Of a stretch of DNA of 45,109 nucleotides, positions 1-45,109 are shown piece by piece (the stretch's first letter is position 1; each line of letters begins with the position of its first letter). The stretch spans positions 1-45,109 of the forward strand of contig CALMVT010000071.1 in NCBI GenBank assembly GCA_937873175.1, in the 5' to 3' direction. The position numbers and the translations under genes are program-made. The notes under the pieces are model-generated. The model did no database searches. It worked only from the letters and a program-made list of their open reading frames with translations, and was not told where the DNA came from. Source of the stretch: an uncultured Acetobacteraceae bacterium. GTDB lineage: Bacteria > Pseudomonadota > Alphaproteobacteria > Acetobacterales > Acetobacteraceae.

Positions 1-73
1 CCGCAGAGAAGGTCAGGACAAAACCCGGGGGTGATGAACACCGGACGCGCGTTGCATCAGCCTGTTATAAGGC

Positions 74-796
74 TCAATTATCCGAAGCGAGCTTGCTGAC
101 GGTCGCCGGCATTGCCTGCCAGTTTTCCGGGAACAGCGCCTCCAGGCTGCGCACCTTCGGCAAGTCGTTGTACACGATGTAAGGGGCGTCGGGATGCCGG
201 ACGAGGTAGTCCTGGTGATAAGCCTCGGCCGGGTAGAACGGGACCGCCGGGCCGATGCGGGTGGCGATGGGGCGGCTGAAGGCGTGGGCTGCCTCAAGCT
301 GCGCCACGTAGGCCCGCGCCGTCCGGTCCTGCTCCGGGCCGTCCACGAACAGCTCCGAGCGGTATTGCGTGCCGCGATCCGGACCCTGGCGGTCCACCTG
401 CGTCGGGTCGAGCGCCACCGAAAAGAAGATTTCCAGCAGCTTGCCATAGCTGACGCGGCCCGGGTCGAACGTCACGCGCACCGCCTCTGCATGCCCGGTC
501 GCGCCAGTGCTCACCTGTTCATACTTTGGGTCGGGGACCTGGCCGCCGGCATAGCCGGAAACCGCCTGGTTCACGCCCGCGACATGCTGGAATGCGGCCT
601 GCACACCCCAGAAGCACCCGCCGGCAAACACGGCCGTTTGCAGCCCGGCCCGATCCGACGCGATATCCAGCATCGGCGGCGGCAGTGCCCGAGGCGCGGT
701 CTCCGCGAACGCCGATGGCTGCATCACCCGGAATGACAACGCCAGAGCGGCCGCACCGGCGACAACGACGAGGCCAGGCCTGGAAACACGGATCAT
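74..796 (-). CDS. msrA: Exported peptide-methionine (S)-S-oxide reductase
   Basis: MsrA reduces methionine-S-sulfoxide in oxidised proteins. The catalytic GCFWG motif is visible with Cys61, and a YRS motif follows in the usual MsrA position. The 240-residue protein starts at ATG 796, which places a hydrophobic export signal (about residues 8-31, ending near FAETA) before the MsrA domain, so it probably acts in the periplasm. Longer upstream starts would put an arginine-rich stretch before the signal and are rejected. Cys61 is the only cysteine in the protein, so there is no internal resolving cysteine and an external thiol must recycle it. The gene is monocistronic as far as the window shows, divergent from the aldo/keto reductase. 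Confidence 0.93.
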   Translation of the reverse strand: MIRVSRPGLVVVAGAAALALSFRVMQPSAFAETAPRALPPPMLDIASDRAGLQTAVFAGGCFWGVQAAFQHVAGVNQAVSGYAGGQVPDPKYEQVSTGATGHAEAVRVTFDPGRVSYGKLLEIFFSVALDPTQVDRQGPDRGTQYRSELFVDGPEQDRTARAYVAQLEAAHAFSRPIATRIGPAVPFYPAEAYHQDYLVRHPDAPYIVYNDLPKVRSLEALFPENWQAMPATVSKLASDN

Positions 797-1362
797 AAGG
801 TTGCTTTCGTTCAAGCGGCTTCGGGATGGAACGACAGCGCCGCGCCGTTCATGCCGGTGTGCAGGGCAGCAAGTGCGCAGGATGGAGCACTGATCGGGGA
901 TCAGCGTACGCCGCCGTTGACAGCCAAACACTGCATTCCGTGTCCTTGATGCCTTCACCAAACGCCACTGCGTTCAAACATAATCCGGGGCGTCCAAATT
1001 GCACTGTTCCGACCCACTCGCCATCGTCGTCAGGAGATGGCGGTGGGCGTTCAGATGAGTCCGGCTTGAGACCGCGAGAGCGCCGCTTCACGTTCCGCGC
1101 AGCCGCGCCAAGCGACGCACGCGGCCCAGCGCACCTGGGCTGACCTGGCGATGGCGACGGCTGTGTCGCCTTCCTCGTCATCATGGCAGGGCTCAGTGAG
1201 GCTTGCCGCTCATCAGTGGAAAGCATCTGGCCGGCCAGCACCTTTGGGGGCCTGCTGGATGGAATCAACGTGCTGACCAGCGACGAGGCTGCCCTGCCTG
1301 CGGGCGGCGCCGTGTTCCACGACACCGCCGCCTGGATGCGGCCGGAGTTGGCTGCCATGGCG

Positions 1363-1404
1363 CTAAGCAGGCATTCGTGGCTGATGCCACGAATGCCTGC
1401 TTAG
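1363..1404. repeat. Perfect 18-bp inverted repeat (hairpin)
   Basis: Positions 1363-1380 and 1387-1404 are exact reverse complements (arm ctaagcaggcattcgtgg) with a 6-base loop, ctgatg. There is no T-run on either side, so it does not look like a standard rho-independent terminator. It lies about 120 bases upstream of the aldo/keto reductase start and 17 bases from a second hairpin. It could be an intergenic palindromic repeat or a regulator-binding structure. Confidence 0.8.
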
Positions 1405-1420
1405 GCTATCCCTGTCAGAC

Positions 1421-1465
1421 GCATCATTCTACCTGCTGCGCGTGACACGCTCCGCAGAATGATGC
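1421..1465. repeat. Second inverted repeat upstream of aldo/keto reductase
   Basis: The arms gcatcattct (1421-1430) and agaatgatgc (1456-1465) are perfect reverse complements around a 25-base interior that itself contains a short GC-rich inverted repeat. It ends 57 bases before the aldo/keto reductase start codon, so it could lie in the promoter or the 5' leader of that gene. Confidence 0.7.
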
Positions 1466-1522
1466 TTAGCCGCGGAATAGGCGATGATGCGCCGTGCCGT
1501 TCTGACCCAAGGAGTTTTCAGC

Positions 1523-2503
1523 ATGGATTACGTGAGGCTTGGCTCGACTGGCCTTGAAGTGTCCCGCATCTGCCTCGGCTGCATGACCTATGGGGCATCC
1601 GACCGCGGCAACCACGCCTGGACGGTGGACGAGGCGAGCAGCCGCCTGCTGATCCAGAAAGCGTTCGAGCTGGGCGTCAACTTTCTCGACACGGCCAACG
1701 TTTATTCCGACGGCCATTCCGAGGAAATTGTCGGCCGCGCCGTCCGCGATTTCTCGCGCCGCGAGGATGTCGTGATCGCGACGAAGCTCAACGGCCGCAT
1801 GCGGCCAGGCCCGAACGGCGCCGGCCTGTCGCGCCGGGCGGTGTTCATGGAGATCGACAACAGCCTGCGCCGCCTCGGCACCGATTGGGTGGACCTTTAC
1901 CAGATCCACCGCTGGGACCCGGCCACGCCGATCGAGGAAACGTTGGAAGCGCTGCACGACGTGGTCAAGGCCGGCAAGGCCCGCTACATCGGCGCGTCGT
2001 CGATGCATGCCTGGCAGTTCGCCAAGGCGCTGTTTACGTCGCGCATGCACGGCTGGACCGAGTTCGTCAGCATGCAGGACCACCTCAACCTGCTGAACCG
2101 CGAGGAGGAGCGCGAGATGCTGCCGCTGTGCGCCGACCAGGGCATCGGCGTGCTGCCCTGGAGCCCGCTGGCCCGCGGCCGCCTGACCCGCGATTGGGAC
2201 GAGACCAGCGCCCGGCAGGAGAGCGACATGGTCGGCAAGACGCTTTATGCCGCGAACACCGCGTCCGACCGCGAAGTCGTGCAGCGTGTGGCTGAGATCG
2301 CGGCGCGGCGCGGCGTTTCGCAGGCGCAGGTGGCCCTGGCCTGGGTCGCGCAAAAAAGCGTCGTCACCGCCCCGATCATCGGCGCGTCGAAGCCGCAGCA
2401 CCTGGACGACGCGGCGGCCGCCTTGTCGCTCGCCCTCACGTCGGAGGAGATCGGCATGCTGGAAGCGCCTTACACGCCGCATCCTGTCGTCGGGTTCACG
2501 TAG
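1523..2503 (+). CDS. Aldo/keto reductase
   Basis: A 326-residue NADPH-dependent oxidoreductase of the aldo/keto reductase superfamily with a TIM-barrel fold. The catalytic tetrad is readable as Asp56 and Tyr61 (in LDTANVY), Lys88 (ATKLN) and His129 (YQIHRWD). The start at ATG 1523 is chosen because an AAGGAG ribosome binding site lies at 1509-1514 and MDYVRLG is the normal beginning of the family; an upstream in-frame ATG at 1484 would add 13 atypical residues. The substrate cannot be told from sequence. It converges with a decayed alcohol dehydrogenase only 12 bases downstream. Confidence 0.92.
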   Translation: MDYVRLGSTGLEVSRICLGCMTYGASDRGNHAWTVDEASSRLLIQKAFELGVNFLDTANVYSDGHSEEIVGRAVRDFSRREDVVIATKLNGRMRPGPNGAGLSRRAVFMEIDNSLRRLGTDWVDLYQIHRWDPATPIEETLEALHDVVKAGKARYIGASSMHAWQFAKALFTSRMHGWTEFVSMQDHLNLLNREEEREMLPLCADQGIGVLPWSPLARGRLTRDWDETSARQESDMVGKTLYAANTASDREVVQRVAEIAARRGVSQAQVALAWVAQKSVVTAPIIGASKPQHLDDAAAALSLALTSEEIGMLEAPYTPHPVVGFT

Positions 2504-2515
2504 CGTGTCAGGGGC

Positions 2516-3060
2516 TTACGGGCCACCGCCCATCGTCAGCACCATGCGGAACCGCGCTGCCCCGCTCATCATCCGGGCGTAAGCCTCGGGCGCACGCTCT
2601 AGCGGCATCGTTTCGATCATCGGGCGCACACCGGACATCGCCGAGAACCGCAGCGTATCCTCGCTCTCGATGGACGTGCCCGAGGCATGGCCGACAACGC
2701 TGGCGCTTTGGCCCACCATGACGGTGCTGGAAACCTCGATAAGCTCCGGCGACACCCCGATCGCGACGAGCTTGCCGCGAACGCCCAGGCCCGACAGCAG
2801 TGGGGAAACAGCCTTGCCGCCCGGCACCGTCGCGAGGAGGGCCTGCGCCCCGCCTTTTGTCTGCAACGCCGCGCCTGGGTCGCCGGCGCTGCTGTCGATG
2901 TAGTGGTGCGCGCCGAGCCGGAACGCGAGGCCGTTCTTGTCAGCCCTACCGCCCGATGGCGACCGTTCGGAAGCCCATCTCCGCCGCAAACTGCATGCCG
3001 AGATGGCCCAGCCAGCCCAGAAGCATGAGCGACTTTGCGGGCATAGTCGCCACCTGGACC
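2516..3060 (-). pseudogene. Remnant of zinc-type (MDR) alcohol dehydrogenase
   Basis: The 3' part of a medium-chain dehydrogenase/reductase gene. In one frame (about 3056-2950) the Rossmann segment reads as GWLGHLGMQFAAEMGFRTV, matching the GxGxxG NAD(P)-binding region. The sequence then continues in another frame (about 2948-2519) with the conserved latter part (LGAHHYIDSS, KLVAIGV and a normal C-terminus). A frameshift near 2945-2950 separates the two. No catalytic N-terminal domain with zinc-binding Cys/His residues is found upstream. The gene is therefore both truncated and frameshifted. Alcohol dehydrogenase identity is by family resemblance only. Confidence 0.75.
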
Positions 3061-3383
3061 GGCGCCGGGCGTGGACGTGGCCAGCCCCGCGCCCTGCCGC
3101 CAACAGCGGCCGAAGCCGCACAAACCTCATCAAGAGGGCTCACGCTATGCTTGTCCAGATATAGCTACGCTGCGTTCTGCCGTCCGTCCTAAGCGGCAGC
3201 GTGGAGCCGATGCGCAATGGAACGGAGCGCCATGCCTGCGTCTCTCGCGGCAACGCACCAGCTCTGGCATGGTCCTGTTGTATTCAAGGGAACATGGCCG
3301 GGTCCGCTTCGCGCAGGCTTCTGCCGTGCGCCCTGAGCCGGCTCAATCCCGACGACCCGGCCCGGCAAAGGCCCTGCACCAGT
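3061..3383. other. Gene-free stretch between two remnants
   Basis: 323 bases between the dehydrogenase remnant and the SDR remnant. Frames crossing it have arginine/alanine-rich shadow composition and no recognisable domain. An imperfect inverted repeat (about 3165-3173 with 3196-3204) is the only structure noticed. Confidence 0.4.
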
Positions 3384-3680
3384 TGGGCCGGCCCGTCCAT
3401 CAAGCAATCCGCCACCCGCATCGCCGACTATGACGCAACGGCCGGCGCCCGCCGGGCGCAGACCGAGGCCGGCAACGGCAAGCAGCCCGGCGACCCAGTG
3501 TGCGCCGCCGAGGCCATCATCACCGCCGTTCAATCTCCGGAGCTGCCGCTCCACCTCGTGCTTGGCAAGCCGGCGCTGGAAATCGCCCGTAACAAGCTCG
3601 TCGCGCTGAAAAAGGATTTCGACGCTTGGAAAAGCACCACGCTCAGCAGCGACTTTCCTGAAGGCGGCGCATCGTTTTAA
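3384..3680 (+). pseudogene. C-terminal fragment of a short-chain dehydrogenase (SDR)
   Basis: From about 3384 the translation matches the C-terminal third of classical SDR oxidoreductases: TRIADYDATAG, then KQPGDPVCAAEAIITAV, then LHLVLGKPALEIARNKL, ending in DAWKSTTLSSDFP and a natural stop. The NAD-binding GxxxGxG region and the catalytic Ser-Tyr-Lys segment are absent, and the residues upstream in the same frame do not look like SDR sequence. I read it as a 5'-deleted gene. It lies beside another broken oxidoreductase. Confidence 0.7.
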
Positions 3681-3745
3681 ACAAAAAGGGCAATCCGTGA
3701 AAGTGCGCAGACCGGGCCGCAACGACGTAGCCGCCAGCCGCCCCA

Positions 3746-4756
3746 CTACGGCGGCGGCAGCGGAACCGCGTAAAGATGGAACGGCAGTTTTGGCGGCTGC
3801 TTCTTCAGCTCGGGGTCAAGCAGGTGGCCAAGCTGCCCTTCGGCGACCCAGGCGGTGCTGCCGACCTGCGTCACCGAGACGGGTCCGCCGAAGCCGTCCT
3901 TGATCGTGGTGATCTCGGCCGTTCCGCCCTTGACCGTCACCAGGTCGAGGCTCCCTCCGCCTTCGATCATCAGGAACGTGTCCTTGCCATACCGGCGGAG
4001 GCCGTCCGGCAAGGTGAGCTTGCGCGAGGTTTGCAGCGTTGTCACCTCGCCGGCCCGGCCGTCCGTCACCGCCACCCTGAACAGGCTCCCCGGCGTGAAC
4101 GTGTTGACATAAATGGCGCCGTCGCCGCCGATGGCGATCCCGTCGAGGCCGCCGCCCCCTTTCGGCGCCGCAAACCGCGGATCGCTGGCCCAAACCTCGA
4201 ACGCGCTTTCGCCCGGCCGCAAGCGCAGGATGTGCGGGTTGACCGTGTCCGTGACATAGGCGGAGCCGTCCGGCCCCAGTGCGATGTCGTTGCACAGCGT
4301 CGGGCTGCCGGGCAGCGGCGTGCTGCCCTTGGCCTCCCCGGTCGTGAGGTCAAACGCCTTGAGCGCGCTCCCCTTGGCGTCGCCGGGGCCAGGAACGCCG
4401 AAGCCGGACGTGTCGTTCGAGCACACCAGCAGCGTGTTAGACGCCTCGTCGGCCAGCACGCCGAAGGTCGAGCGGCTTCCATTCGCTCCCGGCTTGATCC
4501 AGGGCTCCGCCTTGTCGGCGCCGGGCTTCACCTTGAAGATACCTCCCTCGGCGAAGCTGCCGACAAATAGCGTCCCGTCCTTTATCGAGCTGAGGCTTTC
4601 CGGGAAGGCGTGATCACCCGGAAGCGCCACTTCGGTCGGCACCGTGGCAGCGGCACCGGCAGTAATCGCGGCCGCCAGCAACGCATAAGCACTGAACGCT
4701 GACCACATGCAGCGCGAACGGTTCCGGCGAGGTTCTTGGGCCAATGTTCCTGACAT
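3746..4756 (-). CDS. Exported SMP-30/gluconolactonase-like beta-propeller protein
   Basis: 336 residues. A hydrophobic export signal (about residues 17-37) is followed by repeated beta-propeller blades with the SMP-30/NHL look: GPDGSAYVTDTVNPHILRL, GLDGIAIGGDGAIYVNTF and TLPDGLRRYG. Such proteins are lactonases or sugar-binding propellers in the periplasm; the reaction here is unknown. The start at 4756 has AAGGGA seven bases upstream; ATG 4708 is an alternative that starts directly at the signal. It follows the aldehyde dehydrogenase by 48 bases on the same strand and is probably the last gene of the DUF2325-ALDH operon. A link to oxidation of an extracytoplasmic alcohol or sugar is inference. 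Confidence 0.8.
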   Translation of the reverse strand: MSGTLAQEPRRNRSRCMWSAFSAYALLAAAITAGAAATVPTEVALPGDHAFPESLSSIKDGTLFVGSFAEGGIFKVKPGADKAEPWIKPGANGSRSTFGVLADEASNTLLVCSNDTSGFGVPGPGDAKGSALKAFDLTTGEAKGSTPLPGSPTLCNDIALGPDGSAYVTDTVNPHILRLRPGESAFEVWASDPRFAAPKGGGGLDGIAIGGDGAIYVNTFTPGSLFRVAVTDGRAGEVTTLQTSRKLTLPDGLRRYGKDTFLMIEGGGSLDLVTVKGGTAEITTIKDGFGGPVSVTQVGSTAWVAEGQLGHLLDPELKKQPPKLPFHLYAVPLPPP

Positions 4757-4804
4757 GACATCATCCCTTGTTCTTATCAGTTTCTGGTCGAGTGGCGCTC
4801 CAAG

Positions 4805-6301
4805 TCAGCCAGTCTTGATCCAGACTGCCTTGACGTTCAAGTACTCCTCGACGTGCTGCTTGCCGCCTTCGCGCCCGTAGCCGCTCATCTTGTAGCCGCC
4901 GAACGGCACCGCCGGGTCCATCGCCTGGTAGCAGTTGACCCAGACCGAGCCGGCCCGCAGGCTGCGCGCCAATTGGTGAGCCTTGCCGACATCCCGGGTC
5001 CACACGCCGCTGCCGAGGCCGAAGTTGGTCTGGTTGGCCCGCTCGATCACCTCGTCCACGTCGGTGAACGGGATGGCCGAGATCACGGGGCCGAAAATTT
5101 CTTCCTGCGCGATCCGCATCTCGTCGCGCACGTCGACGAACACGGTGGGCGGCACGAAAAAGCCCTGCGCCATGGCGCCCTGGGTCAGCCGCTCGCCACC
5201 CGACAACGGCCGCGCCCCTTCCTGCCGGCCAATGGCGAGGTAGCCGGTCACGCGGTCAAGCTGCTCGGGCGAAACCAGCGGGCCGACCTGGGTGTCAGGG
5301 TCGCTGCTGTTGCCGACCCGAAGCGTCTTGCCATAGACGGCGACGCGGGCCGTGAACTCCTCGTAGATTTTTTGCTCCACGAACAGCCGCGTCCCCGCGC
5401 TGCAGATCTGGCCGGAGTTGGCGAACACCGCCATGCCCGCGCCCGGCACCGCGGCGTCCAGGTCGGCATCGGCGAACACCACGTCGGGCGACTTGCCGCC
5501 AAGTTCGAGCGACACCCGCTTCAGGTTCCCCGCTGAAGCCTGGACGATCTTCTGGCCCGTCAAATGCGACCCGGTGAACGCCACCTTGTCCACGTCCGGA
5601 TGGGCCGCAAGCGCCGCGCCCGCGGTTTCCCCGTAGCCCGTCACGACGTTGACTACGCCCGGCGGCACGCCGGCCTCCTGGCACAGCTCGGCCACGCGCA
5701 ACGCGGTCAGCGGCGCTTCCTCCGCCGGCTTGAGCACCACCGTGCAGCCAGTCGCGAGCGCCGGGCCAAGCTTCCAAACCGTCGAGGCCAGCGGCGCGTT
5801 CCACGGGATGATCGCGCCGACCACGCCCACCGGCTCCTTCAGGGTGAAGGAAACGTAGTCGCCCGGCAGCGAGTTCTCGATCGTTTCGCCGTGGATCGCG
5901 GTTGCCTGGCCCGCGTAGAAGCGCAGCATGCCCAGGACGCGCAGCCGGTTGCCCCGCGTGCGGCTGATCGGCGCGCCCATGTCGAGGGTGTCGAGCGCCG
6001 CCAGTTCCTCGAAGTTCTGCTCAACAAGGTCGGCAAGGCGCAGCAGCAGGTTCTGCCGCTCGAACGGCTTGGCTTTGCGCCATGGGCCGTTGAACGCATG
6101 CCGGGCCGCCGCGACCGCGCGGTTGATGTCCTCGGCGTCGCCCTCGGCCACGGAAGCGAGCAGCGCGCCGGTGGACGGGTTCAGCGTGTCAAACGTCTTG
6201 CCCGACACCGCCTCGACCCATTTGCCGTCGATGAGCAGGCGCTTCGGCTTGCCGGTCAGGAACGGGTGGCGGGCGGGGTCCAGCGGGGTGAGAACGTTCA
6301 T
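4805..6301 (-). CDS. NAD(P)-dependent aldehyde dehydrogenase
   Basis: A full-length 498-residue aldehyde dehydrogenase that oxidises an aldehyde to a carboxylate. The oxyanion Asn168 sits in PWNAP, the cofactor-binding Lys191 in VLKPAEEAP, the general base Glu266 in LELGGKS and the catalytic Cys300 in GQICSAG. The turn usually written FTGSTEVG is FTGSHLTG here (242-249), and PWNFP is PWNAP, which may affect cofactor or substrate preference. The start ATG overlaps the stop of the upstream DUF2325 gene (ATGA at 6298-6301), implying translational coupling. Substrate unknown. A decayed second ALDH lies 2 kb upstream. Confidence 0.95.
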   Translation of the reverse strand: MNVLTPLDPARHPFLTGKPKRLLIDGKWVEAVSGKTFDTLNPSTGALLASVAEGDAEDINRAVAAARHAFNGPWRKAKPFERQNLLLRLADLVEQNFEELAALDTLDMGAPISRTRGNRLRVLGMLRFYAGQATAIHGETIENSLPGDYVSFTLKEPVGVVGAIIPWNAPLASTVWKLGPALATGCTVVLKPAEEAPLTALRVAELCQEAGVPPGVVNVVTGYGETAGAALAAHPDVDKVAFTGSHLTGQKIVQASAGNLKRVSLELGGKSPDVVFADADLDAAVPGAGMAVFANSGQICSAGTRLFVEQKIYEEFTARVAVYGKTLRVGNSSDPDTQVGPLVSPEQLDRVTGYLAIGRQEGARPLSGGERLTQGAMAQGFFVPPTVFVDVRDEMRIAQEEIFGPVISAIPFTDVDEVIERANQTNFGLGSGVWTRDVGKAHQLARSLRAGSVWVNCYQAMDPAVPFGGYKMSGYGREGGKQHVEEYLNVKAVWIKTG

Positions 6302-7578
6302 CGCAAGCCTCCTTCGGCGTGTTGAGGACGGTCAGGTTCGCGGCTGCCCGCCGGCTCGGCCAGGGCCGCCAGAAACGAGCCAAGGCCGGCGCTGCGCAGC
6401 GGCAGCCAGGGCTTGCCAAGTTGGCGGCACAGCCGCTTCACCGCAAGTGCCGCGTCATGGCTCACACAATCCACGGGAAACGCCACCCGGTCGGCTTGGC
6501 TGACCAAGCCGGGCAGCAGCGACGGATGGTCGTGCCGCCCGCCGTCATGGCACAGCAGCGCGCCGCCGGCGGCCTCCAGCGCCGTTCGCACCTGCTCCGT
6601 GCAGCCGGGCCGGCCGCCGACGTAAAGGTTGCGCTCGGCGGGCAAGCAAACGGCCGGCTCCGCCGCGTCGGGGGCGTCCTGCTGGTGTTCCAGCGCGGCC
6701 AGCTCCCGCTGCGCCGCCGCACGGGCCGCCTCGGCGTCCCGGGCACGCCGTTCCCAAAACTGGGCCGCGTCCAGGGCGCTGGCCAGGCGCTGCTCGGAAC
6801 GTTCCCGCCGCCCCGTTTCACGGCCGAGGCGGGTTTCGAGGTCGGCCACCAAGTGGCGCAACCCAGCCAGCGCGTCATCGTCGCCCGGGTCCGCCGCGTC
6901 CCGCACTTGCCGCGCCGCCAGCGCGCCGAGACGCCGGATGGTCGCGTCGCGCAAGGTCACGGCCTCATGCAGACGGGCCTGCTGGCGCTCCACCTTGGCG
7001 AGCAGGGCGGCGTTCTCCTCCTCCAGCGCGGTGAGCCGCCGGATGTCCGCCCGGTTCGCGGCGCCGACCAGGTGGGACAGCATGTGCACGTCGCCGAACG
7101 CTTGCCGCAGCCCAGCGCGCCCCACGTCGGGGTGGGTGAGCACCGCCCAATAAGCGCCGGGGATGTCGCCGGCGCGGCGTGCCTCGGCCCAGCCCTGCAT
7201 CGCTGCCGCCTCGCCCCGCAGCCGGGCAAAGCGCTTGATCACTGCCTCGTGCCGGTGGTCGAGCGCCTTCTGCAGCAGCTTGGACGAGGCGTTGTGCCGA
7301 CTGCACAGGCCCACCGCGCGGGCATGCAGGTCGTGGTCGGGGATGTGCGACACCTCGACCGCCATCGCCTTGCTCATCACCCGCCGCAACTCGCCCGTGG
7401 TGAGGCAGGTGCCGATGATCGAGCAATGCACGGAGTCGTTCAGCTCCCACAGCTTGGACCGCTGACGGGGAGGCGCTGAAAGCGGCCCAAACTCGATCCC
7501 ATCCGTCTTTCGGATCGCGCTCGGTGAACTCGGCAGCCGGCCGTTCGCGAACACTGCAGGACCTGTGGCGGCGGTCAT
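6298..7578 (-). CDS. DUF2325 domain protein with coiled coil
   Basis: 426 residues, function unknown. The C-terminal 100 residues are a DUF2325 domain: a YVGGRPGC start, a CHDGGRHDHPSLLPGL segment and a conserved PVDCVSHDAALAVKRLCRQ helix. The middle (about residues 185-310) is rich in Glu/Arg/Leu heptads and is probably a coiled coil. Near the N-terminus Cys/His pairs (HCSIIGTC, LCSRHN) could bind metal or act in redox. The start at ATG 7578 is preferred over the in-frame TTG at 7629, although no strong ribosome binding site is seen. Its stop overlaps the ALDH start, so the two proteins are probably made together. A regulatory or redox-sensing role is only a guess. Confidence 0.85.
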   Translation of the reverse strand: MTAATGPAVFANGRLPSSPSAIRKTDGIEFGPLSAPPRQRSKLWELNDSVHCSIIGTCLTTGELRRVMSKAMAVEVSHIPDHDLHARAVGLCSRHNASSKLLQKALDHRHEAVIKRFARLRGEAAAMQGWAEARRAGDIPGAYWAVLTHPDVGRAGLRQAFGDVHMLSHLVGAANRADIRRLTALEEENAALLAKVERQQARLHEAVTLRDATIRRLGALAARQVRDAADPGDDDALAGLRHLVADLETRLGRETGRRERSEQRLASALDAAQFWERRARDAEAARAAAQRELAALEHQQDAPDAAEPAVCLPAERNLYVGGRPGCTEQVRTALEAAGGALLCHDGGRHDHPSLLPGLVSQADRVAFPVDCVSHDAALAVKRLCRQLGKPWLPLRSAGLGSFLAALAEPAGSREPDRPQHAEGGLR

Positions 7579-7954
7579 GGCAGTTCCGGCGCCGTGCCGT
7601 GTCCGACGCTGCTGAGCTGGCCGCACCAACTGATGAAGCCCATGAGGCGCCTTCCCACGCTATATTCCATTGAACATAGCGGTGTTCGCCGGCGAAAGTC
7701 CAGCGAGACTTGGGGCTGCGATGTGGCCGATTATCGCGCGATGGAACGAGTAGCCAGGGACATCCTGGCCCGGCGCTTGGCCCAGCTAAGGCAGGCCCTT
7801 GCACTAGGGCCGGTCTCAAAGCCCGCCGCTCAGGCGGCGCAGCGCAAGCGCCGGGTCAGAATACCGATGCTGCGCACCTAAGTGTCTGGTCGCAGAACAT
7901 CGTTGGGAGTTCAGGCTGGGTTTGCCGGCCTGATCGGCGGAGGCCGACGCGCTG
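7579..7954. other. Intergenic region upstream of the DUF2325-ALDH operon
   Basis: 376 bases. Holds the likely promoter of the DUF2325 operon and the palindrome at 7660-7679. A short plus-strand frame from ATG 7741 to 7881 (46 residues, Arg/Ala-rich, no ribosome binding site) is not convincing as a gene. Confidence 0.45.
7660..7679. promoter_or_regulatory. 20-bp imperfect palindrome, candidate operator
   Basis: The 10-base half-sites ctatattcca and ttgaacatag agree at 8 of 10 positions as reverse complements, and the element stands out as AT-rich in GC-rich DNA. It lies about 82 bases upstream of the DUF2325 start. On the minus strand it contains a TATAGC hexamer placed 17 bases after GAACAC, a weak sigma70-like pair, so a protein bound here would overlap the -10 region. 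Confidence 0.4.
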
Positions 7955-8407
7955 CTAGTTCAACACGCCCTGCGGGACGTCCGCGCTGTCCGCGGCCTCG
8001 CTCATGGCGGCCAGTTGGTGTGGCGCGACTGAGAATGCCACGTCGAAACCAGAGGGCGCGGAGAGTGTCAGGATCAGGCACCCCGAATGTGCGGCCCGCT
8101 CCACCCGCCATGCGCCGAGTGGCTGGACCACGCGGGCGCCGCGGTTGCCCCGCGCCCGGAGGGCCGCGCGCAGGATGTGGGGGATTGTGAGCAGCAAGGA
8201 GCCGGCAGCATCGAACGGCAGGTCCAAGCGGCGGCGTCGGACGACGCCGTCCTCAAATCCAAGCCGCATCCGGTCGCCGTCCTCGGACACGGTCCAGGAT
8301 GTCAGCCCTTCGACCGCCTCGCAGCATTCCGTCTCGGAAGAATGAACGCGGGGGTCATTCGCCGGCGAAGTTGGCGGCAGGTCGCCCTGCCGCCCAGCAT
8401 TCGGCAC
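7955..8407 (-). CDS. Conserved hypothetical protein
   Basis: A 150-residue protein of unknown function. The body (about residues 45-145) has alternating hydrophobic strands and a helix (LLLTIPHILRAALRARGN), then ARVVQPLGAWRVERA and a strand-rich end with LILTLSAPSGFDVAFSV, which looks like a compact soluble domain; I recall similar short uncharacterised alphaproteobacterial proteins but cannot name a family. Start assigned at GTG 8407, the only plausible in-frame start; the first 30 residues may not be real. The gene begins 5 bases after the stop of the broken aldehyde dehydrogenase on the same strand, so it was probably cotranscribed with it. Confidence 0.55.
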   Translation of the reverse strand: MPNAGRQGDLPPTSPANDPRVHSSETECCEAVEGLTSWTVSEDGDRMRLGFEDGVVRRRRLDLPFDAAGSLLLTIPHILRAALRARGNRGARVVQPLGAWRVERAAHSGCLILTLSAPSGFDVAFSVAPHQLAAMSEAADSADVPQGVLN

Positions 8408-8411
8408 CGGC

Positions 8412-9920
8412 TTAAAGCGCTGTCGTGACTGCCTTCACTTCGAGGTAGTTGTGCAGCACCTCCTCGCCCATCTCGCGGCCCCAGCCGGACTGCTTGTAGC
8501 CGCCGAACGGCAGGGACGCGTCGAACACGTTGTGGCAGTTGATCCAGATCGCCCCAGCGCGGATGCGCTGCGCCATCTTGTGCGCCGTGCTGATGTCACG
8601 GGTCCAGATCGACCCGGCCAGGCCGTAGATCGTGCCGTTGGCCTACTTGGCGATGCGGTCCAGGTCGTCGTCGTAGCGCGAGGCGACCAGCACGGGGCCG
8701 AAAATCTCTTCCCGCACCACCGCCATGCCGGGCGTCGTCTCCGCCAGCACGGTGGGCTGCACGAATCAGCCGCCTCCGCCGCTCGCGTCCTTGCCGGAGC
8801 CGCCCCCGGTCGCCACGCGGGCGCCATCAGTCCGGCCGCTGTGATGAAGCCCGTCACCCGGTTGAACTGCTCGTCGGACACCAGCGGCGCCATCTCGGTC
8901 GCGGGGTCGAGGCCCGGGCCGACCTTGATGCGGCTCGCGATCTCGGACACGCCGTCCAGCACGCGGTCATACACCTTGCTGTGCACGTAAAGGCGCGAGC
9001 CGGCGCAGCAGGTCTGGCCTTGGTTGAAGAAGATCGCACTGGCGGCGCCCGGGATCACGCGGTCCATGTCCGCGTCGGGGAACACAATCACCGGCGACTT
9101 GCCGCCCAGTTCCAGCGTCACCTTTTTCAGGTTGCCGGTCGCCGCGCGGGCGATCAGCTTGCCCACCTCCGTGCTGCCGGTGAAGGCTACCTTGTCCACG
9201 TCCGGATGGTTGGCCAGCGCGGCACCCGCCGTTTCGCCGAAGCCCGGCAGGATGTTGACCACGCCCGGCGGGAAACCGGCTTCCAGGATCAGCTCGCCCA
9301 GGCGCAGCGCCGAGAGCGGCGTCTGCTGGGCCGTTTTCAGCACCACGGTGCAGCCGAACCGCGAGCGCCGGGACCAGCTTCCAGGCGGCCATGAGCAGCG
9401 GGAAGTTCCAGGGAATGATCTGGCCCACGACGCCCACCGGCTCACGCAGGATGTAGCTGTGGTAGTCGCCGGGCGTGGACAGGTTCAGCAGGTGGCCGCG
9501 CACCTTGGTGGCCATGCCTACCATGTAGCGGAACATGTCGATGGCGAGCGGGAGGTCGGCGGCGCGGGCGACGGTGACGGGCTTGCCGTTGTCCAGGCTC
9601 TCGATCTCGGCCAGCTCGTCCGCATGCGCCTCCATGAGGTCCGCCAAGCGCCAAAGCAGTTGGCCGCGGGCCGAGGGCTTCACGCGCGGCCACTCGCCGC
9701 CGTCGAACGCGCGGCGCGCGGCGGCGACCGCGAGGTCCACGTCAGCGGCATCGGCTTCGGCCACCTCGGTGATCTGCTGGCTGGTGGCCGGGTCGAACAC
9801 GGCAAAGCGCTTGCCCGACTTCGCTTCCACCCATTCGTTGTCGATCAGCAGGCGGCGAGGCTTGGAAATGAAGTCTGCGGCGTCCGCGCCGAGCTTTCCG
9901 TGCCTGACGGAGATGTCCAT
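8412..9920 (-). pseudogene. Aldehyde dehydrogenase pseudogene, multiple lesions
   Basis: The region covers a complete ALDH (about 502 codons) from ATG 9920, with a GGGAGG ribosome binding site eight bases upstream, to TAA at 8412-8414. Identity is clear: [20 protein letters not shown] and the catalytic cysteine in GQTCCAGS. Lesions: a one-base insertion near 9358-9362 (after KLVPALA), a one-base loss near 8835 (after VTGFITAA), an in-frame TGA near 8766 where the family has an aromatic residue before FVxPTVL, and an in-frame TAG near 8644 where Glu is usual (RIAK-ANGT). The two frameshifts compensate in reading-frame sum. Unless these are assembly errors the gene cannot make an active enzyme. 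Confidence 0.88.
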
Positions 9921-10140
9921 ATGTTGTGCCTCCCTGGCATCGTTATGCACGGACGAGCTTAACGCTTGACGGCAAAGCTGCCAAGGGCCGTTCATACGCC
10001 GGCCTGGTTTCACGCTCGCAGTGCGGCCAGCACAGCCTGCAGCCGCGCCAGCTCAGCCGCCCCGGCGCTCGCGCCGCCCTGTTCCAATGCCCGTACAGGC
10101 AGCATAGGCCATCCATCACGCGCCTGATATCGTTTGCGCA

Positions 10141-10664
10141 TCAGCCTTTCGGGGCGGACGCCGCTGCCGGGCGTGCGTCCTTCAGGACGCCAACCCATAC
10201 TCCAGGCCGATCTGAAGTGCGGGCGGGAACGGCACAAGCGTCGCGTCGGGCAGCAGCCAAGCATAGCGGTCCCACCCGGAGCAGTAAACGATGCTCGCGT
10301 TCACACGCCCGCCGAGGATCGCGACCGCGTCGGTGTCGCCGGAGTTCGGGGGCGCCGCGCCGGGCAGCGTGTCCAGCACCACGGCGCGGGATTCCAGCGC
10401 GGCCGCGCTGCCCGGCCCGAGATGATCGGCCAACCCGAACAGCCGCACCGCGTCGTCCCTGAGCGGGCCAACCTTGGACGGCGACACGCCCACCCACACG
10501 CCGGGCGCCAGCAGCCTGTCGAGCGCCGTCTCGGTGGTTGCGCCGAAGCGGGCCGGGGACAGCAGGCAAACGGCGTTGCGCGTGAACACCGCCATGACGC
10601 TGGCGCACCGCCCTCGTGATCGCCTCATGAGCGGTGCCCTGAAGCCCACACCGTAAATTGCCAT
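10141..10664 (-). pseudogene. Truncated ModA-like substrate-binding protein
   Basis: From about codon 24 (ATG 10595) the sequence resembles the second lobe of the molybdate-binding protein family of ABC transporters: FTRNAVCLL, LDRLLAPGVWVGVS, DDAVRLFGLAD, IVYCSGWDRYAWLL and PFPPALQIGLEYGL. The first lobe that carries the signal peptide and anion-binding serines is missing. The frame stops at 10182 right after EYGL, while the family's next segment reads on in another frame (GVLKDARPAAA, to 10141), so there is also a frameshift. No modB or modC gene is nearby. Assignment is by motif order only; an intact unknown 160-residue protein (10182-10664) is the alternative. Confidence 0.5.
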
Positions 10665-11133
10665 GGGTGCAACAGCGCCCGAAGAACGGTTCCGTAGGCG
10701 TTCTCAAACCGTGTTGTGTAATCAGGTTTACCCTTGTCGCGCGCCGGGCTGCCGCTCGCCGCGCGAGTTTATCCAAGGATCAACTCAAGAAGAACTATCC
10801 GACGATCGCGGGGCAACAACAGCTCAACCCTCCAAGTCGCCGCATAGTCCATGGGGGTTTCGCATCCAGACACCTACCCACCCGTGACTGGCTGGCACGC
10901 CATCCTGCGATCAGCAAATCCGCAGCCGCCGCCACGTTCCGCGCCATCCGAACGTCGAGGTAGGTCGAAGGAACATGGGTTGCGTGCACGTGAGGATTTC
11001 CTGGACGCACGTGGTCGATGGGCGTAATATTCGCCTGTTGATAGGCCACGGTCAGTAAGCAACTGGCAGGTCGCCGATCCTTTTGCCAGCGTGACCGCGG
11101 CCTCTCGGACCAAGGGTTCGGGAGGGATGTGGC
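10665..11133. other. Intergenic region upstream of the oxidase operon
   Basis: 469 bases that should include the promoter of the DUF2189-cox operon. A minus-strand frame around 10860-11060 gives a fairly protein-like stretch (for example PIDHVRPGNPHVHATHVP) within a longer frame, but it has no recognised family and no convincing start, so it is not called. The palindromic core CACGTG occurs twice (about 10987 and 11008). Confidence 0.4.
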
Positions 11134-11982
11134 ATGACCATACGCAACCCCGTCCAATGGGGCGTGGAACACCTTGGTGTCAAAGGCAAGGCCGCTCCGC
11201 CGGTCGCCGGCAGCGGGCAGCAAGCCGAGTTGGCGCTTCCCGAGGTGCGCCGGATCGAGGTGGCCGACCTGCTGGATGCGCTCACCAAAGGTCTCGACGA
11301 TTTCGGGGCGAACCGGACGGATGTGCTGTTCCTGTGTGTCCTTTATCCGCTGATCGGCCTCGTGCTGGCGCGCATGACGGCAGGCTACGACATGCTGCCG
11401 CTGCTGTTCCCGCTGGCGTCCGGTTTCGCGCTCGTCGGCCCGCTGGCGGCGGTGGGCCTTTATGAAATGAGCCGGCGTCGCGAGCAGGGCGCCCCCGTGA
11501 GTTGGGTGAACACGTTTGGCGTGGTCCGCTCGCCGTCATTCGGCGGCATCATGATGCTCGGGCTTTTGCTGATCGAGGTCTTCGTGCTCTGGCTGATGGC
11601 GGCTTTCGCCATCTACCGCGTAACCCTCGGCCCCGCGCCGCCCGCCTCAGTCAGCGCCTTCGTGCATGACGTGCTACTGACGCCTGCGGGTTGGGTCATG
11701 ATCGGCGTGGGCTTCGCGGTAGGGTTCCTGTTCGCGCTGTTTGTCCTGGCTGTCGGCGCGGTGTCGTTTCCCTTGCAGCTCGACCGCAACGTCGGGGTGG
11801 AACTGGCCATGCGGACCTCGATCCGCGCGATGCAGGTGAACCCCGGCCCGATGGCGATGTGGGGGCTGATCGTGGCCGGCACCCTGGTCGCCGGGTCGAT
11901 CCCCTTTTTCATCGGTTTGATCATCACCCTGCCGGTGCTCGGCCACGCGACTTGGCATCTGTATCGGAAGGTGATCGCATGA
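11134..11982 (+). CDS. DUF2189 integral membrane protein
   Basis: 282 residues, predicted polytopic inner-membrane protein of unknown function. After a soluble N-terminus (about 60 residues) there are roughly five or six hydrophobic segments, including pairs around residues 67-110, 130-165, 185-215 and 245-275. The motif NRTDVLFLCVLYPLIGLVL and the GPLAAVGLYEMSRRRE turn are typical of DUF2189. It is the first gene of the plus-strand block leading into coxB, 111 bases upstream, and is probably cotranscribed. DUF2189 genes are often found by respiratory genes; a role in oxidase assembly is inference. Confidence 0.85.
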   Translation: MTIRNPVQWGVEHLGVKGKAAPPVAGSGQQAELALPEVRRIEVADLLDALTKGLDDFGANRTDVLFLCVLYPLIGLVLARMTAGYDMLPLLFPLASGFALVGPLAAVGLYEMSRRREQGAPVSWVNTFGVVRSPSFGGIMMLGLLLIEVFVLWLMAAFAIYRVTLGPAPPASVSAFVHDVLLTPAGWVMIGVGFAVGFLFALFVLAVGAVSFPLQLDRNVGVELAMRTSIRAMQVNPGPMAMWGLIVAGTLVAGSIPFFIGLIITLPVLGHATWHLYRKVIA

Positions 11983-12093
11983 TAAAGCGCGGCCGCCCGG
12001 TCGTTGCCCCGGCCCGAAGCGGCGGCCGGCCCTGCGGAAACTTGGGCGCCGTCGCGCCGCGCTCAAACTCCGCATGCCGGGAGTGAGGGGAGC

Positions 12094-12909
12094 ATGCCCG
12101 TCGCCCTGGTCCTGGTCGCGGTGGCGCTCGGCTCGGTGCTGTTCCACGTCCTGAGCCCGTGGTGGTTCACGCCGATCGCGTCCAACTGGCAGTACATTGA
12201 CGGCACGATCATCGTCACGTTCTGGATCACCGGCATCGCGTTCACCGCCGTGGTCCTGTTCATGGCCTATTGCATCCTGCGGTTCCGGCACCAGGACGGG
12301 CGGCGCGCAGCCTATGAGCCCGAAAGCAAGCGGCTTGAATGGTGGCTGGGCGCCATCACCGCCGTGGGCGTCGCGGCCATGCTGGCGCCGGGGCTCGCCG
12401 TTTGGGGCCAGTTCGTCACCGTGCCGAGCGGCGCGTCCGAGTTCGAGGCCGTGGGCCAGCAGTGGCAATGGAGCTTCCGGTTGCCCGGGCCCGGCGGCCG
12501 GCTGGGCACCTCCGACGCCCGCTTCATCAGCGCGGAGAACCCGCTCGGCCTGAACCCGGGCGATCCGAACGGGCGGGACAACGTCCTCATCGTGGCGGAC
12601 GACCTGCATCTGCCGGTTGGCCGCCCGGTTAAGGCGCTGCTGCGCTCCGTCGATGTCGTGCACAATTTCTACGTGCCCGAGTTCAGGGCCAAGATGGATC
12701 TGATGCCCGGCCTTGTTTCGTACTTCTGGTTCACGCCCACCCGGATCGGCACGTTCGAGATCCTGTGCGCCGGGTTCTGCGGCGTGGGCCATCCGCAGAT
12801 GCGCGGCAACATCGTGATCGAGCCGGAGGCCGACTACCGGGCATGGCTGCAGAAGCAGCAGAGCTTCGCGCAGTCATCTCCCCAGGGTCAGGCGAGCAAC
12901 GCGCGGTAA
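12094..12909 (+). CDS. coxB: Cytochrome c oxidase subunit II
   Basis: 271 residues. Two transmembrane helices (about 3-20 and 40-62, with a further hydrophobic stretch at 88-106) precede the periplasmic cupredoxin domain. The CuA site is readable: His190 in VVHNFYVPEF, Cys225 and Cys229, His233 and Met236 in CAGFCGVGHPQM. The WQWSF aromatic motif at 124-128 is the electron entry region. The glutamate normally between the two cysteines (CAExCG) is Gly227 here. There is no fused haem c domain. The start at ATG 12094 has GAGGGGAG just upstream. It receives electrons from cytochrome c and passes them to subunit I, encoded 14 bases downstream. Confidence 0.95.
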   Translation: MPVALVLVAVALGSVLFHVLSPWWFTPIASNWQYIDGTIIVTFWITGIAFTAVVLFMAYCILRFRHQDGRRAAYEPESKRLEWWLGAITAVGVAAMLAPGLAVWGQFVTVPSGASEFEAVGQQWQWSFRLPGPGGRLGTSDARFISAENPLGLNPGDPNGRDNVLIVADDLHLPVGRPVKALLRSVDVVHNFYVPEFRAKMDLMPGLVSYFWFTPTRIGTFEILCAGFCGVGHPQMRGNIVIEPEADYRAWLQKQQSFAQSSPQGQASNAR

Positions 12910-12923
12910 GGGAGGACATTCTG

Positions 12924-14690
12924 ATGGCGGATGCCTCGGTTGGCGGGATGGATGCGGCCCCGATCGGCGGGGCGCATGACGCCGAGCTGTATCATCCGAG
13001 AAGCTGGGTGACAAAATACGTCTTCAGCCAGGATGCCAAGGTCATCGCCATCCAGTACTCAGTCACCGCGCTCACGATCGGGCTGGTGGCGCTCGTGCTG
13101 TCTTGGCTGATGCGGCTGCAATTGGCATTTCCCGGCTGCTTCGATTTCATCACCGCCGAAAGCTATTACCAGTACATCACCATGCACGGGATGAGTATGG
13201 TGGTTTATGTGCTCACGGCGTTGTTTCTGGGCGGTTTCGGCAACTATCTCATCCCGCTGATGGTCGGCGCGCGGGACATGGTGTTCCCGTATGCGAACAT
13301 GCTGAGCTACTGGATTTACCTGCTCGCGGTGATCGTGCTGGCCGCGACCTTCTTCGTGCCGGGCGGGCCGACCGGCGCCGGCTGGACGCTTTACCCGCCG
13401 CAGGCGATCATGTCCGGCACGCCGGGGCGGGATTGGGGCATCGTCCTGATGCTCGTCTCGCTGATGCTGTTCATCGCCGGCTTCACCATGGGCGGGCTGA
13501 ACTACGTGGTGACGGTGCTGCAGGGCCGCGCGCGCGGCATGACACTGATGCGGCTGCCGCTCACCGTGTGGGGCATCCTCACGGCCACCGTCATGGCGCT
13601 GCTGGCCTTCCCCGCCCTGTTCGTCGGCGCGGTCATGATGCTGTTCGACCGGTTGCTCGGCACCAGCTTCTTCATGCCGGCCATCGTCGAGGCGGGGACC
13701 CACCTGCGCCACGGCGGCGGCAGCCCGATCCTGTGGCAGCACCTGTTCTGGTTCTTCGGCCACCCGGAGGTCTACATTGTCGCCCTGCCGGCGTTCGGCA
13801 TCGTGTCCGACCTGATCAGCACCCACGCGCGCAAGAACATCTTCGGCTATCGCATGATGGTGTGGGCCATCGTGGTGATCGGCGCGCTTAGCTTCGCCGT
13901 GTGGGGGCACCACATGTATGTCAGCGGCATGAACCCGACCTTTGGGTTCTTTTTCGCGACGACCACGCTCATCATCGCCGTCCCGACCGCGATCAAGGTG
14001 TATAACTGGGTGCTGACCTTGTGGCGCGGCGACATCCACCTGACGGTGCCGATGCTGTTCGCCCTGGGGTTCATTGTCACCTTCGTGAATGGGGGGCTGA
14101 CCGGGCTGTTCCTCGGCAACGTCGTCGTCGATGTCCCGCTGTCCGGAACCATGTTCGTCGTTGCCCACTTCCACATGGTCATGGGCGTCGCGCCGATCCT
14201 CGTGGTGTTCGGGGGCATCTACCATTGGTATCCCAAGGTCACCGGGCGGATGACGAACGACGTCTTGGGCAAGCTGCATTTCTGGGTCACGTTCCTCGGC
14301 GCCTACGCGATCTTCTTTCCCATGCACTACCTCGGCCTGATGGGGGTGCCGCGCCGGTACTATGAGCTGGGCGAGATGGCCTTCGTTCCTCCGTCCGCCG
14401 CGACGCTGAACGTGTTCATCACGGTGGCGGCGCTGGTCGTGGGCGTGGCCCAGCTCGTTTTCGTGTTCAACCTGGTCTGGAGCCTGTTCCGGGGCACGCC
14501 TGCCGGCGGCAATCCTTGGCGGGCCACCACGCTGGAATGGCAGACGCCGCAAACCCCGCCAGCCCACGGCAATTGGGGTGGTAGTCTGCCCGTGGTGTAT
14601 CGCTGGGCCTACGACTACAGCGTGCCCGGCGCCGATCAGGACTTCCTGCCGCAGAACCAGCCCCCGGCCGCGCGAACGGTTCCGGCGTGA
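12924..14690 (+). CDS. coxA: Cytochrome c oxidase subunit I (A1-type)
   Basis: 588 residues, haem-copper oxidase catalytic subunit. Haem a ligands are His88 (TMHGM) and His417; haem a3 is bound by His415 (VAHFH). CuB ligands are His280 (in GHPEVY) and His329-His330 (WGHHMY). Tyr284 in HPEVY can form the His-Tyr crosslink, and Glu282 plus Asp118 mark a complete D-channel of A1-type oxidases; Lys358 fits the K-channel. The start at ATG 12924 follows GGGAGG. About twelve transmembrane helices. The C-terminal extension (about 540-588) is Pro-rich. The stop overlaps the next start (GTGA at 14687-14690). Confidence 0.97.
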   Translation: MADASVGGMDAAPIGGAHDAELYHPRSWVTKYVFSQDAKVIAIQYSVTALTIGLVALVLSWLMRLQLAFPGCFDFITAESYYQYITMHGMSMVVYVLTALFLGGFGNYLIPLMVGARDMVFPYANMLSYWIYLLAVIVLAATFFVPGGPTGAGWTLYPPQAIMSGTPGRDWGIVLMLVSLMLFIAGFTMGGLNYVVTVLQGRARGMTLMRLPLTVWGILTATVMALLAFPALFVGAVMMLFDRLLGTSFFMPAIVEAGTHLRHGGGSPILWQHLFWFFGHPEVYIVALPAFGIVSDLISTHARKNIFGYRMMVWAIVVIGALSFAVWGHHMYVSGMNPTFGFFFATTTLIIAVPTAIKVYNWVLTLWRGDIHLTVPMLFALGFIVTFVNGGLTGLFLGNVVVDVPLSGTMFVVAHFHMVMGVAPILVVFGGIYHWYPKVTGRMTNDVLGKLHFWVTFLGAYAIFFPMHYLGLMGVPRRYYELGEMAFVPPSAATLNVFITVAALVVGVAQLVFVFNLVWSLFRGTPAGGNPWRATTLEWQTPQTPPAHGNWGGSLPVVYRWAYDYSVPGADQDFLPQNQPPAARTVPA

Positions 14691-15367
14691 GCATTGCCGC
14701 CGCCTTTTTCGCCGTGCTGGCGGCCACGGTGGCATGGTGGCTGTCGCGCCAGCGGCTGATGAGCAAGCCCTGGCTGGAGGAAGGACCACCCGTCGATCTG
14801 CCCGGCGCCGGCGCGTCGTCCCCTTCGGCGGCGAGGCTTGGGCTTTGGATGTTCCTCGCAGTTGTCGGCTCATTGTTCTCCCTGCTGCTCAGCGCCTATT
14901 CCATGGGGCTGGGCACCCACGGGATGGGCGGCGCGGCCGTCCAGCCCTTGCCCGTGCCGAAGATCCTCTGGTTCAACACCGGCGTACTGGCACTCAGCAG
15001 CGCCGCGCTGGAATGGGCGCGGTTGTCGGCGCGCCGCGGTGCCCTGGATGGGATGCGGCTCGGCCTGCTCGCCGCTGCCGTGTCCGCCTTTGCTTTCCTG
15101 CAAGGGCAGCTCCTGGCGTGGCAGCAGCTCCGCGCCGTTGGGTATTTTCTGGCGACCGATCAGGCCAGCGCGTTCTTCTACCTCGTCACTGGCGTGCACG
15201 GGCTGCATGTGCTGGGCGGCCTGACAGCGATGGCCGGGGCCGTCGCCCGGATGCGACGGGGCGCCGGGCTGGAGCAGATGCGGCTCAGCGTCGGGCTGTG
15301 CGCCACGTATTGGCACTTCCTGCTGGTAGTCTGGCTGCTGTTCTTTTCAATGCTGCTGCTGTCGTAG
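14687..15367 (+). CDS. Cytochrome c oxidase subunit III-like protein (first copy)
   Basis: 226 residues with a GTG start overlapping the coxA stop. About six hydrophobic helices; the end carries the subunit III signature with TGVHGLHVLGG and ATYWHFLLVVWLLFF. It belongs to the heme-copper oxidase subunit III family but is more divergent than the second copy just downstream. Two subunit III-type genes in a row are found in some alphaproteobacterial A-type oxidase operons. Subunit III stabilises subunit I and supports proton uptake. Confidence 0.85.
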   Translation: MSIAAAFFAVLAATVAWWLSRQRLMSKPWLEEGPPVDLPGAGASSPSAARLGLWMFLAVVGSLFSLLLSAYSMGLGTHGMGGAAVQPLPVPKILWFNTGVLALSSAALEWARLSARRGALDGMRLGLLAAAVSAFAFLQGQLLAWQQLRAVGYFLATDQASAFFYLVTGVHGLHVLGGLTAMAGAVARMRRGAGLEQMRLSVGLCATYWHFLLVVWLLFFSMLLLS

Positions 15368-15378
15368 GGGAGAAGCGG

Positions 15379-16101
15379 ATGGCGGATATCGGGCCGGGTC
15401 CTCTGCATGAGGCGATCACGCCACCTACGGGCTGGCGCGGCGTCGCGGCCGACTGGGCGTCGGACCAGCGGGCGTTCACCAGCGTTCCCTGGGGCAAGGT
15501 CATGATGTGGATCTTCCTCCTGAGCGACACCTTCATCTTCGGCTGCTTCCTGCTGTCGTACATGACGGTGCGGATGTCCACGACCGACCCCTGGCCCAAC
15601 CCGAGCGAGGTCTTCGCGCTCACCATCAGTGGCCGGCCGGTGCCGCTCATCCTCATCGCAATCATGACCTTTATCCTGATCAGCAGCAGCGGGACGATGG
15701 CCATGGCGGTGAACTTCGGTTACCGCCGCGACCGCGCCCGGACCGCGGCGCTGCTGCTGGCGACCGCGGCGTTTGGCGCCTGCTTCGTCGGCATGCAGGC
15801 GTTCGAGTGGAGCAAGCTGATCGCGGAGGGCGTTCGTCCCTGGGGCAATCCCTGGGGAGCCGTGCAGTTCGGCTCGGCGTTCTTCATGATCACTGGCTTC
15901 CACGGGACCCACGTGACGATCGGCGTGCTGTTTCTGCTGATCGTCGCCCGCCGGGTTTGGCGCGGCGACTTCGATCGCGGGCAGCGCGGCTTCTTCACCA
16001 GCCAGCGCGGCCACTACGAGATCGTCGAGATCCTGGGCCTTTACTGGCACTTCGTCGATCTCGTGTGGGTCTTTATTTTCGCGTTCTTCTATCTCTGGTG
16101 A
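15379..16101 (+). CDS. coxC: Cytochrome c oxidase subunit III (second copy)
   Basis: 240 residues, seven-helix subunit III. The family signatures WIFLLSDTFIFGCFLL, FHGTHVTIGVLFLL and LYWHFVDLVWVFIF are present. The start at ATG 15379 is chosen because GGGGAGAAG lies just upstream and the next ORF-extending starts lie inside the preceding gene. 11 bases separate it from the first subunit III gene and 12 from the subunit IV gene, so the five oxidase genes form one unit. Confidence 0.93.
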   Translation: MADIGPGPLHEAITPPTGWRGVAADWASDQRAFTSVPWGKVMMWIFLLSDTFIFGCFLLSYMTVRMSTTDPWPNPSEVFALTISGRPVPLILIAIMTFILISSSGTMAMAVNFGYRRDRARTAALLLATAAFGACFVGMQAFEWSKLIAEGVRPWGNPWGAVQFGSAFFMITGFHGTHVTIGVLFLLIVARRVWRGDFDRGQRGFFTSQRGHYEIVEILGLYWHFVDLVWVFIFAFFYLW

Positions 16102-16113
16102 GCGGAGGGCAGC

Positions 16114-16446
16114 ATGGCACAGCCGGCGACGCTGGCGCAGGGACAGCAGCACTCGATCAAGCTTTACCTGGTGATCTGGGCCTGGCTGTTCGTCCTGAGC
16201 GCCTGCTCCTACCTCGTGGACTATGTCGGCCTGCAGGGATACGTGCGGTGGTCGCTGATCGTGGCGCTCATGCTGCTGAAGGCCGGGCTGATCGTCGCCG
16301 TTTTCATGCACATGGCGTGGGAGCGGCTCGCCCTGGTTTATGCCATCCTGGTTCCGCCGGTGCTGGTGCTGTTGTTCGTCGGCATCATGGTGTTCGAGTC
16401 CGACTACACGCTGATAACCCGCTTGCGGTTCTTCGGGGCGGGATGA
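16114..16446 (+). CDS. coxD: Cytochrome c oxidase subunit IV, prokaryotic type
   Basis: 110 residues with three hydrophobic helices (about 17-37, 46-67 and 75-95). The pattern SIKLYLVIWAWLFVLS and KAGLIVAVFMHMAWE is the CtaF/CoxD-like prokaryotic subunit IV signature. It ends the oxidase operon. No haem A synthase, Cox11/CtaG or Sco assembly gene is found in the window, so the assembly factors must be encoded elsewhere. Confidence 0.9.
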   Translation: MAQPATLAQGQQHSIKLYLVIWAWLFVLSACSYLVDYVGLQGYVRWSLIVALMLLKAGLIVAVFMHMAWERLALVYAILVPPVLVLLFVGIMVFESDYTLITRLRFFGAG

Positions 16447-16504
16447 CGGCGCAGGTCCGGCCGGGGAAGCCGGCGAGGACCCGCTTTGCCGGCCAGGGCG
16501 TCCG

Positions 16505-16750
16505 TTACTGCCGGGTGCAGAGGTTCAACGCTTCGGCCGTCTCCGCCTGCAGGGTGACTTTGCCGTCCACAAGGGACAGGGCGCGGGCGGGCACCCTGGC
16601 TTCATGGCTGCCGTGCTGGAAATAGGCGCCGATCATGAGCACGGCGGTTTGGCCGCCGTCGGCCAGCGCACGGACGCTGCCGATGGTGCGGCCCTGGGCG
16701 TCATGGGGAACGGGCGCAAGGAGGGCGGCCGTAGGGTCCGGGCCGGCCTC
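16505..16750 (-). pseudogene. C-terminal remnant of a PRC-barrel-like protein
   Basis: Reading from about 16750 to a TAA at 16505-16507, the minus strand gives a coherent 80-residue sequence including DAQGRTIGSVRALADGG, AVLMIGAYFQHGSHEARVP and DGKVTLQAETAEALN. The layout resembles PRC-barrel-like periplasmic proteins that alternate a strand-rich DxxGxxxGxV core with a short tail. An in-frame TAG lies at 16751 and no start codon or signal peptide is found upstream. Probably the 3' end of a lost gene; the family call is tentative. Confidence 0.4.
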
Positions 16751-16889
16751 CTACGCCCCGTTGCGATCACCCGCGCGGCCTGGCATCCGACCCCAGGGCG
16801 GCCCGGACCGGCCGAACGGCCTATGCCGTGCGCCCGGTCGGCCGGGTTTGCGCGTAGGCCGTTGTGCCCGCCATGAAGCCGCGCGGCAG

Positions 16890-17023
16890 GGAGTTGGCGG
16901 TTCGGAGGCCGGCCTCGTGCCCCCGCTGTCGCGGAAAACCCGCGCCCTGCTGGCGTTCCTGGTGCTGACGCGCCGGCCGCAGCCGAGTTCGTCGAGCGGG
17001 TGCGGCAGTTCCTGAAAGGGTGA
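16890..17023 (+). pseudogene. Scar of a regulator/hydrolase gene
   Basis: Two short pieces meet in different frames. At 16917-16982 the plus strand reads VPPLSRKTRALLAFLVLTRR, which resembles the start of winged-helix/BTAD (SARP-like) regulators. At 16982-17023 another frame reads AEFVERVRQFLKG then stop, which resembles the C-terminus of an alpha/beta hydrolase. Fusions of those two modules are known in alphaproteobacteria, so this could be an internally deleted relic. Very short, low certainty. Confidence 0.3.
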
Positions 17024-17148
17024 CGGCCCGCCACCCGATCGAACGGTCCGTAGAGCGCCATCACCCCGAAACCAAACACCTGGTTCCGGGCGGCGGCACG
17101 AGGCCGTTCAACGGGCCGGCCCGTGGGGCCAGCTTGCGTCGGCTCGGT

Positions 17149-18609
17149 TCAAGCAGGTCCGGGGCTATGGCGCCGATGCTGCCGGCCCAAGCGCCAACGC
17201 CGCACCGCGCCGATCGGCTCCGCCGGTTCGTGTTCGTCGCCAATGTTTCCCGGCAGATCGCAAAGGGCACGATGGCTGGATGCGTCCACGGCGCTTGCTT
17301 CGGCCGGCCAAGCGGCGACATCACGGGCCAACTCAGCTGCTACCGCTTTGGTCGCGTTCAGGAAGATGCGGTCAAGCCCCGGCCGCAGCCGACCCGGCAA
17401 GTTGAACGGGGCGAGGAAACCATCCGCTTCATAACCGCCCTCCAGGCGCTGGTGCTCGGCAGGCCAGTAGCCGAATACGTCGCCGACGTAGCCAACCGGC
17501 CAAAGGGCCGGGTCGTCCAGCAGGAGCCGCAGCATCGAGCAAGGCTCGGCCGAGACGGCCAGGATGTCATACATCGCCCCGGCCCGCAGGCGCTGAAAGC
17601 CGACCGGACGCGGCGGACCGTCGTAGCCCGCAGTGACGTCCCGCAACGGGACCTCCACCAAAGCGCCGGCCAGGGGACCTGTGAGGGGCGCCGGCGGGCG
17701 GCGCTGCAGCTCGTCCAGCCCGGCCGCGACCGCGCCAGCCAGCCGGTCGATCCAGGCTTCCCATCTCGGCAGGTCGAAGCTGTCGAAGTTCGGCCCGTAC
17801 ACCAAGGCCTGGCGCATCCGGTGCTCGCGCGTGCGCCGGTCCGGCACGTCGGGGCGCAGATCGCCCGCAAAGCCCTGAAGGAACAGCATCGGCGCTTGCG
17901 TGCCCAACCGCTCGCGCACCGCGCCAACATAATCCGAGGAGGCCGCAGCGATGTCAGGCGATCCCGTTGGATGACATGACGCCGACCAGAGCAGGGCAAC
18001 CCGGCTGCTGCGGGGGTCAAGCAGTTCAAGCAGTCGCAATCCTTGGTCCGTCGCCCGGCTCCGCGCCGGCGCCATGACGACGCCCCCAAACGCCAGGCGT
18101 CTCCGCTCGACATGCGGGAGCCACCACAGCCGGCGGCGGTAAACGGCGCCGTCCCACGGAACCCTGATGGCACGGAAATGCACCGGCCGCTTTTCCTGCT
18201 GGGCCACGGCGCTCAGAAGCGTGCAGCAACGGTCGCAAAGCCAATCGAGGTAGGCGCGATCCACGGCGCCAAGCGCGGGCTTGGTGGCGTCAACGGGTGG
18301 CGCGAAATGGGTATGCGATGCGGCGAGCAGCAGATTGCGCCGGTCAATGCCCAACTCGCGTTGTGCGAACAAGCGCAGCCGCTCCGTCAGTTCCGGACCG
18401 GCGAACAGCAGATCCAGGCTGACCAACGCTTGTTGACGGCCCCGGCCATCGGCCAGCACAAGGGCGCCCGCCTGCAATCTGTGCCCCACGCGCCCTGCCA
18501 GGACGGAACGGTTCTCGTAGCCGGCCAGGAATGCCGGCCGGCCAGGGGTGATGTCAACGGTGCCGGCCGCGCCGAGGATAGGCTCCAGACACGGACCGGT
18601 CTTTGTCAT
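17149..18609 (-). CDS. Neutral/alkaline ceramidase-like hydrolase
   Basis: 486 residues, resembling the N-terminal domain of the neutral/alkaline non-lysosomal ceramidase superfamily: GTVDITPGRPAFLAGYENR, ALVLADGRGRQQALVSLDLL, LLAASHTHFAPPVDAT (a likely metal-ligand HTH motif), ASCHPTG, SSDYVGAVRERLG and FLQGFAGDLRPD. Such enzymes are zinc amidases; members in polysaccharide loci have unknown substrates, so true ceramidase activity is not claimed. The start at ATG 18609 follows AGGTAGG; no signal peptide is seen. The last 40 residues are Arg-rich and may be a degraded end. It is transcribed away from the EPS block and separated from it by 1.1 kb. Confidence 0.7.
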   Translation of the reverse strand: MTKTGPCLEPILGAAGTVDITPGRPAFLAGYENRSVLAGRVGHRLQAGALVLADGRGRQQALVSLDLLFAGPELTERLRLFAQRELGIDRRNLLLAASHTHFAPPVDATKPALGAVDRAYLDWLCDRCCTLLSAVAQQEKRPVHFRAIRVPWDGAVYRRRLWWLPHVERRRLAFGGVVMAPARSRATDQGLRLLELLDPRSSRVALLWSASCHPTGSPDIAAASSDYVGAVRERLGTQAPMLFLQGFAGDLRPDVPDRRTREHRMRQALVYGPNFDSFDLPRWEAWIDRLAGAVAAGLDELQRRPPAPLTGPLAGALVEVPLRDVTAGYDGPPRPVGFQRLRAGAMYDILAVSAEPCSMLRLLLDDPALWPVGYVGDVFGYWPAEHQRLEGGYEADGFLAPFNLPGRLRPGLDRIFLNATKAVAAELARDVAAWPAEASAVDASSHRALCDLPGNIGDEHEPAEPIGAVRRWRLGRQHRRHSPGPA

Positions 18610-18655
18610 CCTACCTGCTTCCATCCCAGCTTCGGCCAGCCATGCCGCCGCTTCC

Positions 18656-18671
18656 GCCCGCCCGGGCGGGC
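18656..18671. repeat. 16-bp perfect GC palindrome
   Basis: gcccgcccgggcgggc is a perfect palindrome 46 bases upstream of the ceramidase-like start codon. It may act in that gene's leader or simply reflect base composition. Confidence 0.5.
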
Positions 18672-19345
18672 AGGCGAGACGCCCGTTGCACACAAGAACA
18701 TTGAACGAAAAAACGGAGAGAGGCCACTTTCTTTTCATACTTCGGCGCGTGCGGGACGGCCCCTTGCGCGGTCCGGTGCGGGTGTTCCTTGCCGCTCGGG
18801 CTGAACCGGGTCAGACAGCACCATGCAGCGTGACTGCCGCCCGGAACATGGCGCCGGACGCACCCGCGTGGCATGGCGGAAGTAACCGGGGCGCGGCACG
18901 CGCGCTCGATCCGGGGCCGCCATAGGCAAGGACGAACCAGTGATTGCCATGGGTTGCGCGCACGGATCAGCTTCGGGTGACCGGGGCGGAAGCGGAGGCC
19001 CCTGCTGACCGGTGCGCCTGAGCGTCAGATTGTGGCCGCGCGCCGGGGCGCAGGGTTCCCGCGCGAGCGAAAACCTCAGGCGGGCATTTGGTTTCGATTG
19101 CCTGGACGAAGCTCATCAAGAACAGAGCAGTCACGGAAAATATTGGCCTAAAACTTCTGGGGACTCCGGGAGGGCCACAGTAATTAATATAAACGAATCT
19201 GAAACTTTTGAGTCTTTTTGGATTTCGTGTAATAAAATCAGATCATAATTGAGTCAAAATTCCTAATTTTTCTGTTGTAATCGTAAGTGTTCTGCTAAAA
19301 ATGCCCTGATTTCCCGGTGTTTACGTGATTCTCCACGCAACAGGA

Positions 19346-19374
19346 TTGCACAAATCATGGTGCGGGCATGATAC
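19346..19374 (+). promoter_or_regulatory. Candidate sigma70 promoter
   Basis: TTGCAC (19346-19351) and TGATAC (19369-19374) are separated by exactly 17 bases, just right of the AT-rich island. Transcripts would start near 19381, about 45 bases before the small ORF at 19425 and 385 bases before the first beta-helix gene. Confidence 0.45.
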
Positions 19375-19424
19375 CTCTGGCTCTGCGCGACCAATCACGG
19401 GCGCACAGGCAGAGGGGAGAAAAA

Positions 19425-19622
19425 ATGTTCACGGCAACGAACGCGCTAATTTTCGAAAACAGATCTGCATGGTTAGAGACAAACAATGATTGCGACGGCG
19501 CATGGTCGCCCGCTTGCGGTCGTGTTTCAGGCCAGCCCGCTGAGCCGCATGCGATCCAGAACAGCATCGTTTCAGGTACAAACAAGCTCAGCGGAGCAAG
19601 TCTTATCGAAGAAACGGGGTAA
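19425..19622 (+). CDS. Possible small protein, unknown
   Basis: A 65-residue frame beginning MFTATNALIFENRS, with the strong ribosome binding site GAGGGGAGA at 19412-19420 and the candidate promoter about 50 bases upstream. No domain, signal peptide or membrane segment is seen. Its composition (Asn, Ser and Ile-rich) differs from the Arg/Ala-rich shadow frames typical of this genome. It could be a real small protein or a translated leader ahead of the beta-helix gene. Confidence 0.35.
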   Translation: MFTATNALIFENRSAWLETNNDCDGAWSPACGRVSGQPAEPHAIQNSIVSGTNKLSGASLIEETG

Positions 19623-19764
19623 GCAAAGACTCGAACCGAGATTGCTTCCTAAGTTGGCATTCTTACTTCAAATCACAAATCTTGGCTCGTCTTGGCGCCT
19701 CAAAAATTGAGGTTTGTCTAAGTGGTGGCCGTAGATTTTCAGCAGTAAAGGCTCAGATCGACTT

Positions 19765-21189
19765 ATGGCCAACTCTCTCTACGTTTCGCCGAACGGTTCC
19801 GACTCCAATAACGGCTCTCAGGAGGCGCCTTTCCGAAGCATTGTCGCAGCATCCAAAAGCGCACAGCCCGGCACCGTCGTGCATGTCGCGCCCGGCAACT
19901 ATTCCGGGGGCTTCACGACCACCAGCAACGGCAGCACCGACGCCCACATCCTTTACGTTTCGGACACGCCGGGCGCGGCAAAGATCGTCGGCGCTGGCGG
20001 CGGCAGCGACATGGCATGGCAGAACAAGGGCGACTGCGTCGACATCAAGGGCTTCGAGATCGACGGCAGCCAGGCGAACGACTGGCGGCTGGGGTTCTAC
20101 GGCACCGGCTCGGATCAAAGCTTCGTCGGCAACACCGTGCACGACATCCTCACCGACCCGGGCGCCTTCGCGGGGGCCAGCAACGGCGGCGCCGCGATTG
20201 AGATGGACCGCTACAACGGCGGCGTGGACGGTCTGGTCGACAGCAACCTCGTCTACAACATCGGTCCCGCCGGCAAGACAAGCAGCACGGTGCAGGGCAT
20301 CTACATGACGGAAGCTGGAACCGTCTCGAACAACATCGTCCACTCCATCGTGGGCGTCGGCGTGCACCTTTGGCACGGCGCCGACCACATCAACATCGTC
20401 AACAACACGATCGACGACGCCCGCGACGGCGGCGTCCTGGTCGGTTCGGGCGACTCCGGCGCCACGTCAACGTCCGGCGACTACGTGACGACGGCCAACA
20501 ACATCATCACCAACTCGGTTTACGGCATCTCCGAGCAAGGCACGACTGGGGTTCACAACACCTACGCCAACAACCTGCTTTACGGGAACAAGTCTGCCGA
20601 CTTCAGGTTGCAGCACGGCCTGAAGGCGACCGGGACGGTGACGGCCGACCCGAAACTCGTCAACCCCGGCGGAAACGACTATCACCTGCAGGCCGGCTCG
20701 CCCGCCATCGGCGCCGCGATGGCCTCCGCCACCCCGTCCACCGACTTCTCCGGCGGTATCCGCTCGACCAGCCAGGGCCTGGACGTCGGCGCGCTGGAAA
20801 CCGGTTCGTCGGCCGGCCCGGCGCCGCTCCCCTCCGCAACCGCCCCGATCACCACGCGGACGCTGTTGCTGGACCTTTCTGAAGATTCCTATGTCGGAGA
20901 TGCCGTTTTCACCGTCACCGTCGATGGCAAGACGATCGGCGCCGGGCAATCCGTGACCGCCAGCCACGCCGATGGCAAGTCTCAGCCGTTCAGCTTCAAC
21001 GTGGACCTGGCACCCGGCCAGCACGATGTCGAGTTAAGCTTCCTGAATGACCGCTGGGACGGCACGCCCGGCACTGACCGCAACCTGTATGTCAACGCCC
21101 TCTCGATTGACGGGACCGCCATTGCCGATGCGCCGTTTGCGATGTACTCGGCGGGCGCCCATCACTCAGCCGTCAACCTGACCAGCTAG
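19765..21189 (+). CDS. Right-handed beta-helix protein with xylan-binding-type CBM
   Basis: 474 residues in two domains. Residues 1-345 form a parallel beta-helix of the polysaccharide-lyase/NosD style with repeated N-N-x-I turns (SNNIVHSI, IVNNTID, ANNIITNS, ANNLLYG) and an opening YVSPNGSDSNNGS. After a Pro/Ser linker, residues about 365-455 match the Ca-dependent xylan-binding module (CBM36/60 type): LSEDSYVGDAVFTVTVDG and FLNDRWDGTPGTDRNLYV. No N-terminal signal peptide is encoded, so export would need a non-Sec route. Lyase, hydrolase or structural binding to the EPS cannot be separated. A close paralogue follows wzc at 24930. Confidence 0.85.
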   Translation: MANSLYVSPNGSDSNNGSQEAPFRSIVAASKSAQPGTVVHVAPGNYSGGFTTTSNGSTDAHILYVSDTPGAAKIVGAGGGSDMAWQNKGDCVDIKGFEIDGSQANDWRLGFYGTGSDQSFVGNTVHDILTDPGAFAGASNGGAAIEMDRYNGGVDGLVDSNLVYNIGPAGKTSSTVQGIYMTEAGTVSNNIVHSIVGVGVHLWHGADHINIVNNTIDDARDGGVLVGSGDSGATSTSGDYVTTANNIITNSVYGISEQGTTGVHNTYANNLLYGNKSADFRLQHGLKATGTVTADPKLVNPGGNDYHLQAGSPAIGAAMASATPSTDFSGGIRSTSQGLDVGALETGSSAGPAPLPSATAPITTRTLLLDLSEDSYVGDAVFTVTVDGKTIGAGQSVTASHADGKSQPFSFNVDLAPGQHDVELSFLNDRWDGTPGTDRNLYVNALSIDGTAIADAPFAMYSAGAHHSAVNLTS

Positions 21190-21198
21190 CGCTGGCCC

Positions 21199-21266
21199 GG
21201 CCGCCCCTGGCCCGCCGAAAGCGGCCATGGGGCGGCCAACGCGGCACTCATTCTTTTGCTTTTTTC
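21199..21266 (+). terminator. Likely transcription terminator
   Basis: Near-perfect GC-rich inverted repeat (21199-21212 against 21223-21237, one unpaired base) ten bases after the beta-helix stop, followed at 21251-21266 by a T-rich run. A further 8-bp inverted repeat (cattcttt at 21249-21256 with aaagaatg at 21278-21285) follows. Probably separates the first beta-helix gene from the glycosyltransferase gene, at least partly. Confidence 0.5.
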
Positions 21267-21311
21267 CTGCTTCCCATAAAGAATGACGATCGAAAAACAT
21301 GGGGCTGCGGG

Positions 21312-22457
21312 ATGCGGGGCCAGGCGGGCGCTGGAGCGACCAGGGTGGCGCACATGTCGTCCGGGCACGCGGCGGACGACAGCCGTATCCTTTGGAAAGA
21401 ATGCGTGAGCCTGGCGGGCGCGGGGTTTGAGGTCTGGCTCGTGGTGCCGCATGCCGGCCCGCTTCCGGCGCAATGGCCGGCAAACGTGGCCCTGGCCGCC
21501 GTCCACCGCCGCCGCGGACGTGCTGGCCGGTTGCTCGTGTCCCCATTCGCCGTCACGCTCGCGGCGCTTCGGTGCCGCGCCGCGGTTTATCATTTCCATG
21601 ATCCCGAGCTGATCCCCTTTGGCCTCGCGCTGCGGGCGCTGGGCCGCCGCGTCGTTTACGACGCCCATGAGGACCTGCCGCGCGACATCGCGTTCAAGCC
21701 CTGGATCCCCCGGGCGGCGCGGGGGCTGGCGTCGCACGCGGCCGAGGGGCTGGAATGGGTGGCGGGACACCTGCTGTCCGGCGTGGTGGCGGCCACCCCG
21801 GCCATCGCGCGCCGGTTCCCGTCGGCCCGCACCGCGCTGGTGCAGAACCATGCCCGCCTTTCAGAATTCACGCTCCCGGCGCCTCGGACAACGCCAAGGC
21901 CCGGGCACCTGGCCTATGTCGGCGCGATCACCGCCGAACGCTGCGCGCTGGAAATGCTGGCGGCGCTTGAGCGGCTGCCGGACGGGCCGAAACTGGTGCT
22001 GGCCGGCGATGTGCGCCCTGCCGGGCTTGCCCCGGTGCTGGCCAGGCAGCCGGCCTGGAGCCGGGTGGAATACCGCGGCCGCCAGGATCGCGACGGCGTC
22101 CGACGCATCCTTGCCGGGGCGCGCCTCGGCCTCGCCCTGTTCCATCCCCTGCAGTCCTACATCGACTCGCAGCCCATCAAAATCTTCGAATACATGGCCG
22201 CCGGGCTGCCGGTGGTTGCTTCCAACTTCCCGGGCTTCGTGGCCACCGTCGAAGCGAACGGGTGCGGCCTTTGCGTCGATGGGCGGGACCCGGCCGCCAT
22301 CGCTTCGGCCATTCAGTGGATTCTGGACCACCCCGCCGAGGCCGAGGAGATGGGGCGCCGGGGCCGCGCGCTGGCGGCGCGGCAATTCAGTTGGGAAACC
22401 GAGGCCCAGGCGTTGCTGCGGCTGTATGGGCGCATCATCGGCGCGGCCGCGGACTGA
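21312..22457 (+). CDS. Glycosyltransferase family 4
   Basis: 381 residues, GT-B fold. The N-terminal domain shows the typical beginning (MSSGHAADDSRILWKECVSL) and YHFHDPELIPFGL. The C-terminal nucleotide-sugar-binding domain has LAYVGAI, the catalytic region KIFEYMAAGLPVVASNFPG (Glu at the EX7E position) and an RRGRALAARQFSWE tail. It probably transfers one sugar of the EPS repeat at the cytoplasmic face. The start is uncertain because the ribosome binding site at 21312 is poor. The wzc-like gene begins about 230 bases downstream on the same strand. Confidence 0.87.
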   Translation: MRGQAGAGATRVAHMSSGHAADDSRILWKECVSLAGAGFEVWLVVPHAGPLPAQWPANVALAAVHRRRGRAGRLLVSPFAVTLAALRCRAAVYHFHDPELIPFGLALRALGRRVVYDAHEDLPRDIAFKPWIPRAARGLASHAAEGLEWVAGHLLSGVVAATPAIARRFPSARTALVQNHARLSEFTLPAPRTTPRPGHLAYVGAITAERCALEMLAALERLPDGPKLVLAGDVRPAGLAPVLARQPAWSRVEYRGRQDRDGVRRILAGARLGLALFHPLQSYIDSQPIKIFEYMAAGLPVVASNFPGFVATVEANGCGLCVDGRDPAAIASAIQWILDHPAEAEEMGRRGRALAARQFSWETEAQALLRLYGRIIGAAAD

Positions 22458-22685
22458 GCCATGCTCCTGGACCCAAAAAATCCGGCACGAAAACATCCTC
22501 GACGCTTTATCGCCTTTGCTTATGCAGCGAAAACAAATAGCCTAGGCTCCGCGTAAAAACATCAGCCGTTGACCGGTTCGAGATTGCGCGAGAAGGACAC
22601 CGACCGCCATGGCCGCAACCGCCGCGACCCCGCAGCGCCGGCACATCTCAAGGGGCATGTCCGCACCGCATGGGCATTGTCCGCC

Positions 22686-24926
22686 ATGACCATGCTTGCG
22701 GATGGCACCGCGCCGCACGACGACACTTTCCCGGGCGGTCAGCATGGCGGCGCGGCGGGGCAGCCGCTGCTGGCCCTCGCCCGCAGGCGCTGGCGCCTGA
22801 TCGCCGGCGTCACCGCGGCCGGCGGGCTTGGCATGCTGCTGGCCTGCCAGGCGCTCACGCCGCTTTACACCGCGGGCGTGGCCGTGATGATCGACCCGCG
22901 CGTGCCCAAGCACGCCGCCAGGGCCGACCCCTTGGCCTTCATGCCGCCGTCCGAGGAGTCGGTCCGCAAGAACGAGATGGCGCTTATCCGCTCCCGCAGG
23001 GTCGTGGAGCGCGTGGTGGCGGCACTCGGGCTGGAGCACGACCCCGAGTTCAACCGTTCGCTGCGGCCCTCGCGCTGGCAGGACCTGGCGCGGCGGGTCA
23101 AGAGCGTCGTCGGGCGGATATCAGCCATGCTCGGCCTTTCGCCGGCCCCCGCCACGGCCGAAGCACCGTCGCCGGCGAGCATTCGCGACCAGGTGGTCAG
23201 CCGGGTGCTCGACCGGCTGACGACCATCCCCACCGAGGCCACAAGGGTGATCGAGATCCGCTTCCAGTCCGAGCGGCCGCGAATGGCTACCACGGTCGTG
23301 AGCGCGGTTGTGGCCCAGTATGCCGCGCAGCGGCGCGAGGAGGGCCAGCGCGACGCCCAAACGGCGATCACCGTCCTCGATCGCGAGACCGAAGCCGTCA
23401 ACCAGCGTGTCCGCGACGCCGAGCGGGCCATTCAGCGGATACAGCAGGAAAGCGGCCGGCAGCCCGCCGTCGAGCAGAAGGTGTTTGGCGACCAGCTTTC
23501 CGACCTGACCCGGCAGCTTTCCGCCGCCACCAGCGAACGCACGGCGCAGGAGGCACGGCTCGCCAGGATCGAAGCGACCCGGAACGCCGCGCCAGGCTCC
23601 AGCACGGCAAGCGCGGCAGTCGGCTCATCGCTGGTCCAGCAGTTGCAGACGCAGGCGGCGCAGGCCGCGGCCAGGCTGTCTGGCCTCGCAGTCTCCTACC
23701 CGCCCAACCATCCCCGGGTGCAGGAAGCCAAAGCCCAATCGGATGCGCTGAACGCAGCCGCCAATGCCGAGATCGCGAAGCTCGGCACCTCGCTTCGCAA
23801 CGAACTCGCCGTCGCAACCGCCAAGGAAGCCGTCATCGCCCGCATGATCGGGAACGTGCGGGCCGAGATGACGCGCTCGGTGGTCTCGGAGAACGAGATC
23901 CGGCTGCTTGAGCGCCAGGCGGAGGCGAACCGGAGCCTGGTGAACCAACTCAACTCCCGCATGACCGAGACGCGCTCCGATCTGCAGTTGCCGGCCGCCG
24001 AGGTGCGCGTCATTTCGGCGGCCGCGGTTCCGGTTGCCCCGAGCTTCCCGCCGACGCTGGCGATGATGGCGGTTGGGCTGGTCGTTTCGGCAGCCGGGGG
24101 CGGCCTGCTCGCGATGCGGCGCGAACGCCAGGACCGCTCGATCCGCACTGCGGCGCAGCTCCGGCGGCTGACCAGCGCGCATCTGCTCGGCAGCGTCCCA
24201 TCCGTTTCGCGAAACAGTTGGGCCGGCCGCGCCGCCGCCCCTGCCGCGGTGCTGGCGCGACCCACCTCGCTGCTCGCGGAGAACCTGCGCGCGGTGTGGC
24301 TGCAGTTCGACCGTTCGCGGATCGGAGCGAAGCGCATCTTGCTGGTGACCTCGGCCCTGCCCGGCGAAGGCAAGAGCAGCATCGTCACCGCGCTCGCGCG
24401 GGTGCTGGCCGCGGGCGGGCGCCGGGTGGTGGTAGTGGACGCCGACCTCCGCGCGCCAAGCGTGCATCGGCTGCTGTCGGTGCAGCGCTGCCCGGGCTTG
24501 GCCGAGCTTGCGGCGGGGACCGCGGCGATAGACGAGGTCATTCAGTTGGACAGCAATTCCGGCGCGTTCGTCATTGCCGCAGGCCAGCCCGTCGCGTCAC
24601 CGGCCGATACCCTGCAATCGCCGGCAATGGCGTCCATCCTGCTGCAGTTGCGCACCATGTTCGACGGGATCATCGTCGATACGCCCCCCCTGCTGGCGGT
24701 TGCGGACGCCGGCATCCTGGCCCGCCACGCGGACTTCACGGCCCTGGTTGTCCGCTGGGGAGCGACAAAGGAGGCCAGCATCTGTGCCGCGCTGCAGCGC
24801 CTGCGGGACTTCGAGGTGCCGGCGGGCGTCATCCTGGCCCAGGTGGATGGCCGCAAGGCCGCCTGTTATGGCTATGAGGATGCCGATATGTTCGCCCGCG
24901 CCATGCGGAAATACCAAGGGGGATGA
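22686..24926 (+). CDS. wzc: Wzc-like polysaccharide co-polymerase/tyrosine kinase
   Basis: 746 residues. An N-terminal Wzz domain has a first transmembrane helix at about residues 35-55 and the MIDPRVPK/KNEMALIRSRRV region; a long periplasmic coiled coil (about 190-430) and a GNVR segment (NEIRLLERQAEANRSLVNQL) lead to a second helix at about 455-475. The cytoplasmic BY-kinase has Walker A LPGEGKSS near 558, Walker A' VVVVDADLRAPS and Walker B GIIVDTPPL. The C-terminal tail has only three tyrosines (YGYEDADMFARAMRKY), fewer than typical. It controls chain length and export of the EPS. The start ATG 22686 has no good ribosome binding site; TTG 22569 is an unlikely alternative. Confidence 0.9.
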   Translation: MTMLADGTAPHDDTFPGGQHGGAAGQPLLALARRRWRLIAGVTAAGGLGMLLACQALTPLYTAGVAVMIDPRVPKHAARADPLAFMPPSEESVRKNEMALIRSRRVVERVVAALGLEHDPEFNRSLRPSRWQDLARRVKSVVGRISAMLGLSPAPATAEAPSPASIRDQVVSRVLDRLTTIPTEATRVIEIRFQSERPRMATTVVSAVVAQYAAQRREEGQRDAQTAITVLDRETEAVNQRVRDAERAIQRIQQESGRQPAVEQKVFGDQLSDLTRQLSAATSERTAQEARLARIEATRNAAPGSSTASAAVGSSLVQQLQTQAAQAAARLSGLAVSYPPNHPRVQEAKAQSDALNAAANAEIAKLGTSLRNELAVATAKEAVIARMIGNVRAEMTRSVVSENEIRLLERQAEANRSLVNQLNSRMTETRSDLQLPAAEVRVISAAAVPVAPSFPPTLAMMAVGLVVSAAGGGLLAMRRERQDRSIRTAAQLRRLTSAHLLGSVPSVSRNSWAGRAAAPAAVLARPTSLLAENLRAVWLQFDRSRIGAKRILLVTSALPGEGKSSIVTALARVLAAGGRRVVVVDADLRAPSVHRLLSVQRCPGLAELAAGTAAIDEVIQLDSNSGAFVIAAGQPVASPADTLQSPAMASILLQLRTMFDGIIVDTPPLLAVADAGILARHADFTALVVRWGATKEASICAALQRLRDFEVPAGVILAQVDGRKAACYGYEDADMFARAMRKYQGG

Positions 24927-24929
24927 CCC

Positions 24930-26123
24930 CTGCGGTGGCTGGCGTTCCTGGCCCTGGCCGCCACCCTCGCGTTGTCCGCCCCGCCTGCGGCAGCGGCCGG
25001 GGATGCCGTGCCCGTCCTGCATGTGGCGCCCTGCGGGTCCGACGCGGATGACGGCTCGCAGGCGCGGCCGCTGCGCACCATTGCCGCCGCGTCGTTGCGG
25101 GCCGGGCCTGGCACCATGGTGCTGGTGGCGCCCGGCACCTACCCCGGCGGCTTCGTTACGGCGGCGAGCGGCGCCGCGGAGGCCCGCATCGTTTACGCCT
25201 CGGAACAGCGGTGGGCGGCGCGGATCGTGGGCGCCGGCACCGCGGCGGCCCAGGCGGAGACGGGCCAGGCGGGATGGTGGAACAAGGGCGACCATGTGGA
25301 GATCAGGGATTTCGACATCGACGGCAGCGGCGCCCCGGCAGGCTCCTGGACCGTTGGGCTGTACAGCACGGGATCGCACACCTCCTTTGTCGGCAACCGG
25401 GTGCACCACATCCTGACCGACCCGGCCGCCTTCGCGAAGGCCGAGGCAAGCGGCAATGGCGGGGCCGGCGCGCTGATGGATGCGTATTACGGCGGCACCG
25501 ACGGCACGGTGGACGGCAACCTGGTCTACGACATCGGACCGCCCGGCCGCCGCAGCAGCCTGGTCCACGGCCTCTATCAAAGCCAGCGCGGGACGGTGCG
25601 CAACAACGTGATGCATGACGTGGCCGGCGTGGGCGTGCATCTGTGGCACGGCGCAGCGCACATCCGCATCACCGGCAACACGATCGACCGGGCGCGCGGC
25701 GGCGGCATCCTGGTCGGGTCCGGCGATTCCGGCGCCAGCGCCGCCTCGGGCGACCACATCGCGGTGGCCGACAACATCATCGCGAATTCTACGCCGGGCA
25801 TCGCGGAGGCGGGCATCACCGGTCCGCACAACAGCTACACGCGCAACGTGCTGTACGGCATCGCCGGCGACGGGATGCGCCTGCGCAAAGGCTTGACGGC
25901 TGATGGCACGATCACTGCCGACCCCGGCTTTGCCGATGCCGCGCGGCACGATTACCGGCTGCGCCCCGGCTCGCCCGCGGCCGGCGCCGGGGCGCCTGAG
26001 GCCCGCGCCGGCGCAGGCGTCGGGCCAACCGCCGAGCCGATCGGGCGCCGAGCGGATTGCACGCAACAGCCGCCTCCCGGCCGGTCGGCACGGCCGACAA
26101 CGCATCGGCCTGATCCACCCTGA
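24930..26123 (+). CDS. Exported beta-helix protein, paralogue of 19765-21189
   Basis: 397 residues from a CTG at 24930. A signal peptide (LRWLAFLALAATLALS, then AAAAGD) precedes a right-handed beta-helix highly similar to the 19765 protein: GVGVHLWHGA, ILVGSGDSGAS and GPHNSYTRNVLYG. The CBM is absent; after about residue 350 the tail is Pro/Arg-rich. No ATG is available in frame: AAGGGGG at 24916-24922 is well placed for CTG 24930. Alternatively ATG 24923, overlapping the wzc stop, would be the start if one C of the run at 24927-24930 is an extra base. Likely periplasmic or outer-surface EPS-acting protein. The C-terminal tail may also be frameshifted. Confidence 0.8.
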   Translation: MRWLAFLALAATLALSAPPAAAAGDAVPVLHVAPCGSDADDGSQARPLRTIAAASLRAGPGTMVLVAPGTYPGGFVTAASGAAEARIVYASEQRWAARIVGAGTAAAQAETGQAGWWNKGDHVEIRDFDIDGSGAPAGSWTVGLYSTGSHTSFVGNRVHHILTDPAAFAKAEASGNGGAGALMDAYYGGTDGTVDGNLVYDIGPPGRRSSLVHGLYQSQRGTVRNNVMHDVAGVGVHLWHGAAHIRITGNTIDRARGGGILVGSGDSGASAASGDHIAVADNIIANSTPGIAEAGITGPHNSYTRNVLYGIAGDGMRLRKGLTADGTITADPGFADAARHDYRLRPGSPAAGAGAPEARAGAGVGPTAEPIGRRADCTQQPPPGRSARPTTHRPDPP

Positions 26124-26138
26124 GCCGCCCGGCCGGCA

Positions 26139-27161
26139 TCAGCCGAGCCGAAGCACCGACCTCGCCGCCGTGCGCAGCCGAAGGAGCGGGGACGCCGTGC
26201 AGGTCAGCATGAAATAAGGCGTCTGCACGCCGCCGAAATGGCGGAACACGGATTCAACGCCCTCGATCATGCTGCCTTCGAAGTCAAACCGGCGCGTTTG
26301 GCGCGCGGCGTTCCGGATGCTTTCCTGCACCAGCAGGGCCAGAGCGCCTGAATGGGCGAACTCCGGGTCGGTGGCGTTGATCAGGCTGTAGGCGCCCTCC
26401 GGCCCCCAGACGGTGAACAGGGCGGACAGGACGCACCCCTTTTCGTCCCGGGCATGGATGACGCTGCCGGCGCCCTGCGCATGCACGGCGGCATGGACCC
26501 GGCGAAACAGCGCGAGCGGATAGCTGATGCTCCGGCCGCGTTTGCGCAAGACGTTCCGGTGGAAGTGCCAGAACCCGTCCGCGTCCATGCCGAAGCCGAC
26601 CTGCACCCGCTCCTGCGCCCGGCGAATGCTCCGTTTCTTTTCTGGCTGGAACCCCGCGAAGACGCCGTCGAGATCCGTCAGGTCGAGCGTGTAGGTGTAG
26701 GCCGTGCTCTGGCTGAAGCCGGCCCAGTGAAAGGGCAGCCAGTTCGTCAGGCGGGAGTGGCAGGCCATCACGAGGTGGTCCGCCGGCGGCAGGCGCGCGA
26801 TCATGTCGGTCAGCACCCGCTTTTCCAGGCTGAGCCGTTTGGCATGCGAAAGGCCGGGCGGGTAGGCGATAAAGGGTCCCAGGATAGGGGTAAGCTGCGG
26901 CATGGTGACGATGGAGAACGGACCCCGCCGCTTCAAGTAGAAGGGCAGCGCCGCGACAATGCGGCCACCGTCCTCGAACAGCACGACATGCCACTCGCCC
27001 TTGTCGCACACCGCGTCCAGCCACCACCCGCGCGAGAAGATCGGGATGTCGGGCTGTCCGGCGCTCCAGCGGAGATACCGGTCCTTGCCGCTTTCCATCG
27101 CCGGTTCCCGCGCACCCGGCCACAAGAAGCGCCGCGGCGCGACGACGAGGCCGGGTCTCAT
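26139..27161 (-). CDS. FemAB/BioF2-like GNAT acyltransferase
   Basis: 340 residues of the BioF2-like acetyltransferase family (GNAT fold, FemAB-related). Visible are FQPEKKRSIRRAQE at the start of the C-terminal GNAT half, SALFTVWGPEGAYSLINATDP and FDFEGSMIEGVESVFRHFGG, which is the family's typical ending. The first half (residues about 25-150) is a second, degenerate GNAT module. It probably acylates a sugar amino group or transfers an amino acid to the polysaccharide. The start at ATG 27161 overlaps the previous stop (ATGA). It is the last gene of the minus-strand unit and converges with the second beta-helix gene, leaving only 15 bases between stops. Confidence 0.78.
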   Translation of the reverse strand: MRPGLVVAPRRFLWPGAREPAMESGKDRYLRWSAGQPDIPIFSRGWWLDAVCDKGEWHVVLFEDGGRIVAALPFYLKRRGPFSIVTMPQLTPILGPFIAYPPGLSHAKRLSLEKRVLTDMIARLPPADHLVMACHSRLTNWLPFHWAGFSQSTAYTYTLDLTDLDGVFAGFQPEKKRSIRRAQERVQVGFGMDADGFWHFHRNVLRKRGRSISYPLALFRRVHAAVHAQGAGSVIHARDEKGCVLSALFTVWGPEGAYSLINATDPEFAHSGALALLVQESIRNAARQTRRFDFEGSMIEGVESVFRHFGGVQTPYFMLTCTASPLLRLRTAARSVLRLG

Positions 27162-28018
27162 GCGGACCTTTCCGGCATCGAGGCTGGGGCCTTGAGTCGC
27201 CCTTTGCGCTCCGCATTGGCGCGAATCGCGCAGCGCACGGCATAGGCGACACCCTCGGCCGCACGCTCGACGTCGAGGCGCAGGTTCTCGCGCCGGTTGG
27301 CCCGCCATTGCCGCGGATGCAGGAGCAGGTAGATGCAGGCCGCCCCCTCGGCGACCGAAGCGGCCGGCGCCCCTGGAACCCACCACGCCGGCGGCGGCGC
27401 ATCGGCGAAGCGCGCCCGCACGGGGGCGTTGAGCCAATCGTCGTAGGCTTCGGCCAGCAGGCCGAAGCGCGCGCGCAATGCCGCATCGACGACGGAATGG
27501 TTGAACACGCGCAGCCTGCGGTTCACCCAATCGCCATGCGAGGCGATCGTGAGCGGAGAACGGCCGGCGACTTCGGCGAACCGCTCGATGTTCCGGGCGA
27601 GGTCGGTGCGGATGGCGTCGGCCCATGCGTCGATGTCGCCGCCGTTGCGCAGGCCGTGCCGCTTGGCAAACGTCGCAAGTTCCTCGTAATGGTATCCGAC
27701 CTCGCTGCCGCTGTCGGCGATCTCCCGCATCAAGCCGGGGTCGAGGGTGCGGAGGCGGAAGTAATAGGTGGTGCGCAGGCCCAATGCGCGCTCGATCCGG
27801 AACATGTCGCGCGCCGTCGCGACGTCGCTGTCAACATCGGTCCGCACGATGCAGCAGCGCGGCGGCAAGCGTCCCAACGCCCCCTGCCGCGCGAGGTCGG
27901 CGACGGTCAGGAAGCTGTAGCCTTGCGCAACCAGGTCCCGGAGCAGTTGTTCGTATTCCGGTAGGCGGGACGGCATCAGGAAGTTCTGATACGCGCGGAA
28001 CATGGCTGCTTTCATCAT
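27158..28018 (-). CDS. NodB-like polysaccharide deacetylase-type protein
   Basis: 286 residues. The metal-binding aspartates are in RTDVDSD (Asp61, Asp63), which replaces the canonical HDVD/TFDDG, and the later motif SGSEVGYHYEEL supplies His110, as in divergent NodB-homology proteins found in polysaccharide loci. The protein probably deacetylates an N-acetyl sugar or is an inactive relative. The start at ATG 28018 gives an ATGA overlap with the upstream gene, and its own stop overlaps the next start. This tight coupling suggests that deacetylation and re-acylation by the neighbouring acyltransferases act on the same sugar. Confidence 0.65.
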   Translation of the reverse strand: MMKAAMFRAYQNFLMPSRLPEYEQLLRDLVAQGYSFLTVADLARQGALGRLPPRCCIVRTDVDSDVATARDMFRIERALGLRTTYYFRLRTLDPGLMREIADSGSEVGYHYEELATFAKRHGLRNGGDIDAWADAIRTDLARNIERFAEVAGRSPLTIASHGDWVNRRLRVFNHSVVDAALRARFGLLAEAYDDWLNAPVRARFADAPPPAWWVPGAPAASVAEGAACIYLLLHPRQWRANRRENLRLDVERAAEGVAYAVRCAIRANAERKGRLKAPASMPERSA

Positions 28019-28824
28019 CTCGACGCTCCGCCTCGCCAATGCCAAGAAACGCGGTAAAGGTCGAAGCCGCAGCGGTGCTTGAAGTCGCGCAGGCCCTGCG
28101 AGCCTCCCAGGACCATGTCGTAGAATGCCCATCGCGGCTGCCCGGTGCGCTCCCGCAGCCGGTGCATGGCAGCGACGGCGTCGTGGACTAGCAGGTACAT
28201 GATGCCGTCCTCCAGCCGGTCGACATCACCCATGATCCGGGAGAACACGCAGCACTCCCCGACCACCGGCAGGTGGCAGTAGCCGCGCAGAACCTGCTGC
28301 GCGTCGAACACGCCGTACCAAGGGCCAGGCTGGACGCAGTACGCCGCCAGCTTGCCGTGATCGAGGTATTCGGGCCGGATCGCGCGGCCCTGCCGGAGCT
28401 TGCTTGACATGTGCACGCGCAGGATCGCCTCCAGCGCGTCGAGCGGCTCGAACAACCGGACCTGGTAGCCGAGCCTCCGCGTCCGCCGCACCTTGCGGCG
28501 CAGCAGCTCGAACCGCGGCCCGGCGAACAGCTCGCTTTCCGGCGCCCCCAGGTCGCGCAGCGCCGCCCCGAACGACTTGCGGCGCACGAACGGGAATTTC
28601 GGATGCCGGGCGGTGAACGCGGCGTAGGCGGCCCGGCAGTGGTCCTCGCCAAACAACTCGATCCGCACCCGGGGGCGTCGCAGCAGGCGCAGCGCGATCG
28701 CGATCCGCAGGCGTCCCGTGCCGAGCGAGGCGGCGAGCCTGCCGGCCATCCTCTCCCCCCAACGGCCGCCGCCTTTGGAAAGGGTACGCGCGGCCTGGCC
28801 GCCAGCAACCGCGTCAGGTTTCAT
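28015..28824 (-). CDS. GNAT-like protein of EPS locus, unknown specificity
   Basis: 269 residues without a firm family. The C-terminal half resembles GNAT-fold proteins of the FemAB type: LEAILRVHMSSKLRQGR, GVFDAQQVLRGYCHLP, a helix MYLLVHDAVAAMHRL and an ending GLRDFKHRCGFDLYRVSW. The N-terminal 65 residues are Arg/Gly-rich and may start later (ATG 28749). The start at 28824 overlaps the flippase stop by 11 bases. Cotranscribed with a deacetylase and a second acyltransferase, it probably decorates the repeat unit. Acceptor unknown. Confidence 0.55.
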   Translation of the reverse strand: MKPDAVAGGQAARTLSKGGGRWGERMAGRLAASLGTGRLRIAIALRLLRRPRVRIELFGEDHCRAAYAAFTARHPKFPFVRRKSFGAALRDLGAPESELFAGPRFELLRRKVRRTRRLGYQVRLFEPLDALEAILRVHMSSKLRQGRAIRPEYLDHGKLAAYCVQPGPWYGVFDAQQVLRGYCHLPVVGECCVFSRIMGDVDRLEDGIMYLLVHDAVAAMHRLRERTGQPRWAFYDMVLGGSQGLRDFKHRCGFDLYRVSWHWRGGASR

Positions 28825-30160
28825 GGTCGGTGCTCGCCAGAATGCAGGACACAGTGAATTCCAGCAGGTAAACCAGCGACCGGCCGGCCACCAGCATGGC
28901 CAGCCAGCCCGCGTAGGACACCAGCCCGAATCCCGCCGCTGCCGCGCAAAGCAGCACGGCCAGCACCTGCAGCACCTGCCGCAGCACGATGAAGCGGTGC
29001 GCCTGGGCGATGACGAGAACATTGGCCGCAGGCGTGGTCACGCAGAACAGGTAGGCCGCCACGGCCAGGACCTCGATCGAGTGCGACGCCCCCGCCCATT
29101 GCGGCCCGAACAGAAGCGGCAACAGCCGCGGCCCCAGGACGACCAAGGCCGTGAACGGCGCCGCGGCCGTGGCGGCAAGGATAAGCGTGCTCCGGATCAC
29201 CAGCGGGGCCAAAGGCTCCCGCTCCGCATGCCGGCGGGACAGCCGCTGGAACAGCACGTCTCCGAGCGGGGCGGCCAGGATCACGCTGGGCACCGACACG
29301 ATGGTGAATGCCAGGACATACAAGCCGGCCTGCGCCGCGCCAAAGGCGAACGTCGCCGTCCACACCGTCATCTGCTGGCACAGATCGCCAAGGATCTGCG
29401 AGGCGGTCATCGCCCCCAACATCCGGGTATAACGCCGTGTTACGCCAAGGCTTTGCCAGAACCGCGGCCGCAGCAGGGCGAGCCATGCCGCGCGGCCGTT
29501 GCTCCGAAACTGGATCAGCAGGGCGAGCAAGTCTCCCGCGATCTGGCTTGCCAGCAACACGGGCGCCCCGTGGCCGCCCGCCTGGGGCCAAAGCAGCGCG
29601 ACGCCGGTGCTGCCCACGACGAAAACCACCGGGCGCGTGACCCGCGCCGTCGCGACGGCCGTGAAGCGCTGCATCCGGATGGCGTGGTAGCGCAGCCCCG
29701 ACGCGGTCAACTGCACGAGCACGGCGAAGGGCACGGGCCACAGCAGCGGCAACTGGTCATGCCACTGCGGAAATGCACGCCCGGCGAGGAGGTGGAACGC
29801 CATCAGCGCGCAGCACAGCAGCACGGCCGCCGCGGCGCCGATGCAGAAGATGGAGGCCAACAAGCGGACTGCGGTGATCCGGTTTGGCACCGACACGATC
29901 AGGCGCTCGATCCGGCAAGACCCGAACGAGGACAGCAGCATCACCAGGCCATACACCAAGGTGTAAAGGCCGAAGTCGCCGGGTTCATAAAGCCGCAGGA
30001 TCAGCGGCGCGCTGCCGGCGAGAATAAGCTGGGCGAGCAACGCGCCGCTGCCCAGCCGCGCGAGGTCGCGCAGCACCGACGAGCCCACCAGGCTGCCCAG
30101 CAAGCTGCCCGTGCGCACATCCTGCCAAGCCGATGCGGCAAGGCTCGCGATCAGCGTCAC
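28814..30160 (-). CDS. wzx: Wzx-like polysaccharide flippase
   Basis: 448 residues, about twelve hydrophobic helices, of the MOP superfamily polysaccharide transporters. Typical stretches are SGALLAQLILAGSAPLILRLYEPGDFGLYTL near residue 40-70 and GLYVLAFTIVSVPSVILAAPLGDVLFQRLSR in the middle. It would flip undecaprenyl-linked repeat units to the periplasm. The start is uncertain: GTG 30160 gives a normal-length protein, but ATG further upstream would overlap the epimerase gene. There is no strong ribosome binding site. Partner of the O-antigen-ligase-like polymerase at 36701. Confidence 0.82.
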   Translation of the reverse strand: MTLIASLAASAWQDVRTGSLLGSLVGSSVLRDLARLGSGALLAQLILAGSAPLILRLYEPGDFGLYTLVYGLVMLLSSFGSCRIERLIVSVPNRITAVRLLASIFCIGAAAAVLLCCALMAFHLLAGRAFPQWHDQLPLLWPVPFAVLVQLTASGLRYHAIRMQRFTAVATARVTRPVVFVVGSTGVALLWPQAGGHGAPVLLASQIAGDLLALLIQFRSNGRAAWLALLRPRFWQSLGVTRRYTRMLGAMTASQILGDLCQQMTVWTATFAFGAAQAGLYVLAFTIVSVPSVILAAPLGDVLFQRLSRRHAEREPLAPLVIRSTLILAATAAAPFTALVVLGPRLLPLLFGPQWAGASHSIEVLAVAAYLFCVTTPAANVLVIAQAHRFIVLRQVLQVLAVLLCAAAAGFGLVSYAGWLAMLVAGRSLVYLLEFTVSCILASTDHET

Positions 30161-30239
30161 GGCCCGGCCCTGGCCTGCTCCAGGCCGCAGCGCGGCCCGT
30201 CCTGCATCGACGCCGAACGTGGCAGGTCCGGCACCATGC

Positions 30240-31268
30240 CTACGGGGGCAGGCTTGCGGACCCAGCCATCTCCGGCCCGCGTGGCGCCATCGCCTTAGCT
30301 TCGAATACATGGTGGCGATACCAGCGAAAGGTTCGCTCCAGGCCGTCGCGCAGGGTGACCTGCGGGATAAAGCCGGTTGCGGCGACGGCCAGGCCGATAT
30401 CCGGCTGGCGGCGGATGGGAGACCCCGCGGTGTCGGGGCCAGGCACGAGACGGAGCGGCCTGCCCACGGTTTCTGCCACCAGCTTGGCCAGGCCGCTGAT
30501 AGAAACTTCCTCCGCGGTTCGTCCAACGTTGAACGTGCCGCCCAACGCCGCCGGGGCGAGTGCCAGGCGGAGCATCAGCTCAACCGCGTCGTCAACGTAG
30601 CAAAAGGTCCGGCGATGGTCGCGCGAGTACACCGTCAGCTCGCCGAACAGCGGGGCCTGCCAGGCCCGGGCCAGCAGCTCGGGCACCACGTGCGCCATGC
30701 CCATGCGCGGGCCGTACACGTTGTGCGGCCTCACGATGGTGAACGGCACGCCGGCGCTGCGGCACAGCGCTTCTCCGTAGATTTTGGACAGCATGTAGGC
30801 AGTGCGCGGTTGCCCTGGATCGGCAATCGCGAGCGGCGTGCTTTCCGGGGTCGGGACGGCCATGCCGAAAGCGGCGAGGGTGCCTGCGTAAACCTCGCTG
30901 GTGGAAGGGAACACGAAGCGGCGAAGGGAGGGCTGCGCGCGGGCCCAGTCCAGCAGCGCCGACAACGCCGTCACGGAGCCGGCCAGCACGCGGTATGGCT
31001 GCTGCACGACGTTGCGCACGCCGACCACGGCGGCAAGGTGGAATATGTGGGTGCAGCCGTCGCCCAGCATGCCCAGCACCGCCGGGTCCGCCACGTTTCC
31101 GATTGTCAGGCGGTAGTGCGGGTGCGCCCGCAGCGCCTCGACCGCCGCGTCCACGCTGCCCCGCTGGGCGTTGTCAACGACATGGACGTCGAACCCTTCG
31201 GCCAGCAGGCGCGCCGCCAAGTGCTGGCCGATGAAGCCCAGACCCCCGGTGATCAGCGCGCGGTTCAC
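30240..31268 (-). CDS. NAD-dependent epimerase/dehydratase (extended SDR)
   Basis: 342 residues. The NAD-binding motif GGLGFIG is at 8-14, the catalytic residues are Ser/Thr in PSTSEVY (122-124) and Tyr158/Lys162 in YMLSK. RPHNVYGPRM and the DDAVE segment are typical of nucleotide-sugar epimerases, dehydratases and UDP-xylose-type decarboxylases. The exact product (for example 4-epimer or decarboxylated sugar) cannot be told. GTG start, overlapping the upstream dehydrogenase stop (GTGA at 31265-31268), so it may process that enzyme's uronic acid product. Confidence 0.85.
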   Translation of the reverse strand: MNRALITGGLGFIGQHLAARLLAEGFDVHVVDNAQRGSVDAAVEALRAHPHYRLTIGNVADPAVLGMLGDGCTHIFHLAAVVGVRNVVQQPYRVLAGSVTALSALLDWARAQPSLRRFVFPSTSEVYAGTLAAFGMAVPTPESTPLAIADPGQPRTAYMLSKIYGEALCRSAGVPFTIVRPHNVYGPRMGMAHVVPELLARAWQAPLFGELTVYSRDHRRTFCYVDDAVELMLRLALAPAALGGTFNVGRTAEEVSISGLAKLVAETVGRPLRLVPGPDTAGSPIRRQPDIGLAVAATGFIPQVTLRDGLERTFRWYRHHVFEAKAMAPRGPEMAGSASLPP

Positions 31269-32701
31269 AGCCCGGCCCCGCGGCCGACGCTCTCCACCCT
31301 GCAGCCCAGCGCGCGGAGCGCCTGGCGCTGCTCCCTGCTCAGCACGTCAAACGCATCGAGGAACAGCGGGCAGGACCTGGCGAGCCAGGCGGCGTAGTCG
31401 AATGAACGGTAGAACTGGTGCGGCACGGCCAGCACCACCGCATGGAGGCCGCCGGCGCACGGAACCTGGCGCGGCACCGCGACGCCGGCCTCCTGCCAAT
31501 GCTCGACCAGCGGGTCGTGCACCTGCAGCCCGGCGCCTTCGGCCTGCGCCGCGGCGTAGAAGTCGTATGACGGCGAATGCCGGGTATCGCCGACATCCTG
31601 CCGGTAGGTCAGGCCCAGCAACAGGATTTTGCCGCCGGCCAGGCTGCCGCCCAGCAGCGTCCGCAGGCGGTCCAGCGCGCGGCGCGGCGCGCGGCGGTTG
31701 ATCCGCACGGCAAGGCTGGCAAGCGGGAACTCCTGGTCCAGGCCGAGCACGTCACGCGCGCCCAGCTCGGCAAGCAAAGGGTCCTTGGTCAGGCAGTAGC
31801 CGCCGACCCCAAGGCCAGGCGTGCGCATGTTGCTGTGGCTGGGCCGCACACGGATCGGGGCCGCCACGTCGAACAAGTCCACGCCCGCCGCCTCGGCAAA
31901 GGCAGCGAACTCCTCCATGAGCGCGATGGTGACGGCGCGATAGGTGTTCTCCAGCACCTTGCCGAGTTCCGAGGCGGTCGTGCTGGCCAGGCGGGTCAGC
32001 CGGCAGCGCCGCGGGTCCAGGACGCTGCGCAGGAAGCGTTCGCACGCATCCGCCGAGCGCGCGTCGCGCCCGGCATAAACCCGCGGCATGCCGAGGATCG
32101 AGTCTAGGTAGGCGTTGCCCGGCATCACCCGCTCGTAGCAATGGGCGAGGCGGAAACCGTCATGCGGGAGGCCACGACGCTGCAGCTCCTCAATCAGAAT
32201 GGGTGCCACGATTGTCTCGGTCGCCCCGGGCGGAACCGTGGTTTCGACGATCACCAGCGCGTCAAACTGCATGTGCCGGCCGATGGCGCGGATGGCGCTT
32301 TGGAACGGCGTCAGCGCCAGGGCGGGCACGTCCAGGCGCACGTCCAGCGGCACGTTGACGATCACGATGTCGGCCCCGGCAAAGGCCGCCGCGTCGGCGC
32401 AGGCCACCAGGTTGCCCGCTTCGCGTGCCTGGCGCAGCCCGCCGGCCAAGCTGCCATCCGTGCTCGGGAACGGGAACTCTCCCCGGTTAAGGGCGGCGAT
32501 GCGCCGGGCGCCCTCGGGCGTGGGCAGGTCCACCCCGACCACCCGATACGCCGGCTGGCCCTGCCCGTCGCGGGCGCTGGCCACCGCGACGCAAACGGCC
32601 GCACCGACGAAGCCCAGCCCCTGCACGCAGGCGACGGGCGCCTGCAAGCCGGACCGGATGGCTGGCGGCACTTCCTCCAGCATGGACGCGGCCTCATGCA
32701 T
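31265..32701 (-). CDS. Nucleotide-sugar dehydrogenase (UDP-glucose/GDP-mannose family)
   Basis: 478 residues, three-domain NAD-dependent dehydrogenase that oxidises C6 of a nucleotide sugar to a uronate. The dinucleotide site is VQGLGFVGAAV (27-37), the catalytic Lys248 and Asn252 are in LGKVLENTYRA, and the nucleophile is Cys303 in GVGGYCLTKDP, a variant of the usual GGHCIPxDP. It is clearly distinct from the WbpA-type enzyme at 40776, so the cluster makes two different uronic acids. The start ATG 32701 overlaps the upstream stop by 8 bases. Confidence 0.88.
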   Translation of the reverse strand: MHEAASMLEEVPPAIRSGLQAPVACVQGLGFVGAAVCVAVASARDGQGQPAYRVVGVDLPTPEGARRIAALNRGEFPFPSTDGSLAGGLRQAREAGNLVACADAAAFAGADIVIVNVPLDVRLDVPALALTPFQSAIRAIGRHMQFDALVIVETTVPPGATETIVAPILIEELQRRGLPHDGFRLAHCYERVMPGNAYLDSILGMPRVYAGRDARSADACERFLRSVLDPRRCRLTRLASTTASELGKVLENTYRAVTIALMEEFAAFAEAAGVDLFDVAAPIRVRPSHSNMRTPGLGVGGYCLTKDPLLAELGARDVLGLDQEFPLASLAVRINRRAPRRALDRLRTLLGGSLAGGKILLLGLTYRQDVGDTRHSPSYDFYAAAQAEGAGLQVHDPLVEHWQEAGVAVPRQVPCAGGLHAVVLAVPHQFYRSFDYAAWLARSCPLFLDAFDVLSREQRQALRALGCRVESVGRGAGL

Positions 32702-33440
32702 GGCGGTTGCGGCTCCCCAACGCCGCCGCACGGCCCGCATGCGGCAGATCAAGGCCGCCGGCCGGAAGGGGGGCGGCGATGCGTGGCGACCCCGAAAGCA
32801 GCCCAACGGCAGCCAGCGCGCCAAGGACCACCCAGCGGAGATCCGATCCCAGGGTCCGATGCGGGAAGTAGGCCAGGTCGATGCCGGCCTTTGCCGGAAA
32901 CAGCACCTCCCGGTAGAAGCGGTGCGGGTCCTCGTCGGCGGGATACATCAGGCACTCGTGGCGGAACAGCACCTGGTTGGGTCCGAACAGGCCGGGGGCG
33001 TAGTTCAGCAAACGACGAGCCTCGCCGGTGAAGCAACCGGCGAAGCCGAGCGTTTCCGGCCGTGGCCCGACCAGCGCCATCGAGCCGCCAAGCACGTTGC
33101 AAAGCTGCGGCAGCTCGTCGAGCTTGGTGCGTTCCAGCACCCGGCCCACGCGGGTCATGCGCGGGTCGTCTTTTAGGGTCACGGCCGGTCCGCCGGCGCT
33201 GCCATGCACGAACTTGCGGAACTTGTGCAGCCGGAACGGCCGCCCATGCCGCCCGATCCGGGTCTGCGAAAACAGCACCGGCCCGGGGCTGTCCAGGTAG
33301 ATGATGATGGCGATCGCCAGCATCAGCGGCGCTGCCAGCAGCAGCGCGACCGACGCCACCGCAACGTCCAGCGCACGCCGGACGGCAGCGTCCCCGCCGC
33401 GCCGCTGCGTCGGGGACCCCATATACATGGTAGAACTCAT
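32694..33440 (-). CDS. Polyprenyl-phosphate sugar transferase (initiating)
   Basis: 248 residues of the bacterial sugar transferase family (WcaJ/RfbP catalytic module), which attaches the first sugar-1-phosphate to undecaprenyl phosphate. A single membrane helix (about 22-50, with the DSPGPVLFSQTRIG motif following) and the catalytic FRLHKFRKF, GRVLERTKLDELPQLCNVLGG and MALVGPRPE motifs are present. It lacks the extra N-terminal helices of long WcaJ proteins. An additional hydrophobic C-terminal stretch (about 200-215) is unusual. The start ATG 33440 overlaps the upstream stop (ATGA) and has GGAG eight bases before it. Confidence 0.9.
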   Translation of the reverse strand: MSSTMYMGSPTQRRGGDAAVRRALDVAVASVALLLAAPLMLAIAIIIYLDSPGPVLFSQTRIGRHGRPFRLHKFRKFVHGSAGGPAVTLKDDPRMTRVGRVLERTKLDELPQLCNVLGGSMALVGPRPETLGFAGCFTGEARRLLNYAPGLFGPNQVLFRHECLMYPADEDPHRFYREVLFPAKAGIDLAYFPHRTLGSDLRWVVLGALAAVGLLSGSPRIAAPLPAGGLDLPHAGRAAALGSRNRHA

Positions 33441-34567
33441 CGGCGCACTCCAGGCCAGGCAAGCGAGCGCCGCAGCGCGTCGGCCACATGGACGACATCC
33501 TGCTCGGTCAGCTTCGGATGCAGCGGCAGGGTCAACTCGCGGCGGGCAAACGCTTCCGTCCGCGGCAACGACACCGATGGGCCTTTCTCACGGTAGAAGG
33601 AGAGGGTGTGGATCGGCGGGTAATGGACGGTGGTCTGCACCCCCGCATCGCGCATCAAAGCCATGATCCGGTCGCGATCCGTCATCTCCGGCAGGACGGC
33701 CGGCAAGATATGATAGGCCGAGGCGATGTTTCCGTTGGCGAACGGCACCTGCACGTCTGGGCAACGCTCCGCCAGCGCTTCCCAGTAGCAGCGCGTCAGC
33801 ATCGCCCGGCGGTCGTTCCATTTCGTCAAGGATTGCAGTTGCACCGAGCCGATGGCGGCGCGAAGCTCATCGAGCCGGTAGTTCCAACCCAACCGGGTCA
33901 CGTCGTATCCCGGGGTGCGCGTGTCTATGCGCTCCCGCGTGCTGCTGGTCATGCCGTGACCCCGCAACTGCCGCACAATGCTCAGCACGGCGGGATCGCG
34001 GGCGATGACCATGCCGCCCTCGGCGGTGGTCATGTTCTTGTTGCCGTAGAAGCTGAACACCGCGGCGTCGCCGAAGCTGCCGGCGCCGGGCGCGCCGGCG
34101 GCTTGCGCCGCATCCTCGATGAGCCTCAATCCTTTCGCGACGGCGAAGCCGCGCCAAGCCTCGCGGTCGGCAACCGCGCCGGCGTAGTGGACCACGACCA
34201 CCGCCCGGGTGCGTTCCGTGCAGCGGCACGCGGCGTCCTCTATCGAGATCAGCGGTCGGCCGGGGCCGTCGATGTCAACAAAGACCGGCGCCGCGCCGGC
34301 GTGCAGCACGCAGTTCGCCGTCGCGACGAAGCTGAGGGACGGCACCAGCACCGCGTCGCCGGGTCCGATCTCCAGGGCGGCCAGGGCCAGATGCAGTCCA
34401 GCGGTGCAGGAGTTCACCGCCACCGCGTCGTCGGCGCCGTGCGCGGCGGCGAAAGCGGCCTCAAAGGCGCGCACGCGGTCGCCCATGGTGATCCAGTTGG
34501 AAGCGATCACCGCGGCAAGAGCCGCCTTTTCCTGCTCTCCCAGGGTCGGCTCGCTCACCAGCAACAT
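33437..34567 (-). CDS. DegT/DnrJ/EryC1/StrS family aminotransferase
   Basis: 376 residues, PLP-dependent sugar aminotransferase that converts a keto-sugar nucleotide to an amino sugar. The PLP Lys177 is in FSFYGNKNMTTAEGGM and the partner Asp152 in LIEDAAQAAG. GYDVTRLGWNYRLDELRAAIG is the family signature. The start at ATG 34567 has a GGAGGACGG ribosome binding site. It is a different paralogue from the WbpE-type enzyme at 38051, so the cluster has two aminotransferases; its substrate might be a 3- or 4-keto sugar, not determined. Confidence 0.9.
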   Translation of the reverse strand: MLLVSEPTLGEQEKAALAAVIASNWITMGDRVRAFEAAFAAAHGADDAVAVNSCTAGLHLALAALEIGPGDAVLVPSLSFVATANCVLHAGAAPVFVDIDGPGRPLISIEDAACRCTERTRAVVVVHYAGAVADREAWRGFAVAKGLRLIEDAAQAAGAPGAGSFGDAAVFSFYGNKNMTTAEGGMVIARDPAVLSIVRQLRGHGMTSSTRERIDTRTPGYDVTRLGWNYRLDELRAAIGSVQLQSLTKWNDRRAMLTRCYWEALAERCPDVQVPFANGNIASAYHILPAVLPEMTDRDRIMALMRDAGVQTTVHYPPIHTLSFYREKGPSVSLPRTEAFARRELTLPLHPKLTEQDVVHVADALRRSLAWPGVRR

Positions 34568-34598
34568 CCGCCGTCCTCCCGTCCCGAAGCACTGCGGC

Positions 34599-35351
34599 TC
34601 AGGCCACCAGATCCGCCGCAAAGGCGAGCGGCGCGCACTCGTAGGCCGGAACCTCCTCGTCCCACGCCAGGCCCTGCGCCTTTTGGAAATCCTCCACCCG
34701 GCCGATATCCAGCCAGAGTCCGTCATGCTGGAACGAGCGCACGGGCAGGCCGTGCCCGAGCATGCAGTGCATTAGGTCGTCGAAACCGAACGGCACGCCG
34801 GTCGGGATGTGGTCCAGGATGGACGGCTCCATGCAGTAGATGCCGGTGCTGACCAGGTGCGTCAGCAATGGCTTTTCCCGAAAAGTGACGACGGAGCCAT
34901 CGCGCTCCTCCAGGATGCCGAAATCGATCTGCACGGTGCGCCGGGTGGTGGCGATGGTGAGCGGGCCGCCATGCCGCCGATGCGCGGCGACAAAGGCGTT
35001 CAAGTTCAGGTCGGTCAGCACGTCCCCATTCAGCATGAGGAACGTGTCGTCCAGCTTGCCGCGCAACAGGCTGAGCGCGCCCACCGTGCCAAGCGGTTCC
35101 GCTTCCTGCGTGTAGGTGATGCGCAGGTCCCATTGCGAGCCGTTTCCGCAGACGGTGCGGATCAGGTGGCCGAGATACCCGGTGGTGACGTAAGCCTCTC
35201 GGATTCCGTTGCGCCGCAGCCACTTCAGCAGCATCTCGAGCACCGGCTTGGTTCCAACCGGCATCAGCGGCTTGGGAAGCACCATGGTGTAGGGACGGAG
35301 GCGCGTGCCTTTCCCTCCCGACTGGATCACAGCCTTCACGGCCCCTTCCAT
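34599..35351 (-). CDS. Sugar-1-phosphate nucleotidyltransferase
   Basis: 250 residues, single-domain nucleotidyltransferase making an NDP-sugar. GGKGTRLRPYT (12-22) binds NTP, KPLMPVGTKPVLE follows, FLMLNGDVLTDL contains the metal-binding Asp and VSTGIY supports product binding. There is no C-terminal left-handed helix. The sugar and the base cannot be told. It is the first gene of the distal EPS unit; its GGGAGAGG ribosome binding site and an AT-rich promoter region lie upstream. Confidence 0.86.
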   Translation of the reverse strand: MEGAVKAVIQSGGKGTRLRPYTMVLPKPLMPVGTKPVLEMLLKWLRRNGIREAYVTTGYLGHLIRTVCGNGSQWDLRITYTQEAEPLGTVGALSLLRGKLDDTFLMLNGDVLTDLNLNAFVAAHRRHGGPLTIATTRRTVQIDFGILEERDGSVVTFREKPLLTHLVSTGIYCMEPSILDHIPTGVPFGFDDLMHCMLGHGLPVRSFQHDGLWLDIGRVEDFQKAQGLAWDEEVPAYECAPLAFAADLVA

Positions 35352-35459
35352 GGCGCCTCTCCCTGTTTTTATAACAAAAATAATTACATGGAATTTTTCT
35401 TATGCATAGAACTTTCTTATACGCTGGCCGCGCAAATGTTTTCTGCCGAGTATTTCAGG
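35352..35459 (-). promoter_or_regulatory. AT-rich intergenic promoter region of distal EPS unit
   Basis: 108 bases of strongly AT-rich sequence between the upstream GT4 stop and the nucleotidyltransferase start. On the minus strand a TATAAA hexamer lies 13 bases before the ribosome binding site, but a convincing -35 at the right spacing is not seen. The composition change and the long gap, compared with the overlapping genes elsewhere, suggest an internal promoter. Confidence 0.4.
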
Positions 35460-36704
35460 TCACAGCTCCGAAGCGGCGGCGACTGCGTCCAAGAAGCGGC
35501 CTGCCAGCACGCGGCAATCGTGGCGCTGCATGACGAAGCGGCGTCCGTTGTCGCCCAGTTGCCGGCGTTCGGCCGCAGACATGGCCCGGAGCTGGCATAC
35601 TGCTTTGGCAAAGGCAGCGGGGTTCTCGGGTTCCACGGTGAAGCCGCAGCCCGCCTCGGCGACCAGGTCGTTGCTGGCGGCGCAGGCCTGCACGATCGGC
35701 CGGCCGGCAAGCATGTAGTCGAACAGCTTGTTGGGGGAAACGCCAAACCGGTAAAGCGGGCTCCGGCGCCAGGGGATCATGAGCGCGTCCATGCGTGCAA
35801 GAAAGGCCGGAACCGCCGCTTTGGCGATGCGGCCCGGCAAGTGGACGCCGTCAACGCCCAGGCGGGCGGCCTGCTCACGCAATGCCGCGCCCTCCGGCCC
35901 GTCGCCGACGATGAACATGGCCATCCCCGCCCCGGCCAGGCATTCGGCCACCTGCAGCAGCGTTTCCACCGACATGCTCACCGTCAGCCCGCCGGCGTAG
36001 CCCAGCAGGAAGCGGCCGCGGGCGCGTTCCGCTTCGATCGGCGTGGCCAACTCCGTTGGCAGCGCTTCCTCGGCGCTGTCAAACAAGTGTGCCACCGGCA
36101 CCCCGTTCGCGACGTGTGCGAACTTTCGCGGGTCCATGCCGCGGCTCATCATGTAACGGCGTGCGTGCGGCAGGATCGACACCACGGCGTCGGCGTGCCG
36201 GTAGGCCCAGTCCTCGGCACGCTGCAGCACCTGGATATAGGGGTGCCGCGGCGAGTACTGCCCCAGCAGCATCGGCGTCAGCGGCCAAAGGTCGTGCACT
36301 TCGAACACGAGCCGTGCCGCGGCGGCGCGGGCGATGTGCGCGCCGGCGTAGATGTCCAGCGGATAAGTGGACGAGCAGATCACCATGTCGGGCCGGTGTT
36401 CCCGCGCCAAGCGGCGCGCATGCAGGCGTAGCTTGCCGACAAAGGTGGCCATGCTGGCCACCCGCCCGGCGCCGTTGCCCCTGTAGCGAGCGGTGCGGAG
36501 CCAGCGGAAAGGCACGCCGCTTTCTTCCGTCCTTTCCAGGTCGGCAACAAACTGAGGCTGGCGATGGCGGAGGTGCGAAAACCCCGCGGCCAGGATCGTG
36601 GGGTCGTGTCCCATCGCCAGCCATTCGCGCGCAAAATAGAACGGGCGGTATTCCATGCCCATCCGGTCCGAGCCGGCGTAGTGATTGATCAGCAGGATCT
36701 TCAA
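35460..36704 (-). CDS. Glycosyltransferase family 4 (WbpH/WecB-neighbour type)
   Basis: 414 residues, GT-B glycosyltransferase. It begins LKILLINHYAGSDRMGMEYRP, with VFEVHDLWPL and DWAYRHADAVVSILP in the N-domain and GYAGGLTVSMSVETLLQ, PNKLFDYMLAGRPIVQA and AGCGFTVEPENP in the C-domain. This opening and WALTP-like motif are typical of Wbp/WbuB-type transferases that use 2,3-diamino or N-acetyl sugars. Start: TTG 36704, overlapping the stop of the upstream membrane protein. It ends the promoter-proximal unit. Confidence 0.85.
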   Translation of the reverse strand: MKILLINHYAGSDRMGMEYRPFYFAREWLAMGHDPTILAAGFSHLRHRQPQFVADLERTEESGVPFRWLRTARYRGNGAGRVASMATFVGKLRLHARRLAREHRPDMVICSSTYPLDIYAGAHIARAAAARLVFEVHDLWPLTPMLLGQYSPRHPYIQVLQRAEDWAYRHADAVVSILPHARRYMMSRGMDPRKFAHVANGVPVAHLFDSAEEALPTELATPIEAERARGRFLLGYAGGLTVSMSVETLLQVAECLAGAGMAMFIVGDGPEGAALREQAARLGVDGVHLPGRIAKAAVPAFLARMDALMIPWRRSPLYRFGVSPNKLFDYMLAGRPIVQACAASNDLVAEAGCGFTVEPENPAAFAKAVCQLRAMSAAERRQLGDNGRRFVMQRHDCRVLAGRFLDAVAAASEL

Positions 36705-38047
36705 GGCCGAACCGCCGTGCTGTCGGCCCGGGCTGCCATGCTTCCATGCGACGCGCGCGCAGGCACGGCGCGGGCGCGGCCGCACCCGATGATCAAGCCC
36801 ATGTAGCCGAAGAACATGCGGTCATCGGCGAGGTAGCCCTGCACCGTCATGCGCGAGCCGAGATCGGTCAGGAACACCAGCACCAGCGCCGCATCCGCCC
36901 ATCCGGTCCGGCTGTCGAGGGCGATGCGCCTGCAGGCCGCGACCGCCGCCGCGACGGCGCCGAGGAACAGCGCCGCGCCGACGATGCCGGTCTCCATGAG
37001 GATCTCAAGGAACAGGTTGTGCGGGTAGCGCAGGTCGGGTTCCTGGATCGTGTACTCGCCGATCCCCCAGCCGAACAGCGGCTTGCGCAGCCACTGGTCG
37101 ATGGCGTGCTGCCGGCCCAGCGCCCGGATATCCATCGAGTAGGTGGCCTCGCCGGAGACTTGCGCGTCGATACGCCGCAGCGTGTGGAACTGCTCCGCCT
37201 CAGCGTCTGAGCCGCTGGCCAGCACGGCGTAGCCCAGCGCCCCGGACCCGGCCAGCAGCGCCAGCAGGACCGCGAGCCGGCCGAGACGCCGCACGATGTC
37301 CCGCCGCGCCGCGACGACCCCGGCCGCGAGCAGCGGCACGCTCAGCACCGAAAGCAGGAGCGGGCCGCGGCCGCCGGTGATGGTCAGCAGCATCCCGGCC
37401 GCGCCCAGGCCGGCCAGCGCGCCCAGGAACTGGCCGGGCGTGCCGAGCACGGCCAGGGTCAGGCAGATGATGAACAGCAGCCAAGCGTGCTCGGCGTTCT
37501 CGACATAGTTCGTGCCGGCCTCGGGAACGCGGTCGAGCGCGCCGCTCTCGATCGAGCCGCTGGTCGTGCCGACGGCGAAGCGCTGATACAGGTAGTAGAC
37601 CAGGATCGTGACGCTGAGCAGGGCAATCAGCCGCACCAGCCGGGCGCGCGAGGCCGGGTGCTGGCCGAGCATGCAGGCCACGAAAAAGCTGGAGCCGGTG
37701 AACAGCACGAAACGCAGCGCCTTGTCGGTGTTGATCGGATCGAGGCTTGACCAGAACACGCTGGCGCCGGCGAACTCGACCAGCAGCAGCGCCAGCAGCA
37801 CCGGCGGCCGCGCGGGAGGCAGCCGCAGCCGGCCGGCCAGCAGCCCCCAGGTGACCGCTCCGGCGACCAAGGCCAGCAGCAGCACCGTGAGGTCGCCTGG
37901 AATCAGGCGGAACGGCGCAACGGTCTTGAACCGGCCGGAATAAACATACAACACGTAGGCGGCCTCGACGGATAGGAGGTCGCGCAAGCTGGGCAGGATC
38001 TGGCCTGCCGTCGCTGCAGCCCCGCCGCCGGCCCCCCGCGCGCGCAC
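36701..38047 (-). CDS. O-antigen ligase/polymerase-like membrane protein (Wzy_C)
   Basis: 448 residues with about ten to twelve hydrophobic helices and a large periplasmic loop (about 290-350). The loop carries the Wzy_C signature: LRKPLFGWGIGEY and YPHNLFLEILMETG. Such proteins polymerise repeat units or ligate the glycan. Given the Wzx-like flippase and Wzc in the same locus, the polymerase role is favoured. The GTG start lies three bases after the preceding stop. Residues 1-18 are Gly/Ala-rich and may not be part of the protein. Confidence 0.82.
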   Translation of the reverse strand: MRARGAGGGAAATAGQILPSLRDLLSVEAAYVLYVYSGRFKTVAPFRLIPGDLTVLLLALVAGAVTWGLLAGRLRLPPARPPVLLALLLVEFAGASVFWSSLDPINTDKALRFVLFTGSSFFVACMLGQHPASRARLVRLIALLSVTILVYYLYQRFAVGTTSGSIESGALDRVPEAGTNYVENAEHAWLLFIICLTLAVLGTPGQFLGALAGLGAAGMLLTITGGRGPLLLSVLSVPLLAAGVVAARRDIVRRLGRLAVLLALLAGSGALGYAVLASGSDAEAEQFHTLRRIDAQVSGEATYSMDIRALGRQHAIDQWLRKPLFGWGIGEYTIQEPDLRYPHNLFLEILMETGIVGAALFLGAVAAAVAACRRIALDSRTGWADAALVLVFLTDLGSRMTVQGYLADDRMFFGYMGLIIGCGRARAVPARASHGSMAARADSTAVRP

Positions 38048-38050
38048 GGC

Positions 38051-39187
38051 TCAATCCGCGACGGCCAGCGCGGCGGCGACGCGCGCCTGGTCCTCCGGTC
38101 CGAGATAAGGGTGCATCGGCAGGCTCAGCACGGTCTCGGCAAGCCGCTCCGACACCGGCAGCCCGTTGCCGGCCACCGGAAAGCCCCTGTAGGCGGTTTG
38201 CCGGTGCAGCGGGCAGCGGTAATAAACCATGGACGGGATGCCGTGCCGCTGCAGCCGCTGCTGCGCGGCATCGCGCGGGGCCGTGCGAATGGTGTAAAGC
38301 GCCCAGGCCGATCGCGTCCCGTCCATCACCGCCGGCGGCACGGCCTCCGGCGGCAGAATCGCGGCGTAGCGCGCGGCCACCGCTTCCCGCGCCGCGAGTT
38401 CGTCCGGGAAGATTGCGAGCTTCTCCAGCAGGATCGCGGCTTGAATGGTGTCCAAGCGGCCGTTGATGCCGACGCGGACGTTGTCATACTTGTCGCGCCC
38501 TTGGCCATGCACCCGCAGCGAGCGGATCGTTTCCGCCAGCGCATCATCGTCGGTGAACACCGCGCCGCCGTCGCCGTAGCAACCCAGCGGCTTGGACGGG
38601 AAGAAACTGGTCGTCGTGATGTCGCCGATGCGACCGACCCGGCGCCCTCCATAGCTCCCGCCGAACGACTGCGCGGCGTCGCTTATCAGCCACAGCCCGT
38701 TCCCGTGGGCGACCTGCTCGATGGCGGCATACTGGCAGGGCTGGCCAAACAGATCGACGCTGATCACGCCGCGCAGCCTCAGGCCGAGCGTCGCCGCGGT
38801 GGCCACCGCGGCCTTGAGGCTTTCGGGGTCGAGGTTGAAGCTGTCCTCGCGCACGTCGGCGAAGACCGGCACGCCGCCGAGCAGGCACACCATCTCCGCC
38901 GTGGCGCAGAAGGTGAAGCTGGGCACGACCACCGCATCTCCCGGGCGCAGGCCCTCGGCCATCAACGCGAGCAGCAGCGCGTCCGTGCCGCTGGCGCAGG
39001 TGATGGCGTGGCGCGCGCCGCAGAACCCGGCGAGCGCCTGCTCTAGCGCCCCGACCTCCGGTCCCATGACATACTGGCCGTGGTCGAGCACGCGCGCGAC
39101 CGCCGCGTCGATCTTGCCGCGCAGCGCCTGTTGCTGGCGCGCCAGGTCGATGAAGGCGATCTGGTCCGGCGGCGTCACGTCGTTCAT
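38051..39187 (-). CDS. wbpE: UDP-2-acetamido-2-deoxy-ribo-hexuluronate aminotransferase (WbpE-like)
   Basis: 378 residues, DegT/DnrJ family. Asp170 is in LISDAAQSFGG and the PLP Lys199 in SFFPSKPLGCYGDGG. In the WbpABDE route it converts UDP-3-keto-GlcNAcA to UDP-3-amino-GlcNAcA, using glutamate. The assignment rests on the neighbours as well as sequence: the start overlaps the stop of the WbpB-WbpD fusion gene (39184-39187), which in turn overlaps wbpA. The C-terminus (MHPYLGPEDQARV) is normal. Confidence 0.88.
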   Translation of the reverse strand: MNDVTPPDQIAFIDLARQQQALRGKIDAAVARVLDHGQYVMGPEVGALEQALAGFCGARHAITCASGTDALLLALMAEGLRPGDAVVVPSFTFCATAEMVCLLGGVPVFADVREDSFNLDPESLKAAVATAATLGLRLRGVISVDLFGQPCQYAAIEQVAHGNGLWLISDAAQSFGGSYGGRRVGRIGDITTTSFFPSKPLGCYGDGGAVFTDDDALAETIRSLRVHGQGRDKYDNVRVGINGRLDTIQAAILLEKLAIFPDELAAREAVAARYAAILPPEAVPPAVMDGTRSAWALYTIRTAPRDAAQQRLQRHGIPSMVYYRCPLHRQTAYRGFPVAGNGLPVSERLAETVLSLPMHPYLGPEDQARVAAALAVAD

Positions 39188-40779
39188 GCCACGTTTCGTG
39201 CCTCCTCAAGCCAGGCCAGGCCACCCTGCCCGTCAGGCGCGTAGCGCTCGCGGGTTTCCGGGCAGGTCAGCGCCTCGGTCAGCCGGTGCCCGGCGCGGCT
39301 GACCCAGCCGACCCGCCGTGCCGGGTTCCCGACCACCAGGGCGTGCGCGGGCACGTCGCGCGTCACCACGGCGCCCGCGCCCACCAGGCAGTAACGGCCG
39401 AGCGAATGGCCGCAGATAACCGTCGCGTTGGCGCCGATCGTGGCGCCAAAGCCCACCGGCGTCGGCCGGAACTCGCTTTTGCGCTCGATCTCCGCCCGCG
39501 GGTTGGCGACGTTGGTGAACACGCAGGACGGGCCGCAGAACACCGCGCCGTCCAGCGACACGCCGCAATACAGGGACACGTTGTTCTGGATCTTGCAGCC
39601 CGGCCCGACATGCACGTCCGGCCCGATCACGACGTTCTGCCCGATCACGCAACCCGGCCCGATGCGCGATCCCTTCAGCACGTGGCTGAAATGCCAGATC
39701 CGCGTGCCGTCCCCGATCTCGCAGCCGGCATCCACCCAGGCCGTCTCGTGCGCGAAATACCGCGGCGGCGGGGCGGGGTCCAGGCTGGCCGGGGCGCCTG
39801 ACGCCATCGCGCGCCGGGCGGCGTCCAGCACGCGCAACACGCCGATCCCCTCGCGCGCATCGGTGCGCGGTTGTGCGCCGTCCCGGATGCAGGACAGGAA
39901 ATGCCGGCATTCCTGCCGCAGCGGCTCGTCCGGCAGCAGCGGCACCGGCTGAGCGTCGGCGCGCGTGGGCGTCGGAAGGCCGCCCTGCCACTCGATCCGA
40001 TGCGGGTAGTGGAGCAGCTTGTGTGTCCAGGGCTGTCCGTCGTCGAACACCGCCATGCCGTTTTCGCCGACCACGACCAGCTTCTGCTCCTTCGCCGGGT
40101 GGAGCCAGGACACGAAGACGCTCGCGCTGACGCCGCCCGGAAAACGCAGGTGCGCGGTCGCCACGTCGGCGATCCGGTTATGCAGGCAGCAATGCCCGAT
40201 CGCCTCCACGCGGTCCGGCAGCTCGCCGGTCAGCGCCAGGATCATGGAGATATCGTGGGGCGCGAAGCTCCAGAACACGTCTTCCTCGCGGCGGATGCGG
40301 CCCAGGCTCAGCCGGGCGGATTGGATGAACCGAAGCCGGCCCAACGCCCCGGCGTGGACGAAGTCCCGCAGCTTGAGAAAAGCGGGGTGATACTGCAGCA
40401 GGTGCCCCACCATCAGCACGCGCCCCCGCGCCGCGGCGGCCTCCGCCACTTGCATCGCGCTTGATACGTCGAGCGCGAGCGGCTTTTCGACGAACACGTG
40501 CTTGCCCGCAGCGAGGGCGCGCAATGCCAGAACGGCGTGCGTCGCGGCGGGCGTGGCCAACGCGACCGCAGTGATCGCCGGGTCGTCCAGGATCGCGTCG
40601 AAACCGAGGAGCGGCACCGCATGGTCCCGCGCCATCTCCCGGGCGGACGTTTCCGCCTCGTCGCAAACCGCGGCGAGCGCGCCAAGCGCGTGGAAATTGC
40701 GCACCAGGTTGCGCCCCCAGTGCCCGCATCCGATGGCCGCCACGCGCGGCGGCCCGGCGCGGCCCAGTCCCGCATTCAT
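39184..40779 (-). CDS. Bifunctional WbpB (dehydrogenase) - WbpD (N-acetyltransferase) fusion
   Basis: 531 residues with two enzymes. Residues 1-335 form a Gfo/Idh/MocA oxidoreductase: AIGCGHWGRNLVR, catalytic EKP at 98-100 and the APHDISM region near 173-179. Residues about 340-500 form a left-handed beta-helix acetyltransferase with hexapeptide repeats: WHFSHVLKGSRIG, IQNNVSLYCGVSLDG and GPSCVFTNVANPRAEIERK. The first matches WbpB/WlbA, which oxidises C3 of UDP-GlcNAcA; the second matches WbpD/WlbB, which acetylates the 3-amino group. Between these steps the aminotransferase acts. No stop or frameshift separates the halves. The ATGA overlaps with both neighbours support coordinated production. 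Confidence 0.9.
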   Translation of the reverse strand: MNAGLGRAGPPRVAAIGCGHWGRNLVRNFHALGALAAVCDEAETSAREMARDHAVPLLGFDAILDDPAITAVALATPAATHAVLALRALAAGKHVFVEKPLALDVSSAMQVAEAAAARGRVLMVGHLLQYHPAFLKLRDFVHAGALGRLRFIQSARLSLGRIRREEDVFWSFAPHDISMILALTGELPDRVEAIGHCCLHNRIADVATAHLRFPGGVSASVFVSWLHPAKEQKLVVVGENGMAVFDDGQPWTHKLLHYPHRIEWQGGLPTPTRADAQPVPLLPDEPLRQECRHFLSCIRDGAQPRTDAREGIGVLRVLDAARRAMASGAPASLDPAPPPRYFAHETAWVDAGCEIGDGTRIWHFSHVLKGSRIGPGCVIGQNVVIGPDVHVGPGCKIQNNVSLYCGVSLDGAVFCGPSCVFTNVANPRAEIERKSEFRPTPVGFGATIGANATVICGHSLGRYCLVGAGAVVTRDVPAHALVVGNPARRVGWVSRAGHRLTEALTCPETRERYAPDGQGGLAWLEEARNVA

Positions 40780-42152
40780 GCCCGTGCCACCACGCGGAGG
40801 GCCTCGCCACCGCCGACTCGCACCATCCGGTTGCGGGTATCGACGATGAGCCGGGAAAAGCGCAGCAGCATTTCGTAGTCGATGCAGTCGTGATCGGTCA
40901 CGATGACCACCGCGTCGTAGCGCGACAGAAAGGCGGGCTCGAACGGCACCGACGCCTTGCCGGCCAGCGCCAGATGCTGCCGGGTGGGCGGAATGACCGG
41001 GAAATGCGGATCGTAGTAGTCAACCTTGCCGCCGGCGCGGTCCAGCATGTCCATGATGGTCAGCGCCGGGCTTTCCCGCATGTCGTCCACGTTCTTCTTG
41101 TAGGCGATTCCCACCACGAGGGTGCGGGCGCCGCACAGCCCCTTGCCAAACCGCCGGTCCAGCTCCTCCCGCACCCGCTCCACGACGTATCGGGGCATTC
41201 CCGTGTTCACCTCGCCGGCAAGCTCGATGAAGCGGGTGCAGATGCCCAGCTCGCGGGCCTTCCAGGTCAGGTAAAACGGGTCGATCGGGATGCAGTGGCC
41301 GCCCAGGCCCGGCCCCGGGTAGAACGGCATGTAGCCGAACGGCTTGGTTTTGGCTGCTTCCACCACCTCGAACATGTCCACGCCGATCTCCGCGAACACC
41401 AGCTTGAGCTCGTTCACCAGGGCGATGTTCACCGCCCGGAAGATGTTCTCGGTCAGCTTGACCGCCTCGGCCGTTTCCAGCGACGAGACCGGCACGGTGG
41501 CCGGCACGAGCTGGCGATACAGGGCGGAGGCGACGCAAAGCGCCCCCTCGCCGTCCCCGGCCACCACCTTGGGGATCAGCGCGGTGTTGAACTCGGCGTT
41601 GCCCGGGTCCTCCCGTTCCGGCGAGTAGGCCAGGAAGAAGTCGGTGGACGACCGCAGGCCGGAGGACTCCAGGATGGGCTTGAGCACGTCGCGGGTGGTG
41701 CCGGGATAGGTGGTGGACTCCAGGATGACGAGCTGGCCGCGCCGCAAGATTCCGGCGAGCATCCGCCCGGTCTGTTCGACGTAGGACAGATCCGGCTCGC
41801 GGTGCGGGCCGAGCGGGGTGGGCACGCAGATTAGCACCGCATCCGCCGCGGCGAGCGCGCCGGGATCGGCCGTGGCCGTGAAGCGCGCGTGCTGCAGCGC
41901 CGCCGCCACCCGGGCCGGGCGGATATGGGTGAACGGGCTGTCAGCGTCGTTGAGGCGGCGCACCCTGTCCGCGTCGAGGTCGTAGCCGATGACCCGGAAC
42001 CCGGCCTCGCAGGCGCAAAGCGAGAGCGGCAGCCCGACATAGCCCAGGCCGACGATCCCGATCACCGCGTCCCGGCTTTCCAGCCGGGTCAGCAGCGCCT
42101 CGTGGCTGGCTTCAGGCGCCGCCGACGCCCAGGTGTTGGCGGCGAAGTTCAT
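40776..42152 (-). CDS. wbpA: UDP-N-acetylglucosamine 6-dehydrogenase (WbpA-like)
   Basis: 458 residues, UDP-glucose/GDP-mannose dehydrogenase family. It oxidises C6 of UDP-GlcNAc to UDP-GlcNAcA with two NAD. The N-terminal GIVGLGYVGLPLS motif is at 32-44; Lys232 and Asn236 (AVKLTENIF) and the nucleophile Cys287 (GGHCIPIDP) are in place. WbpA is chosen over WecC because the next genes encode WbpB-WbpD and WbpE. First gene of the minus-strand unit; its promoter region carries an inverted repeat (42235-42265). The ATGA overlap with the fusion gene is at 40776-40779. Confidence 0.9.
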   Translation of the reverse strand: MNFAANTWASAAPEASHEALLTRLESRDAVIGIVGLGYVGLPLSLCACEAGFRVIGYDLDADRVRRLNDADSPFTHIRPARVAAALQHARFTATADPGALAAADAVLICVPTPLGPHREPDLSYVEQTGRMLAGILRRGQLVILESTTYPGTTRDVLKPILESSGLRSSTDFFLAYSPEREDPGNAEFNTALIPKVVAGDGEGALCVASALYRQLVPATVPVSSLETAEAVKLTENIFRAVNIALVNELKLVFAEIGVDMFEVVEAAKTKPFGYMPFYPGPGLGGHCIPIDPFYLTWKARELGICTRFIELAGEVNTGMPRYVVERVREELDRRFGKGLCGARTLVVGIAYKKNVDDMRESPALTIMDMLDRAGGKVDYYDPHFPVIPPTRQHLALAGKASVPFEPAFLSRYDAVVIVTDHDCIDYEMLLRFSRLIVDTRNRMVRVGGGEALRVVARA

Positions 42153-42492
42153 CTCCGCACCCCGCCGAACCGCGCCCTATGTCCCGCTGTCATGACGTCC
42201 CCGCTGCGGTGCGTTCGAGCTGAACCTGCTCGATATTTTTGCCCAGTCTTATCTAAGGCAAAAATTTGCAAAAGAAAAAGAAGATTCTTTACGCCAGCTT
42301 TTATCGGTTTTGGCCCGTCGGCATTGAGTCCGCGTTATCGACGTGCCATCTGTCGGTTGGAAGCTGGCTGCGATAAAAATCTCCGGCGCGGCGAAGACAC
42401 AGTGCACTCATGTCTTTATGTATATGGTGCCGTTGAGGCATTCTGCCGCTTGGCAGGACTGTCTCAGAAATTAAACATAAGGTGAGGTGCCG
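42153..42492. promoter_or_regulatory. Divergent intergenic region between wbpA and HTH gene
   Basis: 340 bases, AT-rich in the middle (about 42225-42330). On the minus strand TTGCCT (42261-42256) and AAATAT (42238-42233) are spaced by 17 bases as a wbpA promoter candidate. The inverted repeat at 42235-42265 overlaps both boxes. A second small palindrome AAAGAA-ga-TTCTTT lies at 42277-42290. The region must serve the HTH gene on the other side too. Confidence 0.5.
42235..42265. promoter_or_regulatory. 9-bp inverted repeat over the predicted wbpA promoter
   Basis: attttTGCC (42235-42243) and GGCAaaaat (42257-42265) are perfect reverse complements with a 13-base spacer. On the minus strand one arm covers the predicted -35 box and the other lies over the -10 box. 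This is a classic place for a repressor; the divergently encoded HTH protein is the obvious candidate. Confidence 0.5.
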
Positions 42493-42960
42493 ATGGATGA
42501 CAACGGACCGCTGCAGGCGCGGCAACCGCGCAAGATCGCGCGTCAGGAGTGGGCAGCCATCAAATCAAGGCACGCGACCGGAGAGTCGCTGGCCAGCATT
42601 GCCCGTGCCTACCAATGCACCGCTCCGGCGATCCGCTACATCGTTCGGCAAAACGTGAAGCTCGATCCGTCGGCGTCCCCGCCCAAGGATGAAGAGCGCC
42701 TGCCGCCCCCCGCCCGCAGGCCGGCGGGCGACAACGCCGGCCAATGGCCCGTTGCTGCGGTGCCCGGCCCCCAAGCGGCTGGCTTCAATCCAGAATTGCG
42801 CGAGACGATAGCGGCGCAGATCGCCCACTTCCTTGTTGCGTTCGACGCGGTGCTGGCGTCTCCGAAGGCCGCGAACTGCGACCAGCTTCGCGACGCGGTC
42901 GATCGGCTGATGCGGGCGGCCGCGCGCATCAGAATCGAGATGGAGTCCTTCTCCGTTTAG
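42493..42960 (+). CDS. Helix-turn-helix protein, candidate EPS regulator
   Basis: 155 residues. Residues 14-50 form a resolvase/HTH-like DNA-binding domain (RQEWAAIKSRHATG, then ASIARAYQCTAPAIRYIVRQ). A Pro-rich linker (about 60-95) leads to a C-terminal helical domain (about 100-150) with two helices that could dimerise. The start at ATG 42493 has AAGGTGAGG just upstream; a GTG two codons earlier is weaker. No further domain recognised. The gene is divergent from wbpA and shares its intergenic region with the operator candidate, so a role in controlling the EPS genes is likely but unproven. Confidence 0.7.
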   Translation: MDDNGPLQARQPRKIARQEWAAIKSRHATGESLASIARAYQCTAPAIRYIVRQNVKLDPSASPPKDEERLPPPARRPAGDNAGQWPVAAVPGPQAAGFNPELRETIAAQIAHFLVAFDAVLASPKAANCDQLRDAVDRLMRAAARIRIEMESFSV

Positions 42961-43486
42961 TAAGCCCGAACCCCATGCCAACCAGGCCCCGGCGCCAGGG
43001 CGGGAACGGTGAATCGGTCGCCGGGCGCAACCACCGTGAGCCACGAGCATGGAAAGCGACGGTGTGCGGCTGCACCCATCGGTGCGTTGCCCGGTGCAGG
43101 CACCATTGCGGCGCCATTTGCCCGGCATCAAGGCGGATGAATGGGCAGTCAGCCGCCTTGCAGCCGCACTCAGCGCGTCGTGCCTCTATCTGGAAGCGTA
43201 GCCACACCCGGTCCCCGCTGCTAGCCGCCACACGCACGTGAGGAGTTGTCCACGCATTCCTTTCCACGCACAGCCAAAGCCCCACCAGCGCTGTCTCCGC
43301 CGCGTTTCGCGACAGCAGGCGCATATAGGAGAGCAGCATTGCCCGACACTCTGCGAGGCTGCGTTCAACATGATGAGGGAGGCGCAAGAGATCAGGGATC
43401 TCTGCTTTGCCTTGTCGTTAAAGCAACGTTACTACATGCATGCAACAATCACGAGCAAAACCTGTTCACGTTTTATTGATAGAGGG
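42961..43486. other. Gene-free region after the HTH gene
   Basis: 526 bases. A minus-strand frame at about 43387-42929 is open but its composition and absence of ribosome binding site argue against a gene. A CACGTGAGGA sequence near 43234 is shared with the region upstream of the oxidase operon (near 10987). Nothing else recognised. Confidence 0.4.
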
Positions 43487-43765
43487 TCATCGCGGTCCGA
43501 AATAGCTGGGCGCCTGATGGCGGAACGATGGTCGTTGCGCCGGGCTTTGGCTGATCGTCACCTCGGGAACGATGAAAGCCTTGCCCGCGGCATACGCAGC
43601 GCCCGTCCGGTGCACAGGCAGCCGGTCAGCTCGCGGCCTGGCGCTCCCCGGCCTTATATGGAGAGCGCGTGGAGGACGGCATCGTAGCTGACCCGCGTGG
43701 TCTCGTTCTTGGGAAAGTCGAGCCGCAGGCGCGGGGTGATCTGTTGCGGGCTCCATGCCGCGGAT
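43487..43765 (-). pseudogene. IS30-family transposase remnant
   Basis: A short, broken piece of an IS30-type transposase. On the minus strand WSPQQITPRLRLDFP and TRVSYDAVLHALSI match the conserved section before the catalytic domain, but a TAA follows at 43654. Reading on through the stop gives GRGAPGRELTGCL and ALRMPRAR, then a frameshift near 43590 and GKAFIVPEVTISQSPA in another frame, which continues the same family. The catalytic DDE part and the inverted repeats are not found, so this is a dead scar of an insertion sequence. Confidence 0.7.
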
Positions 43766-44058
43766 GGCCGATCTGCACAGCTTCGCGGTCGCCGGGCCGC
43801 TCTGCCCGGAACGGTGGTCGCGTCAGGGGGCTTGGCTTCTTTCCGTTGATCCGCAACGAGGGGGGCCGCCCTGGCCCCCCGGCCGGCGGGCAACTGGCTG
43901 TGTTTTCTGCCGCGATCCCACATGGGCGTTGCGGTGAAAAGATTGATCATGGCGCCTGCCGTCACGGGTCTTGCGGCCTTTCAAAAGGCCCGGCGGCAGC
44001 GGACCCGCCCTTTCCGGCCCGCATGGCGGTTCCGTCGTCCGGGTTGGGTGCTTCCGCC

Positions 44059-44952
44059 TCACCCTTTGTAGCGCAGCGCCTCGACGAGCAGGGCGAAGGC
44101 CGGCATGGGTTGGCGGCGGCTTGGGTAATACAGGTGGTAGCCGGCAAAGGGCGGGCACCAACCCTCCAGCACGCGGACGAGGCTGCCGTTGGCGAGATGC
44201 GCGGCCGCATGGTCCTCCAGCACGCAGGCCAGGCCGAACCCAGCCAGGGCCGCGCGGAGGATCATCGGCGCGTTGTTGAATGCCAACTGGCCTTCGACCC
44301 GGACCTTCAGCTCGCGACCGCCCTTCTGCAGTTCCCACGCATAAAGGCCGCCGGAGGTGGGCAAGCGCAGGTTGATGCACTGGTGTTCGGCCAGATCCTG
44401 CGGGGTGCGCGGTTTTGGCCGCGCGGCGAAGTAGGCGGGTGTGCCCACCACCGCCATGCGCAGGTCAGGCTCGATGCGCACCGCGACCGTATCGCGGGCG
44501 ACCACTTCCCCGAGGCGCACGCCCGCGTCGAACCGTTCGGCGGCGATGTCGGTCAGGCCGGAGTTGATCGCAAACACGACATGGACATCGGGATAGTCCG
44601 GCAGCAGCGTCTTCAGCACGGCCCACAGGACGCGGTTCGCCGCGTGCTCGGACGTAGTGATGCGGATGGTGCCGGCCGGCTTCTCGCGCAGCTCGCTCAG
44701 GGAGGCCAGCTCGGCCGCGATGGCGTCGAGCGCCGGGCCAAGCGTTTTCAGCAGCCGCTCGCCCGCCTGAGTGGGCGCAACGCGCCGGATCGTGCGGGTC
44801 AGCAGGCGGACGCCCGGCCGGGTTTCCAACCGCCGGACAGTGTGGCTCAGCGCCGATTGCGAGGTGCCGGGCTTGGCCGCCGCGCGCGTGAAGTTCTGCT
44901 TCTCCGCGACCGTCGCAAACGCGTTGAGATCAAGGAGGTCCCCACGCTGCAT
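44059..44952 (-). CDS. LysR-family transcriptional regulator
   Basis: 297 residues, full length. The winged helix-turn-helix is at about residues 6-65 (FATVAEKQNFTRAAAKPGTSQSALSHTVRRLE) and the effector-binding domain at about 90-295 (AGTIRITTSEHAANRVLW, GLTDIAAERFDAGVRLGE). The effector is unknown. The ligand-binding half resembles the CrgA/DsdC-like subgroup, often acting on nearby oxidoreductase or transporter genes. It lies 32 bases downstream of the stop of a membrane transporter gene on the same strand and might be cotranscribed with it. No target operator was identified. Confidence 0.93.
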   Translation of the reverse strand: MQRGDLLDLNAFATVAEKQNFTRAAAKPGTSQSALSHTVRRLETRPGVRLLTRTIRRVAPTQAGERLLKTLGPALDAIAAELASLSELREKPAGTIRITTSEHAANRVLWAVLKTLLPDYPDVHVVFAINSGLTDIAAERFDAGVRLGEVVARDTVAVRIEPDLRMAVVGTPAYFAARPKPRTPQDLAEHQCINLRLPTSGGLYAWELQKGGRELKVRVEGQLAFNNAPMILRAALAGFGLACVLEDHAAAHLANGSLVRVLEGWCPPFAGYHLYYPSRRQPMPAFALLVEALRYKG

Positions 44953-44984
44953 CCATGAAGCCTAGGCATGGATCGCGGCCGTTT

Positions 44985-45109
44985 CTAGCGGGTCATGCGC
45001 GCGGCCGCGGCCTCGGCCGGGTTCGCGGCCGGCGCGGGCAGCAGCAGCCAGGCGCAAGCGGCGCTGCCCAGCCCGGCCAGCCCGATCACGACCCCCATCG
45101 GCCCCGGCG
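44985..45109 (-). CDS. C-terminal end of a membrane transporter, partial
   Basis: Only the last 40 codons are inside the window (frame runs off the right edge). They encode a hydrophobic helix GVVIGLAGLGSAACAWLLLP followed by a short Ala-rich tail ending at TAG 44985-44987, the usual look of the last helix of an MFS transporter. Family call from composition only. Confidence 0.45.
   Translation of the reverse strand, partial: PGPMGVVIGLAGLGSAACAWLLLPAPAANPAEAAAARMTR

Follow-up and report, generated by a model that had tools for sequence, protein, structure and literature searches.

The closest described systems belong to the pathway to UDP-ManNAc3NAcA, in which the dehydrogenase and the acetyltransferase are separate proteins, WbpB and WbpD in Pseudomonas aeruginosa and WlbA and WlbB in Bordetella. 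GnnA, the UDP-GlcNAc 3-dehydrogenase of Acidithiobacillus ferrooxidans, has a role in lipid A, and we know of no case in which it is followed by a WbpD. In the part of PMC10622841 available to us, WlbB belongs to the uronic acid pathway, and the aminotransferase WbpE uses the keto sugar between the dehydrogenase and acetyltransferase steps. The available part of PMC2913515 deals with archaeal GlcNAc3NAcA genes, and the order of steps is not settled there.

The DNA analyzed here (to be referred to as the window) is a stretch of 45,109 nucleotides from an uncultured Acetobacteraceae bacterium. A gene on its minus strand (positions 39184–40779) encodes a protein of 531 residues that joins a GnnA/WbpB-like nucleotide-sugar 3-dehydrogenase to a WbpD-type N-acetyltransferase, based on the frame list, Pfam, homologues and a predicted model. 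In the ORF list of the window, this frame starts with ATG and contains no internal stop. The Gfo/Idh/MocA sugar dehydrogenase comes first, followed by a short linker and the left-handed β-helix N-acetyltransferase, which spans residues ~338–514. Pfam locates GFO_IDH_MocA at residues 12–126, GFO_IDH_MocA_C3 at residues 134–243 and Hexapep from residue 352; beyond the Gfo/Idh/MocA and hexapeptide families, it finds only LbH_EIF2B, below the cut-off, and no ketoisomerase domain.

The fusion gene overlaps both of its neighbors by 4 nucleotides. At positions 40776–40779, the stop of a 6-dehydrogenase gene (40776–42152, minus strand) overlaps the start of the fusion gene; at positions 39184–39187, the fusion gene's own stop overlaps the start of an aminotransferase gene (38051–39187, minus strand). 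A preliminary description of this DNA had proposed two enzymes in one polypeptide, overlapping wbpA and wbpE, and both points are borne out. The first neighbor is a nucleotide-sugar 6-dehydrogenase (TIGR03026, 405 bits, above its cut-off) that is assigned to subfamily level only and is WbpA-like by context. The second is a DegT/DnrJ/EryC1/StrS aminotransferase of the WbpE type, as had been suggested; its closest match among PDB chains named by function is P. aeruginosa WbpE (3nu7, 347.4 bits).

The complete Azospirillum plasmid NZ_CP029830.1 carries the same architecture, annotated as a single CDS (65% identity to the fusion). A homologue with 67% identity is found in Arenibaculum, and 58 distinct fused loci were collected, the one in the window included. 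An assembly artefact is therefore unlikely. An assembly error is rejected on the same grounds of the complete plasmid and the many genomes, and so is a missed stop between the halves, against which the preliminary description had cautioned. The fusion is common, occurring in at least 19 of 385 alphaproteobacterial genomes, at least 44 of 247 genomes of the phylum that contains the Syntrophaceae, and at least 6 of 145 genomes of the Omnitrophota sample; it was found in none of the 198 genomes of the Bacteroidota sample. A phage origin of the DNA was also rejected, with none of the 24 matching phage records covering more than 80% of the query.

The C-terminal half of the protein (residues ~338–531, positions 39187–39768, minus strand) clearly belongs to the WbpD/WlbB family, as judged by sequence over the whole domain and by fold. 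A sequence search of the PDB aligns it with residues 7–178 of the 195 residues of 3mqg at 209.6 bits, and the next chain scores 110.6 bits. The predicted model of this half matches WlbB (3mqh) with 56% identity, a target TM score of 0.91, an rms distance of 1.6 and an E value of 6.5e-19. His363, His366, Asn399, Asn400 and Arg428 are identical in all 51 aligned fusions. This alignment covers 51 of the 58 fused proteins (L049, L079, L082, L092, L096, L097 and L100 were left out).

The N-terminal half (residues ~12–328, positions 39796–40746, minus strand) has a Rossmann fold followed by a C-terminal α/β domain, as indicated by Pfam, the PDB search, the model and its fold matches. Its landmarks are Lys99 of an EKP motif, His175, and Ser171 at the position four residues before this histidine (His-4). 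Lys99 and His175, presumably the catalytic pair as in the Gfo/Idh/MocA family, are also identical in 51/51 aligned fusions. The loss of catalytic residues from one of the halves, which had been raised as a possible objection, is thus not seen at these seven positions.

The N-terminal half is not orthologous to characterized WbpB/WlbA, on the evidence of sequence comparison; its closer relative of the two is GnnA, and it clusters with neither. The PDB search gives 41.8 bits for WlbA (3q2k), as compared to 92.2 bits for GnnA, and the sole chain above GnnA is 3c1a, an unnamed putative oxidoreductase (99 bits). In structure alignments, GnnA superimposes on the model with 30% identity at 1.8 Å (Z 38.3) and WlbA with 21% identity at 2.7 Å (Z 35.9). 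The fold alone cannot separate WlbA from GnnA, however, since these Z scores are close and the VIA-align list holds both WlbA (3q2k) and GnnA (7bvj, 7bvk) with many family members between them; GnnA's value is tied with those of several other members. The separation of the N-terminal half from both enzymes rests on sequence and tree. In a tree with GnnA-type and WlbA-type rows, which took in 22 of the 58 fused and 12 of the 28 adjacent-gene rows, the fusion clade lies apart from the WlbA-type proteins (branch support 92 and 100), and the GnnA-type rows form another separate group. As for all trees here, this is a quick tree without bootstrap; because long branches join in it, the position of the fusion clade with respect to GnnA and WlbA is only tentative. 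Of the six WlbA-type rows, a direct comparison with 3q2k covers the protein from locus L041 alone (254 bits); the other five carry the name because they score low against the fusion model and group with L041.

The proposed identity of the protein as a WbpB-WbpD fusion therefore stands for its WbpD part, and 'WbpB' becomes an assignment by context. The N-terminal half does share traits with WbpB/WlbA, namely the Gfo/Idh/MocA fold, the EKP lysine, the histidine, and the wbpA, wbpE and wbpD neighbors. Its sugar-side motif is GHLLQYHPA, which follows the GHxxxxHPA pattern of GnnA (GHIKRVHPA), as compared to QNRRN in WlbA. This motif and the separation from the WlbA type make UDP-GlcNAc a possible substrate in place of UDP-GlcNAcA. 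The pathway could then run in another order, starting with C3 oxidation of UDP-GlcNAc, continuing with amination and acetylation to UDP-GlcNAc3NAc, and ending with the 6-dehydrogenase. The sequence scores and the closer structure alignment to GnnA point in this direction, as does the best NCBIfam match, the archaeal UDP-GlcNAc 3-dehydrogenase model NF040723 (135.6 bits, below its cut-off of 450 bits). On the other hand, the C-terminal half is close to WlbB, placed in the uronic acid pathway by the available part of PMC10622841, the aminotransferase is close to WbpE, the GnnA-type rows group separately from the fusions, and the 6-dehydrogenase gene directly precedes the fusion in the window, Arenibaculum and Azospirillum. 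We consider this reordered pathway possible but rather unlikely.

The residue at His-4 distinguishes the three groups. It is Ser in 50 of the 51 aligned fusions (Asn in the other one), Asp in 6/6 GnnA-type rows and Asn in 6/6 WlbA-type rows. The GnnA-type rows L015, L019 and L020 were selected for containing HDLDLV and EKP, which fixes their His and Lys in advance but leaves their Asp free. The replacement of the Asp of GnnA by Ser171 could indicate that one half, for example the dehydrogenase, is an inactive structural passenger. However, B. pertussis WlbA (3q2k), with NADH and UDP-GlcNAcA in its structure title, also has Asn here, so Asp is not required at this position, and Lys99 and His175 are invariant in the fusions; an inactive half is scarcely credible. 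A doubtful proposal adds the N-terminal half to WlbA and GnnA as the type of a third UDP-sugar 3-dehydrogenase subfamily, marked by Ser for Asp/Asn; its attachment to a trimeric acetyltransferase would then produce a large oligomer organizing the pathway, in which the oxidation steps might follow a different order.

The two halves are connected by a linker at about residues 329–337 (positions 39769–39795, minus strand), located from the predicted model and the comparison with homologues. Between the edges of the model matches, the linker has 8–35 residues in 57 of the 58 fusions (median 14). Within the chain, only residues 331–340 (77) and 421–430 (75) form blocks with a mean pLDDT under 80. 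The monomer model has a pTM of 0.73 and a mean pLDDT of 93.6, and these values, viewed without pairwise errors, fit two domains with no fixed mutual orientation. The best reading is that the two activities sit on a tether that is probably flexible.

The preliminary description had also taken the fusion to imply a complex that holds WbpE, perhaps with the unstable 3-keto intermediate passed on without release. The gene order and the 4-nucleotide overlaps are in keeping with this, and so is the use of the keto sugar by an enzyme that acts after the first fused step and before the second (PMC10622841, available part). Such channeling is nevertheless improbable, given the variable linker, the model scores, and the relatives in which the halves are separate adjacent genes. 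In locus L026, the order is 6-dehydrogenase, N-terminal half, C-terminal half and wbpE, all as separate genes; G152 and G257 likewise have two neighboring frames for the halves, in loci that also include wbpA- and wbpE-like genes. On the trees, fused and separate forms are intermixed, with 10–12 changes of state, at least 4 of them forced. These trees leave out duplicates (L043–L046, L085, L093, L105), L028 (partly masked), L135 (which repeats L025), L064 (truncated at the end of its contig) and seven weak loci from the range L011–L020. The join is real, yet it is widespread and has been repeatedly made or lost.

In 12 loci chosen for their long reported frames, no frame combines the N-terminal half, the C-terminal half and WbpE, which is a further point against channeling. 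Where these frames are much longer than their matches, the extra length is mostly upstream of the dehydrogenase match. The frame of G816 has 855 residues in one listing and 611 on re-reading. Among ten further loci, the dehydrogenase and the acetyltransferase are separate frames in nine, and L156 has the acetyltransferase only. A WlbA-type dehydrogenase adjoins a separate wbpD in five loci (L147, L150–L153).

The product of the fusion gene is thus probably a bifunctional enzyme in the synthesis of UDP-GlcNAc3NAcA, a reading favored by the WlbB-like C-terminal half and by the family fold, Lys and His of the N-terminal half. The N-terminal half would use NAD+ to oxidize a UDP-GlcNAc-type sugar at C3, the separate WbpE-type protein would aminate the 3-keto sugar, and the C-terminal half would then N-acetylate the resulting amine, with acetyl-CoA as the donor. 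Oxidation at C6 would fall to the adjacent 6-dehydrogenase, most simply ahead of the fusion. The distance of the N-terminal half from the WlbA type counts against this scheme, and so does the presence of a 6-dehydrogenase near only 9 of the 58 fused loci; this count and that of wbpE-like genes (34 of the 58) are lower bounds, since in most cases the flanking sequence extends no further than about 1.5 kb. The set of 6-dehydrogenase, fusion and aminotransferase recurs in Arenibaculum and on the Azospirillum plasmid. Unlike the UDP-ManNAc3NAcA systems, the genome of the window has no match to the WbpI-type 2-epimerase (PF02350), which matches in 11 of 14 control genomes. This agrees with a product that retains the gluco configuration, and UDP-diacetamido-glucuronate, the product originally suggested, is therefore plausible. 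Joined by a presumably flexible linker, two non-consecutive steps would be coupled in expression and stoichiometry; the fusion most simply arose from neighboring genes of an operon by loss of the intervening stop.

The titles and abstract openings of the open-license literature yielded no description of a WbpB-WbpD fusion, which is weak evidence of absence, and neither 'fusion' nor 'fused' appears in the available part of PMC4031482. The public record labels the homologue on NZ_CP029830.1 only as 'Gfo/Idh/MocA family oxidoreductase'. The protein so labeled belongs to a large set of proteins that combine two enzymes, probably for diacetamido-uronate synthesis, and its dehydrogenase half is not the textbook WbpB. 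The fused and separate relatives provide a natural set for asking whether joining two non-consecutive steps alters flux.

The pair of steps assigned to the fusion, with WbpE acting between them, is the same as for WbpB and WbpD or WlbA and WlbB, and the C-terminal half shares its family with WlbB (3mqg and 3mqh). In contrast to P. aeruginosa and Bordetella, the two enzymes are fused here, and the dehydrogenase is from another Gfo/Idh/MocA subfamily. GnnA is the closest function-named solved relative of the N-terminal half by sequence; it stands alone, with Asp rather than Ser at His-4. A bifunctional enzyme of Shewanella denitrificans again has an aminotransferase acting between its two steps. 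This ketoisomerase/N-acetyltransferase is reportedly the subject, by its title, of a 2013 article by Chantigian, Thoden and Holden. Like the fusion, it carries an N-acetyltransferase and another nucleotide-sugar enzyme in one polypeptide, with a ketoisomerase as the partner instead of a dehydrogenase. We take 4mzu, named 'WxcM-like protein', to be this enzyme. If so, its acetyltransferase part is a homologue of the C-terminal half (110.6 bits), located near the N terminus of the Shewanella protein (residues 11–151 of 312) and at the C terminus of the fusion.

The fusion gene (39184-40779, reverse strand) is a single open frame of 531 codons from ATG, with no stop between its halves. Pfam places a Gfo/Idh/MocA Rossmann domain at residues 12-126, followed by the Gfo/Idh/MocA C-terminal domain and, from residue 352 on, hexapeptide repeats. 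The joining of a dehydrogenase and an acetyltransferase in one polypeptide, as proposed in the preliminary description, is thus borne out, and so is its overlap with wbpA-like and wbpE-type genes. The preceding nucleotide-sugar dehydrogenase gene (40776-42152) and the following WbpE-type aminotransferase gene (38051-39187) each have 4 nt in common with it, and owing to these overlaps the three genes are probably translated together. The AlphaFold model of the monomer, built from 51 sequences of the window and related loci, has a mean pLDDT of 93.6 and a pTM of 0.73. The pLDDT falls below 80 in two inner blocks, residues 331-340 (77), which form the linker, and residues 421-430 (75), a loop of the acetyltransferase. 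Judged by pLDDT and pTM, the monomer model reads as two well-formed domains with a loose tether between them.

The C-terminal half, by sequence and predicted fold, is a WbpD/WlbB acetyltransferase. It scores 209.6 bits against 3mqg (WlbB), with the next PDB chain at 110.6 bits, and the structure search aligns it to 3mqh with a TMt of 0.91 and 56% identity. The title of the latter entry describes WlbB of Bordetella petrii with CoA and a UDP-3-amino sugar. In several loci (L024, L022, L023 and others) the acetyltransferase ends in a four-cysteine tail, G[WY].C.C ... C..C, resembling a small zinc site. This tail is present in 29 of 58 fused proteins, 7 of 30 from adjacent separate genes (L025 and L135 being one gene) and 3 of 16 with the C-terminal half alone; a single cysteine of it is kept in the window, L021 and L002.

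The N-terminal half is a predicted nucleotide-sugar dehydrogenase by kinship, and is not a WbpB/WlbA orthologue. Its PDB scores are 99.0 bits for 3c1a, an unnamed putative oxidoreductase, 92.2 for 7bvj (by its title GnnA, a UDP-GlcNAc 3-dehydrogenase) and 41.8 for 3q2k (by its title WlbA of Bordetella pertussis with NADH and UDP-GlcNAcA). The WlbA-type protein of locus L041 reaches 254 bits against 3q2k. Of the earlier label 'WbpB-WbpD', the second part therefore stands and the first does not. Many Gfo/Idh/MocA members have near-equal Z scores (35 to 38), so that identity (30% to GnnA, 21% to WlbA) rather than fold separates the relatives. A 46-row tree, which carries a long-branch warning, sets the 34 rows of the fusion clade, the 6 WlbA-type rows and the 6 GnnA-type rows (the last named by motif and position rather than by assay) each on its own side of a branch, with support of 92, 100 and 99 respectively. 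Five loci (L147, L150-L153) have WlbA-type dehydrogenases, 57-68 bits to the N-terminal half model of the fusion, adjoining wbpD as separate genes; none of the five holds a WlbA-type fusion.

Loss of conserved residues in this half was looked for and not found, as all 51 aligned fusions keep Lys99 and His175, and 50 of them Ser171. Four residues before the conserved histidine (His-4), 33 of the 34 fusion-clade rows have Ser and the remaining one has Asn; the 6 WlbA-type rows all have Asn there, and the 6 GnnA-type rows all have Asp. Since WlbA also has no Asp there, Ser is no argument for an inactive enzyme. Among wider kin this residue is variable: a simple pattern, which misread some rows, gives 6 Asp and 18 Ser among 28 N-terminal halves from adjacent genes, and 9 of each among 19 proteins with the N-terminal half alone. 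On the candidate substrates UDP-GlcNAcA and UDP-GlcNAc the sequence gives opposing hints: the sugar-side motif of the N-terminal half is GnnA-like, whereas the C-terminal half is WlbB-like.

The pathway used for comparison, as given in PMC10622841, runs through WbpA, WbpB, WbpE, WbpD and WbpI. The preceding gene scores 405 bits against TIGR03026 (cut-off 189.8), a nucleotide-sugar dehydrogenase for which the models give no exact substrate. For the aminotransferase, WbpE of P. aeruginosa is the closest function-named PDB chain (347.4 bits), below the unnamed DegT-family chain 4qgr (400.5 bits). No PF02350 epimerase match was found in the window's genome, while 11 of 14 control genomes were positive, and the predicted product is therefore likely a gluco sugar.

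The surroundings are a polysaccharide cluster. Downstream are a Wzy_C protein, a glycosyltransferase, a nucleotidyltransferase and a second DegT-family aminotransferase (33437-34726, reverse strand); beyond them lie a sugar transferase, a second UDP-sugar dehydrogenase (31265-32824, reverse strand), an epimerase and a polysaccharide-synthesis membrane protein. In view of the second dehydrogenase and aminotransferase, the cluster probably yields at least one more modified sugar. It also contains a frame of 495 residues whose C-terminal domain is Acetyltransf_6 (GNAT) (26139-27626, reverse strand). The gene order 6-dehydrogenase, fusion, wbpE, wzy, glycosyltransferase recurs in Arenibaculum pallidiluteum (L021). 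The complete Azospirillum ramasamyi plasmid NZ_CP029830.1 has a similar gene set in a different overall order, with one fused CDS that the annotation calls simply 'Gfo/Idh/MocA family oxidoreductase'. A few genes downstream of that fusion lies a second Gfo/Idh/MocA and DegT pair with no fused acetyltransferase (L145 17221-19439; plasmid 358036-360254).

The fusion is common. Full-length matches with no internal stop, counted as lower bounds from the best few candidates per genome, were found in at least 19 of 385 alphaproteobacterial genomes, including the window's, and in at least 12 of 299 genomes of a phylum sample that shares some genomes with the former; in a 13th, G539, a single frame contains the two halves as separate matches. 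The counts are at least 44 of 247 in the phylum of a Syntrophaceae genome, 2 of 151 in that of an Armatimonadetes genome and 6 of 145 in that of an Omnitrophota genome, and 0 of 198 among the best few candidates in that of a Parabacteroides genome. Two-half matches with one or two internal stops occur in 3 alphaproteobacterial genomes (G116, G152, G257), and number 4 in the Syntrophaceae-genome phylum (G737, G839, G838 and a second G829 locus), 6 in the Parabacteroides-genome phylum (G1107, G1127, G1148, G1159, G1225, G1233) and 7 in the Omnitrophota-genome phylum (G693, G1388, G1397, G1400, G1418, G1427, G1434). Those of G838 and the second G829 locus end at position 483, G1397 has a fused copy besides, and the stop reported for G839 lies at an edge, as one open frame (L092) holds both halves. 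Within the window's own family, none of 39 genomes had a full-length match (35 in a family survey, judged among the matches listed and by the best E-value of each genome, and 4 in the alphaproteobacterial survey). The nearest relatives found belong to Azospirillaceae, which makes transfer or repeated loss likely.

On the N-terminal half tree, where 58 of the 108 non-outgroup rows are fused, 12 changes are required to explain the fused state. The corresponding figure is 11 in the tree of both halves (89 rows) and, in the C-terminal half tree, 10 (fused versus adjacent) or 11 (fused versus all). In every tree the starred branches by themselves make no fewer than 4 changes unavoidable. These counts carry no direction between fusion and splitting. 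Because many separate pairs, L026 and L027 among them, sit side by side in the order of the fusion, fusion or splitting around a single stop codon is the simplest route. More distant relatives (37.8% identity) on the Rhizobium plasmid NZ_CP092349.1 have the acyltransferase first, which shows that adjacency, too, is labile.

The best-supported reading is one polypeptide predicted to carry out both the 3-oxidation and the N-acetylation of the pathway, between which WbpE would act as a separate protein. A wbpE-like gene is present in the short stored flanks of at least 34 of the 58 fused loci, and a 6-dehydrogenase gene in those of at least 9. As to the suggested channelling of the 3-keto intermediate, the linker varies from 8 to 35 residues (median 14, between model match edges in 57 of 58 fusions), and relatives with separate halves persist, both of which argue against a precise channel. 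According to PMC8040287, the N-acetyltransferases of this superfamily function as trimers. Any cage-like assembly of the fusion would be speculative.

The arrangement resembles the ketoisomerase/N-acetyltransferase of Shewanella denitrificans, which we take to be PDB entry 4mzu and in which an aminotransferase reportedly acts between the two steps. This bifunctional enzyme, the subject of a paper cited in PMC8040287, is a precedent for the fusion.
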